A DNA stretch of 64,000 nucleotides from a virus. Below the pieces are notes generated by a model. It had not been told where the DNA came from, did not search any database, and saw only the letters and a program-made list of their open reading frames with translations. Position numbers and translations under genes: made by a program. This document shows positions 1 to 64,000 of the stretch, one piece after another (within the stretch, counting starts at the first letter, position 1; each line of letters starts with the position of its first letter). The stretch covers positions 186,001-250,000 of the IMG/VR virus record IMGVR_UViG_3300008261_000001, one strand, 5' to 3'.

Positions 1-113
1 ATGGGTGAGAGGAGGGGCATGACGAATATCGTCCCGACAGCTTTTACGCTGTGGTATCCGCCTAAGAAAAATCCAAAGAGCAAGATGGCTAGTTGTTGTT
101 CTTCGTGTGTCAT
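1..113 (-). CDS. Small hydrophobic protein, 3' end beyond window
   Basis: An open frame starts at an ATG at 113-111 and runs leftwards off the window with no stop, giving 37 codons. An ideal Shine-Dalgarno (AGAAGGAG) sits 7 bases upstream. The visible peptide begins MTHEEQQLAILLFGFFLGGY and has a hydrophobic stretch, so it may be a small membrane protein. No family is recognised. Confidence 0.6.
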   Translation of the reverse strand, partial: MTHEEQQLAILLFGFFLGGYHSVKAVGTIFVMPLLSP

Positions 114-194
114 TTTATCTCCTTCTGTTGCCCACCTTATATGGTGGCTTCGAGGTTGACAATAACTTTCTTTATAGGAAAGTTGTGTAAACGA

Positions 195-203
195 TGGTAT
201 AAT
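195..203 (+). promoter_or_regulatory. Extended -10 promoter of tRNA-Val
   Basis: TGGTATAAT lies 17 bases before the tRNA. It is flanked by the inverted repeat CGATGG/CCATCG (192-210). The TTGACA at 156-161 is too far upstream to be its -35. The same TGGTATA box precedes the other tRNA units in the window. Confidence 0.6.
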
Positions 204-220
204 CCCATCGATGGTTCTAT

Positions 221-293
221 GCGACTATAGCTCAGTTGGTAGAGCATCGGTCTTACACACCGAATGTCACAGGTTCAAGCCCTGTTGGTCGCA
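221..293 (+). tRNA. tRNA-Val (UAC)
   Basis: All four arms fold: acceptor GCGACTA/TGGTCGC, D stem GCTC/GAGC, anticodon stem TCGGT/ACCGA with loop CTTACAC (anticodon TAC), T stem ACAGG/CCTGT with loop TTCAAGC. The discriminator is A and CCA is not encoded. Confidence 0.93.
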
Positions 294-299
294 GTCTGA

Positions 300-408
300 T
301 ACCCACAATCCCGTGGGTACAGAGCATACCCGCCTGGGTTGTGCGTGTTGTGGTGGGGGGTGGTGGGTTTGGTCGTACCTCGTGTTCGGTCAGACCCATC
401 ACCCCCCA
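300..408. terminator. Two hairpins between tRNA-Val and the next gene
   Basis: A 7-bp hairpin (TACCCAC/GTGGGTA, 300-319) follows the tRNA. A long inverted repeat (354-371 pairing with 391-408, 18 pairs including two G-T) spans the stop codon of the convergent minus-strand gene. Neither has a T-run, so they could end or protect transcripts from both sides rather than act as classical intrinsic terminators. Confidence 0.45.
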
Positions 409-734
409 TGTCCTTTTATAAGTTTATTAAGCTCTTCTATTAAGACTGAGATAAGGCTGAAGTGTAGTTGAATCGTTTCTCCTCTGATTGTAATCACAGC
501 CCTTTGGGTAGCGTGGTACAAACAGATACAATACTGCCCCTCTGCCATAACTTCCACATCGAAGTTGTTAAAGGACTTTTCACTTCGTTTTAAGCCTCTG
601 TTAAGAAAACCTTCGATATTAGCAAGTTCTCTAGGCGAAACCTTAACCTGTAGGGTCTCTGGGCTTACGCATCCGTGGTCATCAAGGTAAGCGACTTGGA
701 GGTACTCATTCTCTGTGATTCGACAAATAATCAC
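399..734 (-). CDS. Hypothetical protein, 111 aa
   Basis: It starts at GTG (734) five bases after an AAAGGGG Shine-Dalgarno. The protein is soluble and mixed alpha/beta, with no recognised motif. It lies alone between tRNA-Val and tRNA-Asn, and its 3' end lies in a long inverted repeat. A 13-codon open frame (772-731) overlaps its start codon but has no ribosome site of its own. Confidence 0.6.
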   Translation of the reverse strand: MIICRITENEYLQVAYLDDHGCVSPETLQVKVSPRELANIEGFLNRGLKRSEKSFNNFDVEVMAEGQYCICLYHATQRAVITIRGETIQLHFSLISVLIEELNKLIKGHGG

Positions 735-808
735 TTTAGCCCCTTTGTTCTGCTGTTATAACACCCTCTCATGTTTATAGATTCAGCAGTAGGGCTACGA
801 CAGCAAAA

Positions 809-881
809 CGCTCTCTCTAGGACTTGAACCTAGAACCTATCGGTTAACAGCCGATTGCTCTGACCATTGAGCTAAGAGAGC
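809..881 (-). tRNA. tRNA-Asn (GUU)
   Basis: On the minus strand: acceptor GCTCTCT/AGAGAGC, D stem GCTC/GAGC, anticodon stem ATCGG/CCGAT with loop CTGTTAA (anticodon GTT), T stem CTAGG/CCTAG. The discriminator is G. A TGGTATATA box (895-887) lies about 5 bases upstream, so the transcript may start almost at the mature 5' end. Confidence 0.93.
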
Positions 882-910
882 TTATTTATATACCAAGTAC
901 CCCTTAGCTT

Positions 911-1363
911 TTATTGGATACTTTTAAGCAGATTGGCTATTTCTTGTTGCTGATTGGATAAGTCGTATGTGGGAACACCAAATGCTTTTGCGGCTAGAAG
1001 GCACGCCCTAATATCTTCATCTTGTTCGTTGTCACAGAGGTAGATTAAGAAATCTCTACCCTCGACTAAAGCTACATGGCGTAGCCGATTGGATATTTCA
1101 ATGCCGATCATTTTCTCGATGCCCTCGTAGATATTACACCCCACATCGAGTACCGAGTCCTTAAATGGAAAGTGGTTTTCACCTTTGGGTAGGTTTACTT
1201 TATCTTCGTGGGCTGTGTTTATTATTTGCTCGGCAGACGAGTCACCCCGTGTCCAAAGGATGTACCCCTTATTGGATAAGTAGGCACCGATGCGTTCTAG
1301 GCGTTGGGACAGCTTACTTTCCAATAGGGTGTGTAAGTTGGAAACGAAGGCGTATGTTTTCAT
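911..1363 (-). CDS. SLOG/DprA-like Rossmann protein
   Basis: About 150 aa starting MKTYAFVSN. The layout matches SLOG-superfamily proteins: an N-terminal beta strand, a helix, GYILWTRGDSSAEQI (like the GGA-G-D-A loop), a strand around residues 100-106, and a final AFGVPTYDL. Phage proteins of this type may bind nucleotides or nucleic acid; the specific role is unknown. The start at 1363 is chosen because its ATG overlaps the stop of the upstream 47-codon gene (ATGA). An in-frame ATG at 1384 has no ribosome site. Confidence 0.45.
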   Translation of the reverse strand: MKTYAFVSNLHTLLESKLSQRLERIGAYLSNKGYILWTRGDSSAEQIINTAHEDKVNLPKGENHFPFKDSVLDVGCNIYEGIEKMIGIEISNRLRHVALVEGRDFLIYLCDNEQDEDIRACLLAAKAFGVPTYDLSNQQQEIANLLKSIQ

Positions 1364-1503
1364 GACAGTATGATTTCCACCCATATGCAGAAGCAGAGGG
1401 CCATCTCTTCACTGTAATAGCATTCCCACATGGAAGCTCCTTTTGTCAGCTTATAGATTTCTAGGTACTTGTATAGTACGCTGTTGGTTAGATCTTCGAG
1501 CAT
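1360..1503 (-). CDS. Small protein (47 aa) coupled to SLOG-like gene
   Basis: ATG at 1503 with AAGG nine bases upstream; the stop TGA at 1362-1360 overlaps the next ATG. The product begins MLEDLTNSVLYKYLEIYKL and is rich in aromatics and cysteine in its second half. The four-base overlap suggests translational coupling, and so a partner or regulator of the downstream protein. No family is recognised. Confidence 0.55.
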   Translation of the reverse strand: MLEDLTNSVLYKYLEIYKLTKGASMWECYYSEEMALCFCIWVEIILS

Positions 1504-1559
1504 AAGATACTGCCTTGTAGACACACAAGCGGTGGTTATAAAGAGGTTAGGGTTAGCTT

Positions 1560-1916
1560 ATGAAGACCATACACAGACAAGCGATGGTAGCAGCACTATC
1601 TAATGGGGGAAAGTACCATGTGGCTTGTGTTCTCTATAGACGAGGGAAGCCAGTTTATATAGGCATCAATACGGATAAGACACACCCACGATTTAGGCGT
1701 ATAGCGGCAGATGGTACAGAGGTGTGTACGCTTCATGCTGAGATGTCAGCGTTGAGGTTTAGCCAGCCTGGAGACTCGTTGGAGGTGATGAGGTTTTTAA
1801 AGGATGGGACAAGGACGATGGCACAACCCTGTGTTCATTGTATGAACCACATAAGGCGAAGTGGGCTGAGTCGCGTGAAGTACACGACATGGGATGGTAG
1901 TTGGGGGAGCCTATAA
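1560..1916 (+). CDS. Cytidine/deoxycytidylate deaminase-like protein
   Basis: 118 aa with the zinc signature of the cytidine deaminase-like fold: HAE at residues 59-61 (ligand H59 and catalytic E61) and PCVHC at 90-94 (ligands C91 and C94). Proteins of this fold deaminate cytosine-containing nucleotides; at this length it could be a small CDA-like or dCMP-deaminase-like enzyme or a base-modification enzyme. The gene stands alone on the plus strand and is followed by a hairpin. The ribosome site is weak (AGGTTAGGG). Confidence 0.7.
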   Translation: MKTIHRQAMVAALSNGGKYHVACVLYRRGKPVYIGINTDKTHPRFRRIAADGTEVCTLHAEMSALRFSQPGDSLEVMRFLKDGTRTMAQPCVHCMNHIRRSGLSRVKYTTWDGSWGSL

Positions 1917-1924
1917 AAATCGAA

Positions 1925-1954
1925 ACCCTAGTCTCCTATTCGGAGGACTAGGGT
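1925..1954. terminator. Hairpin between convergent genes
   Basis: ACCCTAGTC/GACTAGGGT (9 bp) continues as TCC/GGA with one bulge. It lies just after the deaminase stop and faces the histone-like gene on the other strand. T-rich sequence follows loosely on the plus strand (ACTTTTGTTATTA). Confidence 0.5.
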
Positions 1955-2010
1955 GTCCGACAGCACGACTTTTGTTATTAGGGGTCTAAAAGCGAGAGGT
2001 TGTTTAAGCC

Positions 2011-2205
2011 TTACTCGTTCTCAGTACGGGAGGAATCGAGGGAAGCCTTGCGAGCGTCCTTGATCTGATTAACTGCCTCAAGAAGAGCCTTGCGAACGCG
2101 AACGCCCGCCGCCTTGTTGCCTGCGTCAGACTTCTGTGCGTCCGCCTCAAGCTCAACAATAAGATTCTTAAGGGTAGCGATACGCTGTGACATATTAGCA
2201 CTCAT
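2011..2205 (-). CDS. Histone H1-like Hc1 protein
   Basis: 64 aa; the core LEADAQKSDAGNKAAGVRVRK closely matches the Hc1-type bacterial histone H1-like pattern (L-x-x-L-E-x-D-A-x-K-x-x-x-GNKAAG-x-RVRK). These small proteins bind and compact DNA. Here it may be a nucleoid-type protein packaged with, or acting on, the phage genome. GGAG lies 6 bases before the ATG. The C-terminus is shorter and less lysine-rich than in chlamydial Hc1. Confidence 0.7.
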   Translation of the reverse strand: MSANMSQRIATLKNLIVELEADAQKSDAGNKAAGVRVRKALLEAVNQIKDARKASLDSSRTENE

Positions 2206-2270
2206 AACGACTCCGTTGAGGGTCTTTGTGGTGAATGTGGTAGACCTCTCAGCTACCCTTATAATACTTG

Positions 2271-2612
2271 CTAGAACAAAGGCTCATGATTTTTTAATAA
2301 GTTCAGTACAGAATTTTTATCCTCCCCTAGTGCCATAACCTGTTCGTAAAGCACCCTGTCTTTCTTGAAGGCAAGAACCCTCATCTCCTCTATAGACGAG
2401 TAGTTCTTGGTTCTTAATAGGATAACTCCATCGTCTGTCATGTAGATGTCCTCGTCCCCCTTGATGAGCTTTTTGGTAAAAAGGATAATCCTTCCGTTCC
2501 TTTTTATCCAATCCTTAGCCTTTTGGATAGTTTCTTTGTCCTTCGAGTAGAGCCCTTTTAGGAGCGGAGGGGGTAATAGCCCTATGGGGGACACCATCCA
2601 CTCAATAGTCAT
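2271..2612 (-). CDS. Hypothetical protein, 113 aa
   Basis: The chosen start MTIEWMVSP (2612) overlaps the end of the upstream gene by 11 bases; a longer frame from 2681 would overlap by 80. The product has a basic middle (TKKLIKGDEDIYMTDDG) and no recognised domain. It is the last gene of a three-gene run that follows the DNA polymerase. Confidence 0.5.
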   Translation of the reverse strand: MTIEWMVSPIGLLPPPLLKGLYSKDKETIQKAKDWIKRNGRIILFTKKLIKGDEDIYMTDDGVILLRTKNYSSIEEMRVLAFKKDRVLYEQVMALGEDKNSVLNLLKNHEPLF

Positions 2613-2817
2613 AATAGTTTTTCCATTTAAATCTATCCATTTCGTTGGCGTTAACCCAGTCCACAAAACACAATCGGTCACCAGTTTTAATCTGTGAGGG
2701 GTCTACATAAACACAATTTTCCACATAAGGAAGTAGCTTCAGTTTAGGCTTTAACGCAGAGGGTACTACAACCTTGTAGCCCTCTCGGAACTTTTGAGTG
2801 ATTGTCAGTTCTATCAT
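2602..2817 (-). CDS. Hypothetical protein, 71 aa
   Basis: A small basic protein beginning MIELTITQKFREGYKVV, with a strong AGGAG site 7 bases upstream. It lies 12 bases after the 3' end of the preceding Cys-rich gene, probably in the polymerase operon. No family is recognised. Confidence 0.6.
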   Translation of the reverse strand: MIELTITQKFREGYKVVVPSALKPKLKLLPYVENCVYVDPSQIKTGDRLCFVDWVNANEMDRFKWKNYYDY

Positions 2818-2829
2818 ATTAGTTCTCCT

Positions 2830-3429
2830 TTACTTACCCATCTTAAATGTACCACCGACCTTAAGGGTCGGAGTAGGTGATGCCCACGGATCACTCGTAC
2901 TTACAGATTTGCCCACCCCTCCACCTATGTAGATTTCTTTAGGTGGAGGTGTATTGAAAGCCTTACTAGAACTCGAAGGTGCAGTCGTCTTAGGCTTACC
3001 TTCATCTATTGGATAAATGATGGGTGGGCTTGGTTCTGTTTTAGGTGGTGACTGAGGTGGATTTGGTGAGTCTATAAGCACCAGCTTGCTATCAGCACTT
3101 ATCCTATCAGCACTCAGCCCCATGAGTTCCTCTTTGCTTTTCCATTCAGAGCCCCACACCTCTATCCTATTTGGCTCTACGAATCCCTCAAAATTGGATA
3201 ACCCTTCCCACTGTGTACCTTGTGCATTAGGGACAATGTTGGGGTTCAGTATGAGTCTATCTACTTGTGTGGATATGCGTGATTCCCAGCTTGTAGATGC
3301 CCAACCTGCTCGACCACACTCTCTGTTTTTGCAGACCTTGCAGAAGATTTCTTGAACTTGTGTGTTGGTGATCTGAGGTTGTGCTTTTTTAGCGTCTTCG
3401 AAACACAGAGCGAACAAGTCTTTTTTCAT
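2830..3429 (-). CDS. Hypothetical protein with Cys cluster and Pro/Ser-rich tail
   Basis: About 199 aa. The N-terminal third holds a possible metal-binding cluster (CKVCKNRECGRAG). The C-terminal half is low-complexity and rich in Pro and Ser, ending in PTLKVGGTFKMGK. A GTG at 3441 would add four residues. It begins 39 bases after the polymerase stop, so co-expression with the polymerase is likely. The function is unknown; the Pro-rich region resembles the tail of the polymerase in composition. Confidence 0.55.
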   Translation of the reverse strand: MKKDLFALCFEDAKKAQPQITNTQVQEIFCKVCKNRECGRAGWASTSWESRISTQVDRLILNPNIVPNAQGTQWEGLSNFEGFVEPNRIEVWGSEWKSKEELMGLSADRISADSKLVLIDSPNPPQSPPKTEPSPPIIYPIDEGKPKTTAPSSSSKAFNTPPPKEIYIGGGVGKSVSTSDPWASPTPTLKVGGTFKMGK

Positions 3430-3467
3430 GGGGGGTATCACTCCAATCCCCCATGTGTAAGGGGGTG

Positions 3468-6104
3468 TTATTCTGTAAAGAGGGCGGTTATATCCCTTCC
3501 ACTATATTTAACCACAAAAGGCTTACCTGCTTGCTCTTTTATCCAATCAGCCACCATTTTGGCGGTGTGTTCAGATAAGTCTTTGACCTCATAGGTGGGC
3601 TTTGGTGGCTCTACAGGCTTAGGTGGAGGTGCAGGCTTGGGGTCTGGCTTCTTTCCACCGAAGATACGGATAAGATCCTCGCTTCCTTCCCCATTGAGTA
3701 CATCGCGTAGGTTGTCTTCGACCGTCCAATCTTTCCCTATCTCTACATCAACGGTGAGGGGTACATCCCAGTTCATGCGTTGGATAATCTTATTGCGAGT
3801 CATAAGCTCACAAAGCACAGGGACAGCTTCCGTTAACAAGTCCTTGTGTATCTCAAAGACGATTTCGTCGTGTACCGTAAGGATCATCTTAAAGCGGTCA
3901 AACCATCCATTCTTCTTGGCGGTTTTGTAGATGAGGCTCATGGCGAGCTTGGTTATATCCGCAGATGTACCTTGAACGGGTCCGTTCACAGCCTTGCGTT
4001 CGTCTTTAGAGCGGTTGCGGAAGTCTTTATCCTTTATGGAGGGCAAGGGCTGAACACGCCCCATAGCGGTCTTTACATATCCATTTTTCTTACCGAACTG
4101 ATGTTGGTGATCCCACCATGCGGTGAGTACATCGTAAGCCTTAGTGAAGAGCTTGTACTTTTCCTCGCCCTCTTCAGCCGTACAACCGATAGTGCGTTGA
4201 ACAGCTTTGCCCGTGCCACCATAGGATAGAGCGAAGTTGCACCCCTTTCCGTTTCCGCGTAGGGCTTTCCAATCTGGTCTGGACTTGGCAGACTCGCCAT
4301 AGAAGGCTACAGCGGTCACCGTGTGCAGATCACCGATCTTATCCGAGCCACAGACGCAGGTAGGAGGTGGTGCTTTACGGAAGCCCTGTTCGTCCATTTC
4401 TCTAGGGTACTGAGCCCCACACTCAGAACACTCGAAGAACGCCTTTATCCATTTAGGCTCACCCGATAGGTTGGTGACGAGGCGTAGCTCAACACCTGAA
4501 TAGTCTATCGCCACAAGATACCAATCTGGGTGCCTTACACCTATACACTTGCGTAGGTTAGAGATACACTCTGGCTTTGTTGGGTCGTATGTGGCGGGTA
4601 TGCCTTGAAATGGCACACGACACCCTCCGTCTTTGGTCTTTTTAGGGTCTGAAGTCGTCTTGCATGAGAAACGCCCTGTGTCAGCCGCGAACTGATCAAA
4701 CTTGGGCATGAGCGTTCCATCTTCAGCGACATCCTCAACAAAGGGAATAAGGTACTGACCGAGGGACTTTCCAAGCATACGGAAGCGTTTGACCTTTTCC
4801 ATAAATGGAAAAGTCTCGCTCGCCTTCTTAATGACCTCGTCTAGAACATCTGCCGATGTTGCGACTTGTCCAGATTTCTCTGTGGCGATGAGGTTGGGTA
4901 CGCCCAGCTCTCTGAATAATAAACCAAGCTGTTGAGGGCTCAACAAGTCGTACACAAGGGGGAAGTCCACATCTTCCATACCTCTACCCTCTTCCTCGCT
5001 GTACATCTCAATCTCTCCATCTTCATTTGTTTTAAAAGATGCAGTACTGAGCTTAGTGACGGATTTGGATAGTGACCCCTTAATGTCTGGGTACATACGA
5101 TCCGCTTCCTTGCGGGCTTCGTCTACACGGATTTTGTAGTTGTACCCATTTCCGACTTCCATGTGGTCAAAGCGATTAAGACCCTTTATGTCCCCCTTAA
5201 GAAGCCTAATGTAGTTTGGCATGATATCACGCCCTACGATTTCGCTCGCACCTGCATACACCTCTAAGAGAGAGTCAAACCACTCGCGTTGACCATCTTG
5301 ACAGAAGCGTAGGGCGGTCTTTTGATCCACATAGACACGATTACGATGAACCCACCGCACCGACACGAGAGTGGACTTCTCAAGAGCGTAGATGGTGTTG
5401 GTGTGGTATCCGCTGTTGGTGTACTGCTTATTGAGAACTTCAAATAAGCCGAGGGTACACATAGCGTCAGACGCTCCGTACCACTTACACGGCTCCCATG
5501 ATGGGTCTAGCTTGGAGAAGTTTTTATTCGGGCTGTCTGGCATGAGGTCATCAAGCTCAATCATCTCACGCTGTAGTAGCTCGTTGCTGAGATGCTTTAA
5601 GCCTCGTCCGCCTTTGGTGCGGGGGTCTAGCAGATACTTGAGAATATAGGTGTCGTGCCACTTACCACTATCCCAACGAGCTTCACCTAGTCCCTTATGA
5701 TATCCATTAAACTCAAGTACCTCTTGGTCGAATCCAGCGTTATGAAATATAGGCTGTGCTTCAACGGATAGGTCAAACAAACGCTCTAGAGCAGGTCCCA
5801 TGAGCCTCCACGGAACATTGTATTCAGAACCCTCTTGGTGAGCTATCGGAAAGTAATAGCCCCTGTTCTTTGTGGGGGCAAGGCACACGCCTACAACAGA
5901 CTCCCTTGTTCTGCCGTTGAACACCCTCAGATCAAGACCTGTTGTCTCAGTATCCAATCCATAGACTTTATCTGGTGCGTTGATACACTCGTTTATGGCT
6001 TGGTCTAGGTTTTCTCTAGTGCCGAGGATTAACTCACAGTCTTTCATCCACGACTTCTGCGTTATGTTCGGTCGCCTTAACGCCTCTAGCATATCCATTA
6101 ACAT
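3468..6104 (-). CDS. Family A DNA polymerase with 3'-5' exonuclease
   Basis: 878 aa replicative-type Pol I. The N-terminal DEDDy exonuclease looks active: DTETTGLD (D51, E53), HNAGFD, and YGASD. Polymerase motif A is DYSGVELRL (about residue 533), motif B KGCNFALSYG (about 625, with Phe rather than Tyr at the sugar-selecting position), motif C LTVHDEIVFE (about 745). There is no 5' nuclease domain. Two unusual parts: a CxxC...CxC pair (about 558 and 585) inserted after motif A, and a Pro-Lys-rich linker (about 815-835) leading to an extra C-terminal tail of about 50 residues. A GGGGG site lies 9 bases before the first ATG. Confidence 0.95.
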   Translation of the reverse strand: MLMDMLEALRRPNITQKSWMKDCELILGTRENLDQAINECINAPDKVYGLDTETTGLDLRVFNGRTRESVVGVCLAPTKNRGYYFPIAHQEGSEYNVPWRLMGPALERLFDLSVEAQPIFHNAGFDQEVLEFNGYHKGLGEARWDSGKWHDTYILKYLLDPRTKGGRGLKHLSNELLQREMIELDDLMPDSPNKNFSKLDPSWEPCKWYGASDAMCTLGLFEVLNKQYTNSGYHTNTIYALEKSTLVSVRWVHRNRVYVDQKTALRFCQDGQREWFDSLLEVYAGASEIVGRDIMPNYIRLLKGDIKGLNRFDHMEVGNGYNYKIRVDEARKEADRMYPDIKGSLSKSVTKLSTASFKTNEDGEIEMYSEEEGRGMEDVDFPLVYDLLSPQQLGLLFRELGVPNLIATEKSGQVATSADVLDEVIKKASETFPFMEKVKRFRMLGKSLGQYLIPFVEDVAEDGTLMPKFDQFAADTGRFSCKTTSDPKKTKDGGCRVPFQGIPATYDPTKPECISNLRKCIGVRHPDWYLVAIDYSGVELRLVTNLSGEPKWIKAFFECSECGAQYPREMDEQGFRKAPPPTCVCGSDKIGDLHTVTAVAFYGESAKSRPDWKALRGNGKGCNFALSYGGTGKAVQRTIGCTAEEGEEKYKLFTKAYDVLTAWWDHQHQFGKKNGYVKTAMGRVQPLPSIKDKDFRNRSKDERKAVNGPVQGTSADITKLAMSLIYKTAKKNGWFDRFKMILTVHDEIVFEIHKDLLTEAVPVLCELMTRNKIIQRMNWDVPLTVDVEIGKDWTVEDNLRDVLNGEGSEDLIRIFGGKKPDPKPAPPPKPVEPPKPTYEVKDLSEHTAKMVADWIKEQAGKPFVVKYSGRDITALFTE

Positions 6105-6216
6105 ATCGGTTGTCCCCCTTTCAGCAGGTATGTCCTCCGATGCCGAGTCCCTATATAAATAAACCTATAACGCCCTTGCCTCCCAACCCTCCTTGAAACA
6201 CCAAAAGGATGAGATA

Positions 6217-6729
6217 ATGGATAAAACCTCTGCTCAATACTGTCTACAACTTATCGACGAGGTGGAGAGCTACCTTCGTTCGAGTACCCCCTCAGAAGAC
6301 AACTCAGAGGAACTGAGCCATCTAACCGAGGACATAGAGGGAGAGATAAACCTTCATCACCCACACAATATCGGTTTAACCTATCTTGGGCTTGTTTACT
6401 ATCTCGCCTTGTTAAAGGGACACTCACCTTATTGGATAGACGACCCTCAGGGAGTGCTTACAACAGAGCCTATTGTGGAGATGCAGTTAATCAGCCTTAC
6501 AAGAGCCGAGTGGATTGTGAAAATCTTTCCATTTACTGGGAACCTTCACATCGAGTACTTACGGCAGAAGGACTTTGATGGGGTGGTTGTCACTTTTGAG
6601 AAAGACGGCAAGATTGGAAACTTTAAGATTCCCACATATGGACTCGTAGTGGACTTCTACCCCACAGGTCTTAACACCTTTATTTTGGATGTTCCGTCAG
6701 TTCCAACCGCCACCAAAGGGGTTTCTTGA
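6217..6729 (+). CDS. Hypothetical protein, 170 aa
   Basis: The start MDKTSAQYC is chosen because AAAGGATGAG sits 6-7 bases upstream; an earlier ATG at 6193 has no site. It is divergent from the polymerase and shares a promoter region with it. Its 3' end overlaps the convergent gene by 33 bases. It is a soluble protein with no recognised motif. Confidence 0.6.
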   Translation: MDKTSAQYCLQLIDEVESYLRSSTPSEDNSEELSHLTEDIEGEINLHHPHNIGLTYLGLVYYLALLKGHSPYWIDDPQGVLTTEPIVEMQLISLTRAEWIVKIFPFTGNLHIEYLRQKDFDGVVVTFEKDGKIGNFKIPTYGLVVDFYPTGLNTFILDVPSVPTATKGVS

Positions 6730-6969
6730 GCCGTAGGGGATCCTAGAGCTTGAGGGGGTAGATCTCCCTTGTACGAAATCAATACCCACGCCCTTTTTAA
6801 TGGTAAAGGTTACGCTAGGGAACTCTCGCTTTAGGCGAGATAAGTATCTCTCTCCCGTGCCTTCATAAAAGATGATTGTTCCGTCATATCTTGAGCCCTC
6901 CATAACGGAGTAAGACTCCTCAATAATGCCTTCGTCTAAGAAATCTTGTATTTGTTCTGCTAGGCTCAT
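6697..6969 (-). CDS. Hypothetical protein, 90 aa
   Basis: A short acidic N-terminus (MSLAEQIQDFLDEG) is followed by a beta-rich middle and a Gly/Arg/Ser tail ending NPFGGGWN. CAAGG lies upstream of the ATG. Its last 11 codons overlap the convergent plus-strand gene, so one of the two tails is under double coding constraint. Confidence 0.55.
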   Translation of the reverse strand: MSLAEQIQDFLDEGIIEESYSVMEGSRYDGTIIFYEGTGERYLSRLKREFPSVTFTIKKGVGIDFVQGRSTPSSSRIPYGSRNPFGGGWN

Positions 6970-7017
6970 CTGATTCTGTACCTTGTGTTAGGTTGGGTTG
7001 TGGTGGTGGCTGACAAT

Positions 7018-8073
7018 TTACCACACTTGAAAAGAAAGACCTATTAACCAACTATTAGATTTATCCATACCAACTGCCCAACCGAGGTGGGGTGCTACAT
7101 TAAGGTGTTTCCCTAATACATAGGGGTGATAGGACAAAACACCTGCGAGCAGTAGACCCTTAGATGTCACAACCACTTGAGACCCCAATCTGTACTCTCC
7201 ATTGGATAGATTTAATAAGCTCGCACCGATAGAGAAGCCATACATCTGTTGTGTGTAGCTTGCACCCGCTAACAAGCTGGGTTCAAACAGCCTTAGACTT
7301 GTCTTGATGCTTGAGGGGGTGACTTTTGGGACATAGAAAAACCGAGAGTCGAGGTTTGGGTTGCCCTTTACGAGCTTATCTTCAGCTATAGTGACAAACT
7401 CCCCTTTGGCGTTCGTGTACCCCGCCATGATGTGTAGCCCTTGATTTCTAACAGCTCCTGCACCGAGGTTGGATTGGTCTTCAGCGTAATCAATAATAAC
7501 CGCTTTGAACTCTAGGCTGAGGTCGAGGTTGTATTCACCGCTCCATATGTTATCCGATGTGAAAGAAGCTAGGGGCTTTCCATAAGGCGTAGCCCAAGAG
7601 AACTCTAGGGGGTCGCATAGGTCAGGGTAAGCCACACAGCGAGAAGCGTCTTCTTTGGTCACACCTTTCCAAGAGGTAGGTGGGGGTGTTGTTTGACCAC
7701 TACCCACCCTTGCTTGTCCTTTGAGGCGGGTTTCCATAGAACTGATGCGAACGGATATCGAGTCTATCCTAGCACCTGTTTCTTGCTGAAACCGCTCTAT
7801 GCTCTCTCTTGTGTCTTTGCCTAGACCCCCGAGTATAGCTTCTACCCTATTGGATAGTTCTCGTTCTGTAAGCATGGATGATTGGACGGCATTTATTTCA
7901 TCCCTGGCTTGTGAGATGAGTCGAGCCGTTTCGGATAACTCGCCTTTGATTTGTCTTTGGATAGTTTCCGATAGGGTGTTTAGCTTATGGGCTTGATAGG
8001 CGTTTGCACCTACGCTTAGTAGGATAACCCCCACTAACCCATAGACTGCATACATAAAGAGCTTTGGGTTCAT
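7018..8073 (-). CDS. Membrane-anchored coiled-coil protein with barrel-like C-terminus
   Basis: 351 aa from MNPKLFMYAVYG. One N-terminal membrane segment (about residues 4-24) is followed by a long coiled coil (to about 120), a Pro-rich linker, and a beta-rich domain of about 220 residues. The C-terminus (SWLIGLSFQVW) has alternating hydrophobics ending in an aromatic, as in outer-membrane strands. This suggests a protein that spans the periplasm or acts in lysis or the virion, but no family is recognised. The ribosome site lies in a hairpin. Confidence 0.6.
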   Translation of the reverse strand: MNPKLFMYAVYGLVGVILLSVGANAYQAHKLNTLSETIQRQIKGELSETARLISQARDEINAVQSSMLTERELSNRVEAILGGLGKDTRESIERFQQETGARIDSISVRISSMETRLKGQARVGSGQTTPPPTSWKGVTKEDASRCVAYPDLCDPLEFSWATPYGKPLASFTSDNIWSGEYNLDLSLEFKAVIIDYAEDQSNLGAGAVRNQGLHIMAGYTNAKGEFVTIAEDKLVKGNPNLDSRFFYVPKVTPSSIKTSLRLFEPSLLAGASYTQQMYGFSIGASLLNLSNGEYRLGSQVVVTSKGLLLAGVLSYHPYVLGKHLNVAPHLGWAVGMDKSNSWLIGLSFQVW

Positions 8074-8078
8074 CTTGT

Positions 8079-8105
8079 GTGTCTCCCTCTCACTAAGAGG
8101 AGACA
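8079..8105 (-). promoter_or_regulatory. 5' leader hairpin sequestering ribosome site
   Basis: GTGTCTCC/GGAGACAC (8 bp) flanks a loop with inner pairing. On the minus strand the 3' arm carries GGGAGA, the Shine-Dalgarno of the gene starting at 8073. A TTTATAG box (8114-8108) lies just upstream of the hairpin. Confidence 0.5.
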
Positions 8106-8118
8106 CTACTATAAACGC

Positions 8119-9582
8119 TTAAATGGTCGGTTCTACAGTCGGTTCTACAGTGGGCTTCAAAGGCATAGTCTCTAAGAGTAGCTTGGCGTAAGGGCATTTC
8201 TTCTTTTTGGCGTAGGTTTGGATAAAAGGCACATAGTCACGAGGTTTAACGAATAGACCGTGTGAGACCTCACCACTGTAAAGAAGCACATCGCCTATTG
8301 CTTTGTGGCAAGCCTTTACACAAGCAGGCTTGAATCCTAAGCCACCAGATAAGACTCTAGAGGGGGTTTTATTAAAGACACATGGCTTGGCGAGGGCTTT
8401 TGCCGCTGAACACCCACTTGCTTCGTTTCTGTTGGTGAAGTATGTGCCTGCCTCTGGGTGCTTGGTCTCTACAGCCCTTGCGATTTGCTCAACGCGATTT
8501 TCGAGTTTGCGTATAGCGGTCTCGACATCCCGCTGTACGGCTTTTGGGTAGCCAAACAGACCACCAGCCTCCTTTGCCCCTCTAATAGATGCCGTTCTGC
8601 CCATATTGGATAAGTCGTCTATGATTAGAACCTCATCCCCATAACCCTCTTCATCCCCATGATGACCATGACCATAACCTATAAACCGAGACACATCGGA
8701 TAGTGCGGCATGGGCGTGAGAAATCTTATCCTCAACCCAATCATCTAGGTCAGCGTCTTCTTCAAGGCTGTCTGTTAACATATCTAGCTGATCCTCCATT
8801 TCGTGGAGGTTTTGGATACTCATGTAAGATCCATGTTCGTGATCGTCACCGCCAGCCATGTGTTCTAGACCCATATCCAAATCGTCTATAATCTCTTCCT
8901 CTCCCGTATAACCACAAGCAAGCCTATCCTTGCGGTAGGCAGACTTGCCCATATCCTTTTTGTTTTGCTCGATACGAGACATATTCATCTCGCCAGACTT
9001 GGGGTCATAAGCCCCCTCGTACTCTAAAAACTCATCAGGTACGAGCCCCTTTTTCTTAGCGGACTCGTACTCCTTACTCCCCTTTTCACCCTCGCTATAA
9101 CGAGAGTGCTTTATGAGTTCACTCTCAATCTCCTCACCCATCATCTCAAAGCCCGTTAAATCATCCTCGATGATCTCATCACCCCAAGACTCACCACAAG
9201 CGATCAGCTCGTCCTCTACATTCCCTGGTCCTGTAAAATCTAAACCGCTGTCATAACCTGTGTTCACTTGAACCGCATTGTCCGCCATGAAGTCGTCAGC
9301 CTCAAGCTCGTCTGCCCACATCTCGTCTGCCCACATCTCAGAGGTAGGCTCCATAGTCCCCAAGAAATCTGCTGCGGACTTATCCGTTTCGACCACACCG
9401 TAGTCTCTACGGTTCATGAGGGGTTGTGTGAGGGAGGCGTGTTTGTCCGCAACCTTAGAGGCTAAGGTTTGAACCTTTGATGCTTGAATATAGCGATTAG
9501 CTAGGCTACGAGCCTGTGGGTGAACGCTTGCTTTCTTCTCGTTAAGAAATCCAGCAGTGATTCTATCAAAAATGTCTGACAT
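8119..9582 (-). CDS. Large acidic protein with MWADELEAD repeats
   Basis: 487 aa. An N-terminal basic/helical part (to about residue 55) has repeated (K/H)AS steps. A very acidic middle (about 75-330) starts with a near-repeat, MWADEMWADELEADDFMAD, and contains His-rich patches (HGHHGDEEG). A C-terminal Cys-containing domain ends in a PTVEPTVEPTI repeat. The same MWADELEAD element recurs in the protein at 26036-26878. It is probably a virion-associated or DNA-mimic-like protein; this is an inference from composition. GGAG lies 8 bases before the ATG. Confidence 0.6.
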   Translation of the reverse strand: MSDIFDRITAGFLNEKKASVHPQARSLANRYIQASKVQTLASKVADKHASLTQPLMNRRDYGVVETDKSAADFLGTMEPTSEMWADEMWADELEADDFMADNAVQVNTGYDSGLDFTGPGNVEDELIACGESWGDEIIEDDLTGFEMMGEEIESELIKHSRYSEGEKGSKEYESAKKKGLVPDEFLEYEGAYDPKSGEMNMSRIEQNKKDMGKSAYRKDRLACGYTGEEEIIDDLDMGLEHMAGGDDHEHGSYMSIQNLHEMEDQLDMLTDSLEEDADLDDWVEDKISHAHAALSDVSRFIGYGHGHHGDEEGYGDEVLIIDDLSNMGRTASIRGAKEAGGLFGYPKAVQRDVETAIRKLENRVEQIARAVETKHPEAGTYFTNRNEASGCSAAKALAKPCVFNKTPSRVLSGGLGFKPACVKACHKAIGDVLLYSGEVSHGLFVKPRDYVPFIQTYAKKKKCPYAKLLLETMPLKPTVEPTVEPTI

Positions 9583-9657
9583 TTGTGTTCTCCATAGGTT
9601 GGTCTGATCTCATTGGATAAATCATAGAACGACTATTAAAGCAGTATAAAGGATAAA

Positions 9658-9706
9658 CTAAGGGGGGGTTCCTAGCATACCCCCCACGCTAGGAACCCCC
9701 CCTTAG
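9658..9706 (-). terminator. 19-bp hairpin terminator
   Basis: A perfect 19-bp stem (9658-9676 with 9688-9706) containing seven G-C pairs in a row. It follows the Myb-like gene on the minus strand, and the bases after it there are TTTATCCTTTATA. It is the longest perfect hairpin noticed in the window. Confidence 0.65.
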
Positions 9707-9726
9707 TATATTGTGCCGATTATGTC

Positions 9727-10191
9727 TTAGTACTTGTTGAGGTAGTTATATTTAGCTCTACAAGCACCTGAGGTACGACCGAGGTTTTCCCCTATTTTTG
9801 GAAAGGGCATCCCACTATCTCTTAGCTCAATGAGCTTATCCAAATCCTCTGTAGACCACGGCTGTTTGTAGAGGGTGAGACCGAGGCTCGCAGACTTTAA
9901 GCGTATAGACTTACAAGTCCTCTTTGGTAGTAGCTTCTCAAGCTCTATGGCTGAGAGAACACCAGCGTTCTTCTTGAGAATATCTATTTCCTTCTTAGAC
10001 CACTCACGAGGGCTTGGTCTTGCCTTCCACCCCCTTGCCCTAAGGCTTATGCCGAGAGAGGCTATCTTCGCTTTAACACCTGACTCCCCACGACCGAGGC
10101 GTTCGGCTATGACACTAGCCGAGAAGTACATACACATCGCCTTGAGGATTTTTACCTCTTCTTCGCTCCACATTTTACGCGAGTAAGCCAT
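9727..10191 (-). CDS. Triple Myb/SANT-like HTH DNA-binding protein
   Basis: 154 aa made of three tandem repeats of about 45 residues: each starts W(S/T)xE(E/D), and each ends with a recognition helix of the type LGR-x-(S/A)-x-(V/C)-x-x-K-x-x-x-LG (for example ERLGRGESGVKAKIASLGIS and ENLGRTSGACRAKYNYLNK). Such repeats bind DNA in phage homing-related and regulatory proteins. No nuclease domain is attached, so a transcription regulator is the likeliest reading. A strong 19-bp hairpin follows. Confidence 0.7.
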   Translation of the reverse strand: MAYSRKMWSEEEVKILKAMCMYFSASVIAERLGRGESGVKAKIASLGISLRARGWKARPSPREWSKKEIDILKKNAGVLSAIELEKLLPKRTCKSIRLKSASLGLTLYKQPWSTEDLDKLIELRDSGMPFPKIGENLGRTSGACRAKYNYLNKY

Positions 10192-10239
10192 ATGCCCTCT
10201 CTGATGAGATATGAGGTTTGGTTTACTGCGTTATAGGAT

Positions 10240-10503
10240 TTAATCCTCTAGGTTGATAGCCTCACTCTTAGACACATAGAGGGGTGTATGTTCACCCATG
10301 TAGGATCCGAGTACATTGTATTCGAACCACTCCCAAGCCATCTCATTCGCTCGTTCTTCATCGGTCTCCGCGTCTTGGAACTCTTGAGTCCAATGAGAAA
10401 TCATAGCGTCAAGGTCATAGACGAGCTTGGGTGTACCTTGAGCTACGCCTATGATCATGGGGTCGAAGGTCGATCTGGGTTCGAGGTAGATTAAATCTTC
10501 CAT
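10240..10503 (-). CDS. Hypothetical acidic protein, 87 aa
   Basis: A strongly acidic small protein with the helical segment ETDEERANEMAWEWFEYN. AAGGA lies 8 bases before the ATG. It is divergent from the tRNA cluster. No family is recognised; acidic phage proteins of this size are often inhibitors of host proteins, but nothing here proves that. Confidence 0.55.
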   Translation of the reverse strand: MEDLIYLEPRSTFDPMIIGVAQGTPKLVYDLDAMISHWTQEFQDAETDEERANEMAWEWFEYNVLGSYMGEHTPLYVSKSEAINLED

Positions 10504-10530
10504 TTTTGGTGTTCCTTTTTATAAGGGGTG

Positions 10531-10539
10531 TGGTATAGT
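10531..10539 (+). promoter_or_regulatory. Extended -10 promoter of the tRNA cluster
   Basis: TGGTATAGT ends 14 bases before tRNA-Arg and matches the TGGTATA box of the other tRNA units. It probably drives all five tRNAs and the two structured spacers. Confidence 0.55.
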
Positions 10540-10553
10540 ACCTACGATAGTAA

Positions 10554-10627
10554 GCACTCGTAGCTCAGTTGGATAGAGCACCTCTTTCCTAAAGAGGGGG
10601 TCACAGGTTCAAATCCTGTCGGGTGTA
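10554..10627 (+). tRNA. tRNA-Arg (CCU)
   Basis: Acceptor GCACTCG/CGGGTGT (starting with a G-U pair), D stem GCTC/GAGC, anticodon stem CCTCT/AGAGG with loop TTCCTAA (anticodon CCT), T stem ACAGG/CCTGT. CCA is not encoded. It would read the codon AGG. Confidence 0.9.
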
Positions 10628-10659
10628 CTAGCTCTTTGACAAGAACTTAAAAAAATGAC

Positions 10660-10736
10660 GCTTCCTTAGCTCAAGGGTAGAGCAGTGTTGTGTTGTAACA
10701 CACAGGTTCTAGGTTCGAGTCCTAGAGGAAGCACCA
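10660..10736 (+). tRNA. tRNA with ambiguous anticodon (GUU or UGU)
   Basis: Acceptor GCTTCCT/AGGAAGC, D stem GCTC/GAGC and T arm CTAGG/CCTAG fold well, and CCA is encoded. The anticodon arm is odd: strict 5+7 folding (GTGTT, loop GTGTTGT, AACAC) gives anticodon GTT (Asn), but with G at position 37 and a 7-base variable loop. Aligning the usual 5-base variable loop AGGTT instead gives TTGTAA, anticodon TGT (Thr), in an enlarged loop. A GTGTT tandem duplication may explain this. Confidence 0.7.
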
Positions 10737-10738
10737 AG

Positions 10739-10843
10739 TTATCCCACAGACTCTCTACGGTGTTGAAAGAGTCTTAAATCTGTACTATCTGGTGGCATTG
10801 CAAGGCTGTTCTTGCAGACAGTCAGATGGAGTTTGTGGGGTAA
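10739..10843 (+). ncRNA. Structured RNA between tRNAs (about 105 nt)
   Basis: The ends pair as a continuous 15-bp helix (10739-10753 with 10829-10843, including G-U pairs). Inside are further hairpins: GACTCT/AGAGTC, GCAAG/CTTGC, and ATCTG/CAGAT. It lies between two tRNAs of the same unit and has no coding frame. By position it resembles the stable non-tRNA RNAs encoded in the T4 tRNA cluster; that comparison is an inference. Confidence 0.5.
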
Positions 10844-10853
10844 GCTAAACTAA

Positions 10854-10937
10854 GCCGTTGTGGTGGAATAGGTAGACACAGGGGACTTAAAATCCCCCGC
10901 TGTAAAAGGCGTATCGGTTCAAGTCCGATCAGCGGTA
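10854..10937 (+). tRNA. tRNA-Leu (UAA)
   Basis: Class II tRNA: acceptor GCCGTTG/CAGCGGT, anticodon stem GGGGA/TCCCC with loop CTTAAAA (anticodon TAA), a long variable arm (CGCTGTAAAAGGCG), T stem ATCGG/CCGAT. CCA is not encoded. Confidence 0.92.
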
Positions 10938-10939
10938 TT

Positions 10940-11106
10940 TGCTAACGCACAGGCACAAGAGGCGGAGTGAACATAGTATGTATCTGAATCAACATAGGAT
11001 ACAGAAGACCGACCGATGTCTAAAGTTGGTGCGACATCCTCGTGTAAGGGTTCTCGAACCTTCGTTTGGTTCTAAGAGCTTTTCACGAGTCTTATGTGGG
11101 TTAGCA
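10940..11106 (+). ncRNA. Second structured spacer RNA (about 167 nt)
   Basis: The ends pair over 12 positions with one G-G mismatch (10940-10951 with 11095-11106). Inside lie CTCGTG/CACGAG (11039-11044 with 11084-11089), GATGTC/GACATC (11015-11020 with 11033-11038), and an AAGGTT-type hairpin with a CTCG loop. It contains no convincing gene and sits between two tRNA-Leu genes. A small plus-strand open frame across it also covers tRNA sequence and is not a gene. Confidence 0.42.
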
Positions 11107-11117
11107 TATTTTAATGT

Positions 11118-11204
11118 GCTTGAGTGGCGTAAAGTAGTCGCAGTCGGGTGAGGCCTCACCCTGATGCCCTAACGGGCGTGTTGGTTCAAATCCAACCTCA
11201 GGCA
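11118..11204 (+). tRNA. tRNA-Leu (GAG), imperfect anticodon stem
   Basis: Class II tRNA: acceptor GCTTGAG/CTCAGGC, D stem GCG/CGC, variable-arm hairpin GCCC/GGGC, T stem GTTGG/CCAAC with loop TTCAAAT. The best anticodon arm is GTCGG/CTCAC around loop GTGAGGC, giving GAG, but it contains a C-C mismatch and a G-U pair. A competing palindrome (GGGTGAGG/CCTCACCC) overlaps the arm. It may be degenerate. Confidence 0.65.
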
Positions 11205-11208
11205 TTTC

Positions 11209-11281
11209 GGGCGTGTAGCTCAGTGGTCAGAGCACCCGGCTCATAACCGGTTAGTCGTGGGTTCAATCCCCACCTCGCCCA
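11209..11281 (+). tRNA. tRNA with CAU anticodon (Met, or Ile2)
   Basis: Acceptor GGGCGTG/CTCGCCC (one T-T mismatch), D stem GCTC/GAGC, anticodon loop CTCATAA (anticodon CAT), T stem GTGGG/CCCAC. The standard first G-C pair and the lack of a GGG/CCC anticodon stem argue against an initiator. It is elongator Met or lysidine-modified Ile; the sequence alone does not settle which. Confidence 0.88.
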
Positions 11282-11303
11282 CTAGATTCTAAGGAGTCCT
11301 AAA

Positions 11304-11516
11304 ATGGATAAAGAAAAGATGGCTGAAAACCTCGCACAAGCCTCGTTTATCCTTGAGAGCTTGTTAGAGGACATTGGAAAACTGCCCGCTGAAGACTTGT
11401 ATGTGAGGTATCACACTGCACATCTCAGAGATTCTTTGGCACAGATAAACAAAGCCTATGATTGGATAAACAGAGAAGTCCGTAAGGAAGAGCGGAAAGT
11501 GGGGGTTGGGGAGTAA
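11304..11516 (+). CDS. Small helical protein, 70 aa
   Basis: Begins MDKEKMAENLAQASF with AAGGAG 8 bases upstream, 23 bases after the last tRNA, and so probably in the same transcript. It is highly charged and predicted entirely helical, perhaps coiled-coil. No family is recognised. Confidence 0.6.
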   Translation: MDKEKMAENLAQASFILESLLEDIGKLPAEDLYVRYHTAHLRDSLAQINKAYDWINREVRKEERKVGVGE

Positions 11517-11621
11517 AAGTCTGTCCTCGTTTGATGTGTTTTATATATGTGGGGGAGTGCAGACCGCACTCAAACCCACACAACCCCTTGCGAGGGGTAG
11601 AACACAAAGGACTTGGGATTT

Positions 11622-12182
11622 ATGCTCAAGAAGTTGCTTTTAACGATGAGCCTTATGGCTGTGTTTATTGACCCCTGTTATGCGAAGGGCGTTTGCTCCA
11701 CAAGCAAGTACAAGATCCTTGACGACACGATTGCTTTTGGGACGACTCAGAACAACACCTTGAGTCAGCTTGAAGCTAAATATGGGAAAAAGGGGCGTGT
11801 GTTTAGCCCTGGACAGAACTATGTCGTGGTGGAGTTTTCTAAGCCTCACAATAACATCAAGCGTATCGCCTATATGTTCACGGGCGGTGTGATGTCACGA
11901 GTGATGTTTGAGTACTCCACCGAGTTCATCTCTAGTCTTGGCGGAACGATGGGTCTGTTCAAGGCACTTTATCCCAAGCTCAAGGATAAGTATGGTGAGC
12001 ATAACAACATGAGTTCGGACGAGGAAAACGACCAAGCTCGCTTTGAGTGGTACGAGGACGGAGGCTTGGCGATGAACCTCATCATCACGGGTCACTCGGA
12101 TGTGACTTTCCGTTTTGATTGTAATGAAGTGGAGCGGAAGAAGCACGAAGAGGCGACCAAGTCCGCTAACTTCGGTTTCTAA
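11622..12182 (+). CDS. Secreted protein with signal peptide, 186 aa
   Basis: Begins MLKKLLLTMSLMAVFIDPCYA, a Sec signal peptide with likely cleavage after CYA. The mature part (about 165 residues) is soluble with two Cys that could form a disulphide. It would act in the periplasm or outside the cell, perhaps in superinfection exclusion or virion assembly; that is inference. The ATG at 11622 is preferred to an upstream TTG. The leader (11540-11600) contains nested hairpins. Confidence 0.65.
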   Translation: MLKKLLLTMSLMAVFIDPCYAKGVCSTSKYKILDDTIAFGTTQNNTLSQLEAKYGKKGRVFSPGQNYVVVEFSKPHNNIKRIAYMFTGGVMSRVMFEYSTEFISSLGGTMGLFKALYPKLKDKYGEHNNMSSDEENDQARFEWYEDGGLAMNLIITGHSDVTFRFDCNEVERKKHEEATKSANFGF

Positions 12183-13253
12183 TCAGCCCTCAGTGGCAAG
12201 GTCAGCGAGCCTTGCACGAAGGTCGGACTGCCAGTTTGTGGGTAGGTCGGACAAGGGAGCCATGAAGTAAACCGTTCCCTTATCAGGCGAGAAGAAGGTG
12301 TCAGACCCTGTAGAGAGTTTGGTGTCCATAGCAAAGAAGAGCTTGCCCTCTCTGCTCATGGCTCCATACTTAACAGGTCCTATGTAGTAGCGTGACGAGA
12401 ACGACTCTACATGGTCGATGATGTCTGAGAACTCGCCATAGATTTCCGTTTGACGAGTCCTAGCACTAACGGAAGTTTCCACAAAGTCCCTACGGATAGC
12501 GGGTAGGGGAGCCTTGCCCACTCTCTCGTACACTACTACGAACTTGGTCTGTGCCTCAAACATCTCAAGATACTGAAGGTACGAGCTAAGGTTCTTGTAT
12601 CCTGTGCGGTAGATGCCAAGACCATCGTGGGGGGTGAGGCTCTTCTCACGAAGCTCGGCTTGGATTTCTTGTATCTTCGCCACATCGCCCTTCTTGGTAG
12701 CCTTCTCTAAGTCCTTAGATAAACCTGCAATACGAGTGGGGTAAGAAGCCTCGAAGTTAAAGACCTTCGGTGAGACTTTGCCATCGAGGATGGGGGATAA
12801 AACGACCGTACAGAGAGCGGATAGTTCAGAGGGGCAGATAACATCTTTGACGATGAGATAAACTGGAGAGGCTGGATTAAACCCAAGAGCCTCACAGTTT
12901 CTCTTATTGTTTGGGTTCATGCACTTAGATGCGTCTACAAGGACAATCTCACCGACCTCTAAAGGGCCACGCTTAGATGAAACCGCAGGTCCACCATCTG
13001 TTGGCTCTTTGATGGATATCCCATGAGTCGTTAGAGACTTCTTAACCTCAGTCTCGGTCATACCTGTGGGGTTTGACATGATAGCCCAAGATGCGAATGC
13101 TCCCGTATCTATGGGTGAAGCCTCTTTGTTGAGTGCCACCTTATTGGATAACACCTCCTCCAAAGAAGCACCCTTGAGCAATGGGATGAGAAAGGGGCGT
13201 AGCTCTGTCTTGGTGTTGGCGAGGTGGATAACTCTCTTCCTTAGGTCACTCAT
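12183..13253 (-). CDS. Hypothetical protein with helical N-terminal leader
   Basis: 356 aa. It begins MSDLRKRVIHLANTKTELRP and continues FLIPLLKGAS: a basic/hydrophobic helical leader ending in an A-S step, as seen in other genes here. The remainder is a mixed alpha/beta domain with no recognised family. GGAG lies 8 bases before the ATG. It is adjacent, with no spacing, to the convergent secreted-protein gene. It is probably a virion or capsid-cargo protein; this is inferred only from the leader. Confidence 0.55.
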   Translation of the reverse strand: MSDLRKRVIHLANTKTELRPFLIPLLKGASLEEVLSNKVALNKEASPIDTGAFASWAIMSNPTGMTETEVKKSLTTHGISIKEPTDGGPAVSSKRGPLEVGEIVLVDASKCMNPNNKRNCEALGFNPASPVYLIVKDVICPSELSALCTVVLSPILDGKVSPKVFNFEASYPTRIAGLSKDLEKATKKGDVAKIQEIQAELREKSLTPHDGLGIYRTGYKNLSSYLQYLEMFEAQTKFVVVYERVGKAPLPAIRRDFVETSVSARTRQTEIYGEFSDIIDHVESFSSRYYIGPVKYGAMSREGKLFFAMDTKLSTGSDTFFSPDKGTVYFMAPLSDLPTNWQSDLRARLADLATEG

Positions 13254-13349
13254 CTTATTTCTCCATCTTTGGTTGTGGTTCTCTTAGAGTTATTGGGTGT
13301 ATAAAACGCTAAAAAATCCCCAAAACCCATAGGATGGATAGATGAGGGT

Positions 13350-13724
13350 TTAGATGTTGGTTAAGACTTTGATACGCTGTATCTCTTGCTCTAAATGGAA
13401 AGCGGTGTCGGATAACTCATAAGAGAGTAGTGACGAGAGTGCTAGGTTTAGATGTGGGGGTAAGCTGAAAGCCGATTGTACTTGCTTGAAGGACATGGAA
13501 GGTGTTGGGGTAATGGATAGATTTCTATTCAGTTCCCTTTGCACATACCAAAGGGCTTTGTTCAAATCCTCAAGGGTGGACTCTCCAGGTTTTTTCCCTG
13601 CTCGTAAGATGTACTTGAGAGCCGAACCACAAGAGAAGTTCAGTTCGTGAGCCTCGATAACATCTATGGCTGTGAGCCCGACCCCCTCGTAGTGGGTGGG
13701 GTTATTGATCTTTTCGTAGGACAT
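13350..13724 (-). CDS. DUF3310-family protein
   Basis: 124 aa. The N-terminal 70 residues match the DUF3310 pattern: NPTHYEGVGLTAIDVIEAH, then FSCGSALKYILRAGKKPG and LEDLNKALWYVQREL. The family is common in phages near nucleotide metabolism genes; its biochemical role is not established. The C-terminal 50 residues are an extra helical extension. Confidence 0.85.
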   Translation of the reverse strand: MSYEKINNPTHYEGVGLTAIDVIEAHELNFSCGSALKYILRAGKKPGESTLEDLNKALWYVQRELNRNLSITPTPSMSFKQVQSAFSLPPHLNLALSSLLSYELSDTAFHLEQEIQRIKVLTNI

Positions 13725-13740
13725 AGCTAAAGCCTTTATG

Positions 13741-13762
13741 AGCGTTATCCAATATGAACGCT
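13741..13762 (+). promoter_or_regulatory. Leader hairpin of the beta-repeat protein gene
   Basis: AGCGTT/AACGCT flanks a 10-base loop directly downstream of CTTTATG and directly upstream of the GAGGGAG ribosome site of the gene at 13780. It is a plus-strand example of the hairpin-before-ribosome-site layout. Confidence 0.45.
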
Positions 13763-13779
13763 TTTGAGGGAGAACTCTT

Positions 13780-15933
13780 ATGGCAAATCTATCGTCCTTT
13801 TACCAACTCTTTGGTGATGTACCCAACAAGACCCTCAAGGGCTTAGACCCCACATCTACCTCTGCGTTGTTTTCCAATGCGAGAGGTCAAGATGTGTACT
13901 TGTTAGCCTCAAGCGGAGTAGAGAACAGAGGTGGTGTTGTGGTCTTGAGCGGAGGTCGGGGTGGAGTCTCTACAGATGGTTCGGCACTTGGTGGTGCTGT
14001 ATCCATTTTTGGTGGTGACGCTATAGCGACAGGTTCTATCGGTGGTCCTGTTCAAATATACGGTGGTGATTCGGAAGCAGGTGAAACAGGCTCTGTCCTA
14101 ATAAGCTCCTACTATAACGCAGGCATACCCAATGTAGCCCCCACCATAACCTTAGGGAGCTTTGCAGGTGGAGATGGTGGTGGTATCACCATCTCCACAG
14201 GACTGCCGACAAGTGGCTTTGTGAGTGGTTCGCTTTCCATTTTGACCAACTCAGGTGTTGGAGGCGGTAGCGGAGAGATAGAAATCTACACGGGAACATC
14301 TGAGAGCTTGGGTGTGAGTGGTGCTGTAAGCCTTTACACTGGAGACTCTGCTAATGAGACAGGGGCTATGACCTTGATTACAGGTGATGCTCCTAATCTG
14401 AGCGGAGTTATCCAAATCAAGACAGGTGAGGCGGAGACGAGTGGTTCATTGGTGTTGTTAACTGGGGTAGCAACGCTCTCGTCTGGTGATGTAATCGTAG
14501 CGAGTGGGGACTCATCTGAGATAAGTGGTGTTGTGAATATCTATAGCGGTGAAGCTAATGACGACTCTGGGTCTGTGATTATCCACACGGGAGATACGGT
14601 GAGCGTAGGGGGTGTATCAGGTGACTTATCCATTAATACAGGAGATGGCATTTATTCGTCTGGTGGTGTGACTCTTGAGACAGGAGCATCCAATAGACCA
14701 GGTGATATAACAATCCAAGCTGGAAATACGACCGCTACCACATTGGGTTTCAACGCGGGTGATGTGACGCTACAAGCAGGTTCGTCCACGAGTTTTTCCA
14801 ATGCTGGAGATGTTTATCTCGTAGCTGGTAGCGGTGGAAGTAACGCCTATAGTGGTTCATTAGATATAACAGCTAAGTCCATCCTTTGGGACAGCAGTAG
14901 TCCTAGCTTATTGGATAGCTTGCTTCTTCAAATAGTTCGAGATGTAGATGTGGCAGTGAACGGAGTTTTCAACCTTACATCGGATGGGGATTTAAGCCTT
15001 TACACTAACACCTACAACACTCAGTTTCAGACGAGTACGCTAGACTTTACGACAGCAGATGACGATGTCCCCCTTACACTAACGGTCTCCTCAAGTAGCT
15101 TCTTGAAGTTAGCTGTGGACACTCTCATGTTAGAGAACCCCACAGCTTCACAGCCTTATGACCTATATGTGGTGAACGACAACTACACCCTAAATCTGAT
15201 AGTAGACACGCTCACACTACAGAACACAGATTCCACAGAGCCTTTTAACTTATCCATTAACAATGACGACAAGGCTCTCACCCTAAATGCCGACATCATA
15301 AACTTAAAAAATAAGACAGACCCTACGGATACAATCACAATAAACGCAGGGCTTCCAGGCACAGGAGACTTAACCCTTAATGTGGACGATCTCCGCCTCA
15401 AAAAGTTAAATGGACCATCGGGAGCAGTCGTACTTCATGTGGGTGACGGAGTGACGACCGCCAGCTCCGACTTCAACCTTGATGTAACAGGAGATTTCCG
15501 TGTTGAGACAGGGGCAGATGTTATCCTCAGTCCTGATAACGATGTCTCACTTAATGCCACTGGCGACATAAAACTATCTTCGTCAGATATAGCCACATCT
15601 GCCATTTCCAATAGGCTTCTACAAATAGGCTTGAATAATGTGGTGTCGGCATTAGGCTTCAAGTTCGAGATAGTAGAAGTCGGCTCTGTGACCACCTCTT
15701 TCCCATCAGGCACCACTTACGATTTCTATTTTCAGATTCCAAATCTATATAACACCGCCACCGACCACATATTTTACTCTGTCGTAATCTTAAAAGATGT
15801 TAACATTTTCGATCAGCTTTATTTCAGAGACTACACATCGACTATGGGAGTTAACTACATTTACTTAAAGGGGCACATAAACTTCGGTGCCACAACCTCT
15901 GTGACCCTTAACTATCTCATTTATCGCATCTAA
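13780..15933 (+). CDS. Beta-repeat fibre or spike protein, 717 aa
   Basis: Residues about 50-370 are a run of degenerate 16-20-residue repeats of the type GxVxIxTGxxxxxSG, which suggests a stacked beta-solenoid. Residues about 400-600 are a second set of repeats with LTLxVDxLxL character, and the last 120 residues are a beta-rich cap. Such proteins are usually receptor-binding fibres, spikes or decoration proteins. GAGGGAG precedes the ATG. The 3' end overlaps the convergent gene by 17 bases. Confidence 0.7.
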   Translation: MANLSSFYQLFGDVPNKTLKGLDPTSTSALFSNARGQDVYLLASSGVENRGGVVVLSGGRGGVSTDGSALGGAVSIFGGDAIATGSIGGPVQIYGGDSEAGETGSVLISSYYNAGIPNVAPTITLGSFAGGDGGGITISTGLPTSGFVSGSLSILTNSGVGGGSGEIEIYTGTSESLGVSGAVSLYTGDSANETGAMTLITGDAPNLSGVIQIKTGEAETSGSLVLLTGVATLSSGDVIVASGDSSEISGVVNIYSGEANDDSGSVIIHTGDTVSVGGVSGDLSINTGDGIYSSGGVTLETGASNRPGDITIQAGNTTATTLGFNAGDVTLQAGSSTSFSNAGDVYLVAGSGGSNAYSGSLDITAKSILWDSSSPSLLDSLLLQIVRDVDVAVNGVFNLTSDGDLSLYTNTYNTQFQTSTLDFTTADDDVPLTLTVSSSSFLKLAVDTLMLENPTASQPYDLYVVNDNYTLNLIVDTLTLQNTDSTEPFNLSINNDDKALTLNADIINLKNKTDPTDTITINAGLPGTGDLTLNVDDLRLKKLNGPSGAVVLHVGDGVTTASSDFNLDVTGDFRVETGADVILSPDNDVSLNATGDIKLSSSDIATSAISNRLLQIGLNNVVSALGFKFEIVEVGSVTTSFPSGTTYDFYFQIPNLYNTATDHIFYSVVILKDVNIFDQLYFRDYTSTMGVNYIYLKGHINFGATTSVTLNYLIYRI

Positions 15934-16594
15934 TCACTACATCGTTCAACCGCCCATTAACGAAAGAACCTACGGACACGAACAGGTCTCCCTTAACCAA
16001 CAGCTTGTCGCAGTCCACAGAGCCAATAGACAGCGAACCATTGGATAGCTTAATGGATAAGTTTCCGAAATGAACCTCCCTCTCGACCTCGCTTGTAGGT
16101 GCTGAGGGGATAGGTGATGAGGGGGTGCTAGGTGATGAGGGGGTCGGATTAACAACCTCAAGGGGCTCAAGTTCATCTAATCCGATGTGCTTGTTGTACT
16201 CGCCTTTGAAGTCGTAATCCTTCATCTTTTCGCGTAACATATCTGGGATTCGAGTTCCGAACACAGCTTTAAAATGCCTGTCCAAGCTGGCGAAGTTCTT
16301 GAACCCTTTGTTCGAATGAGCGTCAAGGTACATACAGTACATATGCTTGAGATCCGCCTTATTCTTGCTCTTGGTCTTCCCAATCTCCCTCAGTTCCTCC
16401 CACGCCTTAATGAACTCGCCCTCTGGGATAGACTTGTCCGTGTGGGCATAAATCAGTTCGATCTGAATGGGGATTTGGACATCCTTTATATCGGAGACGA
16501 CCTTACCTTCCCAAAGCACCTTGAAGTCAACGAAAGGCACTTGAGATGGATTATTCGTTATAAAGCTCGTGTACTTGTTTTTGAACCTAGTCAT
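15917..16594 (-). CDS. Hypothetical protein sharing a C-terminal domain with its neighbour
   Basis: 225 aa from MTRFKNKYTSF (GAGGCG 5 bases upstream). An N-terminal alpha/beta region is followed by a Pro/Ser linker (about 150-168) and a C-terminal domain of about 55 residues starting VHFGNLSIKL. That domain matches the end of the next gene upstream (VLFGNLKVSP) in spacing: FGNL, IG, LVxG, V-G-V, DV-I, K. It is probably a binding or attachment module. Function unknown. Confidence 0.6.
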   Translation of the reverse strand: MTRFKNKYTSFITNNPSQVPFVDFKVLWEGKVVSDIKDVQIPIQIELIYAHTDKSIPEGEFIKAWEELREIGKTKSKNKADLKHMYCMYLDAHSNKGFKNFASLDRHFKAVFGTRIPDMLREKMKDYDFKGEYNKHIGLDELEPLEVVNPTPSSPSTPSSPIPSAPTSEVEREVHFGNLSIKLSNGSLSIGSVDCDKLLVKGDLFVSVGSFVNGRLNDVVIRCDK

Positions 16595-16627
16595 TTTCGC
16601 CTCTTTCTCAAAACGATTTAGATGCAC

Positions 16628-16736
16628 ACGGGGTTTTCATCGGCTATTGACCGATGAAACCCTCTCCCACCCATGAGAGAGGGTAGAGCCACCCTTATAG
16701 GGGTGGTAACTGCTCGTTATCTCCAACCGAGCAGTT
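16628..16736. other. Intergenic region with three hairpins
   Basis: Three stem-loops follow one another: TTTCATCGG/CCGATGAAA (16635-16659), ACCCTCTC/GAGAGGGT (16659-16684) and CCACCC/GGGTGG (16689-16706). It separates the two genes sharing a C-terminal domain, and could hold a terminator for the upstream gene plus a leader for the downstream one. No coding frame is seen. Confidence 0.5.
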
Positions 16737-17924
16737 TTACTTCGAGATGGTCACATCATAGAAGCCAACAGAGTCCACCTTACCGATGTTTACCTTGATG
16801 GAACCCACGAGTTTGATGGAGGTTTGGTATCCAATAAACCCAATGTGTATGGGGTTGTCGGCAGGAGATACCTTGAGGTTTCCAAACAACACGAACACTT
16901 CTTCCTCAACAGCTTCAGGAGTCTCAACCGCTTCGGTGGACTCGACCACCTCAGGAGTCTCCACAACCTCACCCACAGCCACAGGAGGCTCAACCTCCAC
17001 AACCATAGGGGTCTCGGCAACCATAGGGGTCTCAACAGCCTCAACAGCCTCAGCAGGGGTCTGCTCAGTCGTGTGTGTGGGGGCATTATTTTCCATGCTC
17101 TCAAGGACTGCCTTGTTGTAGGTGGGCAAGTCGTTAAGGCTTAGACCGAAGATACAGCGGACTGCGAAGTCCATAGACCTTCTACCAACGAGGGTACGAG
17201 AGGCTTGATTTGCCCAAGCGTCTGCCACACCCAACAAGCCAGCGTAGGCGAGGGTATCCTTTTGCTTTGCGACCTTCTTAAAGAGGGCGAGCATGAGGTT
17301 GTATCCGCTCTTTCCATTATTGGAAAGCCACTCTCGCTCAAGGAAAGAGCTGTTTTGGAGGCTCGGTAACTTGCCCTCAAGAGAGGGGTCTCCGCTTAGG
17401 ATGTACTCCTTAATGAGTCCGAAGTAGATTTTATCCCACTTGTTTACAAGTTGACGGTTGCTTGAGATGGAGTAGGGGATAACCTCGTACACTGGACGAC
17501 CCCACTTGTGGGGGAGGCGGAAGTACGGCCACCCATACTTATTTGCAATCTCCTCCCACATCTCAGCGAGGGTGGGGTTCTCGACCTCCACCTCTTCTTG
17601 CTTAATGGGAAGGGAGAGAACTTTCCGAATATCGTTCTCAGCCACCGCCACCTTGTGAACACACTCCACCCAAAGCACATTATTAGACACAGCCCACTTC
17701 ATAGCCCAATCTCTGAGCTTGTGGTTGATGTTGGACTTAATGATGAGGATCAGGTCTGTCGAGGTGCTGGGCGTGTTTCCACGGTTAGGGAGCGTGTCCC
17801 AAGAGTGATGACCGACCATGTCGATGCGAACTTCGTCTCCAACGAGTCGCTCGTTCATCTTGTTAACGAAAGACTCAGCGAACTTAAGTTCTGAGCCGTA
17901 GATAAAAGTATTGAGGACAAGCAC
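16737..17924 (-). CDS. Hypothetical protein with Rossmann-like start and VE/TP repeats
   Basis: 395 aa from a GTG with AGGAGG 8 bases upstream. The N-terminal 95 residues look Rossmann-like (DLILIIKSNINHKLRDWAMK, loosely DUF2325-like). A helical middle is followed by an acidic low-complexity tract (about 285-340) made of EAVETPMV-type repeats, and then the C-terminal domain shared with the downstream gene. The repeats make long antisense open frames that are not genes. Confidence 0.55.
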   Translation of the reverse strand: MLVLNTFIYGSELKFAESFVNKMNERLVGDEVRIDMVGHHSWDTLPNRGNTPSTSTDLILIIKSNINHKLRDWAMKWAVSNNVLWVECVHKVAVAENDIRKVLSLPIKQEEVEVENPTLAEMWEEIANKYGWPYFRLPHKWGRPVYEVIPYSISSNRQLVNKWDKIYFGLIKEYILSGDPSLEGKLPSLQNSSFLEREWLSNNGKSGYNLMLALFKKVAKQKDTLAYAGLLGVADAWANQASRTLVGRRSMDFAVRCIFGLSLNDLPTYNKAVLESMENNAPTHTTEQTPAEAVEAVETPMVAETPMVVEVEPPVAVGEVVETPEVVESTEAVETPEAVEEEVFVLFGNLKVSPADNPIHIGFIGYQTSIKLVGSIKVNIGKVDSVGFYDVTISK

Positions 17925-18057
17925 TTTATAAGCCTCCTAGATGGTTGAACACTAGCCTTAATATATGAACCTTGTGGTTGGGATAACTTTTTTTATTTTT
18001 ATGATCCACAGCCCTCTGACCACATCAGCCCCCCCAGATATCTTGGAGGAACCGATC

Positions 18058-18264
18058 ATGTATGTCTTAGAAAACAGCTTTACGGGTAGACTTCTCTACC
18101 CCGCCCTGTTGGGTAAGGTGAAGAAGGCGTACAAGATGAAGTACGAGGCGGAGCAGGCTGTAGAACGCTTGTCACCCCTTGTGAACCCCAAAAGGGTAGA
18201 TGTGGTGGAGTTATCCAAATCGGCAATGCTTTGGCTAGAAGCCCAACAGACAAGAAATGGATAA
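18058..18264 (+). CDS. Hypothetical protein, 68 aa
   Basis: Starts MYVLENSFTGRLLYP at 18058, where TTGGAGG lies 8 bases upstream; a longer frame from 17965 has no site. The helical basic protein overlaps the next gene by 8 bases. Confidence 0.6.
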   Translation: MYVLENSFTGRLLYPALLGKVKKAYKMKYEAEQAVERLSPLVNPKRVDVVELSKSAMLWLEAQQTRNG

Positions 18265-18565
18265 CAAAGAGAAATCGGATAGGATAGTTTCAGAGGTGCT
18301 GATGGGTAGGTCTCGTGGCATAGATTTATTCTTGCCTATGGAGACATATGTGGCGAGGGGTGATGACACTTCCGTGTATGAGTTGTGGGTGGCAAACTCA
18401 TGTAAGGAGATTATTATCATCACAGCGGGCTTCGTTGCACCTTACTATGGTGTAAAAGTATCCAATGTTCAGATGTGGAACGGGATAGAGAAATCTTACA
18501 AGACGAGCGACTTTGGTAGGGTACTAGAGGGTGTACAAGACCTTTTGGATAAGATTGGGGTTTAG
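18257..18565 (+). CDS. Hypothetical protein, 102 aa
   Basis: Begins MDNKEKSDRIVSEVLMG, overlapping the previous stop codon and probably translated by coupling. Mixed alpha/beta with a hydrophobic strand (EIIIITAGFV). No family is recognised. It ends 2 bases before the convergent Ntn-hydrolase gene. Confidence 0.6.
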   Translation: MDNKEKSDRIVSEVLMGRSRGIDLFLPMETYVARGDDTSVYELWVANSCKEIIIITAGFVAPYYGVKVSNVQMWNGIEKSYKTSDFGRVLEGVQDLLDKIGV

Positions 18566-18567
18566 TT

Positions 18568-19977
18568 TTACTTGTACTTACGCATAGAGGCTATTTTACG
18601 AGAGGCTACGCGAGAGGGGTTTATGTTGAAAGGCAGTACCTCAAAGTTTCCATTTTCATCGAACCCTGTGTATTGAAGAACCTCTAGCTGACAGATTGTG
18701 TCTTCTCCGTCTTTATTTACGAAGCGTTTCTCGTAGCCCAAGAAGTCTACATCATCTGGGATAAGGTAAACCGTCATTTTTCTTTCTAGTGGGTCGAACA
18801 TGATTTGAGAAGTTGAGTAGAGACCATCGGGTACTTTACGGACAGGAATAAAAGGGTCGTCCATTTTATCCCATCTGTATCCGTAGAGGGCGGGAGCCGC
18901 TTCTGAAATGTCTGTCACATTGGATAATATTTCTGTGGCTAGTTCTCTTCTGCGTAAAGAGCTATGTCTGTCGTCCCCCACTTGATAACCTGCGTCTGGG
19001 TGGTTTATGCCGTGATTGGTGCGGACATGGAGTTTGTTTCTTTGGAGTGTCTTAACGATGGGCTGATGGATAGAGGTTTGCTCTATAATCCTAGCTCTTT
19101 TGCCGTCAGTAATAATGGTGTGACCATGAACTGGAACATGAAAGGAGTTACCTTTTATGCAGTCCATAGCATCGTCTATGTTTTTGCATTTGAGTGCGTT
19201 CAATAAATAGTACCCATCCTCTGACATACGAGGTTCTTTGGATAGGTTGCGTGTCTGACCCTCTTTTTCGTCTTCACGCACATTTAGAGCCGAGTTAACA
19301 ATAGATATTCCGTAGCTGTTAATACCTTCGAGCCAGCCTGTCACATTGTCTATGTAGTAAAGCACCTCCACACCATCGTACATATCGTGATAGACTTTAA
19401 TCTCTGGGTTGTAGTTTCTATCCCTCACTTTGACTAGATAACGCTGATCGTTTAGATCAAGGCAAGATATAACGCAAGCGGTCTTCTTACGCATGGCTTT
19501 CCTCACTATATTGGATACTTTGGGTGTTGTGGGGGTTAGGCTAGACTTCTTTTTGAAGTGCTTTTCCTTCCATGCTTTCCATTTAGCGTGGGCGGGGCTA
19601 GACTTGAGAGAGGGGTCATGCCCCCAGTTTCTTAGACTTATTTCCCACTTGGACATACCGCTGTCTTTTACTGGGTCTCCAGGCTTGCCTCCCATCATCC
19701 TTCCATTGAATCCATTTTCTTGAGCAGCGTTGTCGAAGTCTTGAGCCGTCCAATCTTCAAAAGGCTTTTCTTTACGCCTTTTGATTCTATGGAAAGAGTC
19801 GTACCCAGATTGGATATCTCCACTATCTTTGGCTTCTTCCCGACTGAAAGAGGCTAGAAGCCTTCGGTCATCTTCTGCCCAGTTATCCAATGCGGTCTGA
19901 CTCATGTTAATGAGGTCATGCCACTTGTCGTAGATTTCTTTTTTCTCTTCTTCAGTTCGAGCTTTTGCATATCTCAT
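18568..19977 (-). CDS. Ntn-hydrolase-like fusion protein
   Basis: 469 aa. Residues 1-145 form a helical domain with a conserved-looking motif (MSKWEISLRNWGHDPSLKSS). From about 166 the protein resembles Cys-type Ntn amidohydrolases (choloylglycine hydrolase or acyl-transferase-like): TACVISCLD with candidate nucleophile C168 (or C172), VKVRDRNY, and GWLEGINSYGISIVNSAL. Such enzymes usually expose the Cys by self-cleavage, which would release the N-terminal part. The substrate is unknown. Its leader carries a 10-bp hairpin beside the ribosome site. Confidence 0.6.
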   Translation of the reverse strand: MRYAKARTEEEKKEIYDKWHDLINMSQTALDNWAEDDRRLLASFSREEAKDSGDIQSGYDSFHRIKRRKEKPFEDWTAQDFDNAAQENGFNGRMMGGKPGDPVKDSGMSKWEISLRNWGHDPSLKSSPAHAKWKAWKEKHFKKKSSLTPTTPKVSNIVRKAMRKKTACVISCLDLNDQRYLVKVRDRNYNPEIKVYHDMYDGVEVLYYIDNVTGWLEGINSYGISIVNSALNVREDEKEGQTRNLSKEPRMSEDGYYLLNALKCKNIDDAMDCIKGNSFHVPVHGHTIITDGKRARIIEQTSIHQPIVKTLQRNKLHVRTNHGINHPDAGYQVGDDRHSSLRRRELATEILSNVTDISEAAPALYGYRWDKMDDPFIPVRKVPDGLYSTSQIMFDPLERKMTVYLIPDDVDFLGYEKRFVNKDGEDTICQLEVLQYTGFDENGNFEVLPFNINPSRVASRKIASMRKYK

Positions 19978-19988
19978 GGAGATACACC

Positions 19989-20012
19989 CCTTTGTCTAAT
20001 ACTAGACAAAGG
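19989..20012 (-). promoter_or_regulatory. Leader hairpin before Ntn-hydrolase gene
   Basis: CCTTTGTCTA/TAGACAAAGG (10 bp, loop ATAC). The 3' arm on the minus strand runs into AAAGGGG, the ribosome site. A TTTATAG box lies at 20022-20016. Confidence 0.5.
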
Positions 20013-20034
20013 TCTGACTATAAAAGGATAAACA

Positions 20035-20406
20035 TCATTTCCAAGAGGTGTTTGTACTGAATCGTGTGAAGCGAGGGATAACTAAATCTAAGCCAGTCGT
20101 GATGGGTGCGTCTGGGTCAGTCCCCACACCTATCTCTAGGGGTGAGTTTCCGTCCTCTGTTATTTTGGATAACTTCGTACCTAAATATCTCATAGGGGGG
20201 CTTACCGAGTCGTCCGTTGATTTAACACCTTTACCCAAAACGGATAAGACCACATACCCTTCGGGTACATCACCACCGCCCATCTCAACAGACTTGGATA
20301 GGTTTGCAGGTAGATACACCTTATCGCCCGTAGAACCCTCAAAGCGTACCCTATTGGATAAACCGAGCGTGTAGACCTTAATGAAGGAGGGGATGATGTC
20401 ACTCAT
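20035..20406 (-). CDS. Hypothetical fibre-operon protein, 123 aa
   Basis: Beta-rich, beginning MSDIIPSFIKVYTLGLSNRV, 14 bases after the end of the large fibre-like gene and probably co-transcribed with it. It could be a tail-associated chaperone or adaptor. No family is recognised, and the ribosome site is weak. Confidence 0.55.
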   Translation of the reverse strand: MSDIIPSFIKVYTLGLSNRVRFEGSTGDKVYLPANLSKSVEMGGGDVPEGYVVLSVLGKGVKSTDDSVSPPMRYLGTKLSKITEDGNSPLEIGVGTDPDAPITTGLDLVIPRFTRFSTNTSWK

Positions 20407-20420
20407 GTTGGCTCAACCTC

Positions 20421-22481
20421 TTAGATTTGGAAAGAAGCGGAGATATTAATGAAGCCCGCACCTGAGATGGTGACAGGTATGAGTGTATCGCCCGCCGCTG
20501 AGGTTGTAGTTGTCAGAGTAGTGAGCCCATTGGAAGTGAACACCGCATGATTGGCTGTGATTTCCAATCTAACGCTCTTGGCTACGCGGTCGCCATTCTC
20601 ATCATAGGTGTTAACGACCAAGTTTTTGGATAAGTTGGCACCTGTGAATACAAACTCACCTGAGTCCTGCCACACACACGAGACGAGGTTGGGCAAAGAT
20701 GAAGAAATAACATGGACGGACACCTCAAAAGTCTTAAAGCTCCCTGAGGCGAAGTTTCCATCGTTCGACTGAGCGGGTATGTCTTGGCTACTGACCGAGG
20801 TAGCCCAATATCTACCCAAGTCGTCAAAGGTCATGCCTGTGAAGTACCCAGCCTCATAAGCTGTCTTTGTCCAACCGCCAGCAGTCCAATCATAGATAGA
20901 GGCTTCGTTTTCGAACAAGCACATAAGGCGAGTGTTGTTCTGATTCTGTGGTGCGAACCCAAGCACAGGGAAGGTGTCCGAGCTATGATAGGTCAACGAG
21001 CTAAAGTCCGTGGGGTCTATCGAGAAGGTGGTGATCTTCTTCCATGTGGCTGTAGTGTTCAAAGCGAGCGTCTCAGGCGTAGTGTGTGAGTAGAACACAC
21101 TTAAGAAATAATCCGCTCCGCTCTTGGTAAGAACGCAGTTAAGCCTCATCTGTTGGTTGGTGTTGTCGTTGTACTGCTTATAGGTGACATAATCAGAAAT
21201 CGTCTCGATCCCAGCCATCGCCACCGAGCATATTTCCATTGTGAAGGTGTCGTTGGCTTTGTCCCACACACACAATAAGAAGCTAAGGGTGGGGGTAGTT
21301 GCCTTAGGACCAAAACAAGGCACATAGGCGTAATATATGTTGCTCTCTCCGCCTATGGGAGATGGCTCAAAGTGGGTGGGGGTATAGGTGTTGAGTTGAG
21401 CGTCTGCGATGTTCGTTGTAAGAGCGACATTTCCAACGAAGCCCTGATTTCCTCTCCTATCCGCTAAGAGGGTAGTCGTAGCGGTGGAGGCGTTGTACTT
21501 GTAGAACAGATACTGACCGAGGTTAGTTTTGGTGTAGTTGGCAGCATCGTAAATGACTGTGTGGTTTGTGCCTGCGTTGTCTAGTGGGATACTCCCATTA
21601 TTCTCAATAGACATAAGGAAGCAGTATTCGCCAGCGTTGTTTGTACCTGCATAGAAAATAGGGTTTGAGTCCATGTACCATGCAGACCCACCATAGGAGA
21701 GAGAAATCTTGGTGGGTGTGCCTATGGTGATAGATCCGTTATCCCCGCTCGTGGTGTAGGAGGCTTTCCAAAGCTCCGCTTTTCTGAAGTTTTGGAGAGT
21801 GCGTTGCGATGTGCCGTAGGTGGCATAAGCTCTCATCGCGTAGTAGGTCTTTCTGCCCGCCCCCCTCAATAAAAGGGTCTTATTTGTGGTGTCTACAGCG
21901 AGGATAGCGAACTGACTGATGTAGCTTGGGAGTCCAGCGTTGTAGGCGGCTAGGGTGTACCCCTCTTCTACTTGAAAGTTATACGCCCCTGTATCTTCAA
22001 CATCGGTGTCTGCTACTTCATGGATAGTTCCGTCATACATGAACACGCCATTGATGGTCTCGCCAGCGTTGAAGTTCATCGCGTTGATATCCGCACCAGA
22101 GTTATCCGTAAAAGTCATCAGCCCTCCCATGTCGATGCGGTCGGCTTTATCCATTGTGTAAAGCTGGCTCGCGTTCACCCACTCTGAGAGGTTCTCTCCA
22201 TAGTTCACTAAAGAGTCCGTGCCGTTGGTGTAAGGGGAATAAACCGTAGATTTATTAGACACGAGTGACCCCCTCACAGGGAAAACATTTCGTGTCCCAC
22301 CTAGCGGATAAAACGCCTCGTTGGGCTTATCAAAGATGGGGGATAGGTTCGTGTAGTCGAACGCTTGGTCACCTATCCATATGTAGTCTTGGTCTGGAGA
22401 AATGACTACACCCGTGGTGGTTTTGGATATGTGGTAGTTGGTTCCGTCATAGAGTCCGAATAGGCTTTTAATCTTAGGCAT
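20421..22481 (-). CDS. Large fibre-like structural protein, 686 aa
   Basis: Starts at MPKIKSLFG (22481), 7 bases from AGGAGGGG; the ATG at 22487 is too close. It is Thr/Asn/Tyr-rich and beta-rich throughout (for example YYAMRAYATYGTSQ), with a probable Ig-like C-terminal domain (VVNTYDENGDRVAKSVRLEI, then a Thr-rich end). This composition is typical of phage tail fibres or appendages. It overlaps the previous small gene by 8 bases. Confidence 0.6.
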   Translation of the reverse strand: MPKIKSLFGLYDGTNYHISKTTTGVVISPDQDYIWIGDQAFDYTNLSPIFDKPNEAFYPLGGTRNVFPVRGSLVSNKSTVYSPYTNGTDSLVNYGENLSEWVNASQLYTMDKADRIDMGGLMTFTDNSGADINAMNFNAGETINGVFMYDGTIHEVADTDVEDTGAYNFQVEEGYTLAAYNAGLPSYISQFAILAVDTTNKTLLLRGAGRKTYYAMRAYATYGTSQRTLQNFRKAELWKASYTTSGDNGSITIGTPTKISLSYGGSAWYMDSNPIFYAGTNNAGEYCFLMSIENNGSIPLDNAGTNHTVIYDAANYTKTNLGQYLFYKYNASTATTTLLADRRGNQGFVGNVALTTNIADAQLNTYTPTHFEPSPIGGESNIYYAYVPCFGPKATTPTLSFLLCVWDKANDTFTMEICSVAMAGIETISDYVTYKQYNDNTNQQMRLNCVLTKSGADYFLSVFYSHTTPETLALNTTATWKKITTFSIDPTDFSSLTYHSSDTFPVLGFAPQNQNNTRLMCLFENEASIYDWTAGGWTKTAYEAGYFTGMTFDDLGRYWATSVSSQDIPAQSNDGNFASGSFKTFEVSVHVISSSLPNLVSCVWQDSGEFVFTGANLSKNLVVNTYDENGDRVAKSVRLEITANHAVFTSNGLTTLTTTTSAAGDTLIPVTISGAGFINISASFQI

Positions 22482-22692
22482 TTTCATCCCCTCCTATGGG
22501 TTGAGCTTCCGATGTTGTTTGGAAATAGGCTAGGGCTTCATCTATGGAAGCAAAGGGGGCGTTGGTAGGTGAGGTGGGGTTTCCCTTAGTGACATAGAGC
22601 AACACTCCGTCCTTAGAGACCTTGAGGTTGCCGTTATCCAAATCTAAGGTGAAGTCACCTTTGCCTTGCACACTCACGATGGTTGAGTTCAT
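22474..22692 (-). CDS. Hypothetical protein, 72 aa
   Basis: Starts MNSTIVSVQGKGDFTLDLDN. A short beta-hairpin-rich protein inside the fibre operon, between two structural genes, overlapping the next gene by 8 bases. Perhaps a connector of the fibre; no family is recognised. Confidence 0.55.
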   Translation of the reverse strand: MNSTIVSVQGKGDFTLDLDNGNLKVSKDGVLLYVTKGNPTSPTNAPFASIDEALAYFQTTSEAQPIGGDENA

Positions 22693-22712
22693 GGTGGGTT
22701 ATCCTGCTGTGG

Positions 22713-23063
22713 TTAGTTGTGATAGTTTATGGAGAAGATCAAATCCGCTCCGCCATAGTTGGCACACACGCTACTGACGATGAGGCTCATGGTATCCCCT
22801 GCTGTAAGGGTTGCCTCTGTCGTGTTTGTGACTTCTTGATCCCCCGCCTCGAAGTTCACTTGATAAATGACATCGAGTGGGTCAAAGTTTCGGATAAGTT
22901 TCACTGTGGTGAAACTAGCTCCTTCTGGTGCTTGGTCGAGCGTTACCTTATAGCCCTTCAAGTACATCGTCTTGAGGGGCTTGTAAGGGGTAGATGAAGC
23001 GAGCGGAGTTATCTCGCCCACAATGTAGGCGTGAGTTTCCAATTTGGTGGTGATACGGCTCAT
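22713..23063 (-). CDS. Hypothetical fibre-operon protein, 116 aa
   Basis: Starts MSRITTKLETHAYI; its ATG overlaps the stop of the upstream gene (TAATG), so it is coupled to it. Beta-rich, with a pattern (GDTMSLIVSSVCANYGGADL) like small virion decoration or fibre proteins. Confidence 0.55.
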   Translation of the reverse strand: MSRITTKLETHAYIVGEITPLASSTPYKPLKTMYLKGYKVTLDQAPEGASFTTVKLIRNFDPLDVIYQVNFEAGDQEVTNTTEATLTAGDTMSLIVSSVCANYGGADLIFSINYHN

Positions 23064-23761
23064 TAGACAATCTCCCATAGGCTATCAGTAGTGTTAGCGA
23101 CTAGGGTTATCGAGTCATACTGCACATCTATCGTGTAGCTTGCAGACCCATTTATTAAGTCGCCACCTGACCTTTGGATAACGAGGTTATTACCTGCTGC
23201 CCTTGCTCTGAGATAAAAACGGATAGTGTCTCCATCATCTACGCTTGAGAGTAGGGGGAGTGTAGCGGTGACTTGCCCAGCCGAGCTATTTACGCTGTAG
23301 TGAGTCCCCACGACTGCGTTGAAGTTAAGGCTTTGTCTTGAGAACTCCAACCCACCTGCGGTCGCTAAAACGCTGTCTATGGCTGATAGATGTGTACTTA
23401 GCGTGTCTGTGTTGAGTGCCGTGTAGTTAACGGGAGACACATTTGCAATCACATCGTCTGAGGTGATGGTCGTGTTTATCCAATCTTCACCGTCATAGAC
23501 GAGGAAGTTCCCTGCCACTGGTGCGTCAAGGGCTACATCGGATAGTGTGTCTATAGACCCAAGACTTGTGAGGTTTGCTCCACTCAGTGCGGGCAGTGTA
23601 TTTGCCACGGATAAGAGCAGGACATCACCTGCTCCTGTACCAGCGTCTAGCGAGGCACATGAGCCAGCATCCCCTATGTCGGCAAGATTAAGGGAAACCC
23701 CCTCTAAGTACCCTGTGTTGTACTTGAGAAAGTTCCCCCCATTGAGCTTTATTACCCACAT
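23063..23761 (-). CDS. Tail-fibre-like protein, 232 aa
   Basis: Starts MWVIKLNGGNFLKYN with GGGGGGAA upstream. The middle has the phage tail-fibre style ALSGANLTSLGSIDTLSDV, LVYDGEDWIN, and the C-terminal part has GDTIRFYLRARAAGNNLVIQ. These Ala/Ser/Thr/Asp-rich strand repeats are typical of fibre shafts. It is the first gene of the fibre operon. Confidence 0.65.
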   Translation of the reverse strand: MWVIKLNGGNFLKYNTGYLEGVSLNLADIGDAGSCASLDAGTGAGDVLLLSVANTLPALSGANLTSLGSIDTLSDVALDAPVAGNFLVYDGEDWINTTITSDDVIANVSPVNYTALNTDTLSTHLSAIDSVLATAGGLEFSRQSLNFNAVVGTHYSVNSSAGQVTATLPLLSSVDDGDTIRFYLRARAAGNNLVIQRSGGDLINGSASYTIDVQYDSITLVANTTDSLWEIV

Positions 23762-23847
23762 GATTGTTCCCCCCTTTGGTGTTTATCCAATAGGAGGAAA
23801 CCTCATAAAAGATTTAACGCTTTAGTGTCTTTAGTCCTACGACCCTC

Positions 23848-24066
23848 TTACTCCTTGTCCTTGATCGGAGCAGGCTGACCCTCAGGGTACTTTCCAATCC
23901 AAAAGGTACCAGTTCCGTTGGACTTTTCGAGCCACTCTTCAAAGTTGGCTCGGAGAAAATCTTTAAAGTTGGGGTTGTGGAAGTTTCCACCGATGTCGGA
24001 GTGAACTCCCTCACCCTTCTCGTTGGTGTACTCAATCTCTCCGATGACGAACTTAAACTTCTTCAT
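23848..24066 (-). CDS. Hypothetical protein, 72 aa
   Basis: Starts MKKFKFVIGEIEYTNEKG with GAGGAGG upstream. The leader has an ACACCCAA/TTGGGTGT hairpin. Small mixed protein with a conserved-looking centre (GTFWIGKYPEG). No family is recognised. Confidence 0.55.
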   Translation of the reverse strand: MKKFKFVIGEIEYTNEKGEGVHSDIGGNFHNPNFKDFLRANFEEWLEKSNGTGTFWIGKYPEGQPAPIKDKE

Positions 24067-24092
24067 GTGACCTCCTCAACACACCCAATAGG

Positions 24093-24626
24093 CTAGGGTT
24101 GGGTGTGTGACAACAGCTTATAAGAAATGTCGTGCATGAGGATTCCACTAGCCGTGCCTACATTGAGCGACCTCACGCTTCCATACTGGGGGATATAGAC
24201 GCATAGGTCACAAAGGGCTAAGACCTCTTGAGATATGCCCATCATCTCTTCACCGAAGATGAACAAATCGTTGGGCTTAGGTGTGAAGTCATTAATGGAT
24301 AGTGCGTTGGGTACTCCATTTTCGATAGCGATGAAGCGGTGGGAGTCTTTAAGGGCTTTTATTTCTTCGAAGCTGTCTAGGTGGGTGAGTTGTTTGTAGT
24401 TGTGTGTGCCGACAGCCCCCCTTCTGTCCCACTTCCTTTTTCCGTAGTAGTAGATTTCTCTCACCCCAAAGGCGTTTCCATTTCGGATAAAGGTTGAGAT
24501 GTTGAAGTCCCCATGTATGTGTTGCATCATGACGCTGTAGGGCAGAGCCTTACGCTCAAGGTCTTCTTTAACGAGGATTGTTTCCCAACCCTTGTAGGCA
24601 TCTATCACATTCTTGTCATTATTCAT
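24093..24626 (-). CDS. SpoU/TrmH-type RNA 2'-O-methyltransferase
   Basis: 177 aa with the three SPOUT motifs: motif 1 NISTFIRNGNAFGV (about 40-53), motif 2 FIFGEEMMGIS (about 122-132), motif 3 IPQYGSVRSLNVGTASGI (about 145-162). The enzyme uses S-adenosylmethionine bound in a trefoil knot, probably as a dimer, to methylate tRNA or rRNA ribose. With nine phage tRNAs in the window, a tRNA target is attractive but not shown. The length is near the minimum for the family. Confidence 0.85.
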   Translation of the reverse strand: MNNDKNVIDAYKGWETILVKEDLERKALPYSVMMQHIHGDFNISTFIRNGNAFGVREIYYYGKRKWDRRGAVGTHNYKQLTHLDSFEEIKALKDSHRFIAIENGVPNALSINDFTPKPNDLFIFGEEMMGISQEVLALCDLCVYIPQYGSVRSLNVGTASGILMHDISYKLLSHTQP

Positions 24627-24683
24627 TATGGCATTTTATCCATTTGCATGAGTTGTTTATTTTGGCATAAGTCGTTTTTCTCG

Positions 24684-25283
24684 TTACGCCCGCGAAGAGT
24701 TATCCATTTTCAGATAATGTTTGTGCCAATTTAAGCCGTGAGCGGTGAGCATAATAACCATCGCCACACCAAAGACCTTAAGCGTCTCTCCCGTGTCACA
24801 AAACACAGAGATGAGGGCAACCAAGATCCCACCTAAGATGTTCCCCAAGCTGTAGCGTACATGAAGCCAATAACGGAAATCTCGGAAGGTCTGTAGTCCG
24901 TACTTCTCTACCGTGTACGCTTCCCATCCAATAGACCGAAGGTTGAAGAAAACTCCACCCGCTACGGTCAATACAGCTTCTAAGACAAGAAAGGCGTTAA
25001 TGCTGAAAAAGTACACGAACAAGCTCAGAGCATAGATGACCGATATGAGGATGTCTATGAGGCTTGCTTTGCGTAGGGGCATACCCTTAAACAAAGGGAG
25101 TATCAGTCCTGTGGAACTGACCGTCATGTGATAAATGGATATGTAGGCGGTCGTCCAATACAGCCCTTGTAGTTTGTGGACCACAGGTATGACTAACGCC
25201 CATGTGATAGAGCTTATCAGCCCAACCCAAAGTTGCCACTTTAAGAACGAGTCGAACCCTCGGTAAGTATCCAATATCTTCAT
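24684..25283 (-). CDS. Polytopic membrane protein, 199 aa
   Basis: About five or six membrane segments (around residues 17-37, 45-65, 78-95, 98-118, 145-165 and 168-182). The arrangement resembles half of a major-facilitator transporter, but no signature motif is found. It would lie in the host inner membrane. It is separated from neighbours by its own leader with a GTATAAATAG box. Transport or superinfection control are both possible. Confidence 0.5.
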   Translation of the reverse strand: MKILDTYRGFDSFLKWQLWVGLISSITWALVIPVVHKLQGLYWTTAYISIYHMTVSSTGLILPLFKGMPLRKASLIDILISVIYALSLFVYFFSINAFLVLEAVLTVAGGVFFNLRSIGWEAYTVEKYGLQTFRDFRYWLHVRYSLGNILGGILVALISVFCDTGETLKVFGVAMVIMLTAHGLNWHKHYLKMDNSSRA

Positions 25284-25350
25284 TTATCAGTATCCAATAG
25301 GCTTTGAGAAGTGCCTATTTATACCCCACACCTTTTGAGAAAACTTGAGG

Positions 25351-25968
25351 CTAATCCCTATGAGAAAACTTGAGGTTATAAACCGCATCTAGATAGGCTT
25401 CCTCGGACTCACGAAGCCCCTTTACGAGAAGGGCTTTGGTTCTATCCTTTATCCTATCGAGCATACGATGTACAGCCGCTCGCTTCAGATCGTTGGTGTA
25501 CTCCATAGCTTCGAGCCTTTTCCAACCTGCTCCTTCTAAGAGTTCGATGATCTTTTTGCGAGCGGTAAGGCTCTCTACCACGAGGCTAGTCTCATATTCG
25601 TTGAGGTGTTCGCTAATCAGTCCCGTGGTTTTACACACGGTGATTTGGTAGCCCTCGTAGTCGGTCACCGTGTAGGAGTCCCCGTTCACTTCCCAATGAA
25701 CCTTCTTGCCCTCTACATCGAAGTATCCATTCTCGGTGGGGGTGAGGAAATACTCTTGGACAAGAACTGGGTCATCACTCGTAGCTTCCCAATCATGGAG
25801 CTTGGTGTATGTAGCTCCGCTGATGGTGGGCTTTGGGTGTCCTTCGCCAATGATGCGAGTGGTGAGGGCTGGAGAGTTGACCATGCTGAGGAAGGTTTGA
25901 AACTCCTCGTCGAAGTCGTGGCTTGTTTGCCGACCCCACAGATAAAAATCTTGATTAACGATAATCAT
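25351..25968 (-). CDS. Hypothetical protein, 205 aa
   Basis: Starts MIIVNQDFYLWGRQTSHD; AAGGAA lies 5 bases upstream. A beta-rich N-terminal half is followed by a basic helical C-terminal half (KRAAVHRMLDRIKDRTKALL). The leader has an AGGTGAAG/CTTCACCT hairpin containing a second stem. No family is recognised. Confidence 0.55.
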   Translation of the reverse strand: MIIVNQDFYLWGRQTSHDFDEEFQTFLSMVNSPALTTRIIGEGHPKPTISGATYTKLHDWEATSDDPVLVQEYFLTPTENGYFDVEGKKVHWEVNGDSYTVTDYEGYQITVCKTTGLISEHLNEYETSLVVESLTARKKIIELLEGAGWKRLEAMEYTNDLKRAAVHRMLDRIKDRTKALLVKGLRESEEAYLDAVYNLKFSHRD

Positions 25969-26035
25969 GCTTTTCCTTTTTAAGGTGAAGCGACCCTAAT
26001 GAGCTAGGGCTTGTCTTCACCTATATAGGAAATGC

Positions 26036-26878
26036 TTATCTACGCCCAGGTCTCTCTTCAGGAGCCCTCTTGATGCTAGGGGAGTCCATCCACTCCTCTC
26101 TATACCTCTTGTTGTACTCCTTCTTGTTTTTGGATACGCCTGATCCATAGGGGTTATGGAGGCGATAACAGGTTTCACCCTCACCAGGCTTGCCGACACC
26201 TTCCCAATTGTCGTCTGAGTAGCAATCGGGCTGATTCTTTGGAGCAGGTGGCTTGTTGTAGTTCTTTTGGTCGCCCTTGCCGTCCCAAGTACGACCTGCG
26301 AACATCTCGTCCGCCTCTAACTCGTCCGCCCACATCTCGTCTGAGAAACGCTCTAGGCTCGCCCTCCTTCTCCTTTGTACATCGTCATCGTCATCGTCCT
26401 CGTCATAATCTTCCTCGACATAGTAGTGCATTTTATTTCGTTCATTACTTTCTTCCTCGGCTATCGGTTCTACATAAAGCATCTCTGCGATGTGTTTGGT
26501 AAACCCAGCCACCTTCTTCAGAAACTTAGAACCAACCTCACCTCTGCTCTCGTCATAAACTACTTTGTCTGTGTCTGCGTTTATGATTCGAAACCCATAT
26601 CTGGTACCAGTCTGAAACAGATCAAAAATCACTGCCAGATTTCCGTTAATGACCGTGATTGAAGCACTTGACTTGTTGTGTTTTAGCTCTCGGCTACTTG
26701 AGGGGAACACGATGTCTGTATCTACCCTCTCTTTTAACAGTTTACTTACTTCTTTCTCTAAGAATGCTTGTGTCTTTTTAGCGAGATCCGCGAAAAAAGG
26801 GTTCAAGGATCCCCCTTGCTCAAGGCGGGCGATCCTCATCTCTAACTCATGTAAAACTTCACTGGCTGTTCTTCTCAT
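26036..26878 (-). CDS. Shared-leader family protein with MWADELEAD motif
   Basis: 280 aa from MRRTASEVLHELEMRIARLE, an amphipathic helical leader shared with at least four other genes in the window. A short alpha/beta domain (about 65-140) is followed by an Asp/Glu tract and the segment DEMWADELEADEMFAG, which recurs in the protein at 8119-9582. The C-terminus is Pro/Lys/Arg-rich. It is probably a virion-targeted or cargo protein (inference). Start at 26878, 7-8 bases after GGAGT; an upstream in-frame start has no ribosome site and would run through the hairpin. Confidence 0.6.
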   Translation of the reverse strand: MRRTASEVLHELEMRIARLEQGGSLNPFFADLAKKTQAFLEKEVSKLLKERVDTDIVFPSSSRELKHNKSSASITVINGNLAVIFDLFQTGTRYGFRIINADTDKVVYDESRGEVGSKFLKKVAGFTKHIAEMLYVEPIAEEESNERNKMHYYVEEDYDEDDDDDDVQRRRRASLERFSDEMWADELEADEMFAGRTWDGKGDQKNYNKPPAPKNQPDCYSDDNWEGVGKPGEGETCYRLHNPYGSGVSKNKKEYNKRYREEWMDSPSIKRAPEERPGRR

Positions 26879-26885
26879 GTTTATC

Positions 26886-26926
26886 AACTCCATAGAGGGG
26901 GTTGTAGTTTTCCCCTCTATGGAGTT
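26886..26926 (-). promoter_or_regulatory. 15-bp leader hairpin covering the ribosome site
   Basis: A perfect stem AACTCCATAGAGGGG/CCCCTCTATGGAGTT with an 11-base loop. On the minus strand the 3' arm holds GGAGT, the ribosome site for the start at 26878. A TTTATTA box lies just upstream. The closest relatives are the ACTCC/GGAGT leaders at 38909 and 43692. Confidence 0.6.
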
Positions 26927-26939
26927 AATAAACAAACTA

Positions 26940-27125
26940 TTAGCGAACACGCTCCCAAGAAGCCGTCTTAACCTCGACACGAACAACGCTCGTTCCCTCG
27001 TTATCCTTTAAGAGCTTCTTAGCTTCACGAGCGGTGTTTCTGCTTGTAAAGAAAGTTCCACTTGGGGTGGTGGCTAGGCTCCCGTCTGCAAGCAATATCG
27101 CGTACACATAGGTCGTATCAGACAT
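26940..27125 (-). CDS. Small protein, 61 aa
   Basis: Starts MSDTTYVYAILLADGSLATT with AGGAGGAG upstream. Two strands are followed by a helix with SRNTAREAKKLLK, then a final strand. This is the layout of small phage proteins of unknown role. A TGGTATATT box, similar to the tRNA promoters, lies upstream. Confidence 0.6.
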   Translation of the reverse strand: MSDTTYVYAILLADGSLATTPSGTFFTSRNTAREAKKLLKDNEGTSVVRVEVKTASWERVR

Positions 27126-27193
27126 CGTGGTCTCCTCCTTGTTGGGTGGTGTGCGGACTCAGAACAATATACCACAAGATATCTGTCTTGTGA

Positions 27194-27619
27194 CTAGCCC
27201 TTATATGCCTTAACTATACGGGCTATCATATCTGCTCGCCTCATCGCACTTGTCTGATACACAACCCCCTCAGATAATGGATACTTTTCTTTTACCTTGT
27301 CGAAGCACTTCATAAGGCAAGACTTTAACAGATGCTTGAACCGAGGGTCACTTACTGGGTCGGATATGTCCCTCCACCGATCCATTTCCATCAGTAAGTC
27401 TCCCTTGTAAGTAATGGATAGTTTTGGTGGGACTTGTGAACTAAGGGTGAGAGTTAATCCATGAACCATTTTTCCGTCTTTTATTATGGATAACCCCTTA
27501 ATCTGTATGTGGCTCGTTCCATCCTCTTTGATCTCTTGTGTCACCCTTCCGCTGTTAGGACTTATCTCCGAGAGCAGATCACGACATATGTCGATCAACG
27601 CAGTGTGGCTCATATCCAT
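27194..27619 (-). CDS. Hypothetical protein, 141 aa
   Basis: Starts MDMSHTALIDIC, 3 bases after the phosphoesterase stop, and so in one operon with it; the second Met is an equally possible start. Amphipathic helices at both ends flank a beta-rich centre. No family is recognised. Confidence 0.55.
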   Translation of the reverse strand: MDMSHTALIDICRDLLSEISPNSGRVTQEIKEDGTSHIQIKGLSIIKDGKMVHGLTLTLSSQVPPKLSITYKGDLLMEMDRWRDISDPVSDPRFKHLLKSCLMKCFDKVKEKYPLSEGVVYQTSAMRRADMIARIVKAYKG

Positions 27620-27622
27620 ATC

Positions 27623-28300
27623 CTATAGGTCGAACACTATGGGTGCATTGACGCACTTATAGCCCTCATCACATATAGAAGCATTAACAAAGCTCGTACC
27701 ACCACTCTCATACAGCCCATATCCATTATGGATATGTCCGAACACATGAAGCCGAGGCTTTATCCTATTGGTGACTTCTTCTAATAGCGACTCGCAACCA
27801 ACCCTCTCCCCCGTAACGAGCAAATCTCCAAATCCCATCGGTGGACCATGAGTGATAAGAACCTGAGTGTTGGTGGGGATATTACTCCATACTGCTCTGA
27901 TAGGTAGCCCCCTCCTTACATTGAAGCCCCAATCTCCAAAGGTGGGTGTGACTGGACTCCCATAAAAGGATACACCCTCTACAACGATAGACTGATCCTC
28001 TAAATAATGGATAGATGACTCCTTCATGACATAGGCTTTTAGGTCATGAGCGGGTTCAGGTATTCGATGAAACCTCCACCATTGAGCCTCGTAGAGAGAG
28101 CGGTCTAGAGTCACCTCGTGGTTACCCGCTATGAGGATTTTGTGCTTGTGTGGTAAAGAGGCGAACCAACGGATAAACTTAATCACCTGTTGTTGAGTAC
28201 CTGATCCTGTCCAATCGCCCGAGTGGATTACGACATCCCCATCTGGTACTTGGACTTTCTCATGTAGATTGTGTGTGTCGGACATACAGACGATACGCAT
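27623..28300 (-). CDS. Calcineurin-like metallophosphoesterase
   Basis: 225 aa with the full metal-binding set: SDTHN (residues 7-11), HSGDWTG, GNHE (about 59-62), THGPP and FGHIHNG. The spacing is like the MPPED-type branch. Such enzymes cut phosphodiesters or phosphomonoesters in a two-metal site; the substrate cannot be told here. AAGGAG lies 7 bases before the ATG, and the downstream gene follows after 3 bases. Confidence 0.88.
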   Translation of the reverse strand: MRIVCMSDTHNLHEKVQVPDGDVVIHSGDWTGSGTQQQVIKFIRWFASLPHKHKILIAGNHEVTLDRSLYEAQWWRFHRIPEPAHDLKAYVMKESSIHYLEDQSIVVEGVSFYGSPVTPTFGDWGFNVRRGLPIRAVWSNIPTNTQVLITHGPPMGFGDLLVTGERVGCESLLEEVTNRIKPRLHVFGHIHNGYGLYESGGTSFVNASICDEGYKCVNAPIVFDL

Positions 28301-28383
28301 AGTCGTTCTCCTTCTAGGTCTTATTTATAGTATTTTAATACTTATTAGTGGGGGAAGCACTTACCTACAAAGGAGTTTCAAAC

Positions 28384-29139
28384 ATGAGAAAAGCGACTGA
28401 TATACTGAGAAGCCTTAACACTCGCCTAGCCCGTTTAGAGCGTAAGGCAAGCTATCCACCACCCAATGAGACCTCAGCCAACAGACAAGCTAAGATTTCT
28501 CACCTACTGAGGATAGTATTGGATAACACCCCCACTCTTAGCGATATTGACAGAAAGTTCATTACAGCGATGGGGGGTCTGCTTAACAAGCGTGTCGGTC
28601 TAGAGCCAGCAACCGCCTTGAGTGAGAAGCAAGCCCGCAACCTAAGGCGTATCATCTTCGGCTACTACAAAGACTACAAGCACGCAGTCCCCCCCTTGCC
28701 CAGTGGAGTGAAGTTCGAGGACGAGGTGCGTAGGCTTCTCAAGTCTCAAGCCAACCCCAACGAGCTTCGTAATGAAGTTATCCAAGAGGTAGAGTTAACA
28801 CTCCCCTCAATTGTTGAACGGTTCATCAAGAACGAGCTACTTATTAATGCCCACAACATCCGCGTAGCCGTAAGCTATGTTCGCACCGAGGGCAGGGGTG
28901 AAGAGTCTTATGCGATCTTCTCCGTTAAGTACGCCTACAAGAACGAAGAGGGATATGAGGGTACTTTGAGGGGTGAGAGTGGTGAGTTCGGTGTGGCTGT
29001 AAGGGTACAACCCATACAGAACATCCCCCGTGTGTTAGACGCTCTTATCTACAATGGAGAGCGTGACCTTTACGAGTTCCCCTTAGTATCCGACACCAAG
29101 TCCCTTCTAGGTGACTACAGCGTACTCGCTGGCTGGTGA
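28384..29139 (+). CDS. Shared-leader family protein, 251 aa
   Basis: Begins MRKATDILRSLNTRLARLER, the plus-strand member of the leader family, followed by KAS. The body is a long helical region (about 45-150) and a beta-rich end with repeated strands. AAAGGAG lies 8 bases before the ATG, after an AGTATT/AATACT hairpin and a TTTATAG box. It ends flush against the convergent leader-family gene. Confidence 0.6.
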   Translation: MRKATDILRSLNTRLARLERKASYPPPNETSANRQAKISHLLRIVLDNTPTLSDIDRKFITAMGGLLNKRVGLEPATALSEKQARNLRRIIFGYYKDYKHAVPPLPSGVKFEDEVRRLLKSQANPNELRNEVIQEVELTLPSIVERFIKNELLINAHNIRVAVSYVRTEGRGEESYAIFSVKYAYKNEEGYEGTLRGESGEFGVAVRVQPIQNIPRVLDALIYNGERDLYEFPLVSDTKSLLGDYSVLAGW

Positions 29140-29877
29140 CTACACCAAAGAAATCTTGGCTCTTGTGTCTTTAATGACCTGATACCAACCTATACGCCCT
29201 CTGTCTAGAGTCTGCATGACCGCAGAGATAGGCAAGACGACCTTATACACCTCTCGGTCTTTCCTATCCATATTCAGACCAACAGCGTCTGAATAATCGG
29301 AGGTTAAGAACACACCACTCCTCACCTCTTGGGCTTCATCAAAGCCTATAGGTTGTGATGTGTAGAGTGTTATTGGCTTACCGCTTGAAGTAGAACCAGG
29401 CTTCTTGATTTCTTGTATCAAGTTCGCGTAGTCCATCCGCTCCTTATCAGAGTCGAAGTCTTGCCAATCTTCTAAGATGTCATCTATGCCCAATATACGA
29501 CCCTGCTCGTCACTAAAGATAGTGAAGGTCGCTCGCCCAACCCTCCCTTGATATTCGGGACTTAAAGGTGTCTCCTCGCTGTATTGGTTCCAACTAAACG
29601 AACTGATACTTACTTTGATAACAGAACCGTTCCACATTGGGATTCTTTTTTTCGCCTCAAGTATCTGTTCCCCCAACGCTTTTCTTTTATCCTTAAAGAC
29701 TTCAAAGGTCATTTCCGCGTATTCTCTAATATACGCGGGGGAATCATTTCTGAACAACCTCTCACCTTGTAAGCCTTTCACCATCATCTCTAATATGTTT
29801 TGATCCTCAATGATGGGGGAAGACTTCTTCTCTAAACGGGCTACCCTCATCTCTAGGGCTTGCAAACGGTGGTTCAT
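29140..29877 (-). CDS. Leader-family protein, possible ADP-ribosyltransferase-like domain
   Basis: 245 aa. The leader (MNHRLQALEMRVARLEKKSS) lacks the MRTAS start but keeps the RxARLE helix. The C-terminal 80 residues show a pattern resembling the ART fold: ITLYTSQP (like the LYR-type first motif), GVFLTSDYSDA (like the STS motif), and VYKVVLPISAVM. The first-motif arginine is not evident and a catalytic glutamate is not obvious, so activity is uncertain. T4 packages ARTs in its head, which makes the virion-cargo idea interesting. Confidence 0.5.
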   Translation of the reverse strand: MNHRLQALEMRVARLEKKSSPIIEDQNILEMMVKGLQGERLFRNDSPAYIREYAEMTFEVFKDKRKALGEQILEAKKRIPMWNGSVIKVSISSFSWNQYSEETPLSPEYQGRVGRATFTIFSDEQGRILGIDDILEDWQDFDSDKERMDYANLIQEIKKPGSTSSGKPITLYTSQPIGFDEAQEVRSGVFLTSDYSDAVGLNMDRKDREVYKVVLPISAVMQTLDRGRIGWYQVIKDTRAKISLV

Positions 29878-29938
29878 CTCGTACTCCTATGGGTGCTTGT
29901 TTATATAGGCAGTACGATATTAAATGTTAAAAAGCCCC

Positions 29939-30832
29939 TTAAAACGCGAAGGTGCAGTCCGTGGGGAGCTTGTCGTCCCTCCACCTAAGCAAGACGGGAT
30001 GCCTCAAAGCCCCCGTAGGATACTGCCCATACCCCTTGACCTCCGCTACCTTGCCGATGTGCTTTTCCATTTCCTCACGAGGACCAGTCTCACCCAGAGA
30101 ACCCACGATCCTCAAGTTCCCTTGCTGATCATAGTATCCGTAGTTTAACCCCACATAGCCCTTCGTCCACGGATCGGTGTGGAGCCCATCTGGGTAGAGC
30201 TTTCCGTCAGTACCTACCTCACCAGGACGGACTCGCCACTCTGAGGGCTTGGCGTTAGCGTCCACGATGACGACATCGTGTGTATCTGTAAACTTGTGCT
30301 TTATCCAAGCCGAACGGCTGTTCTCCTTATACGGCTCGCTGACCCTCTTGATCATGATGCCCTCATGCCCTCTATCCGAAGCGAGAGCCATGAGGTCGTC
30401 TATGGTGTACTGACTCATGGGGTAGAGGGTAGAGAGCTTAGTGTTGGTGAACCTGGGGAGCTTCTCGATGATCTCCCTACGAGCCGTCCACGGCAGGTGC
30501 ATCACCGACTTGCCCTCTACATAGAGGACATCAAACACAACATACTCAAGGGACTCGGGGTCGTTTGCCCTGAGGTGAGAGACCACATCGGATCCCTCAG
30601 CCCCCTCGCGGGGGACAAGCTCCCCATCGAGCATGAGCCCATCGGGCAGGTGGGCTTGGATATGCCCCACCGATGTGATGGACTTTCCGATGCGTGACCA
30701 TGCTTGGTCTTTTGCGATCATGACACGGTGTCCGTCGAGCTTCATCTCAGCCACGAGGGATGGTGATCCATTACAGCTTGCGAGGAACTTTTCGTCTGCG
30801 GACTTGGCGAGCTGAGGGCGGTGGTACTGCAT
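29939..30832 (-). CDS. ATP-dependent DNA ligase
   Basis: 297 aa from MQYHRPQLAK. Nucleotidyltransferase motifs: I EMKLDGHR (adenylated K31), III LDGEL, IIIa VVFDVLYVEG, IV EGIMIKR, V WIKHK. A C-terminal OB-like domain of about 100 residues completes a small phage-type ligase. It seals nicks during replication and repair. The start is set by AGGAGA 7 bases upstream, directly after a 12-bp hairpin; an upstream in-frame start at 30865 would run through that hairpin. Confidence 0.92.
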   Translation of the reverse strand: MQYHRPQLAKSADEKFLASCNGSPSLVAEMKLDGHRVMIAKDQAWSRIGKSITSVGHIQAHLPDGLMLDGELVPREGAEGSDVVSHLRANDPESLEYVVFDVLYVEGKSVMHLPWTARREIIEKLPRFTNTKLSTLYPMSQYTIDDLMALASDRGHEGIMIKRVSEPYKENSRSAWIKHKFTDTHDVVIVDANAKPSEWRVRPGEVGTDGKLYPDGLHTDPWTKGYVGLNYGYYDQQGNLRIVGSLGETGPREEMEKHIGKVAEVKGYGQYPTGALRHPVLLRWRDDKLPTDCTFAF

Positions 30833-30842
30833 CTCTGTCTCC

Positions 30843-30874
30843 TTAGGTGGGGTGGTCTCTAACACCCCACCTAA
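30843..30874 (-). promoter_or_regulatory. Leader hairpin before ligase gene
   Basis: A perfect 12-bp stem TTAGGTGGGGTG/CACCCCACCTAA with an 8-base loop. AGGAG (the ligase ribosome site) follows at once on the minus strand. It could alternatively end transcription from the upstream unit. Confidence 0.5.
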
Positions 30875-30901
30875 TACCCTTAGGCTCCGTTTGGGATAGT
30901 T

Positions 30902-31279
30902 TTAAGTTCGTCTAAGCTCCAAAAATCTGCCCGAGACATACTCTTGTACAATATAAGACTTTTTGGTCACCTTCACTAAGCTCGACTCCACCATGTGTGG
31001 GTGTCCCTCTTCGATAAAGAAGTAAAAGTCCTCCTGTACTGAAGCTAATATGACTGGGTTTTTAACCACCACCCTGTGGGTATCTGTACGATATTGAAGG
31101 GGTTTGTAGGGTCTTTTTTCCACACAAACCACCTCACAGTATTGTGCCGAGCATATAGCCCGTATGCCAGGAACATAATACGATACCTTTTTGCAGTCTG
31201 TATGGTTCCTCACCACGGTGAACCAAGTTAGATTGGTTGTTCCTAATAGGATATAGTCTCCCATTACTAGGTTATCCAT
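30902..31279 (-). CDS. Hypothetical protein, tandem paralogue A
   Basis: 125 aa. Its sequence aligns by eye over its full length with the neighbouring gene: GDY-L-GT near the start, a central Y-P-Q-YR segment, then YF-EEG-H-V and SYIV-EY-R-E-R-T at the end. It is a small beta-rich protein, perhaps an SH3-like barrel. It starts 3 bases after its paralogue's stop. Function unknown. Confidence 0.6.
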   Translation of the reverse strand: MDNLVMGDYILLGTTNLTWFTVVRNHTDCKKVSYYVPGIRAICSAQYCEVVCVEKRPYKPLQYRTDTHRVVVKNPVILASVQEDFYFFIEEGHPHMVESSLVKVTKKSYIVQEYVSGRFLELRRT

Positions 31280-31281
31280 TT

Positions 31282-31692
31282 TTAAGTCCTTTTACGAACC
31301 TCGAATACCCTATGCGATCCGTATTCCTCTACGATGTATGAGCGGTTCGTTATATTAAGTACAATCCCCTGAACTAAGTGGTTATTACCCTCCTCAACAT
31401 AAAAGTAAATCGACTCCCCCCATTGTATGTTTTGGGATAGTAGCACAGCTTCCTGTACTACTGACCGAGTGCAACCTTCCCTATAGCTTTGGATGGGGGT
31501 GTACATTCTCGGATACCAAGCGTACACATCTTCAAACTTTATGGTCTTCAGCTTACTGCTCGAAGTAGCAGTAGCGGGTTTTCTATAGGTTAGGAGTTTG
31601 TGTTCGGTTAGTACATTCGTCACAAGACAAACCACTATATCATTCGTCCCTACAAGTAAGTAGTCACCTGTCTTTATGTTCTCTATTTCCAT
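31282..31692 (-). CDS. Hypothetical protein, tandem paralogue B
   Basis: 136 aa; the upstream copy of a tandem duplication, beginning MEIENIKTGDYLLVGTND. It has a 10-residue insert rich in Ser/Thr/Ala (KPATATSSSK) relative to paralogue A. GAGAGG precedes the ATG. It is divergent from the methyltransferase gene across a CTATATAG promoter-like region. Confidence 0.6.
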   Translation of the reverse strand: MEIENIKTGDYLLVGTNDIVVCLVTNVLTEHKLLTYRKPATATSSSKLKTIKFEDVYAWYPRMYTPIQSYREGCTRSVVQEAVLLSQNIQWGESIYFYVEEGNNHLVQGIVLNITNRSYIVEEYGSHRVFEVRKRT

Positions 31693-31761
31693 TTCAACCT
31701 CTCTGTTCAGCTACTCGCCTTGTCCCTATATAGACTTACACCCTTCTAAGGAGTGAGAAAA

Positions 31762-32973
31762 ATGTGGTTCGAGTATGATAAACCCCCCTCTAAATCCTCC
31801 CTATCTGAGTACGACTTCGTTAAGGATAACACCCTGTTTATCTCCGCTAACACTTGGATAGAAATCACCGAGTCGTTCAGTCAGCAAGAGATAACCGACC
31901 ACCTCATAGACATCATCAAGGATCTTCCCTTCCCCCACCGCAAGTACACCGAAGATGTGCTTATCCAAAACTACAAAGCACTTCGTGATGAAGACTTATC
32001 CTATGAGCTGGGAGAGTGGAGTTCTCCACGCTTAAACTCCAGCGTAGAGCTTCTCTACATGGGAAAGCCCATCTATCTTAGAGGCACAAACAATGGGATG
32101 TGGGTCTCCAATAACTATACCCAAGAGTTCCGCATGGAGTGTGGTTATCTAGGGAAAACAGATAACTCCCCCATGCACGAATGGAAACACCCCCAAAAGG
32201 GCAAGTCTAACTTCCTACGCTGTCTCTTCGGCATCATAGCCGAAGAGATAGTCCCACGCGGAGGTGTACAAACCGATGTGCTTCATAGAGCCTTGAAGAT
32301 GCACACCTATATGGCAAGTCAGTTCAAACCCTCAGTCGCCAAGAACATCTACGATTTCTTTGACGCTAAGAAGGTCTTAGATTTCTCAGCAGGTTGGGGG
32401 GATAGGCTCGTTGGGTTCTTAGCGTCATCTACTGCTGAGAGCTACATAGGCATAGACCCTAACACCAAACTCCACACCCCCTATCAAAACATCTACGATT
32501 GGATAACACATCGGTTTGAAATGGATAAGAGGGCTTGTTTTATTTGTTCACCCGCTGAAGATGTGAGCTACACCGAGCTTGATTACGACTTTGTTTTCAC
32601 TTCTCCCCCATACTTCGACATAGAGCGATACAGCAACGAGCCCACACAGAGTTGGATAAAACACCCAACATTGGATAAGTGGCTCGATGGATTTTTATTA
32701 AAGACGCTAGGGGGGCTTTATGCTGGATTAAAAGAAGGCGGTCGTATAGCCGTGAACATATCGGATAAAAAAGGCGGTGGTGAGATATGTCAACCCATGT
32801 TAGACTACATGAAGTCTATCGGGGCAACCTATGAGGGAGTCATAGGGTACAAAATGCACAAGCGACCTGGTACAACACAAACTCAGCAAGTAGATGTCTT
32901 TTGTGAGCCTGTGTTTGTGTGGTCTAAAGGATATGCTCCACCGCCCTTGTGGAATGGAAAGTCGTTCTTTTAG
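31762..32973 (+). CDS. DNA methyltransferase (amino-MTase, TSPPY type)
   Basis: 403 aa. The SAM-binding motif I is VLDFSAGWGDRL (about 205-216), and the catalytic motif IV is TSPPY (280-284), typical of N4-cytosine or N6-adenine methylation. Residues 1-195 form a large N-terminal region that may recognise the target. No restriction enzyme gene adjoins it, so it is an orphan methylase that may protect phage DNA or mark its own genome. AAGGAG lies 8 bases before the ATG; a GTG at 31753 is too close. Confidence 0.8.
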   Translation: MWFEYDKPPSKSSLSEYDFVKDNTLFISANTWIEITESFSQQEITDHLIDIIKDLPFPHRKYTEDVLIQNYKALRDEDLSYELGEWSSPRLNSSVELLYMGKPIYLRGTNNGMWVSNNYTQEFRMECGYLGKTDNSPMHEWKHPQKGKSNFLRCLFGIIAEEIVPRGGVQTDVLHRALKMHTYMASQFKPSVAKNIYDFFDAKKVLDFSAGWGDRLVGFLASSTAESYIGIDPNTKLHTPYQNIYDWITHRFEMDKRACFICSPAEDVSYTELDYDFVFTSPPYFDIERYSNEPTQSWIKHPTLDKWLDGFLLKTLGGLYAGLKEGGRIAVNISDKKGGGEICQPMLDYMKSIGATYEGVIGYKMHKRPGTTQTQQVDVFCEPVFVWSKGYAPPPLWNGKSFF

Positions 32974-32974
32974 T

Positions 32975-33745
32975 TCAACGCCACACGGAGGGGACATACT
33001 CGAAGGGGATCTTGTTCCTTGTGAGCAACGCCTTAAACGACTCAAAGTCTAGGTTGGAGATATTTCCAATAGAGTCGAGTAAGAACCACAGCTTACGCCT
33101 CGCCGCAGGGGTTTTAGGCTGATAGAACGCACTCGTCCCCTCAGAGTAGTCATAGTCATCCTTTAACTTTGAGAACTGTGCTGACTCCCATTTCACAGAT
33201 ACATGGAAATCCTTACCTGTCATTTCAATGGGTCTGTAGTTAAAGGGCTTCACCTCTACAGCCTTGAGGGTATCCATAGAGGGCTTGTACACTTCCGCAG
33301 TTAACGAATAGAAGTCTGGTGTGATATGCCCTTTATTGGTGAGGTACTTCTCCGCCTTCTTTACAAGGAAAGTGAGTACCGCACGAATAAAGCCAACACA
33401 AGCATCGAAGTCGAGACGAGAAATGCCACCGAGTTTCTTAATGGCATCCTCTATGCTACTTGCATCAAATAAAGACACCCTATACACCCTCGACAACTGA
33501 TAGTCCGTCCAACCGAGTCTCTCCCAACTCGCTTTCTTTACGGTAACACCCCTTAAACCTATAGGCATTTCGGTGAGCGTAATCCCCGCATCCTTCACCT
33601 CAAGCTGACAACCATTACCCATCAACTTCACAACGCCATTGCTCGCAATACGCCTACGACTTTGATTAGTAGAAGCAGTACGACCACCTTCTAAACGGGC
33701 GATACGAGCTTCTAAACTTCTTAATACATCACTTGCTGTTCTCAT
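32975..33745 (-). CDS. Shared-leader family protein, 256 aa
   Basis: Begins MRTASDVLRSLEARIARLEG, followed by GRTAS. The body is a mixed alpha/beta domain with helices around 100-150 and a C-terminal part with DFESFKALLTRNKIPFEYVP. GGAG lies 7-8 bases before the ATG in an imperfect inverted-repeat leader with a CTATTTATTA box. It converges on the methyltransferase gene with a 1-base gap. Confidence 0.6.
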   Translation of the reverse strand: MRTASDVLRSLEARIARLEGGRTASTNQSRRRIASNGVVKLMGNGCQLEVKDAGITLTEMPIGLRGVTVKKASWERLGWTDYQLSRVYRVSLFDASSIEDAIKKLGGISRLDFDACVGFIRAVLTFLVKKAEKYLTNKGHITPDFYSLTAEVYKPSMDTLKAVEVKPFNYRPIEMTGKDFHVSVKWESAQFSKLKDDYDYSEGTSAFYQPKTPAARRKLWFLLDSIGNISNLDFESFKALLTRNKIPFEYVPSVWR

Positions 33746-33845
33746 GTCATTACTCCAAGCTAGGGGGTTGGGTTAAAACCCATCACCTATCTCGGATAAT
33801 AAATAGACTACAAACACATTTAGCGGATAGCTAACCTCCGCATTT

Positions 33846-35186
33846 CTATGACAGAAATACCCTCACCTTATCTACAACCGACTGCTCGTCTGAGAGAATA
33901 TCAGATTCCCAAATCACAAGGCAATCAAGCCCTACCTCAGCGTAAGCCTCTATCGTGTTTCGCTCATGATCCTCTTTACTCATACCCGTCTTAGACTCCC
34001 CATGCCAATAATCTCCAAAACACTCTACAACCTTTGTAGCACCACGATAAGGATGATCTGAGTCTTCACTCACACAAACCACAAAGTCTGGGTTCTTGTA
34101 GCCACCAATAGATCCATCGAAGTTCTTCTTGCTAGGGAGAAATCTCCAATACGCCCCATTACCTGTAAATGTGAGCTTGTCGCTGTACGAGGCAACCCTC
34201 GACTCGAAGCCATTCATTCTATTTGCGACTAAGCCCAAAAAAGGTGTACCATACCTCTTTATGTTTGTCTCGTACTGTTTGTCCCTAAACTCTTGAAGCT
34301 GTAGTGGGTGTTCTACACCATAGCGTTCTAGGAAGGTTTCTTTAACCCTATCCCAATGCCCCTCGATACTACCAGGAAACTCAACCCCATATCTATCCAT
34401 CATCACAGCCCTAATATCGTCTTTGCCCTTTTGTGAGGCGAAATAGTGGCTACCATAGTTCTCAATCATCGTTTTGATTTGCTTCTGCCTAAACTCCTCC
34501 ACAGCACTTGTGTAGGGTACTCCATACCGCTCCATATTCGTGGCTACGATCTTAGCCTTTACCTCATCACTCATACTAGGATTAGGCACACCATATTTAT
34601 CCATATTCGTAGCCTCGATCTTAGCCCTAAGTTCATCTGAACCCAATAGCGTTCCACCATAACGATCAAGGTTAGTCGCTTGAGTTTTAGCCTTAACCTC
34701 ATTGTTTTGCTGAGGGTTGACCGCACCATATCTCTCAAGATTTGTCTGCTTAATCTTATCCTGTACACTCTCCCACGCAAACGGATTTTCCTTACCCTTT
34801 AAGACAGGTCTCTTACCCTCAAGAGCATCTTGTACTTTTTCAAATACGAGACTCTCCTTTGAAAAAGGGTTTTCTGCACCATATCGTTCTAGGTTCGTTT
34901 GCTTACGCTTCTCTACAGACTCTTTGTTGTGGGCAGGGTTAGATACACCATAACGATCAAGGTAAGTATTTCTCCTTCTCGCATTAGCAATCGCCTTTTG
35001 ATCCCTACCTTTCCACACATCACACCCACTCTTGTGCCTTTTCATTTGTGTATTGGATGTAGAGTTGTGACCACATACACAGGGTGCGATAGGTTCAGGT
35101 TTCCAATCTGTCCAACACACCTTGCGGTGTCTCCCACTAATAGTTGGAGTACTGAACTCTTTTTTACAATATGGACAAACAGCCAT
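33846..35186 (-). CDS. Homing endonuclease, Vsr-like (EDxHD type), with DNA-reading repeats
   Basis: 446 aa. Two N-terminal Cys/His clusters (CPYCKKEF...RHRKVC and CVCGH...KRHKSGC) are followed by eight or nine repeats around TNLERYGVxNP (about 70-320), of the type found in phage homing enzymes. The C-terminal nuclease has NPDFVV, VVECFGDYWHGE and GLDCLVIWESDI, matching Vsr-like endonucleases. It lies 100 bases after the C-terminal half of the split-intein gene, on the same strand. AAGAAGGGG precedes the ATG. Confidence 0.8.
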   Translation of the reverse strand: MAVCPYCKKEFSTPTISGRHRKVCWTDWKPEPIAPCVCGHNSTSNTQMKRHKSGCDVWKGRDQKAIANARRRNTYLDRYGVSNPAHNKESVEKRKQTNLERYGAENPFSKESLVFEKVQDALEGKRPVLKGKENPFAWESVQDKIKQTNLERYGAVNPQQNNEVKAKTQATNLDRYGGTLLGSDELRAKIEATNMDKYGVPNPSMSDEVKAKIVATNMERYGVPYTSAVEEFRQKQIKTMIENYGSHYFASQKGKDDIRAVMMDRYGVEFPGSIEGHWDRVKETFLERYGVEHPLQLQEFRDKQYETNIKRYGTPFLGLVANRMNGFESRVASYSDKLTFTGNGAYWRFLPSKKNFDGSIGGYKNPDFVVCVSEDSDHPYRGATKVVECFGDYWHGESKTGMSKEDHERNTIEAYAEVGLDCLVIWESDILSDEQSVVDKVRVFLS

Positions 35187-35285
35187 AAGTTAGCCCCTTC
35201 TTAAAGGTAAAGGTTAATCTAACTTATAGAAAGTCCCCCCACATGAAGCCCAAATGAGTTACTAAAATAACCTCTTGAAGTGCCT

Positions 35286-35969
35286 TTAGACCACACTCAA
35301 AAATGCGGATAACATATCGTAAGTAACTATAAACAAAGGGAAAACCAAAAAGTTTCTGGGACCAAGAACCCCTCGACCCACATGGGGTCCGAAGGCTGAA
35401 CGGATACCGATGCCATATTTGGGTTGTTGTAGTCCACGCATGAACTTGGTGGTTCGTGTTTTGGCTTCTACGCTGGACTGCCACATGGCTTCGGCACTAG
35501 ATTTTAAGCCTTCGTACTTGGAGCTACGCTCCAAATCTAAGGATATGCCGCCGATGGAATATGTGTTGTGGGCGAGTATTCCATTAGCGAGTACAAAGTT
35601 CTCGTTTTTGGGTACACATAGGTCATAAGTGTGTTCACAATTTTCTTCTAGGGTAATGTTTGTAATGGCACACTCTTTAACTTGCTCTCCCTCCACGATA
35701 ACGAGGGTATCCCCCACCGAAAATTGGTCTGTCTCAATGGGCTTAATTTTTCCGCTTTCTAGTGTGAAGAGGGAGTGGTCTTCGGTGGCTATAACAAATT
35801 GACCATTATCGAGTTCTATTCTAAGTATCTTCTTATGCGGTGTGTGGTGCTTCATCACATCAGAGATAACTTGGTATTTTACTTCGCTGGTGTCATTGTC
35901 TACAGACAGTACTTTAAGCTCCCCATTTAAGAAGGCTTGTTTTATTGTTTGTTTGATTTGATTGTCCAT
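35286..35969 (-). CDS. C-terminal half of split-intein virion protein
   Basis: 227 aa. Residues 1-135 are a C-intein with block B (ATEDHSLF, T-x-x-H), block F (YDLCVPKNENFVLANG) and block G (ILAHN, then Thr+1 at 35564-35562). Residues 136-227 are the C-extein, starting TYSIGGISLDLERSS. Trans-splicing would join it to the N-extein encoded at 36913-37689. The ATG overlaps the stop of the endonuclease gene (TGATG), with AGGAG 6 bases upstream; a GTG three bases earlier is also possible. The last 20 residues after GPRNF are hydrophobic and look like an unrelated addition. Confidence 0.88.
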   Translation of the reverse strand: MDNQIKQTIKQAFLNGELKVLSVDNDTSEVKYQVISDVMKHHTPHKKILRIELDNGQFVIATEDHSLFTLESGKIKPIETDQFSVGDTLVIVEGEQVKECAITNITLEENCEHTYDLCVPKNENFVLANGILAHNTYSIGGISLDLERSSKYEGLKSSAEAMWQSSVEAKTRTTKFMRGLQQPKYGIGIRSAFGPHVGRGVLGPRNFLVFPLFIVTYDMLSAFLSVV

Positions 35970-36913
35970 CACACGCTCCTTTGCTTTATTAGAGTTTTTA
36001 TTTTTTCGAGACAGATATGGGGTGCGTTGTAGATCTCGTGTTCTTTTATTCTAAGAACAGCCCATCCTAGTTTAGAGAGGTTTGTGTTTTTGGACTTATC
36101 GTTTCCAGATATTCTGTCGGTTGGAGCAAACCCACATATTTCACATCCATGCCAATAACAACCGTCAACCTCTATGGCGATTTTGAGGTGGGGTATGGCC
36201 TCGTCTATTTGATAGTAAGAAACATTGTGCTCGGTTTGAGTCTCTATACGCTCTGAAACGAGGATCTGTTTGAGAGCCTGATGTGGTTTTGTGAAGGTGT
36301 GTTTGATGTATTGTCTAGCATTCTTAATGCTGTCTAGAACTTGCTCTCTATTTTCCTCTTGCCATTTTTGTATTTTTTCATGGTGGGTTTTAGTAGCCCA
36401 CATAGCTTTGGACTTATTGCTCTTCTTGCAGATAGATACTGGGTTTTTATTGGATTTCCTTAGGGATTCCTTAATCCGATCACCTATCTCACTTTGTTGC
36501 ATCTTTGCACTTGCTTGACTGATCTTTTTCCTTGTCTCCTCTCCTTGAGGTGTTTTAAACCTTTCTTTTAAAGTGTTAGATTGTTTAATCTTTTGCTCTT
36601 CTGACTTCTTTTTGTTTCCCTTCGTAAAAGCACACATAACTGGAGCGTCCGTGTACTTTTCGAAGTAAGATTTAAGATCCAAACCCGAGCAAGCCCTTAA
36701 GTGTTTTGTGGTTATTTGGGCGAGCCTTGAACCACATTCTTTACAGAGAACATAATGCTCGTTCTCTTTTAGTAGATTAAAAGAGCTGGATTCAATTAGT
36801 GGTAAATTACCGACTGAAGGTGAGGTCTTGAGAATACCTTCAGTAATCAGGCTCCTTATGTGCTTTTGATTGAATCCATACTCTTGGATTATATCTTTTT
36901 GCTTTATTAGCAT
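35969..36913 (-). CDS. Free-standing Vsr-like homing endonuclease within split intein
   Basis: 314 aa. The N-terminal segment may be a winged-helix (MLIKQKDIIQEYGFNQKH). Then comes a MucR/Ros-like zinc cluster (LCKECGSRL...HLRACSGL), basic NUMOD-like repeats, and a C-terminal nuclease with IAIEVDGCYWHGC and KLGWAVLRIKEHEI, as in Vsr and related homing enzymes. Its ATG overlaps the stop of the N-half (TAATG) and its stop overlaps the start of the C-half. The region looks more AT-rich than its neighbours, which suggests recent arrival. It would cut uninterrupted alleles and spread the locus. Confidence 0.85.
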   Translation of the reverse strand: MLIKQKDIIQEYGFNQKHIRSLITEGILKTSPSVGNLPLIESSSFNLLKENEHYVLCKECGSRLAQITTKHLRACSGLDLKSYFEKYTDAPVMCAFTKGNKKKSEEQKIKQSNTLKERFKTPQGEETRKKISQASAKMQQSEIGDRIKESLRKSNKNPVSICKKSNKSKAMWATKTHHEKIQKWQEENREQVLDSIKNARQYIKHTFTKPHQALKQILVSERIETQTEHNVSYYQIDEAIPHLKIAIEVDGCYWHGCEICGFAPTDRISGNDKSKNTNLSKLGWAVLRIKEHEIYNAPHICLEKIKTLIKQRSV

Positions 36914-37689
36914 TATGACCCTCCTTTTATTATTTCATGGAGTTCCTCAATGGTGAGCTTAACCTTCTGACCGTTGGGGAGCAACACTTCTAGCTCTGTA
37001 TCCCCCCTAACCGAGAACTCGTCCACTATCCAATTTGCTTGTAGAGCCATAGCAGCGAACTGAATGGCACCTTGCAGTATAGGGGTTCTCCAAGCGGGCT
37101 TTTGAGCGATGAGCTGATCTAGGCTAGATATATCTTCGGTCTCAGGAGGTTGCATATTCCACCAGTCTAAAGACCGCTCAAGGTACTCCAACATTTCCTC
37201 GTCTTCCCACACTTGTCCGAAGACGCGATTGTAGTTGTTAATGTGGGACTCGTTCTCAGGTGGGCGGAAGTGATAAAATTTATCTGGGTTAGTGTCACGG
37301 ACCAGCATACGGAGCTTCCAAACCATTGACTTTTGACCCTCAGTCATAGAGGTTCCTAAGACGGTGCTGTCGGATACCACCTCGAACTCTTGCACGACCG
37401 TTTGAGCGGGAGAGTTGACTAGCTCCTTGAGTGTCCACCTTATCCTATATCTACCAAAAGTAGCTGTGGTGGGTATGCGTACTGAGGCATAGTACTCGCC
37501 CACGGAAGGGTTCTCAGGTAGGCGGGCAGGGTCACCTATAAGCACATCGGTTTCAGGTGGACCTACATCTACGAAATAGAGGGCGTAAGTTATCTCAGCC
37601 GCATTGGATACATTTCCTGCCGAGTTGGTGAGGAATATATCCAAGTCGCCCCGCCCAAGTATTTGATTCCTCTTAAAGACGACTGCCAT
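36913..37689 (-). CDS. N-terminal half of split-intein virion protein
   Basis: 258 aa. Residues 1-225 are an N-extein: an Ig-like beta domain (YALYFVDVGPPETDVLIG, GEYYASVRIP, GRYRIRWTL) and a helical part ending ANWIVDEF. From S226 (37014-37012) the last 33 residues are an N-intein starting SVRGDTELEVLLPNG (block A). The N-extein resembles neck or tail adaptor proteins of myoviruses; the name is inference. An intact product of about 317 residues would form only after trans-splicing. The leader has a 13-bp hairpin. Confidence 0.85.
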   Translation of the reverse strand: MAVVFKRNQILGRGDLDIFLTNSAGNVSNAAEITYALYFVDVGPPETDVLIGDPARLPENPSVGEYYASVRIPTTATFGRYRIRWTLKELVNSPAQTVVQEFEVVSDSTVLGTSMTEGQKSMVWKLRMLVRDTNPDKFYHFRPPENESHINNYNRVFGQVWEDEEMLEYLERSLDWWNMQPPETEDISSLDQLIAQKPAWRTPILQGAIQFAAMALQANWIVDEFSVRGDTELEVLLPNGQKVKLTIEELHEIIKGGS

Positions 37690-37698
37690 GAGCGTACT

Positions 37699-37729
37699 CC
37701 CATAATGGATAAAGGCTATCCATTATGGG
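37699..37729 (-). promoter_or_regulatory. 13-bp leader hairpin of split-intein operon
   Basis: A perfect stem CCCATAATGGATA/TATCCATTATGGG with a 5-base loop; GGGAGT at the end of the 3' arm is the ribosome site for the start at 37689. A CTTTATG box lies upstream. The stem itself contains the common TGGATA/TATCCA element. Confidence 0.5.
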
Positions 37730-37783
37730 ACTCATAAAGGGATTATAACATCTAGAACCTATCCGCCCCCCTCTCCATTCCCC

Positions 37784-38359
37784 TTAGTTGGCTACCTCTT
37801 TGGTGAGGTCGAGGTATTGGCTGAACACCTCACCGAGCAGGGTTGTCAAGTCTTGTATGTTATGAGCTATCTCTACAAAGCCCTCTACATCGTCACAACA
37901 AGCGTTAAAGAGGTCGGTGTCCTTGATGAAGTAGTATTGATCGTATAGGTCGGAGAGGGAGAGGGCATGAGCTTGAGCCACAGCGAGGTCGAGAGACTGA
38001 TGGAGACTAATCCATTTGTTGTTCAAGCTCTCGATTTGGTCGAGGTCGAGTCCATAGTGGACATTGGTGAGCGTTCCGTTCTCATAGGTAGCTGTCTGTC
38101 CATAAGCATCTGTCAGGTAGAGGTTATTGCCGTTCTTGACCCAATGGATAGAGTCGTTGTCCCACTCGATGCTACCTTGAGCTTCGACCATCTTGAACTT
38201 GAGGGTGCCGTTCTTGACGGAGGCGAACTTAGCTCCAGTGAGCATGGGGGGGAACTCCATCTTCTTGGCGGTCTTCTTGATGGAGATGGTGTTGCCGTTC
38301 TCGATGGCGAGGAACTTGAAGGTGCTGACTGGGTTGCTGGCGAAGCCGAGGTTCTTCAT
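37784..38359 (-). CDS. Hypothetical protein, 191 aa
   Basis: Starts MKNLGFASNPVSTFKF. A beta-rich N-terminal half (NDSIHWVKNGNNLYLTDAYG) and a helical acidic C-terminal half. No family is recognised. It is preceded by a long leader (38360-38460) with CCACTC/GAGTGG pairing and distant AGGTGT/ACACCT repeats; the ribosome site is weak. Confidence 0.55.
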   Translation of the reverse strand: MKNLGFASNPVSTFKFLAIENGNTISIKKTAKKMEFPPMLTGAKFASVKNGTLKFKMVEAQGSIEWDNDSIHWVKNGNNLYLTDAYGQTATYENGTLTNVHYGLDLDQIESLNNKWISLHQSLDLAVAQAHALSLSDLYDQYYFIKDTDLFNACCDDVEGFVEIAHNIQDLTTLLGEVFSQYLDLTKEVAN

Positions 38360-38580
38360 AGGCTTTAGGTGTTCTCTAGCGGATCAAACGCCCACTCGTT
38401 GTGAGTGGTTGAAGCGTATCCGTCTCTCTTTCACCTACTAAACACACCTAGAGAGCTTTTTCTTTTCTGCTCTAGAACTTTTTTTCAGATTTATTTTTTG
38501 CCCGCCCCCAACCGCCACCCCTCAACATAAGACACAGAGGGGTTTGGGATAAAAGTTTTAGCGTAGACGCTCACCCGTTT
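38360..38580. other. Intergenic region, 221 bp, no gene
   Basis: No coding frame seen. The left part is the structured leader of the gene ending at 38359, with the hairpin CCACTC/GAGTGG near 38392. The middle has two plus-strand T-runs (CTTTTTCTTTT and ACTTTTTTTC). The right part lies downstream of the leader-family gene on the minus strand. Confidence 0.5.
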
Positions 38581-38901
38581 TCAGTCAAGCATAATTTTGA
38601 AACTCCCTCCCGTAGAGGACTCTATGTTCCAGACAATACGGAAAATTAAAGCATTGCCGCCCCCCACCGGTCGAACAACAATCTTGTTTATATTCCCAAG
38701 TCTTATCTCCCAAGAATCTGGCTCGCCTAAATTATTTTCCCACATAATATGTGTGATTGTGGCTTCAACCATCGCCATCATATCTTTGGATAAATTATCG
38801 TATCCTGGGGCTGACTTTAGACCGCCTGATGCGACCTTACTTTGCTCAAGGCGAGCGATACGAGCTTCTAGGCTTCTTAACACTTCTGATGCTGTTCTCA
38901 T
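38581..38901 (-). CDS. Shared-leader family protein, short form, 106 aa
   Basis: Begins MRTASEVLRSLEARIARLEQ, then SKVAS. It is the shortest member: the leader, a helix (about 35-58), and a small beta region (IVVRPVGGGNALIFRIVWNI) that resembles the strand region of the protein at 26036-26878. GGAG lies 8 bases upstream within a long inverted repeat. It could be a minimal cargo form. Confidence 0.6.
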   Translation of the reverse strand: MRTASEVLRSLEARIARLEQSKVASGGLKSAPGYDNLSKDMMAMVEATITHIMWENNLGEPDSWEIRLGNINKIVVRPVGGGNALIFRIVWNIESSTGGSFKIMLD

Positions 38902-38908
38902 CTTACTT

Positions 38909-38963
38909 ACTCCACAATAGGGGTTGGGTTAAGGGTTTCTCAACCTATCCCCTATCTTGGAGT
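38909..38963 (-). promoter_or_regulatory. Leader inverted repeat of short family gene
   Basis: ACTCCACAATAGGGG pairs with CCCCTATCTTGGAGT (13 of 15 positions). The ribosome site GGAG is in the 3' arm on the minus strand. TTTATACTCC overlaps the 5' arm, so a transcript would begin at or inside the stem. Confidence 0.55.
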
Positions 38964-38988
38964 ATAAATAAACTATTAAAATGAAAGC

Positions 38989-40035
38989 TCACCAAGTGTT
39001 GGTTATGGAGCGGATAATGGCTTCGCATACAAGATAGGGGTCAGCATTGGCGTTGGGTCTGCGATCCTCAAAGTACCCATAACCGACTCTTTGGGTTTCT
39101 AGGGGGATGCGTATGGAGCAAGTGCGGTCAGATACACCCCATTTGAACTGATCATAGCGGCAGGTTTCGTGATGACCTGTGAGTCTTATTTCATAGCCTG
39201 CTCCGTAGCGGGCTAGGTGTTGTGGGACGAACTTTCCAATGTTCTCAACCGCCTCGATGATTTTAGAGTATCCATTTGGACTTCTCATTTCGAGAGTAGA
39301 GAAGTTGGTGTGCATACCAGCTCCGTTCCAATCGCCTGTGATGGGCTTAGGGTCTAGGGTAGCGGAGATGCCATATTCCTCACCTACGCGGTAAAGAAGC
39401 CAACGGGCGAGCCATAAGAAATCTGAAGCGTCTAAGGCGTTGACATTTGGACCACCGATTTGAAACTCCCATTGCCCTGGCATAACTTCAGCGTTGATGC
39501 CTGTTATGGGTAGTCCTGCTTGGAGGCATAGCTCTAGGTGTTTTTCAACGAGGTCTCTACCTGAAACCTCATCTGCACCAACACCGCAGTAGTATGGACC
39601 TTGAGCGGGAGGGAATCTACGCTCTGAGGGGAAGCCGAGAGGACGAGAGCCATCGTAAAGGGTGTACTCTTGTTCAAAGGCGACCCATTCGTCTTGCCCT
39701 TCAAACACATAGAGTACTCTTTTGAGTTGTTGGCGTGTGTTGGTGGGGTGTGATGTGCCATCAGCCATAAAGACTTCGCACAAGGCGAGGTAGCTACCTT
39801 CGCCACGGAGGGGGTCTTTAATGACTTTAACGGGCTTTAGTAGGCAATCAGATGATTTGCCCTCGGCTTGGTTTGTGGACGACCCATCGAAAGACCAAAG
39901 GGGTAGGTCATCGGGTGAGGGTGTTTGAAAACCGCTGAGGTCTATAACATCTTTGCGTTCGGGTATGACTTTAGTCTTAGACCTTACGCGGGCTGTGGGG
40001 TATCCACCATCTATCCAAATGTATTCGACAATCAT
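38989..40035 (-). CDS. Glutamine synthetase, type II (GSII)
   Basis: 348 aa, full length for the GSII family, which is mainly eukaryotic and found in some bacteria. Key segments: WSFDGSSTNQAEG (D50), FEQEYTL (E121, E123), GINAEVMPGQWEFQIGG (E183, E190), GDWNGAGMHTNFST (H242), VSDRTCSIRIP and FEDRRPNANADPY. The enzyme makes glutamine from glutamate, ammonia and ATP, so the phage may supply nitrogen for nucleotide synthesis. It has its own leader with a CGTATAG/CTATACG repeat. Every family landmark is intact. Confidence 0.95.
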   Translation of the reverse strand: MIVEYIWIDGGYPTARVRSKTKVIPERKDVIDLSGFQTPSPDDLPLWSFDGSSTNQAEGKSSDCLLKPVKVIKDPLRGEGSYLALCEVFMADGTSHPTNTRQQLKRVLYVFEGQDEWVAFEQEYTLYDGSRPLGFPSERRFPPAQGPYYCGVGADEVSGRDLVEKHLELCLQAGLPITGINAEVMPGQWEFQIGGPNVNALDASDFLWLARWLLYRVGEEYGISATLDPKPITGDWNGAGMHTNFSTLEMRSPNGYSKIIEAVENIGKFVPQHLARYGAGYEIRLTGHHETCRYDQFKWGVSDRTCSIRIPLETQRVGYGYFEDRRPNANADPYLVCEAIIRSITNTW

Positions 40036-40183
40036 GTTCGTATAGCCTTGTTCTAGGGTTCTTATCCAATATAAGCTCCCCTAGAGTACTATACGCTATA
40101 AAGGGTTAAAGACCTATTAGGGAGCTTCCTTAACGACTAAAGTGGAACCTTTCTGCCAAATGTCTAAGACCTTGACGGTTCTA

Positions 40184-40723
40184 TTATTTGTCGTCATCTG
40201 TTTTGGGTATCCATTCGTTTATGACTTGGGGTAGGGTGACATCCTTTTCGCTTTTGGTCTTGATGGGGGGTTCACCGTTGACGAAAATGGATAGTCGGTT
40301 AATGACGGCATTTTGGAGTTCGAAGACTTGTTCGCGTAGGAGTTGCATTTGTATCTGTGCATCTCTCAGTCGGGCAATAAGTGCGGCTCTGTCTGCGTTA
40401 GCGGTGGCGAGTTTATCCTTTAGCTCTTCGACTTCGGAGGGGTCACGACCGCTTGCGATGGCGAGCATAGAGGATATGCTCCCTGTGAGCATCCCTATGA
40501 TGCCGATGAGGATATCCCTGTTTTGTTCTACGATCTGCACATAGGATAAGAAGATGATGAGTAGGACGATAAGGAGCATGAAGACCACGCTTGCCCACCA
40601 GCCCCTTTTTGCTTTTTCGGACTGAGTGAACTGCTTGTGGTTTGCGGATACGGAGTACGATTTTTGGTTGTCTGATTTTTGGTCGTTACCTGATGACCCA
40701 TTACCTGACATGAGCTTATTCAT
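40184..40723 (-). CDS. Two-TM coiled-coil protein coupled to the cyclase
   Basis: 179 aa. A Ser/Asn/Lys-rich cytoplasmic start is followed by two membrane segments (about 43-63 and 70-90), a coiled coil (about 95-140) and a short tail. The ATG overlaps the cyclase stop (ATGA), so the pair is translationally coupled. The layout would suit a membrane effector or anchor working with the cyclase product, as in Pycsar-like systems, but no nucleotide-binding domain is visible. It could also be a lysis-related protein. Confidence 0.6.
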   Translation of the reverse strand: MNKLMSGNGSSGNDQKSDNQKSYSVSANHKQFTQSEKAKRGWWASVVFMLLIVLLIIFLSYVQIVEQNRDILIGIIGMLTGSISSMLAIASGRDPSEVEELKDKLATANADRAALIARLRDAQIQMQLLREQVFELQNAVINRLSIFVNGEPPIKTKSEKDVTLPQVINEWIPKTDDDK

Positions 40724-41613
40724 TTAGTGTTCCTCTGTATTTTTGAGAGATATTGGATAAGTGCTTCGAGGTAGACTTTTAAGTCGTCTAACCAATCGAA
40801 GCCTTTGATTCCTAAAACATCTCTTAAAAATGGATATCGCAGTACATAATAATAAATGATAAAAATCCAGACGAGTACAGATAACTTTGAGAGCTTATAG
40901 TAGACGATGAGCATCCGTTCTTTGCGGGTGAGGTTGACCCAACGGACTTTGATTCCGGAGTGGGAGACCCTTTTAGCTTTTTCGGAGTCTGGTGGTGGTT
41001 TCAAGCATTCGAGGGTTTCACCGACTGCATAGATTTCTTGTGGTTGCCAAACACCTTTGAACTTGTATCTACCTACGCACACATATCTTGTACTTGGGGG
41101 AGTGTCTTTATTGGTACGGAAACGGATAACAGTCATGGCTTCTCTAGTAAGCAGAACTTGTCCTGCTTGGCAGAGGCTCATGGTTCTAGCTGCTATGTTT
41201 TTGGCTAGACCTTCTAGTTCTATGCGTTTGGCGTTGGCGGCAACCCATACATCGTCTTGGTGTACTTCTACGACTACATCCCAATGGATACCTATCCTTG
41301 CACCTATACCTGTCTTAGCAGGTATGGTTTTTTGATAGATAAGGGCGAAGTTTACAGCGTCTATTACATTCTCAAAGGAGCAAAGAAAGCCATCGGATCT
41401 GTCTATTTCTCTACCTCTAAATCTAAACAGAAGGGATCGTGTGGCTCTGTCGTGGTTTTGGAAGTGTAGAGCGGCATTTTTTGCCCCATGTTTTTGGACA
41501 AAAGCGGTGCTACCGATGAGGTCTAGGAGCAGAATGGCGAGCTTACGCTCGGTCATTTGTACATCTGCACCTACAGGCTTTTCTCCTTCAGTCCCTACAG
41601 GAAGGTTTTTCAA
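40720..41613 (-). CDS. Class III nucleotidyl cyclase with C-terminal membrane segment
   Basis: 297 aa from a TTG after GGAGGG; the internal ATG at residue 20 is an alternative. The catalytic domain (about 22-185) has LLLDLIGSTAF (metal ligand D31), DRSDGFLCSF (D74), GIHWDVVVEV, and GLAKNIAARTMSL (N139 and R143, the transition-state residues). It should therefore make a cyclic nucleotide; the base cannot be told. One membrane segment follows (about 235-258). A hairpin CCTTATG/CATAAGG inside CCCTCC/GGAGGG covers the ribosome site. Confidence 0.82.
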   Translation of the reverse strand: MKNLPVGTEGEKPVGADVQMTERKLAILLLDLIGSTAFVQKHGAKNAALHFQNHDRATRSLLFRFRGREIDRSDGFLCSFENVIDAVNFALIYQKTIPAKTGIGARIGIHWDVVVEVHQDDVWVAANAKRIELEGLAKNIAARTMSLCQAGQVLLTREAMTVIRFRTNKDTPPSTRYVCVGRYKFKGVWQPQEIYAVGETLECLKPPPDSEKAKRVSHSGIKVRWVNLTRKERMLIVYYKLSKLSVLVWIFIIYYYVLRYPFLRDVLGIKGFDWLDDLKVYLEALIQYLSKIQRNTK

Positions 41614-41677
41614 TCTTTAGCCCTCCTTATACTCCCTTATGTACATAAGGTGGAGGGTTATAAATGGATAACTAAAG

Positions 41678-41857
41678 CTAGTATCCTCCCGTCTTGAACC
41701 AACCGCTTCCTTTTAGGATAAACGAACTCTGGCTGATGATCCTTTCGGTTTCACCTGAGCATTTTTCACAAACGGGTGGTGCGTCCTCAAACTTCTGTTG
41801 TTTGGTTTGGGTGTGTTGGCAGTTTGTGTCTTTGCACTTAAATGAGTATCTGGGCAT
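41678..41857 (-). CDS. FmdB-type zinc-ribbon protein
   Basis: 59 aa beginning MPRYSFKCKDTNCQ. It has two Cys pairs (CKDTNC and CEKC) and the typical family ending (ERIISQSSFILKGSGWFKTGGY). FmdB-type proteins are small putative regulators found in bacteria and phages, with no settled function. The ATG overlaps the stop of the upstream gene (TAATG). Confidence 0.8.
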   Translation of the reverse strand: MPRYSFKCKDTNCQHTQTKQQKFEDAPPVCEKCSGETERIISQSSFILKGSGWFKTGGY

Positions 41858-42099
41858 TATTTCTTTTCCTTATCGTTCTTGGGTTGGGTTTTTGTGATCT
41901 CAGAGGAGCGGATATTTCTCAATATTCTGTCTTGGTGTGAGATAAGGTTTTCCAAATCTCTTCTTACCCTTCTTAATAGGGCAGTATCCAAGTTCGCGTT
42001 CTTATACTTAGACCTACTTAGGACTGAGGTTATTCGCATAAGAGCGATGCTCAAGTCTTCAGTGTCCTTTTTCACCTCTTTTAAGGGATCGTCTGACAT
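41857..42099 (-). CDS. Small helical protein, 80 aa
   Basis: Starts MSDDPLKEVKKDTED at 42099 with TGGAG upstream; a longer frame lacks a site. It is highly charged, helical and probably coiled-coil, with a Lys-rich end. It is coupled to the FmdB-like gene by a TAATG overlap. Confidence 0.55.
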   Translation of the reverse strand: MSDDPLKEVKKDTEDLSIALMRITSVLSRSKYKNANLDTALLRRVRRDLENLISHQDRILRNIRSSEITKTQPKNDKEKK

Positions 42100-42163
42100 G
42101 GTTAAAACTCCAGATAAGAATATCATCACCGCATTATACTTGTTTGTAAGGGAGTACTTCAAT

Positions 42164-42565
42164 ATGACAAGCAGTTCGATTGCTCCAGTGGATAAGACAC
42201 AACCTCATTTCTGTATGTACACGATGGGCGAGCAGAAAAAGGATTGTTTTAACATCGAACTTGAGAAGCCCACTTGTTTATCCAATCTCGACCCTATTAG
42301 TTGGGGGGATTGGGCGAATATGTCTCTCCAAAACAACCCCCTCTCCCACGGTTGTTTATTTTGGGGGGTGGTACATTTAAACTTCCCCACAGAGACACCC
42401 AATCCCCATGCCTTTTTAGCTATTTACGAGAGGGGTAAGCCTGTTATTTGTTTTTACTCCACCCTCGGTTTTAGCGAGCCCTTGAAGTTCTTGCCGTCTT
42501 CTTATTTATTCCCCGAGGGATGTTTTGATTTTGTAGACCACCTCTTAGAGTTCGCCCCTCAGTAA
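42164..42565 (+). CDS. Hypothetical protein, 133 aa
   Basis: Starts MTSSSIAPVDKTQPHFC at 42164, where AAGGGAG lies 9 bases upstream; the frame is open much further 5' but without a site. It contains several aromatic and Cys residues and no recognised domain. It stands alone on the plus strand, divergent from the zinc-ribbon pair and converging on the next gene with 3 bases between. Confidence 0.55.
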   Translation: MTSSSIAPVDKTQPHFCMYTMGEQKKDCFNIELEKPTCLSNLDPISWGDWANMSLQNNPLSHGCLFWGVVHLNFPTETPNPHAFLAIYERGKPVICFYSTLGFSEPLKFLPSSYLFPEGCFDFVDHLLEFAPQ

Positions 42566-42568
42566 GTT

Positions 42569-43684
42569 TCAACCCCTAGTGGAAGGGTTCCAGTTTCCAA
42601 TACGGGCATCGTAGTGCTTAATCTCTAGTTCTAATGAGTGTATATGGTTCTCAATAACCCCTGCTTTTCTGAGTTTCTCACTCTTAACTGTTATGACTTC
42701 TTCCCTAGCCGCCTCTAGTTCTAACCTCAGCTTCAAAGATCTTTTTTCTTTGATCGTATCCTCCAGAAGCCTCTTTACGCCCTGTAGTCCTTCAACGGAG
42801 TCCTCTACGGGAGGGAACCCTGTACCGAAACAACCCGTAGAGGTTGTCCAATGCCTTATTATTTTATATCCGTGCTTTCGAATCATCTTATTAGCTGTGT
42901 TGACGGACCATACTTGAAAACAACCAGGACAAGTCCCTTCGTCTGCTCTCAATGTAGGTTTCTCGGTTGTGCCTACAAATGAGCTACCCAAATAACTCTT
43001 TGCCTTTTCCACTCCGCCTTCCTTCACCACAAAGGCGATGAGCTTACTCAAGTCGAAGGATTGCAAACTATCCGTAATAGATAAGGTTAACTTAACCTTA
43101 GAAGATCCGCTAGATACAATCAGATTTTTAACGCCCTCTAAATAAGAGACATCATACCGTACATAAGTACTCCCAGATACTTCAAAAATATCAACCTTCG
43201 AGGGGTCGAACACAAAGGCTATTTTTCCAAAAGGGATGCTCTTGGGCTTTGATCTGCTTACTGAAATGTTTGGGTCTTGTTCGTGTGTCCTTATTATGTG
43301 GCTTACAGCGGAGTTGGCACTCGCATTGTCCACCCTGTTCCTAAAAGGGATTGTATGTTGATCATGTTGTAACGACAATCTATTGAAATCTATGTTGGGG
43401 TACAAACTTGGGAGTTGCTGATACAATCTGTTTATCAAATCCGACACTTCTTGTCTTTGTGCGACTTGTGTAGAATCTTCGGTTTTAACCCCGTATCCCA
43501 AAACGGTGAGAGCCTCTTGAAAGTGGTTTAGATTACCAACACTTGGCATCTTACTCGTCCTTGAGTGGTTTGCCAATGCTTGTATCATACCCTGTGCAGA
43601 TGGGGATAGGCTATCACTAGCCTTACGCTCTAAACGAGCTAAACGATACTCAAGATTTCTTAAAACTTCGGATGCTGTTCTCAT
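42569..43684 (-). CDS. Shared-leader family protein, 371 aa
   Basis: The largest member, starting MRTASEVLRNLEYRLARLER then KAS; the ATG at 43684 is 8 bases from GGAG (the one at 43690 is only 2 away). The middle is helical (residues 20-110). A strand-rich part follows, then a Cys-containing segment (CPGCFQVW), and a C-terminal coiled coil ending in YDARIGNWNPS. No enzyme signature is seen. Confidence 0.6.
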   Translation of the reverse strand: MRTASEVLRNLEYRLARLERKASDSLSPSAQGMIQALANHSRTSKMPSVGNLNHFQEALTVLGYGVKTEDSTQVAQRQEVSDLINRLYQQLPSLYPNIDFNRLSLQHDQHTIPFRNRVDNASANSAVSHIIRTHEQDPNISVSRSKPKSIPFGKIAFVFDPSKVDIFEVSGSTYVRYDVSYLEGVKNLIVSSGSSKVKLTLSITDSLQSFDLSKLIAFVVKEGGVEKAKSYLGSSFVGTTEKPTLRADEGTCPGCFQVWSVNTANKMIRKHGYKIIRHWTTSTGCFGTGFPPVEDSVEGLQGVKRLLEDTIKEKRSLKLRLELEAAREEVITVKSEKLRKAGVIENHIHSLELEIKHYDARIGNWNPSTRG

Positions 43685-43691
43685 ATTCATT

Positions 43692-43722
43692 ACTCCAAGT
43701 TAGGGCATATCCTAACTGGAGT
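43692..43722 (-). promoter_or_regulatory. Leader hairpin of large family gene
   Basis: ACTCCAAGTTAGG pairs with CCTAACTGGAGT (one bulge, 6-base loop). GGAG in the 3' arm is the ribosome site. TTTTTATAC overlaps the 5' arm. Same design as the leaders at 26886 and 38909. Confidence 0.55.
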
Positions 43723-43734
43723 ATAAAAAGATTA

Positions 43735-44019
43735 TCAGTAAGTGTGATCCCAAGATAGCCTAGCCTTACCTCGGAGCTTCTTAACAGCCCTCTCCGCTCT
43801 CATGGCTTCAGATCTGTTTGCATAGGTGCAATAGACACACATAAGCACCCACGGACGATACTTAGCTGTGTACTTAGCCCCACCAGCGATTTCTCCGTTG
43901 TGTTGCCTCAGTCGCCTCTCCACATTCGTCGTGCAACCCACATAATAAAAACCCTCTGCTGGCTTACCCTTCGCTGTGGTTCTCGGCATCTGACTTTGGA
44001 TCACATAGACATACCACAT
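43735..44019 (-). CDS. Small GIY-YIG endonuclease
   Basis: 94 aa from MWYVYVIQSQ (AGGAGG 7 bases upstream). The GIY-YIG core is present: YVYV, then GFYYVGCTTNVERRLRQHN, and RSEAMRAERAVKKLRGKARL with the conserved Glu. Length and layout fit the UvrC-like/SLX1-like small nucleases (YhbQ type), which cut branched or damaged DNA. No DNA-binding add-on is present, so homing is less likely. Confidence 0.85.
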   Translation of the reverse strand: MWYVYVIQSQMPRTTAKGKPAEGFYYVGCTTNVERRLRQHNGEIAGGAKYTAKYRPWVLMCVYCTYANRSEAMRAERAVKKLRGKARLSWDHTY

Positions 44020-44029
44020 AGCATTCCTC

Positions 44030-44068
44030 CTATAATGGATAAGTAGATAGGACACCTATCCATTATAG
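44030..44068 (-). promoter_or_regulatory. 12-bp leader hairpin before GIY-YIG gene
   Basis: A perfect stem CTATAATGGATA/TATCCATTATAG with inner GATAGG/CCTATC pairing. AGGAGG starts at the foot of the stem on the minus strand. Confidence 0.5.
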
Positions 44069-44071
44069 AGA

Positions 44072-44677
44072 CTATCTGTGAAGCTGTCTGAGATATAGGT
44101 CGGCTATTTTTTGTGATGGACTCATGGGCTGTGTGGATCCAACCCTTCTTAGACTCGCCATGATTTGTCTGCCGTCTGCGTCTACCTCACGCTCAATCTT
44201 GAGAGCAGGTCTTCTGACTAAGTAGTTGGGCCACTTCTCAAACCACTTGGCGTAGAACTCGTCTTCCGCCACCTCACGAGTTGTCTTATCGGGGTTTGGG
44301 ATATTGGGGTCTGCCACATGGACTATGTAGTTGCCCTTCTCTCCCGTCACATCGAAGATGAGGCTTGCATGGCTCCACTCTCGCCCCTCAGGGTTCCAAG
44401 CGATGAGGACTGGGTGTCCAGCGTCTGTCCACTCTTTGACTTGAGTGAGCGTAGCGGGAGTTGTGAGCGTTGCTCTACAACCGAAGTACTGAGCACACGC
44501 TAGGACTTCTTCCCATCGAGCCCCTTGCATGGGTTTTGCACCGATGACCGAGTTTACTTCGTCTTCGGTGCATTTCACTCCTACTGCATTTAGTGCCATA
44601 CAGGTGGAGGTGGCGACACAAGAGAACTGAGTTCTTTGGCGGATAGGACTTACATCTGCTTTGGCTAATCTTCTCAT
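44072..44677 (-). CDS. C39/papain-like cysteine peptidase
   Basis: 201 aa. RQRTQFSCVATSTCMAL carries the oxyanion Gln17 and catalytic Cys20; WSHASLIFDV carries His103, and HVADPNIPNPD the Asp123/Asn125 position. This is the C39-like fold. A C-terminal extension of about 50 residues (REVDADGRQIMASLRR...) is separate from the catalytic domain. It may process phage proteins such as the leader-carrying ones, or cut host targets; no substrate is shown. AGGAG lies in a leader with AGTCTC/GAGACT pairing. Confidence 0.75.
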   Translation of the reverse strand: MRRLAKADVSPIRQRTQFSCVATSTCMALNAVGVKCTEDEVNSVIGAKPMQGARWEEVLACAQYFGCRATLTTPATLTQVKEWTDAGHPVLIAWNPEGREWSHASLIFDVTGEKGNYIVHVADPNIPNPDKTTREVAEDEFYAKWFEKWPNYLVRRPALKIEREVDADGRQIMASLRRVGSTQPMSPSQKIADLYLRQLHR

Positions 44678-44741
44678 GCTAGTAGTCTCCTACTTGGACT
44701 TATGCTTATCCAATAGGTGATGTATAGAGACTCTAGTAGAT

Positions 44742-45170
44742 TTATCCAATCACTACGCAGTATCCAGAGCTTGGGTACTGCTTCTTTAAGGATTTCCAGA
44801 CCCTATCCGCTTGCTCGGAGGTGGAGCCTCTAACGCTACATTTTTCTGGTATAATAACGAACGGCTTTCCAATCTCTTTCAGCCATCCTTTTATGAGTTG
44901 ATTGTAGATTTCTGATCCAATGCCTTTTCCGTGATATTCTTTATTTAGGCTCACCACATTTACTTCGAGTATCCGTATGTCTTCTCCGTCCATGACTTTT
45001 GGATACTCGTAGCTAATGTCGATGAGGTCATCGGAGCAGGCGTAGGTGTGGACTACCTCCAACATGGATATGGAGTTTCCATAAGCCCTAGCAAGACCTA
45101 TAGACTCACCATCGTCTTTCACCTCTACAAACACATTAGTTGGTGTTGTGGATATGGAGTAGGTGATCAT
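44742..45170 (-). CDS. GNAT-family acetyltransferase
   Basis: 142 aa. Motif A of GNAT acetyl-CoA binding is clear: LEVNVVSLNKEYHGKGIGSEI (residues 69-88, pyrophosphate loop 81-86). Motif B (PSSGYCVV) is near the end. It starts directly after the stop of the membrane coiled-coil gene in the endolysin operon. The acetyl acceptor is unknown. Confidence 0.75.
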   Translation of the reverse strand: MITYSISTTPTNVFVEVKDDGESIGLARAYGNSISMLEVVHTYACSDDLIDISYEYPKVMDGEDIRILEVNVVSLNKEYHGKGIGSEIYNQLIKGWLKEIGKPFVIIPEKCSVRGSTSEQADRVWKSLKKQYPSSGYCVVIG

Positions 45171-45839
45171 TTACTCTTCTTCTGTAGTGGTAGCGGTCTT
45201 CTTACCCCCTTTTGCAGAAGTCGAAGCACTAGATGAAGGGCTAGACTTGGTTGAGTACTTTAGCTCCATCTCCACAGCGTAGAGCTTCTTCTCTAAGTTC
45301 GACAGATCGGTGTCTACCTTGCTTTGAAGAGCGTCTGTTTTGCTCTGCACAGCGTCTAGCTTTTTGGATAAGCCATCTTGCTGTGTGGAGAGGGTGTCGA
45401 GCTGTTTTGACGCATTATTGGATAGTGTCTCGATCTCGCCTTTAAGAGTTCCGTAGGTCGCTTGAGCGATATCCATTTTCTCTAGATACTTTTTGCCCAA
45501 GAAGCCGACCACAAGGACAATGGCAAGCCACACATTGTCTCCAGCTAGGCGAACTACTTGTACAAGGTCTAGATCTCCGCCTTGTGTGTTCTGTTGAACC
45601 ATTGGCTGTTGAACCATTGGCTGTTGTTGAGGGACACTTACAGGCTGATAAGTCTGTGGGGTGACAGCCACCACAGGTACTTCTACGGGCTCTGTATCGC
45701 CAACAGAAGGTGCTTCCTCCTTAGAGGCATGGAGGAACTTGCACTCGGACAAGTCCGCCACCTTTGTCTTTCCGTCTATGACCCAAAGGTTGCCCTCACG
45801 AGTGATGACGGGGTTTTTGGTTTTGATTACGCAAGTCAT
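45171..45839 (-). CDS. Membrane coiled-coil protein, paralogue of 49387-50052
   Basis: 222 aa. The N-terminal mini-domain (about 1-37: VITREGNLWVIDGKTKVADL, then SECKF) is followed by a Pro/Gln linker with a PMVQQ repeat, one membrane segment (about 102-118), a coiled coil (about 120-195), and a Ser/Thr/Lys tail. The same order occurs in the protein at 49387-50052. It overlaps the endolysin stop by 4 bases, so it may help lysis or cell-envelope attachment. Confidence 0.6.
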   Translation of the reverse strand: MTCVIKTKNPVITREGNLWVIDGKTKVADLSECKFLHASKEEAPSVGDTEPVEVPVVAVTPQTYQPVSVPQQQPMVQQPMVQQNTQGGDLDLVQVVRLAGDNVWLAIVLVVGFLGKKYLEKMDIAQATYGTLKGEIETLSNNASKQLDTLSTQQDGLSKKLDAVQSKTDALQSKVDTDLSNLEKKLYAVEMELKYSTKSSPSSSASTSAKGGKKTATTTEEE

Positions 45840-46279
45840 TTAGCCGCCCCCGATCTCTCGTCCCACCTTGCACCCTGCTTGTGTCCTGTAGCCTCACTTC
45901 TGACATCGTAGTGACAGAAATCGTCATAGACACCCAAGCCCCCATTGTACACCTTGCCCTCTTTGATGAGCTTGGTGATGAGGGTGTGTACTTGTGTGGA
46001 GGTCATACCCTTGATTTTGATATCAGCGGCGGCGGCTTGTAGGTGGAGGGACTTGTCTTTCCCACCCACTGCCGCGTTGCGGGCGGCAGAACGATAACCA
46101 CTTATGATGGTTATAGGTGCGTTAGCCGCTTCTCGGATAACCTGTAGGTTTTCCAATAGAAGGGTCGCGTTAGCCATAAACTCAGGCGGGATTACATCGT
46201 AGAACTCAAGCTCTGAGTACTTGAAGTTCTTAGTGCAGGAAATATTTGTCTTTTGATCTTGAGAGAGGGGTGACGACAT
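45836..46279 (-). CDS. M15-type peptidase (endolysin)
   Basis: 147 aa. The zinc-peptidase set of the VanY/M15_3 type is visible: SGYRS (R63), SLHLQAAAADI (H79, D86) and DDFCHYDVR (H123). Such enzymes cut peptide cross-links of peptidoglycan, so it is probably the lysis enzyme or a virion lysin. It has no signal peptide and would need a holin or a virion route. Its ATG abuts a 9-bp hairpin. Confidence 0.88.
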   Translation of the reverse strand: MSSPLSQDQKTNISCTKNFKYSELEFYDVIPPEFMANATLLLENLQVIREAANAPITIISGYRSAARNAAVGGKDKSLHLQAAAADIKIKGMTSTQVHTLITKLIKEGKVYNGGLGVYDDFCHYDVRSEATGHKQGARWDERSGAAK

Positions 46280-46309
46280 GACTTACACTCCTATTGGGTT
46301 GTGTAAGTC
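46280..46309 (-). promoter_or_regulatory. Leader hairpin touching the endolysin start codon
   Basis: GACTTACAC/GTGTAAGTC (9 bp). The ribosome site AGGAG straddles the loop and the 3' arm, and the ATG follows the stem at once. It could delay lysis-gene translation. TTTATGATAG lies just upstream. Confidence 0.55.
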
Positions 46310-46326
46310 CCCCCTATCATAAAAGG

Positions 46327-46728
46327 TTAATGATAAATATGTCCGAAGTCTGGGCAGTCACCACGGATGTCGAAGAACTCAGCTTTGGGGTTTTCGTTCT
46401 TTTCGAAGTCGATGAGGTCGAACTGATAAGACGAGACATTGTCTGACCCCTCGTTTTTGTAAATAGTAACGAGGACAACCTCAGTGTTGTCCTCTTTGAT
46501 TAAGATAGCCACCATCACGAAGCCTCCCTTCTCTAACAGAAGGTGTCTAGTGTAGTCCCCCCAACAGCAGATATCGGCATGGACTTCCTCTGGAGCTTCG
46601 AGCCGTACTAGACCTTGAGAACCACCGAGTTTGAACATATACGGAGGCATATCGGATAGTTTTGGTGATTCTGGGCTGACGAGTATCCCTCGAACTGCTT
46701 TTAAGATTTCCGCATTTGATGGGAGCAT
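46327..46728 (-). CDS. Hypothetical protein, 133 aa
   Basis: Starts MLPSNAEILKAVRGILV. Beta-rich centre (KGGFVMVAILIKEDNTEVVL) and an acidic C-terminus ending DCPDFGHIYH. The ribosome site is weak (GTTGG). No family is recognised. Confidence 0.55.
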   Translation of the reverse strand: MLPSNAEILKAVRGILVSPESPKLSDMPPYMFKLGGSQGLVRLEAPEEVHADICCWGDYTRHLLLEKGGFVMVAILIKEDNTEVVLVTIYKNEGSDNVSSYQFDLIDFEKNENPKAEFFDIRGDCPDFGHIYH

Positions 46729-46808
46729 ATAACCAACTTTCTATTAAGAGCAACGACAGCAATATTACCCATTATAGCTATCTAACGAGGATAAACCCGA
46801 GAAAAAGA

Positions 46809-46834
46809 AAAAGGGCTGATTTCTCAGCCCTTTT
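46809..46834 (-). terminator. Intrinsic terminator after tRNA-Lys
   Basis: GGGCTGA/TCAGCCC extended by four A-T pairs (11 bp, loop TTTC). On the minus strand it is followed by TTTTTCTTTTTC. It lies directly after the tRNA-Lys 3' end. Confidence 0.8.
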
Positions 46835-46835
46835 A

Positions 46836-46908
46836 TGGGTCCTCTGGGGCTCGAACCCAGAACTAACGGATTAAAAGTCCGCTACTCTACCGATTGAGTT
46901 AAGAACCC
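46836..46908 (-). tRNA. tRNA-Lys (UUU)
   Basis: Acceptor GGGTTCT/AGGACCC, anticodon stem GCGGA/TCCGT with loop CTTTTAA (anticodon TTT), T stem CTGGG/CCCAG. The discriminator is A. The promoter box TGGTATAAG (46928-46920) lies 11 bases upstream. Confidence 0.93.
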
Positions 46909-46919
46909 TTGTTGTAGCC

Positions 46920-46928
46920 CTTATACCA
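46920..46928 (-). promoter_or_regulatory. Extended -10 promoter of tRNA-Lys
   Basis: TGGTATAAG on the minus strand, identical to the box of tRNA-Thr, with no clear -35. Confidence 0.55.
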
Positions 46929-46945
46929 CATAAATCAAACCTAGC

Positions 46946-46997
46946 AAAAAAAATAGTCCAACCCCTCGCCAACTCCCGAAGGTTGACTGAGGGGTTG
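46946..46997 (-). terminator. Intrinsic terminator after tRNA-Thr spacer
   Basis: On the minus strand CAACCCCTC pairs with GAGGGGTTG (9 bp, with an inner CAAC/GTTG stem), followed by GGACTATTTTTTTT. It should end the transcript that starts at tRNA-Thr. Confidence 0.8.
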
Positions 46998-47271
46998 TGG
47001 GGTGGAGCGACTTCCCTGTCTATCTGAGTCCACATAACGCCCCTGTGTCGCCATACTGCTTCCCTTATCGTCTCCCCCTATAGGTTGGGTTCAGAACCTC
47101 CCAACCTATAGGGCTTATCTAGCTTGCTTAGACACATTAAACACCTAGAGTCAGGATCTAGGTGCTTGGGGCTAGACAGATCGATAAAGATATACATTTA
47201 GGTGTAAGCCCCTAAATGACGCATACCATCACCGCTTACTGCGTTTAAGGTGGCTTCTAGACCCCTTAAAG
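46998..47271 (-). ncRNA. Structured transcript downstream of tRNA-Thr
   Basis: About 275 bases with no coding frame, lying between tRNA-Thr and its terminator. Five hairpins are visible: TTTAAGG/CCTTAAA (47244-47270), ACGCA/TGCGT (near 47219-47244), CATTTAGG/CCTAAATG (47195-47218), CACCTAGA/TCTAGGTG (47142-47164), and a perfect 14-bp stem (47076-47089 with 47100-47113). It should be transcribed from the tRNA-Thr promoter. A separate RNA or an elaborate 3' trailer are both possible. Confidence 0.45.
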
Positions 47272-47344
47272 TGCCACCTACAGGATTTGAACCTGTGACA
47301 TCCTGTTTACAAGACAGGTGCTCTACCAACTGAGCTAAGGGGGC
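47272..47344 (-). tRNA. tRNA-Thr (UGU)
   Basis: Acceptor GCCCCCT/AGGTGGC (one C-T mismatch), D stem GCTC/GAGC, anticodon stem CCTGT/ACAGG with loop CTTGTAA (anticodon TGT), T stem ACAGG/CCTGT. The discriminator is A. Confidence 0.92.
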
Positions 47345-47355
47345 GTGTGCTTACC

Positions 47356-47364
47356 CTTATACCA
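47356..47364 (-). promoter_or_regulatory. Extended -10 promoter of tRNA-Thr
   Basis: TGGTATAAG on the minus strand, 11 bases before the tRNA, the same sequence as upstream of tRNA-Lys. Confidence 0.55.
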
Positions 47365-47382
47365 AACCCCTCCCCCTCAAAC

Positions 47383-47775
47383 TCAAATAAATTTATCTAG
47401 TATCGGCTTTCTGTCCTTTGGGTGGAGCTTGCAGTTAGAAAGATACGAGAACGGAACCCATTTCCACTCGTCATTTTCGTTATCCAATATGGGAGTAAAC
47501 TTAGTCGATACTTCTGCCAAATAGAGCGTGTACCCCGAGCCATACAACTCGTCGTAAATCTGAAAAGGAACCTTCTCCACTCCAATCAAGTTCTCTGAAG
47601 GATCTCCCCCTACCTCTTCGTAGAGTTCACGCATAGCTGTTTCGTAGTGCGTCTCCCCGCCCTCGGTTTTACCTCCAGGGAAGTTCCAATATCCGCTCCA
47701 TCTGTCCTCTGTTTTGGATACCCTTCTTAGAATCAGCGTGTCCCCACCGCTTATGAACATAACACCTGCACCCAT
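47383..47775 (-). CDS. Nudix hydrolase
   Basis: 130 aa with a complete Nudix box at residues 35-57 (G-x5-E-x7-REL-x-EE-x-G: GGKTEGGETHYETAMREL, then YEEVG). Such enzymes hydrolyse nucleoside diphosphates linked to other groups, for example oxidised dNTPs, NAD derivatives or capped RNA. MutT-like length. AAGGAG lies 7 bases before the ATG; the leader has the repeat CATAAAAGG twice and a GGTTTATTA/TAATAAAACC hairpin. Confidence 0.92.
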   Translation of the reverse strand: MGAGVMFISGGDTLILRRVSKTEDRWSGYWNFPGGKTEGGETHYETAMRELYEEVGGDPSENLIGVEKVPFQIYDELYGSGYTLYLAEVSTKFTPILDNENDEWKWVPFSYLSNCKLHPKDRKPILDKFI

Positions 47776-47863
47776 AGCGACTCCTTTTATGTTTAGGTTG
47801 TAGGTTTTATTACCATAATAAACCTTTTATGTTTTTTCAGCCTAAACAATCGGAGAGAAAAAG

Positions 47864-48232
47864 ATGAAGTACTTATATCACTACGAAGCTGAGGTGTTAT
47901 CCGTTTACGATGGGGACACCTGTACCCTACAGATTTGCTGTGGGTTCGATATGTACACAAGGGTGACTTTTAGACTCACAGGCATAGACACCGCTGAGAT
48001 GAAGTCCAAAGACCCCTTAAAGAAAGAGGCAGCTCTACAAGCTAGAGACCACCTCAGAAGTCGTATCCTCGGCAAGAAGGTCATCGTCAACACTAGAGAG
48101 CGAGAGAAATACGGAAGGTGGCTTGGATACATTTGGGCAGACGAGGGACAAGATGAACTAGGGGAGTCCATCAACGACGAGATGATTCGTCTCGGTCATG
48201 CCAAGCCCTACGATGGTGGTAAGAAAGAATAA
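47864..48232 (+). CDS. Staphylococcal-nuclease-like protein (SNase)
   Basis: 122 aa with VYDGDTCTL (calcium-binding Asp), RLTGIDTAE (Arg, Asp, Glu of the active site), and REREKYGRWLGYI (second Arg). This is a minimal single-domain thermonuclease without a signal peptide, so it would act inside the cell, perhaps in host DNA breakdown. GGAGA lies upstream of the ATG. It converges on the next gene after 6 bases. Confidence 0.85.
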   Translation: MKYLYHYEAEVLSVYDGDTCTLQICCGFDMYTRVTFRLTGIDTAEMKSKDPLKKEAALQARDHLRSRILGKKVIVNTREREKYGRWLGYIWADEGQDELGESINDEMIRLGHAKPYDGGKKE

Positions 48233-48238
48233 ACTGCT

Positions 48239-48895
48239 CTATAGAGCTTTAGGGGAGGGTACTAAGGGTATTAGCTTATCAAAGCCCTTAAAAGCAGACT
48301 TGTGGGTTACATCATTACTTTTAATCAGTGTGTCGCTATAGTTATCAGAGTCGTTTAAGACGCTAACATCTGCAATACCACAGATGTAAAAATCTAGTCC
48401 CTCCTTCATTACGATCACTTGAGGGTACTCGTGCTTTTTAGCCGTGATAGAAGGTTTCTTCAGCAAAGGATAGTCGTACTGATCCCCCTCTTTAGACCCA
48501 GTCTTAACGCCTATGGATAAACCACCACGCTCTAGATCTGGACTGTCGAAGTCAGCAGACTCACCCACAGAGAAATCTACCACCTCTCTGTGGTCTAACC
48601 CAAGATACACACAGACTGCTATCTCACCTAGCTTTCCTGTAGTATGCCTCTTCCTTATAGACCCACCATCGTTTTTGTACCCACCCTCACCCCTCTTTTT
48701 CTCTATGATGGGTGAGACCATCTCGGATACATACTGTTCAATATCTTCTGTTAGGGTGATTTTTGGTTTATCCGACACATATTTCCAAATAGTATGTGGG
48801 TTGTTTTGTGACCACCTTGATTTGTTTAGCCTCTCCGCCCAATCGCCATTCTTGTCCTCATCCCCCAAGCTCTCTAGAATCTTATCTAAGCTCAC
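48239..48895 (-). CDS. Possible PD-(D/E)XK nuclease-like protein
   Basis: 218 aa from a GTG with AAGGAGG 6 bases upstream. Residues about 80-140 show a restriction-enzyme-like arrangement: GKLGEIAVCVYLG (helix with Glu), ADFDSPDLERGG (Asp), LSIGVKTGS (in place of the usual E-x-K). The Glu of the E-x-K is replaced by Gly-Val, so it may be inactive or misread. The N-terminal 75 residues are charged and helical. Confidence 0.45.
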   Translation of the reverse strand: MSLDKILESLGDEDKNGDWAERLNKSRWSQNNPHTIWKYVSDKPKITLTEDIEQYVSEMVSPIIEKKRGEGGYKNDGGSIRKRHTTGKLGEIAVCVYLGLDHREVVDFSVGESADFDSPDLERGGLSIGVKTGSKEGDQYDYPLLKKPSITAKKHEYPQVIVMKEGLDFYICGIADVSVLNDSDNYSDTLIKSNDVTHKSAFKGFDKLIPLVPSPKAL

Positions 48896-49006
48896 GCTGA
48901 CCTCCTTTGGTTTCTCGTAGTTATTATGGGATTTAGGTGCTTAATAATTTGTTTATATACCCACAAAACATTGTCCAAATAACCCCAACAAGAGAGTATA
49001 TAGAGT

Positions 49007-49390
49007 ATGCCCCTAGTCCATCAGCACATCGTTGTCCGCTCCCATGTCATGAAGCCTCCCATGAGCGAGGAGGAGACGAAGAACTGGCTCAAAGAGCTTA
49101 TTTCTAAAATCGACATGAAGATCCTAAACGGTCCTCATGCGACTTATTTAGATAAAGAGGGTAATAGGGGTGTGACGGGCGTCTGCATTATCGAGACTTC
49201 TCACATTGCAATCCATGTGTGGGATGAGGAGTCTCCAGGTCTTATTCAGCTTGATGTGTACTCGTGTAAGGACTTCGACAAAGAGGTGGTGTTCAAGCAC
49301 TTTGAGTGCTTTGAGCCTGTCTCGACCGAGTGGTTCATGCTCGACCGCACCGACAAGTTATCCATTACGGACGACATACAGAAGAAATGA
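49007..49390 (+). CDS. SpeD-like pyruvoyl-dependent decarboxylase
   Basis: 127 aa. The signature of the S-adenosylmethionine decarboxylase (class 1b) family is present: GVTGVCIIETSHIAIHVWDE, in which Ser65 would become the pyruvoyl cofactor by self-cleavage, and DVYSC (Cys87 at the proton-donor position). The family makes decarboxylated SAM for spermidine synthesis; some relatives act on ornithine or arginine instead. No spermidine synthase gene is nearby. The stop overlaps the next start (ATGA). Confidence 0.82.
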   Translation: MPLVHQHIVVRSHVMKPPMSEEETKNWLKELISKIDMKILNGPHATYLDKEGNRGVTGVCIIETSHIAIHVWDEESPGLIQLDVYSCKDFDKEVVFKHFECFEPVSTEWFMLDRTDKLSITDDIQKK

Positions 49391-50052
49391 GCGATCCTCG
49401 TTGTGTGATAGGTGCGGATGTAAAGCTCATCGAGAAAACCCCTGAGGGTTGGATTCTCGATGGGGCTGTGTATGTATCGGATATATCCGATTGCATAATC
49501 ATGCCCTCACCACACGACAGAAGGATAGTCTTGTCCGTATTGGAAAAGAAGCCCATGCCCTCTAAGCCCAATAAAGTTATCCCTCCTCTACCCCCTTTAC
49601 CACCTAGCTCTGTGGGTGTGGCTGAAGTACCCCCACCCCCTCCTCACTTAACGGAGTACCCCTTGTTAAGTGAGGAGATTGTAGAAGTCGTACAAGACAC
49701 CTTATTGGATAAGTTAGGGGACAAGTTAGGAGAGAATATGTGGGCAGTAGGTTTAGCCATAGGTTTTACGCTGTTAAAGAAGTTAATGACTCAACAAGGT
49801 CAACAAGCGAGCAAGGCTCAAGAGGAAATGGATAAAAAGTGCAAGGGGAGGCACTCAGACTCAGAGAGCTATAAGGCTGAGATGGAAGCTCGCATAAAGG
49901 AGCTTACTGAGCAACTGCAAGCGAGGGACTTAGAGCTTAAGGGGTTCGCTTCGAGGCAATCCCTTAGAGCTACAGACGAGAGGTTAAAAGCCTTGTATGA
50001 GGAGTTCCATAAGTTCAAGAAGGAACTGCTCTTAAACATAGACGAGGACTAG
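49387..50052 (+). CDS. Membrane coiled-coil protein, paralogue of 45171-45839
   Basis: 221 aa, coupled to the SpeD-like gene by ATGA. An N-terminal mini-domain (CVIGADVKLIEKTPEGWILD, then AVYVSDISDC) is followed by a Pro-rich linker, a hydrophobic segment (about 119-134) and a long coiled coil (about 140-218). The order and the mini-domain pattern (CVI, W-x-DG, V-D-S-C) match the protein beside the endolysin. It probably anchors something to the membrane. Confidence 0.6.
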   Translation: MSDPRCVIGADVKLIEKTPEGWILDGAVYVSDISDCIIMPSPHDRRIVLSVLEKKPMPSKPNKVIPPLPPLPPSSVGVAEVPPPPPHLTEYPLLSEEIVEVVQDTLLDKLGDKLGENMWAVGLAIGFTLLKKLMTQQGQQASKAQEEMDKKCKGRHSDSESYKAEMEARIKELTEQLQARDLELKGFASRQSLRATDERLKALYEEFHKFKKELLLNIDED

Positions 50053-50063
50053 CCTCAGTCCTC
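50044..50063. terminator. Hairpin overlapping a stop codon
   Basis: GAGGACT/AGTCCTC (7 bp, loop AGCCTC) covers the TAG of the plus-strand gene and precedes the convergent gene end at 50082. Confidence 0.45.
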
Positions 50064-50081
50064 ATCCCCTCAAGAGCCGTA

Positions 50082-50954
50082 TTAGTATCCAAAGTCCTCT
50101 GAGTTTTGGGAGATGACTTTCTCGATTTGGTCGATGTGCTTTTTAAGCACCACTACTGAAACACCACGAGCCTCTGCCCAATCGTTCTGGTTTTGGAAAG
50201 TCTCGTCTACCTTGTCACGATAGATTTGGTAGCGGATACCCCCCTGCTCTTCACCGAACTTTTGGTTGAGAAGGCGTTGGACATGGTTAGAGACCGATTC
50301 AGCTTCGGCTATCTTTTCAGCCTCGGTGGAGTAGTCGGCATAGAAGTAGTCGGTTTCCGTTTTTTCAGGGTTGTCCTCGTTGGTTCGGATAACCTGCTTG
50401 GCTGAGTTTTCCGATATGTAGGCGTAGCGTGAGCCTCGCTTACACTCTTGTTGGGTCTTACGACCGCGTTGGCGTTGAAGAGCGTCTTGCCCCTCCACCA
50501 TGCTCGCCCGCCAGATGAACTGCTTAAAGTGGTAGAAGATGCTGTTAAAGGTGGGGTCTTTGCCCTTAACCAACATTGGAGAGAGGTTGTCTTTCTCACA
50601 CAGAAAGACAACAAAGTCGTGGTAGTAGTCCTCAAGGTCTTGCATTGCAAATGCGGTAGTGCTGTCCCTTGCCCCATGACGGAGGCAAAAGTCCTTGAGC
50701 TTCTCGTAGTTTACAGACTTGCCCCCAAAGAGCCAATTTTCAGTCGCGTTCGTCTTACGCTTTTGACCGAAAGCCTTTGGTCTCTTAACTTGAGATGTGA
50801 CCTCATAAGATGCCACCTGTAAGAGCACATCCGACCAATGCTCTTCCTTGAGAGTCGCCCTTGAGATTTGAGCCTCCACTTGAGCGATCTGCTCTTTCAG
50901 AGCGTCCGCTTGGGCGTAGAGGCGGGTAAGAGTATCCTTTAAATTTTTCAACAC
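50082..50954 (-). CDS. Possible sigma-like transcription factor
   Basis: 290 aa from a GTG with GAGGAG 8 bases upstream. An N-terminal coiled coil (1-35) is followed by a region resembling sigma region 2 (about 110-170: DLEDYYHDFVVFL...SIFYHFKQFIWR...LQRQRG) and a C-terminal HTH resembling region 4 (NDWAEARGVSVVVLKKHIDQ). If correct, it could direct RNA polymerase to the TTTATA-type promoters. The match is weak and it may be another DNA-binding protein. Confidence 0.35.
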   Translation of the reverse strand: MLKNLKDTLTRLYAQADALKEQIAQVEAQISRATLKEEHWSDVLLQVASYEVTSQVKRPKAFGQKRKTNATENWLFGGKSVNYEKLKDFCLRHGARDSTTAFAMQDLEDYYHDFVVFLCEKDNLSPMLVKGKDPTFNSIFYHFKQFIWRASMVEGQDALQRQRGRKTQQECKRGSRYAYISENSAKQVIRTNEDNPEKTETDYFYADYSTEAEKIAEAESVSNHVQRLLNQKFGEEQGGIRYQIYRDKVDETFQNQNDWAEARGVSVVVLKKHIDQIEKVISQNSEDFGY

Positions 50955-51179
50955 TATGGGTCTCCTCGTACAGAGGGTTAGGTGTGCCTTAAGGGTTAGT
51001 CACCAGGCACGGGAGTACACATAGTAGGTACATCGAACATAAAAATCAAGTTCAAAATCAACCCCCCCAGAAAAAAGATCGTAGAGGTGTGGGTGTGGGG
51101 GGGAGACTCGAAAAAGATTTTTTTTTGTTTATACCCCTGCTCTTGCAAACGAAACCGATCTGAGAAATGGATACTTATA
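50955..51179. other. Divergent intergenic region, 225 bp
   Basis: This separates the sigma-like gene from the structural operon. It contains GTGCCT/AGGCAC pairing near 50973-51010, a G-rich stretch (GTGGGTGTGGGGGGG), a T10 run, and TTTATACCCC at about 51129 as a probable promoter box for the rightward operon. No gene is seen. Confidence 0.5.
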
Positions 51180-52787
51180 ATGGATAAGCAACTACAACGA
51201 GTGGGCATGATGTTGGAGCTTAGTGGTCTAGCTGAGACCAACAAGCAAGCCTCAGAAATCTTAGGGCTGTTACGCAAGCAAGCTGGAGTAGACAAGTTCG
51301 CCATGATGCCGACGAAGTGGAAAGACTCAAAAAAGAGTTATCATGGCACGATACCCTTAGACTCTTTACAGGGTTATTTCGTTCAGATGTGGTGGGGTGC
51401 TTTAAAGAAGCTAGGTTTGACAACTCTTGAGTGTCCACCTACATCGGACATAAAGGTACTCAGTCGTGCTTTGGGTGCGTCCTCTTTGTTCGGTAAGCTC
51501 ATTAAGAATCCGCTTCCAGATTCAGACCCTCGTAAAGTCCTTTGGGCTTCATTAAGGGAGGCTTGGAACAAGCACAGCACGGATTTCGAAACCTCTTGGA
51601 ACAGGATTTTCGAGAGAGCTTATAACGCCACGAACTACATCAGAGGGGATAAAAGGATACCTGACTCTGAAACACGAACACAGCTTGAGATGGAGCAAGC
51701 CTCTGCGGTGTTCGATAGGTACTTTAAGGGCAATAAACTTTACACATTTGTGCAGAGTCTGAACCTTAGTAATCCCGAGTCTGTTTTTGAGCAAGCCTCG
51801 GCATTGGTGGTTTCTAATATCGCTAATGGGAACCACTCTTCAAAGTCAGTCTCTACAAAGCCCACGGACTTTGAGGCTCCAGAGGGTGGTGAGGCTTACA
51901 ACTTCAGTGCTGAGGATGCCTTTATTCCTTACGGTTACACAAGGGACAGTGGCAACACTCCACTTACTGATGCTCAACTACAAACCAACCAACAGATTTT
52001 GGAGGAGGCGGAGAAGCAAGAGGATTGGGCCGAGCTTGTTCGTGATATGCAAAAGAACGATCCAGATTTCTACAAGGACTTAATGGATATTGTATCCGAA
52101 ACTGTAGAGATCAAGAGGTTGTCTCCTGAGGCGGTTTTATCCACAAAGATTACTACTCTAGCACAGATGGAGATCCTTGCTACGCTCATAGACGACTGCT
52201 TATCGGCAGAATCTAGGGATAGGATAAAGAGGTCTGCTCTTTCAAGCATCAAGGCAGGCACATACGCGATTCTCTATGCGTATCTTGTGATGGCAGGTTT
52301 CACTTTTAGCACTCGTGAAGGGGAGAGCGTCACCATTAAGTTATCTGGAAACCCCTTCTTGGTTAACTACAGATCTTTCCAAAGGGATGTGGCAGTACCG
52401 CTAAGGTTAGCGGATGACTTTGAGAGGGTGGTCTCACGCTTGTGGGGGCTCATTGAGAAGTACATACCCAAAAAGCTCTTTAAGGCGGACTTAGAGACCT
52501 TTAGCACACAGATGCAGAAACTTGTGTTCGGTGGTGTTCACCCTGGTGTTGCTTTCCCTGAGATCACCCTAAAGGACAGCCGTTGGTTCTTGGTTTCTTG
52601 TCTTAAAGAGTTCATTCGTTTGAGGATGATTCTTGAAATCTCGGACGAGGATGTTTTAGAGGAGTTCGAGCCAGAGATGGATGGGGATTTGTGTATTAAG
52701 GCTCTTAGGGCTATCACGATTGCTCCCACACAGATTGTAGAGGAAGCGAGATTAGCCCTCATTAGTAGTATCGAGAAGAGAAGGTAA
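51180..52787 (+). CDS. Structural-operon protein, 535 aa
   Basis: Begins MDKQLQRVGMMLELSGLAET. It is largely helical, with an acidic middle (about 240-310) and no membrane segment. It is the first gene of the rightward baseplate operon, so a tail assembly or baseplate role is inferred from position. The start is set by the ATG at 51180; an overlapping ATG at 51169 ends within seven codons. The ribosome site is weak. Confidence 0.55.
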   Translation: MDKQLQRVGMMLELSGLAETNKQASEILGLLRKQAGVDKFAMMPTKWKDSKKSYHGTIPLDSLQGYFVQMWWGALKKLGLTTLECPPTSDIKVLSRALGASSLFGKLIKNPLPDSDPRKVLWASLREAWNKHSTDFETSWNRIFERAYNATNYIRGDKRIPDSETRTQLEMEQASAVFDRYFKGNKLYTFVQSLNLSNPESVFEQASALVVSNIANGNHSSKSVSTKPTDFEAPEGGEAYNFSAEDAFIPYGYTRDSGNTPLTDAQLQTNQQILEEAEKQEDWAELVRDMQKNDPDFYKDLMDIVSETVEIKRLSPEAVLSTKITTLAQMEILATLIDDCLSAESRDRIKRSALSSIKAGTYAILYAYLVMAGFTFSTREGESVTIKLSGNPFLVNYRSFQRDVAVPLRLADDFERVVSRLWGLIEKYIPKKLFKADLETFSTQMQKLVFGGVHPGVAFPEITLKDSRWFLVSCLKEFIRLRMILEISDEDVLEEFEPEMDGDLCIKALRAITIAPTQIVEEARLALISSIEKRR

Positions 52788-52855
52788 AATCCCTTATCTA
52801 TTTATGATGACACCCATGTAGAGAAAACACACTCTTCGTGGAGTGACATCATATT
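52788..52855 (+). promoter_or_regulatory. Leader with TTTATG box and nested hairpin
   Basis: TATGATG (52803-52809) pairs with CATCATA near 52850. Inside, CACTC/GAGTG forms a hairpin with loop TTCGTG and GGAG in its 3' arm, the ribosome site for the gene at 52856. Confidence 0.45.
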
Positions 52856-53896
52856 ATGAGTAAAGACTTACAGATCGCATATGCGTGTCCGCATTTGATA
52901 CGATATGAAAGAGTTTCTTTGGACAGCGGTCGGTTTGTATCTGCCTCTAGTCCCATAGAGGGGGATAACCTACTTGTTCTTAGACGAGATGGTGTCGAAC
53001 TGCCCGCTGAGGGACTCTTTAGGGAAGCATTTATCCAATGCCCTCTCAAAGGTCCTTATCGGATAAAGACGGATAAGAACTCTCTTACGCTTGTCTTGGA
53101 GGGTGGTGCTACATATCAGGTGTCTATCCCACCTAAGATTTACAGCACTACGGCACTCGTGACTTTACTTAATGGAAAGTTCGGTGAGATTTCTGTTTTG
53201 GAGGATAACTTATCGGTTCGTTTTACGGATGAGCAAAGGGGTGTTGGTTTTAGTCTTTATGGGACAGCGATGGAGAGCTTGGGTTTTGTGGTATCCAAAG
53301 TCAGAGCAAAGCCTTTACGCCTAACGCCCTCTTGGAAACTGCGGAAAAGCACAACTGGGGGTTATTTAGTAGCTTTCGATAAGCCTCTCGATCCGGAGGG
53401 CTTATTAGATGTCACCTATACGACCACAAAGAGCGAATGTCGTAGGTGCAACGCCACTGGGGTGGAGAACGACATAAGGTTCTCTATGGATGGTGATTTA
53501 TCCACAATAGAGGGTTATGACTTATTGTATCAGAACATAGCAAAGACGCTTTTGACCATACAAGGGAGCAATCCTTATCACGAGTGGTATGGGTCGAACG
53601 CTGTAGGTTTGGTGGGTAAGAAGTCCACCACTGCTTTACCTTCTCTGATCCGACAGAGCGTTAAAGAGGCATTGGATAGATTTCAGGGTCTTCAGCGAGA
53701 GCAGGCGAAGTTACAGAGGGTATCTAATGAGGAACGCTTATTGAGCGTAGACAGCGTGACGGTGGAACGCATAGGGTCAGATGAGACATCTGTCTTGTGT
53801 ACGGTCGTCGTTCGGGCGGCAAGTGGTTCGCCCGTTAACATAAACATTGTGTTTGCTGTACCTGGCAGTATTCCACTTGATGGAGATCTAAGATGA
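52856..53896 (+). CDS. Baseplate wedge protein, gp25-like C-terminus
   Basis: 346 aa. The last 120 residues (GYDLLYQNIAKTLLTIQGSN, a run of helix, then strands ending TVVVRAASG) follow the pattern of gp25/W-type baseplate wedge proteins. The N-terminal 220 residues are beta-rich, with a Cys pair (CRRC). It overlaps the baseplate J-like gene by 4 bases (ATGA), the usual gp25-J gene order in myoviruses. Confidence 0.6.
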   Translation: MSKDLQIAYACPHLIRYERVSLDSGRFVSASSPIEGDNLLVLRRDGVELPAEGLFREAFIQCPLKGPYRIKTDKNSLTLVLEGGATYQVSIPPKIYSTTALVTLLNGKFGEISVLEDNLSVRFTDEQRGVGFSLYGTAMESLGFVVSKVRAKPLRLTPSWKLRKSTTGGYLVAFDKPLDPEGLLDVTYTTTKSECRRCNATGVENDIRFSMDGDLSTIEGYDLLYQNIAKTLLTIQGSNPYHEWYGSNAVGLVGKKSTTALPSLIRQSVKEALDRFQGLQREQAKLQRVSNEERLLSVDSVTVERIGSDETSVLCTVVVRAASGSPVNINIVFAVPGSIPLDGDLR

Positions 53897-56800
53897 GCCT
53901 TTTTGAAATAATCAAACCTGATGGGGTTAAGACTTCCAATCCCTCTGTCGTTTACTCTACTCTCAAAGACGAAGTGACCATTAGGGGTAACATCGAGGGA
54001 TACACGAGTATCGTCATAACTTTTAATGGAACCACCTACACTTCCACCGGTATAGACTCAGATATAAGCATATTGGATAACTCTTGGTTATTCCCATCTG
54101 TTGGTGGTATAGACATCACTCAAGGTACGAACTCTTTTGAGATAGTAGCCTCAGGTGTGGGTTTATCCAATAAGTCCATACGGCTAGACATAGTATCTCC
54201 AGAGAACGAGCAGATATCTCCACCTGCTCCACCCACGAACATCAGAGTTTCTCGTCTCCAAAACGCTGTAGAGATTTCTTTTAACCACTCGGACACATCC
54301 GTGAGCTATTACAATGTGTATGGCTCATCAGCAAGTGGTGGGGGTCTTAATGGATACTTTTTGGTAAACGCGGTTCCTTTAGATCCAGTGACTTACGGTG
54401 TGCGTGTTGAGCAGTCTACAACACTTGGTGACTTGAGTGTGGATTTGAGTCCACAAGATGCCGACCCTTTATTTGTGGGGGTGCAGGCGTTGCAGAGTTC
54501 TAGTTCTCAAACCTTATCTACTACTAGCTTGGGGGATATTGAGATTCCAGAGGGTGCTATAAGGGTGAGGGTTACCTCTGTGGTTTCTTCTCTAACTCTT
54601 AATGAGACAGTTAAGTTTAAGCACTCTAGGACAGCCACCCCCAACTCACAACCACCGACCTATCAGATAGGTGAGTTCTCGACCTTACCCGCGACTACTC
54701 CCATTTATTATGTGGTCACAGCAGTTAAAGTGGCTGACGATGTTGAGATAGAGTCCTCTTACAGCATAGAAGTGGCAGGACAGCCCATAGAGGTTCAATC
54801 CACCAATCTGAGCCTCCCCAATGTATCGGATAACGACATCACAACGAGTCTTATCCAATCAATCTACGCGGCGGACGAGGATGCGAGCGTTCAAGCTGGG
54901 TCTGCCATCCGAGACTTGATGATAGACCCTATGGTGTCTGAGCTATCTAGGGTGCGTTTTGTGTTGGACTACACCTATCGAGCCACGAGCTTTTTGAGCC
55001 TATTACGGATAGACGACCCCTTAAACACAGGTGCTTCCATTTCTGTGTCTGCGAGTTCTTACAAGCTCGCTCTGAAAGACGCTTTGTTTTTACAAACGGA
55101 TGCTCAGACACAGAACCTCATAGACTCTTCCTTTGACCGACTTGCCTCTAACTTTGGCTTGTCCCGCAGAATAGGCGTAAAGGCGAGGGGAGAGGTGGTG
55201 TTTTATGTTTCCGCTAAACCCACCTACACTATATCAGTTCCTCTAGGGACAGTTCTGACAGGCGGTGGAGTTTCCTTTAAGACGACTGAAACGGATAGCT
55301 TTAGTCCAGAGAACGCATCGAGCCTCTACAACCCTATCCGTAAACGATATGAGCTTACTTTACAAATAGAGGCGATAAATGAGGGTTCAAGCGGAAATGT
55401 AACGAGCGGTCAGATCACACAAGGTGCTCCAGCAGGGTTGAGGGTTTCCAATACCGCACCAACTTTTGGGGGACAAGACACAGAGAGCAATAGTGATCTG
55501 TCCGCAAGAGCTTTGGGTTATTTATCTTCTGTGGATGTCGGCACTCGTAATGGATACTATCGCGTAGCACGAGAGACAGCAGGTGTATCCTCCGTCCTCA
55601 TTATTGACGCAGACAGCCCCTACATGGTCAGAGATGATGGGATCGGTGGCAAAGTGGATGTGTGGGTAAGGGGTGAGAGCATAGCGAGTGTCACCGATGT
55701 GTACGCCCCCACCTACAAAACCAAACGCGGTGCTAGGTTCTTGCCCCTCATTAGCGAGGGGGCTTACATCTTCAAAGTGGCAGACATCTCGTCCCCCTCT
55801 ATCTTTGAAATGATCGACAGAGAGGACTTGGGTCTTGGACTCCGTAACGCCACCACAAATGAGTTCTTCGACTTATCCAATGTGGTCATATCTAATGGGA
55901 ATACAATCACATTGGATAGTTCGATAGTACAGCCCTCTTATGTGTTTGGGGATGTGATACTAGGTGACTATAGGTCTAGCACCTCGGCAAATATCGTCTT
56001 AGATAGACAGCCTGTAAGAGAAGTCTTATCCGTGGCGAAAGAAGATGGGACACTCTTGGGTTTTGAGTTTGTTAAAGCTGAAGACCCCTTGAGGCTTGGG
56101 CAGTCAACTAGAGCTTCCGATTATGTGGTGGTGACGAATGATGGTTTGGATAAGTTTAAAGAAGTCTCCCAAGAGTCTCATACGCTCATAGGATTTTACG
56201 GAGACCGTTTAGCCTATTTGGGTGTCGATGTGAACAGCATAGTGGTGACGAACACATCGGGTGTTGTGTTCGATAGCCCTCTCGACCCAAGTGTTTCCCA
56301 ACCCCATTATGAGATCATCTCAGAAGTCGATCAGGTTTCTATACGCAGAACGAGCGTCAGTGGCGGTATAGCAGATGGGCAGATAGTGCTAGTCTCTTAT
56401 CGTTACATAGAGAATATCACCATCACCTACAAGACGAACCTCGTTTTATCCAATCTACAATCAAACCTAGATGCGAATAAGCACTTAGGGGCGGATGTAT
56501 TGGCTAAAGAGGTTTCTCCAGTATTTGTGGACATCAAAGCTGTGGTGGTCTTAGAGCGGGGTACACCCATCTCCACAGCGGACTCCCTCATACGCAACAA
56601 CTTATCCAATCTTATCTTAGGGCAAGTACTCGGTGGGACGCTGAGAGTCTCAGATGTCATTAGGGAGATAGATAGCAGTACAGGCGTTAGCTATGTCATC
56701 ATGCCTCTCACACAACTCGCTCTACAGCAAGGGTCTAGTGTACTAAGAGAAGAAATCTTAGTGGGTTCTCTCCGAAACATCACCCAACTTAACAACCCAA

Positions 56801-57195
56801 CACATAACTTATGGTTATTGGATAGCCCTTTATCCAATGTGGTGGGGGTCGGAGGGGGTGCGACCGCTCGTGTGTTTTTAGATGGAGCGGAGATACCCCT
56901 CTTGAGCGTCTCACAGAGGGGACTCAAATCAAATTGGATAACCACGAGTGCATCGCTCATAGGTTTGGAGGGGTTGAGTGTTTACGACTCAACTATCTCT
57001 GCGTATGTGAACATAACAGCGAGCCAAAATAAGGTTTTGTTGTGTTTGCCTATAGGCGATCACCCTAGCAATCATCTTCTGAGTGCCAACTACACAACTG
57101 GAGACTCCACAGGTGTGGTGTCGGACATAGTGGTGAACGAGTTTTCTTATTTACAAGTGGGCGACTTGAGCTTTACTTACGAGGAGGAACGATGA
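53893..57195 (+). CDS. Baseplate J/gp47-like protein
   Basis: 1100 aa. A fibronectin/Ig-like N-terminal part (about 85-150: PPAPPTNIRVSRLQNAVEIS) precedes the baseplate J core: residues about 440-540 (GTVLTGGGVSFKTTET...GSSGNVTSGQI) and ESNSDLSARALGYLSSVDVG at about 535-555. C-terminal repeats of the J family continue to about 940, with SYVIMPLTQLALQQG near the end. It is longer than typical J proteins because of added domains. It overlaps both neighbours by ATGA. Confidence 0.82.
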   Translation: MSLFEIIKPDGVKTSNPSVVYSTLKDEVTIRGNIEGYTSIVITFNGTTYTSTGIDSDISILDNSWLFPSVGGIDITQGTNSFEIVASGVGLSNKSIRLDIVSPENEQISPPAPPTNIRVSRLQNAVEISFNHSDTSVSYYNVYGSSASGGGLNGYFLVNAVPLDPVTYGVRVEQSTTLGDLSVDLSPQDADPLFVGVQALQSSSSQTLSTTSLGDIEIPEGAIRVRVTSVVSSLTLNETVKFKHSRTATPNSQPPTYQIGEFSTLPATTPIYYVVTAVKVADDVEIESSYSIEVAGQPIEVQSTNLSLPNVSDNDITTSLIQSIYAADEDASVQAGSAIRDLMIDPMVSELSRVRFVLDYTYRATSFLSLLRIDDPLNTGASISVSASSYKLALKDALFLQTDAQTQNLIDSSFDRLASNFGLSRRIGVKARGEVVFYVSAKPTYTISVPLGTVLTGGGVSFKTTETDSFSPENASSLYNPIRKRYELTLQIEAINEGSSGNVTSGQITQGAPAGLRVSNTAPTFGGQDTESNSDLSARALGYLSSVDVGTRNGYYRVARETAGVSSVLIIDADSPYMVRDDGIGGKVDVWVRGESIASVTDVYAPTYKTKRGARFLPLISEGAYIFKVADISSPSIFEMIDREDLGLGLRNATTNEFFDLSNVVISNGNTITLDSSIVQPSYVFGDVILGDYRSSTSANIVLDRQPVREVLSVAKEDGTLLGFEFVKAEDPLRLGQSTRASDYVVVTNDGLDKFKEVSQESHTLIGFYGDRLAYLGVDVNSIVVTNTSGVVFDSPLDPSVSQPHYEIISEVDQVSIRRTSVSGGIADGQIVLVSYRYIENITITYKTNLVLSNLQSNLDANKHLGADVLAKEVSPVFVDIKAVVVLERGTPISTADSLIRNNLSNLILGQVLGGTLRVSDVIREIDSSTGVSYVIMPLTQLALQQGSSVLREEILVGSLRNITQLNNPTHNLWLLDSPLSNVVGVGGGATARVFLDGAEIPLLSVSQRGLKSNWITTSASLIGLEGLSVYDSTISAYVNITASQNKVLLCLPIGDHPSNHLLSANYTTGDSTGVVSDIVVNEFSYLQVGDLSFTYEEER

Positions 57196-60100
57196 GCGTT
57201 TATCCGTATGACCCAAGATTCCAAAAAGACCCACTTGGGGCGACTACCAAGTCGAGTTCTAGGCGACTATTAGAGGATATCCTATCCGAAAGGATAGTGT
57301 CCTCTCTAGCTCGTAGCACTGCTTCTAACTATATCACGGAGTCCTACGGATCTAACCACCGCATATTTTATGAGGGTGTAGCGAGCTTGCTCTCAGAGAT
57401 CCTCGTGGACTCGGTGGACAACATAGACGACTCTGAACTGAGCCAACTTAGAGCAGAGTTCTTGTCCACCCGTTTGCTTTACTCGATTTTTCCACCTACG
57501 AACAACTCTGTACCTGAGACGGATACTATCGAGGAACTGCATAAGATACTTATTTTAGCCTTAGAATCTCTTTTTAGAGGTAGCACCCTAGAGTCCATAA
57601 AGCAAGCATTGGATAGTGTGTACTCAGAGAAGGTAGGTTTAGAGCTTGAGGGGTACATAGTCCGCCTCACATCGAGTATATTAAGCATCACAACGATTGA
57701 GGACAACCACCAACACTTCGTATTCACCCAATCTAAAGGTCTTGGCTCGACCACTTATCCAATAGGGCTGAAATGGGGTGATGATTTACACTCGCACCTG
57801 ATCGTAGATGGTGTGGTGCAACCTTACACAGACGCAGAGGGTAACACACATACACACGAGGTCTCTTTAGGACTTATTCCGAATGTAGTACGCCTACAAG
57901 AAAACCTAAGGAAAGTCCTCTCGGTCATTAAACCTGCCCATATCAAGACAGGTACTATTTCATCGGTGTTGGAGGAAAATGGAAACCTCGGTGTCTCCGA
58001 GGACGAGATGATCCTAAGCCTCGGTGGTCTTTATCAAGACGACATGAGACGAGTGAGGCTCGGCACTTGGGAAGATGTCTTATTTGGATACGCCTCGAAT
58101 AAGACCTTGAGGGTCTATCGCACGAATATCACAAAACCCAACTCCCTCTTGGTCAAACCCAACGAAAACTCATCTACTGGTCAACGCACACGAGTCTTAT
58201 CCATTTCCTCAAGCGTCCCTGCTAACGGAGAGTACACCTCTTGGAGCTTTCCATTAGACTCCGCCTCTGAAGCACTTTTTAGATCTACAGGTGTAGACAC
58301 CCTCTCTGTAGATAATGGCTTCATCACAGGTAAAGACTCGTCAGACCCTAGCTCAGAACAAATACCAGCTTATTTCACCGATGGTAGCCTCGTTCTCTTA
58401 AATGGCGTGGCTTACTACATAGAACTGTTTCTGACCGAACCACCCAAGTACAAAGTCTCAGCACAAGTCATAACCACCGACACACGCTTAAACGCAACAA
58501 ACAGCGTTGTAGAAATCACCAATCTATCTAGTCCGTGGAAGGTTCGCCAAGACATACGCTATGAGACATACACCTTCACTTACTATCCTCCAGCAGGCTC
58601 GGCTAACCTTTGGTTCAGCCTACCTCCTCTGAATGTACGGTTTTTCTACAAGGGCATTGCCCTCAACCCCACCAACTCTTTCTCGATATCCATTAATGGT
58701 GTGGCTGTCCCATCGAGCGTACTGAAGTTTTATAGCCACTACGACAACAACTTCTATCTGCTTAATGCGGGCGACTACTCGGCTGTACTCAATCCCCTTG
58801 ATCGTGTGACGATCACCTACCCCTATGACGAAGATGAAGTTTATCGGTTTACATCACTCAATGACCCCCGCTTAGTCTTAAACGCCACACGCAAAGTAGG
58901 ACAAGTCACCACCACCAACGGACGCAAGAGTTCTTACTTAGCTCCATCCGCTCCCCCTTACTACATTCGTCGCAAAAACTATGTACTGAACAAAGTAGTG
59001 CCTATATCCCCTTACACTACAGAGTATCGTGATGCAACCTATGGGATAGGGTCTACCTCCACCACAAATACGATCACACAAAAGATTAACAGCTCCTTTG
59101 TGTTAAACAGAGTTTCCCCTTCGTCTAAGGTGGCAAGTGTTTCCGCTCCCGCCACGAAAGTCATTACTACAAAAGATGGGGTTATCTCGTTTGTACAGCT
59201 TGGGTTCAAACCAGATTACATATTATCCATTTTTGATGGTGGTGGTACTGAGTACATAGGAGCATTGAGCAAAGGATATCTCAGAGTAGCTGGGATAACC
59301 ACCCCCACAACATTAACAATATCAGCCTTGAGTACTAGCCCCTTAACGGATAGTGGGACTTGGTATGAGGGCAGTAAATACTTAGAGGGACAAGCTCCCC
59401 TTAAAAAAACAGAACACTCGGTGAGCGGTCTGACTGAGAGTTCTGCCGATGAGATTATGGCTAACCCCTTAGGGTTGGCAGAACCTCAAGTGGGCGGAGG
59501 ATTTAAAGACGCGGTAAGGAGCGTTATAGCCCGCTCTAGTTCGACTTCTATTGGCACTAGGGGTGAACCAGCCTTCTATGAAGACCGACCCACCTCTTTT
59601 GCTGTTGGTGGATACCTCTCTGAAGTTCATACTGAGACTCAGTACTTGGACGAGGTCTTGTATGGGGATTATTCCCTCTACCTTTTAGGACCCATCAGCA
59701 CCACAGAGCTAACTACCCTTACAACTATCCCTACATATCTGTTTTTCCATTATAGCTTCCTCAGTACCTTCGGTGGAAATGGATACTACTTTTCCATTTA
59801 CCGTATAAGCTCAGACGGCATTAAGTACTATCAGACCCTTTATCCATTAGCCGATAGCGGAGCGTTTGAGTGTTTTGAAGAGCATCCAGCACCACCCAAT
59901 GGGGCTCCGCTCGCTTATCGTTGGAAAGACGATGGGTCTGGAAGCGGTTTCTCTCTTAACTATCCCAATGGGAGCTTCCCTACTTATGAAGCCGACCCTA
60001 ATGGGTACTTTAATCATATTCCCAATCAGACCTATTATGTAGAAGTGTACATGGAGCAGAATGGGGGCATAGACGAGCTTTACTTCTTCTCTAGTGGCAC

Positions 60101-63100
60101 TAACGCCCCATACACGCTCGGTTCTTCATGGACGACTTCATCCGAAACATACGCCCTAGACGACCCAATGGATATGGGCTTCGGTAAAACCTACACCTTT
60201 CAAGTGACCTTCGCCACCAACCCAGGTGAGGTCACTTCTTGGTTGCAGATAGCAGACCCTGCTCCATCGGCTACAAAGAGTTCTGAGGAGGTCGGAGCTA
60301 CCATAGAGATCATAGCGGATGTACTCTCACCTAGTGAGCCTCTCTACGGAGAGAGAGTATCTTTCATCCCTAATGGTGGCTTGTTTACTCCATTGGGGTT
60401 GCCATATTCTTTAGACCCAGTACCAGCCATATTGGATAGCGTTTCGATAGCTGAAACGAGGAACATTCAAGAGTTCTTACCCACCACAGCAGACACTCTC
60501 TCTTTGAGTTACCTTTTATCGCCTTGTTCGATCACTGAGACGACCCAAGCTATAAACGACTCATTCACCTACACTTATAGGGTGGCTTTAGCCGATAGCT
60601 TATCTGTAAATGATGGGTCTACACAAGCCACCCAACTTATCCTAGAAGACAGCTTATTGTTGTTAGACGAGATAGACCACAAACTCGGTCTTAACTTTTC
60701 TGACACATCTGTGGTCGTAGATACTATCCAAGCGAGCTTAGATATCAGTTTGACGCTTGAGGACTCTGTGTTTGTCGCGACAAACACTGTCTCTACTACA
60801 TATGGGTTCTCTCCCTCTATCTCTGTAGAGAGCGTTCCCTTGCCCTCTGATACGCTCACCACGAACCTAACACTCAGCAGAGGGGTACAAGACTCTCTAT
60901 CTGAGATATTGGATAGTGTGGTTTTGAACCTATCAGGATATGACTTCTCGGATGTAGTACAGCCCGCAGATGACCAAGTGGCTGTACTTTATGCTTACGC
61001 CCCCACCGCTGTTCAAGACACGCTCGGTGGTATCTTAGATGATGTGCTGTTCAAGTACAGCGTACTTGAGGGAGACTCTGTTAGCCCCATATTGGATAGT
61101 GTATTAACGCAAGTTTCGGAGTATTTACTGCTCGACAGCGTGACCATTAGTGATGATGTAACCCTCAACTACGCCTACACAAGCCAAGCTCTTCTTGATG
61201 CGGTTTTAGCCCTACAAGACGAAGTGACACATAGGGTGAGTTCCTTCAACCTAACGGATAGCTTGACGAATATCCTAGATGAAGTGGGCGTACTAGAAAC
61301 ACGCTCTATCAGCCTATTGGATAGCTTGAGCTTAACCGACAGCGTGAGTACCTCTTATGTGTATGGGAACATCAACATAACTGAGAGCGTTGCCTCTATT
61401 TTAGACTCTGTCTCGACCTCTTACTTGTTCTCGGCTTTGACGCTCTCGGATAGCGTGTCGGCTCAAGTGGACGCTGTACAAGCGTACATAAAGAGCCTTC
61501 ACATAAGCGACCAAGTGGGCGTGACGGATGAAGGCTCTGCCCGCATCTCGTCTTTTGGGGTGACTGACGACTTATCCATTACTGATGTGGTGGGCATCAC
61601 AGTACCTGTCATTTCTGTTTCTGACAGCACTAGCCTATCCGATGTTGGGCAAGCACATATATCCTCAATAAAGACATTGGATACTTTGTCTTGGGGGGAC
61701 ACAATAGAAACGAGTTTGAGTTTAACTTCTTTATTGGTTGAGGACTTGGTTGTATTGAACGACACGGTTCTAACAACTTACGCACTTAATGGTTTGGATT
61801 TGGTGGATACCGTAGGTTTTAGCGACTCTGATGTAGAGATCACACCCATTGTTTATGTTTCGGATAGTGTTTCTGCCCCCACAGACGAAACAGATACAGT
61901 TCAGTTATTCGAACCTTTGGAAAAATCTGATAGCGTAGTGTTCTCAGACGGTGTTTTAACAAGCTATGTCTTATTACCCAGCTCAGTATCTGAGAGCGTA
62001 CCTGATGTAGAAGACTCTACGGATTTGTCTTTGAGCTTAACCTCGACTTTGAATGAGGGGGCAGTGAGCGTTTTAGACACGGGACTTGCTCGCATCTCCT
62101 CTAAGTTCTTGTCCGATACCCTAGATATGACGGACGATGTTTCGACCACTTATGAGGAGTCCTTGAGACTTGTAGATGGGAGCATAGCGTTTGCGGGTAC
62201 AGACACGAGTTATCTTGTGGGTGCGGACATATCTGCGTTCGATACGGGTACTAATGCCTTCCGCATAGAGTGGTGGATGTATTTGGACAGCACAGGAGCT
62301 GGAAATAACCCTGTTGTGTTCTCAAGAAATCTTAGGGGGACATCGGATAGATTTAGGGTGAAGCTCCTCAATAAGACAGGTCTTCAACTGTCCCTTTCTA
62401 CAGGTTCTGCCCTTGTAACCAACAGCTTTGGTTCCGTTGCGAATGACGAGTGGGTACACATCGCTATCGTTGGTCGTAGCTCGGTTGTAAGGGCTTATGT
62501 GAACGGAGTACAGCTTGGTTCGAGCTGGTCAACGACCTACAACATCACCAACGCAAGCACTGCCGCTTTCTACATAGGAAACGAGACAACCCCCATAGCA
62601 GATACTGCTTTCAAGGGCTACATCACCAACCTAAGGTATCTTTACCAAATCTCAGGTGCATCCGACCTCACCACACGAACAGGAACATTCAGCATCCCCA
62701 CAGCACCTTTACCATCTGTTTCTCTTAATGTGTTTAGGCTTGTAGCTACAGATTCGTCAACCGCGTTTACAGGAACAGGAACTACACTAACTAATACCTC
62801 TTCTGTGTCTTGGTCTAGCTCCGTACCTACAATCACTGACCCCATGAGTTCTCTGTCGTTAAATGGGGTTATATCTTTTCCCTATGCTAATGGATACTTG
62901 AGCAGACTGAGCGACAGCGACTTTAACTTGGGCTCTGGGGACTTTACCATAGAGTGGCATCAGTATTTAACGACCACAGAACTAGCCACCAGCTACTCTC
63001 ATAGGGCTTATATCTTCGACCTAGACTACACCGCTGCTATAAAACAGATTTCTGTGTATTACGACTCCGCATTGGAAAAGATTGTTTTGTTCTATCGTGT

Positions 63101-64000
63101 GAACGGATCTACCTCTTACACGATTGGCTATCAAGTTAACAACATAAGGGACAGATGGTCTCACTTTGCCCTAAGCAGACACAATGGTACTTTGTACCTT
63201 TACCAAAATGGATACTCTTTATCCGCCACCAAGATAGACGATGCCTTCTCTCTCGCAGACTTCTCTACTGGCAGTAGCGGTAGCTTCTACATAGGCACAG
63301 ACAAAGCTCTAACATCAAACTACTTCTTTAATGGATACCTATCCAACTTTAGGTTGAGCGTGGGTATAGCGAGGCATACAACAGCGGACGCTCCATTTAC
63401 ACCCCCCACGAGTGTTTTCACCACGGATGTCTACACTAAGCTCTTGCTTACTGCGGATAGCCTAAGCGATCTTGGTACAGATACAAGTGGTTCATCTAAT
63501 ACTATGACTTTATCCAATGTAGAGTGGGAGAGTTTCTCAAAATCCTACGCGGATAAGTCTCTGAGTGTGGCGGTGCAGACGGGATCTTCTGTTTACGGTG
63601 CTTCTCAGTTCTTTGTCTATAGCTCTAACGATTACTACGCTAGACAAGCGAGGGGAAATAACTCGTACCCAACTCTTGTATCGAGCTTGCCTAGATATAA
63701 AGAGCTACCCACGAACGCTTTGGCTTACGAGGGCAACTATAAAGGGGCATATGAGCCTGCTTTGAGTGCTGGGTACTCCAATACCACACCCACCCAACCC
63801 GACTTGGTATTTAAGGCATTAGCGACTAGCACTAGAAACAATGTGGTCGAGGAATACAACTCTCCCTCTCAACCCACAGAGTACAAAATCTTCTCTCGGT
63901 TGAATAACGATGCGAGTCCTACTCCAGAGTTCAACATCGCCTTCCGATACAAAAATAACACATGGGGTAGCTATTACAATCTGTTCCCCTCCACAGGTGC
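57192..64000 (+). CDS. Giant tail protein with repeats and LamG-like lectin domains (partial)
   Basis: Open from ATG 57192 to the window end (over 2260 codons, no stop). The first 250 residues resemble baseplate/tail protein I (LLEDILSERIVSSLARSTAS). A Tyr-rich beta region runs to about residue 1070. Residues about 1078-1655 are repeats around ILDSVxxxDxV and LSDSVS, about 20-30 residues each. Two LamG/concanavalin-like domains follow (FRIEWWMYLD...WVHIAIVGRS...FYIGNE and FTIEWHQYL...WSHFALSRH...FYIGTD). It probably joins the baseplate to surface-binding parts. Confidence 0.78.
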   Translation, partial: MSVYPYDPRFQKDPLGATTKSSSRRLLEDILSERIVSSLARSTASNYITESYGSNHRIFYEGVASLLSEILVDSVDNIDDSELSQLRAEFLSTRLLYSIFPPTNNSVPETDTIEELHKILILALESLFRGSTLESIKQALDSVYSEKVGLELEGYIVRLTSSILSITTIEDNHQHFVFTQSKGLGSTTYPIGLKWGDDLHSHLIVDGVVQPYTDAEGNTHTHEVSLGLIPNVVRLQENLRKVLSVIKPAHIKTGTISSVLEENGNLGVSEDEMILSLGGLYQDDMRRVRLGTWEDVLFGYASNKTLRVYRTNITKPNSLLVKPNENSSTGQRTRVLSISSSVPANGEYTSWSFPLDSASEALFRSTGVDTLSVDNGFITGKDSSDPSSEQIPAYFTDGSLVLLNGVAYYIELFLTEPPKYKVSAQVITTDTRLNATNSVVEITNLSSPWKVRQDIRYETYTFTYYPPAGSANLWFSLPPLNVRFFYKGIALNPTNSFSISINGVAVPSSVLKFYSHYDNNFYLLNAGDYSAVLNPLDRVTITYPYDEDEVYRFTSLNDPRLVLNATRKVGQVTTTNGRKSSYLAPSAPPYYIRRKNYVLNKVVPISPYTTEYRDATYGIGSTSTTNTITQKINSSFVLNRVSPSSKVASVSAPATKVITTKDGVISFVQLGFKPDYILSIFDGGGTEYIGALSKGYLRVAGITTPTTLTISALSTSPLTDSGTWYEGSKYLEGQAPLKKTEHSVSGLTESSADEIMANPLGLAEPQVGGGFKDAVRSVIARSSSTSIGTRGEPAFYEDRPTSFAVGGYLSEVHTETQYLDEVLYGDYSLYLLGPISTTELTTLTTIPTYLFFHYSFLSTFGGNGYYFSIYRISSDGIKYYQTLYPLADSGAFECFEEHPAPPNGAPLAYRWKDDGSGSGFSLNYPNGSFPTYEADPNGYFNHIPNQTYYVEVYMEQNGGIDELYFFSSGTNAPYTLGSSWTTSSETYALDDPMDMGFGKTYTFQVTFATNPGEVTSWLQIADPAPSATKSSEEVGATIEIIADVLSPSEPLYGERVSFIPNGGLFTPLGLPYSLDPVPAILDSVSIAETRNIQEFLPTTADTLSLSYLLSPCSITETTQAINDSFTYTYRVALADSLSVNDGSTQATQLILEDSLLLLDEIDHKLGLNFSDTSVVVDTIQASLDISLTLEDSVFVATNTVSTTYGFSPSISVESVPLPSDTLTTNLTLSRGVQDSLSEILDSVVLNLSGYDFSDVVQPADDQVAVLYAYAPTAVQDTLGGILDDVLFKYSVLEGDSVSPILDSVLTQVSEYLLLDSVTISDDVTLNYAYTSQALLDAVLALQDEVTHRVSSFNLTDSLTNILDEVGVLETRSISLLDSLSLTDSVSTSYVYGNINITESVASILDSVSTSYLFSALTLSDSVSAQVDAVQAYIKSLHISDQVGVTDEGSARISSFGVTDDLSITDVVGITVPVISVSDSTSLSDVGQAHISSIKTLDTLSWGDTIETSLSLTSLLVEDLVVLNDTVLTTYALNGLDLVDTVGFSDSDVEITPIVYVSDSVSAPTDETDTVQLFEPLEKSDSVVFSDGVLTSYVLLPSSVSESVPDVEDSTDLSLSLTSTLNEGAVSVLDTGLARISSKFLSDTLDMTDDVSTTYEESLRLVDGSIAFAGTDTSYLVGADISAFDTGTNAFRIEWWMYLDSTGAGNNPVVFSRNLRGTSDRFRVKLLNKTGLQLSLSTGSALVTNSFGSVANDEWVHIAIVGRSSVVRAYVNGVQLGSSWSTTYNITNASTAAFYIGNETTPIADTAFKGYITNLRYLYQISGASDLTTRTGTFSIPTAPLPSVSLNVFRLVATDSSTAFTGTGTTLTNTSSVSWSSSVPTITDPMSSLSLNGVISFPYANGYLSRLSDSDFNLGSGDFTIEWHQYLTTTELATSYSHRAYIFDLDYTAAIKQISVYYDSALEKIVLFYRVNGSTSYTIGYQVNNIRDRWSHFALSRHNGTLYLYQNGYSLSATKIDDAFSLADFSTGSSGSFYIGTDKALTSNYFFNGYLSNFRLSVGIARHTTADAPFTPPTSVFTTDVYTKLLLTADSLSDLGTDTSGSSNTMTLSNVEWESFSKSYADKSLSVAVQTGSSVYGASQFFVYSSNDYYARQARGNNSYPTLVSSLPRYKELPTNALAYEGNYKGAYEPALSAGYSNTTPTQPDLVFKALATSTRNNVVEEYNSPSQPTEYKIFSRLNNDASPTPEFNIAFRYKNNTWGSYYNLFPSTG

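What the first reader, a model, noticed from the sequence alone, without database searches (positions are those of the whole stretch)
35286..37689. Atypical split intein with a homing endonuclease gene between its halves
Three genes overlap by single bases (TAATG and TGATG). The first ends in a 33-residue N-intein (Ser1, block A only), the second is a Vsr-like endonuclease, and the third begins with a 135-residue C-intein (blocks B, F, G; ILAHN then Thr+1). The exteins join as VDEF-TYSIGG into one virion protein of about 317 residues. Fractured genes with split inteins and Vsr-like enzymes are known from environmental phages, and very short N-inteins occur in a few, but Ser1 with Thr+1 in a structural protein and full translational coupling are unusual.
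Basis: partly seen in the sequence, partly recalled or inferred. Interest (0 to 1): 0.87.

Follow-up and report, generated by a model that had tools for sequence, protein, structure and literature searches.

The report
Mobile split intein in phage connector
A giant virus of bacteria encodes one of its particle-building proteins as two separate halves that most likely stitch themselves together after translation, with a gene-copying nuclease sitting between the halves, and its relatives show every stage of how such an element invades, breaks up, spreads and heals the gene.

Summary
A head-tail-connector-like virion gene of a 290-kb phage record is broken by a naturally split class-1 intein (33-aa N part with Ser1, 135-aa C part ending HN, then Thr+1), with a Vsr/EDxHD-like homing endonuclease gene between the halves. 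About 70 distinct relatives are uninterrupted at exactly this point.

The locus is one allele of a two-site hotspot. Site 2 (here) and site 1 (after residue 132, Cys1 inteins, a TnsA-like endonuclease) occur empty, split with endonuclease, split with a deleted endonuclease, or contiguous. Some phages have both sites split, so the protein would be made from three polypeptides. One contig has the C-half gene before the N-half gene.

All 72 empty alleles have Asp at +1 and no acid at +10. All 19 occupied ones have Ser/Thr at +1 and Asp/Glu at +10 (12/12 independent pairs). A 30-nt co-conversion-like footprint lies just downstream. All 19 site-2 inteins carry the 'NX' histidine typical of Ser1/Ser+1(Thr+1) inteins; the literature knows one natural atypically split case (PolB16).

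Fractured genes are known, so this is a new variant. Splicing and cleavage are inferred, not shown.

The parts
37015..37689 (-). N-extein: residues 1-225 of a head-tail-connector-like virion protein, ending ANWIVDEF
   Evidence: phrog_17327 'head-tail connector' matches 19 of 28 uninterrupted relatives
36916..37014 (-). 33-aa N-intein (Ser1, block A)
   Evidence: relatives have 31-35 aa mostly; dN/dS about 0.04 against L029
35969..36913 (-). Homing endonuclease gene (314 aa): Cys/His zinc-finger-like N-terminal part (by eye) and C-terminal Vsr/MTES_1575/EDxHD-like nuclease
   Evidence: full-length relatives occur only between the intein halves of this same site
35565..35969 (-). 135-aa C-intein (blocks B, F, G; NX motif KH; N3 TEDH; ends HN)
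35289..35564 (-). C-extein: 92 aa starting Thr+1-YSIGGISL-Asp+10
35535..35564 (-). 30-nt co-conversion-like footprint and likely endonuclease target zone, codons +1 to +10
   Evidence: occupied versus nearest empty alleles, p=1.3e-5
36911..36915 (-). TAATG stop/start overlap of gene N and the endonuclease gene, preceded by AAAAGGAGGG
35967..35971 (-). TGATG stop/start overlap of the endonuclease gene and gene C, preceded by AAAGGAGCG; in L059 the equivalent two Shine-Dalgarno-like repeats have recombined
33846..35186 (-). Free-standing DUF7487 homing endonuclease downstream (neighbour, not part of the intein)

Best explanation
This is a mobile split intein. The two halves of a head-tail-connector-like virion protein are translated separately, each carrying part of a Ser1 class-1 intein. 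The parts bind, fold into one HINT domain and ligate VDEF to TYSIGG in trans, giving one 317-aa protein (inferred). The Vsr/EDxHD-like endonuclease encoded between the halves cuts empty alleles just downstream of the insertion point. Repair from the occupied allele then copies both intein parts, the endonuclease gene and about 30 nt of downstream extein, including Ser/Thr+1 and Asp+10 (inferred from the allele pattern). The lost Asp+1 is balanced by an acid at +10, the predicted cross-strand partner in a beta-hairpin. Shown: gene anatomy, motifs, fold similarity, uninterrupted homologues, polyphyletic occupancy, horizontal transfer, footprint and covariation. Not shown: the splicing and cleavage reactions.
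For: Uninterrupted homologues span the junction, about 70 of 93 distinct exteins. Intein motifs are present in all 19 site-2 alleles, with the NX His conserved as in Ser1/Ser+1(Thr+1) inteins (PMC10189870). The contiguous homologue L059 models at pLDDT 91.8 and matches inteins in the PDB, including cysteine-less Aes123 PolB1. There are about 15 occupancy changes on the extein tree. The insert is 91% identical between L029 and L061, whose exteins are 69-81% and flanks about 41%. A footprint lies only downstream. Of all columns, only +1 and +10 track occupancy perfectly. dN/dS is 0.25 or less on both intein parts and on the endonuclease wherever it could be calculated. In permuted L078 the halves can be joined only in trans. 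The window's record holds no intact copy of the gene.
Against: No splicing, virion-proteome or cleavage data exist. The permuted order is seen on one contig only. 'Connector' rests on a moderate PHROG hit and on one depositor's annotation; the extein model has low confidence (pLDDT 71, about 45 at the hairpin) and no clear PDB match. The footprint could also reflect selection against endonuclease recognition rather than co-conversion.
Confidence: 0.9

Rival explanations
1. The halves no longer splice and work as two separate subunits that assemble non-covalently; the intein remnants are passive tails.
For: Splicing has not been tested; the record does carry both halves as separate genes.
Against: Every catalytic motif, the HN end and the Ser/Thr+1 are kept in all 19 site-2 alleles. 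The intein parts evolve under strong purifying selection. One allele, nested inside the split clade, is a contiguous intein that must splice to give the protein.
Confidence: 0.05
2. The halves are joined at the RNA level (group I intron) or by ribosomal bypass across the endonuclease gene.
For: Other phage genes interrupted by endonuclease genes are handled by introns or by bypass (own knowledge, T4).
Against: No intron family matches the region. Each half has its own stop or start and Shine-Dalgarno-like sequence, and the ends encode intein blocks. The permuted gene order in L078 rules out joining by read-through or bypass there.
Confidence: 0.02
3. The endonuclease is a passenger or has other targets; the intein spread only by ordinary phage recombination.
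For: No cleavage data. The sites without an intact endonuclease gene between the halves (L055, L056, L059 site 2, L061 site 1, L078) show that the intein persists without it.
Against: Both endonuclease families are each confined to one site of this one gene. The endonuclease is under purifying selection, and the downstream footprint is that expected of endonuclease-driven conversion.
Confidence: 0.06
4. Assembly artefact or pseudogene.
For: All data are metagenomic.
Against: A near-identical arrangement lies on an independent contig (L021), and homologous arrangements lie on many others with intact frames and low dN/dS.
Confidence: 0.01

Closest known systems
Fractured genes with split inteins and Vsr-like homing endonucleases (Dassa et al. 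2009, NAR; paper not held, cited by title in PMC3653736 and PMC10448857; a later GIY-YIG example, AceL NrdHF, is in PMC7891396)
   Same: Host gene broken at a split intein, with a homing endonuclease gene between the halves, in phage-like metagenomic DNA.
   Different: Host is a virion connector-like protein, not a replication or nucleotide enzyme (earlier hosts from own knowledge); two sites in one gene with unrelated endonucleases; short N part with Ser1; empty, degenerate, contiguous and permuted alleles all available.
PolB16 OarG intein (PMC10189870), described as the only known natural atypically split cysteine-less intein (PMC13014065)
   Same: Ser1 with Ser/Thr+1, short N-intein, NX-motif histidine.
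   Different: N-intein of 31-35 aa in most alleles against 15 aa; another host protein; 17 split and 2 contiguous natural alleles; non-junction cysteines present (3 in the window's C part).
AceL-TerL / GOS TerL / VidaL atypically split inteins (named in PMC13014065 and PMC10189870)
   Same: Short N-intein followed by a long C-intein.
   Different: AceL and GOS TerL are cysteine-dependent and sit in a terminase; GOS TerL is Ser1 with Cys+1 and lacks the NX histidine.
I-Bth0305I, EDxHD homing endonuclease (PDB 3r3p; PMC3943268)
   Same: Profile match to the nuclease domain (E 7.6e-4) and Vsr-type motif.
   Different: I-Bth0305I is intron-encoded; this one lies between intein halves and has a different N-terminal part.
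Aes123 PolB1 / CL cysteine-less intein (PDB 9hth; PMC13014065)
   Same: Fold (TM 0.74), Ser1 chemistry.
   Different: Its natural split is at the usual endonuclease position; the short-N version is engineered.

Membership tests
Class-1 intein (HINT) | Nucleophile 1, N3 TxxH, C-terminal HN, +1 Cys/Ser/Thr | tested here: met
   Ser1, TEDH, HN, Thr+1 in the window; the same pattern in 19 of 19 site-2 alleles; NCBIfam/Pfam hits
Class-1 intein (HINT) | HINT fold | tested here: met
   AF2 of contiguous homologue L059, pLDDT 91.8; top PDB matches are inteins; the window's two halves themselves were not modelled together
Class-1 intein (HINT) | Excises and ligates exteins | not testable with these tools
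   Needs co-expression or mass spectrometry
Cysteine-independent Ser1/Ser+1(Thr+1) inteins | NX-motif histidine, preceded by Arg/Lys | tested here: met
   His in 19/19 site-2 alleles; preceded by K/R in 15, Q in 3, E in 1; not at that position in the Cys1 site-1 inteins (definition)
Cysteine-independent Ser1/Ser+1(Thr+1) inteins | No cysteine anywhere (strict cysteine-less) | tested here: not met
   3 non-junction Cys in the window's C-intein; none of the site-2 alleles is wholly free of Cys
Fractured gene | Host gene split at a split intein with an endonuclease gene between, and uninterrupted homologues | tested here: met
EDxHD / Vsr-like homing endonuclease | Vsr-type nuclease domain | tested here: met
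   MTES_1575 4/4, DUF559 4/4 (above cut-off for the window protein), Vsr 3/4 (window protein below Pfam cut-off, 24.1 against 27); PDB 3r3p and 3hrl
EDxHD / Vsr-like homing endonuclease | Site-specific cleavage of the empty allele | not testable with these tools
   Only the indirect footprint downstream of the site
Head-tail connector protein | Sequence or fold match to connector families | tested here: inconclusive
   phrog_17327 in 19/28 members, best 6.4e-6; Tunturi_5 annotation; no PDB fold match at E<=0.001

The most novel reading that the evidence does not exclude
One virion gene hosts two orthogonal, independently mobile split inteins of different chemistry (Cys1 at site 1, Ser1 at site 2) driven by unrelated endonucleases. 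In some phages the protein is naturally made from three polypeptides by two trans-splicing reactions. The element passes through a reversible cycle (empty, split with endonuclease, split with dead endonuclease, re-fused contiguous, permuted). It is not traceless: it leaves a +1 substitution compensated by a cross-strand acid at +10.
Probability: 0.75. Interest if true: 0.85.

Novelty: new variant of a known kind. Interest (0 to 1): 0.76.

Why it matters
How split inteins arise, and whether they can return to contiguous form, is an open question that here becomes directly testable: all allele states of one gene's intein sites exist in related phages, including a split-to-contiguous reversion whose DNA scar can be read. 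It offers a natural family of short-N-intein, Ser1/Ser+1(Thr+1) split inteins (17 split alleles). A 2026 paper says only one such natural intein is known and that a fast, efficient one is lacking (PMC13014065). It suggests that a virion part may depend on protein trans-splicing, sometimes twice. It also shows that inteins can change conserved host residues, with a matching second-site change.

Tried and rejected
RNA-level splicing: Rfam found no intron. Isolate phages carrying this intein or endonuclease: none in the phage collection; only the extein in LR745208 (split at site 1) and Tunturi_5 (uninterrupted). A second contig with the permuted gene order: none. Link of the downstream DUF7487 endonuclease to occupancy: none clear (13 of 25 occupied, 24 of 59 empty). 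Identity of the extein by PDB fold: no confident match. Pfam on the extein: nothing. The earliest identity comparison mis-registered some pairs because E1 lengths differed; it was replaced by the codon alignment. The original Dassa 2009 paper is not held, so earlier host genes are from own knowledge. C-intein relative L083 is a different split-intein gene (AAA+ ATPase), not this family.

Full report
WHAT IS THERE. On the minus strand of the window three genes follow one another with single-base overlaps. Gene N (37689..36913) encodes 225 aa of a virion protein and then 33 aa, SVRGDTELEVLL...GGS. The endonuclease gene (36913..35969) encodes 314 aa. Gene C (ATG at 35969, end 35286) encodes a 135-aa C-intein ending ILAHN, then TYSIGG and the rest of the virion protein. 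Gene C scores 5.6e-15 with Pfam Intein_splicing and matches the NCBIfam N- and C-terminal splicing models. The endonuclease matches MTES_1575, DUF559 and Vsr and, as a profile, PDB 3r3p, catalogued as 'Mobile intron protein' (the EDxHD enzyme I-Bth0305I, own knowledge), at E=7.6e-4. The window lies in a 290,179-base virus record with baseplate wedge genes and a family-A DNA polymerase, so a large contractile-tailed phage. Neither half has an intact second copy in the record.

THE HOST PROTEIN IS NORMALLY ONE PIECE. A search with the 317-aa fused extein gave 62 viral loci. Most are uninterrupted through the junction, up to 91% identical. With further scans 93 distinct exteins were classified: 67 uninterrupted, 26 interrupted at one or both of two sites; one of the 26, L065, is a fragment of the window's own record. 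Relatives match the PHROG 'head-tail connector protein' family (19 of 28, best 6.4e-6), and the Tunturi_5 homologue is annotated so. I regard 'connector-like' as probable, not proven.

TWO SITES, SEVERAL STATES. Site 2 (after residue 225) is the window's. Site 1 (after residue 132) carries Cys1 inteins with Cys/Ser+1 and a different endonuclease, matching the TnsA-like family (PF08722) in 5 of 5 members. Each site's inteins form one clade (100/99), and each endonuclease family was found full-length only at its own site. States seen: empty; split with endonuclease (the window, L029, L057 and others); split with the endonuclease deleted to a 33-codon remnant (L061 site 1); contiguous (L055 site 1; L056 and L059 site 2); split at both sites with both endonucleases, a five-gene array with the virion protein in three pieces (L074/L097 and L093); and permuted, the C-half gene upstream of the N-half gene and no endonuclease (L078). 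In L078 the halves can be joined only between two proteins. It rests on one contig.

RE-FUSION. The contiguous site-2 intein of L059 sits inside the split clade (95/87 with L029). Its DNA keeps the Shine-Dalgarno-like GGAG and the ATGATG of gene C in the middle of the intein. The junction lies between two AAAG(AG)GAG repeats, the ribosome-binding sites of the endonuclease gene and of gene C. The simplest reading is that recombination between these repeats removed the endonuclease and re-joined the intein in frame.

MOBILITY. On an extein tree built without the junction columns, site-2 occupancy changes 15 times and site-1 occupancy 9 times. The N-intein, endonuclease and C-intein of L029 and L061 are 91% identical while their exteins are 69-81% and neighbouring DNA about 41%: horizontal transfer of the element. 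Both intein parts and the endonuclease evolve with dN/dS of 0.25 or less in every pair where it could be computed (saturated synonymous sites prevented it for two comparisons).

THE FOOTPRINT. Between occupied alleles and their nearest empty relatives, the 30 nt directly downstream of site 2 are less identical than the rest of the gene (-0.14, against +0.03 in empty-empty controls; p=1.3e-5). The upstream side shows no drop. Among codons for the same residue, 35% are identical there against 61% elsewhere. This fits co-conversion from the donor during homing, with the cut downstream of the insertion point; selection to escape re-cutting would look similar.

THE +1 / +10 SWAP. All 72 empty alleles have Asp at +1 and Ser/Asn/Thr/Ala at +10. 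All 19 occupied alleles have Ser (16) or Thr (3) at +1 and Asp (18) or Glu (1) at +10. No other column of the extein tracks occupancy perfectly (+1 and +10: p about 6e-20; next best 9e-5). Twelve of twelve phylogenetically independent pairs agree (p=0.0005). The AF2 model of an empty homologue shows strands 227-229 and 232-234 around a Gly-Gly turn, which would make +1 and +10 cross-strand partners, though confidence there is low. So the element leaves a substitution at a conserved residue, and a second-site acid goes with it, by co-conversion, compensation or both. At site 1 the empty alleles mostly have Asn at +1 (74 of 81) and the occupied ones Cys or Ser.

CHEMISTRY. PMC10189870 reports that Ser1/Ser+1(Thr+1) inteins carry a special 'NX' histidine preceded by Arg/Lys, absent from Cys1 inteins. 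All 19 site-2 inteins have this His (K/R before it in 15, Q in 3, E in 1); the Cys1 site-1 inteins do not have it at that position. The contiguous L059 intein models at pLDDT 91.8 and matches inteins in the PDB, cysteine-less Aes123 PolB1 among the best. N-inteins are 31-35 aa in most alleles (43 to 62 in three). PMC13014065 states that PolB16 is the only known natural atypically split cysteine-less intein. The present family adds 17 natural split alleles with Ser1 and Ser/Thr+1, though all keep some non-junction cysteines.

HOW IT WORKS, SHOWN AND INFERRED. Shown: the anatomy, the motifs, purifying selection, uninterrupted homologues, repeated gain or loss, transfer between lineages, the asymmetric footprint and the two-residue covariation. 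Inferred: that the halves splice in trans; that the endonuclease cuts the empty site a little downstream of the junction; that repair copies the element; that the +10 acid compensates for the lost +1 acid.

WHAT IS NEW. Fractured genes with split inteins and endonucleases between the halves are known (Dassa et al. 2009, not held; AceL NrdHF in PMC7891396). New to my knowledge, limited by the papers held: a virion structural host; two mobile split inteins with unrelated endonucleases in one gene, giving a natural three-piece protein; a permuted split-intein gene pair; a readable split-to-contiguous reversion; and the +1/+10 swap. I file it as a new variant of a known kind. Counts of occupied alleles are not frequencies, because several scans were aimed at the intein and the endonucleases.

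Noticed in passing
window 33846-35186 (-): Free-standing DUF7487/phrog_3339 homing endonuclease just downstream of the connector gene. A homologue lies within 3 kb downstream in 37 of 84 relatives with enough flank, occupied or not, so the neighbourhood attracts endonucleases.
   Followed up: partly
window 38989-40035 (-): Glutamine-synthetase-like gene (Gln-synt_C 6e-20, Gln-synt_N 5e-10), a possible auxiliary metabolic gene.
   Followed up: no
window 32975-33745 and 38581-38901 (-): Two proteins that share the N-terminal sequence MRTASxVLRSLEARIARLE.
   Followed up: no
G000:C1:283959-284276 (+), outside the window: A 106-aa open frame 34% identical to the connector's N-terminal domain: a likely paralogue in the same phage.
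   Followed up: no
L083 4013-6044: Another apparent fractured gene: an AAA+ ATPase broken by a split intein with an HNH-like endonuclease gene between the halves.
   Followed up: no
L024 648-1046, L055 1503-1883, L074 1047-1340, L192 5932, L195 983: Extra copies of the connector's N-terminal domain upstream of the connector gene in several phages.
   Followed up: no
L061 6019-6110: In-frame internal deletion of a TnsA-like endonuclease gene at a GAAAAGGAG repeat, leaving 33 codons and the ribosome-binding site of the next gene.
   Followed up: yes
L098 and L101: Most divergent site-2 alleles, with longer N-inteins (62 and 57 aa) ending in charged tails.
   Followed up: no
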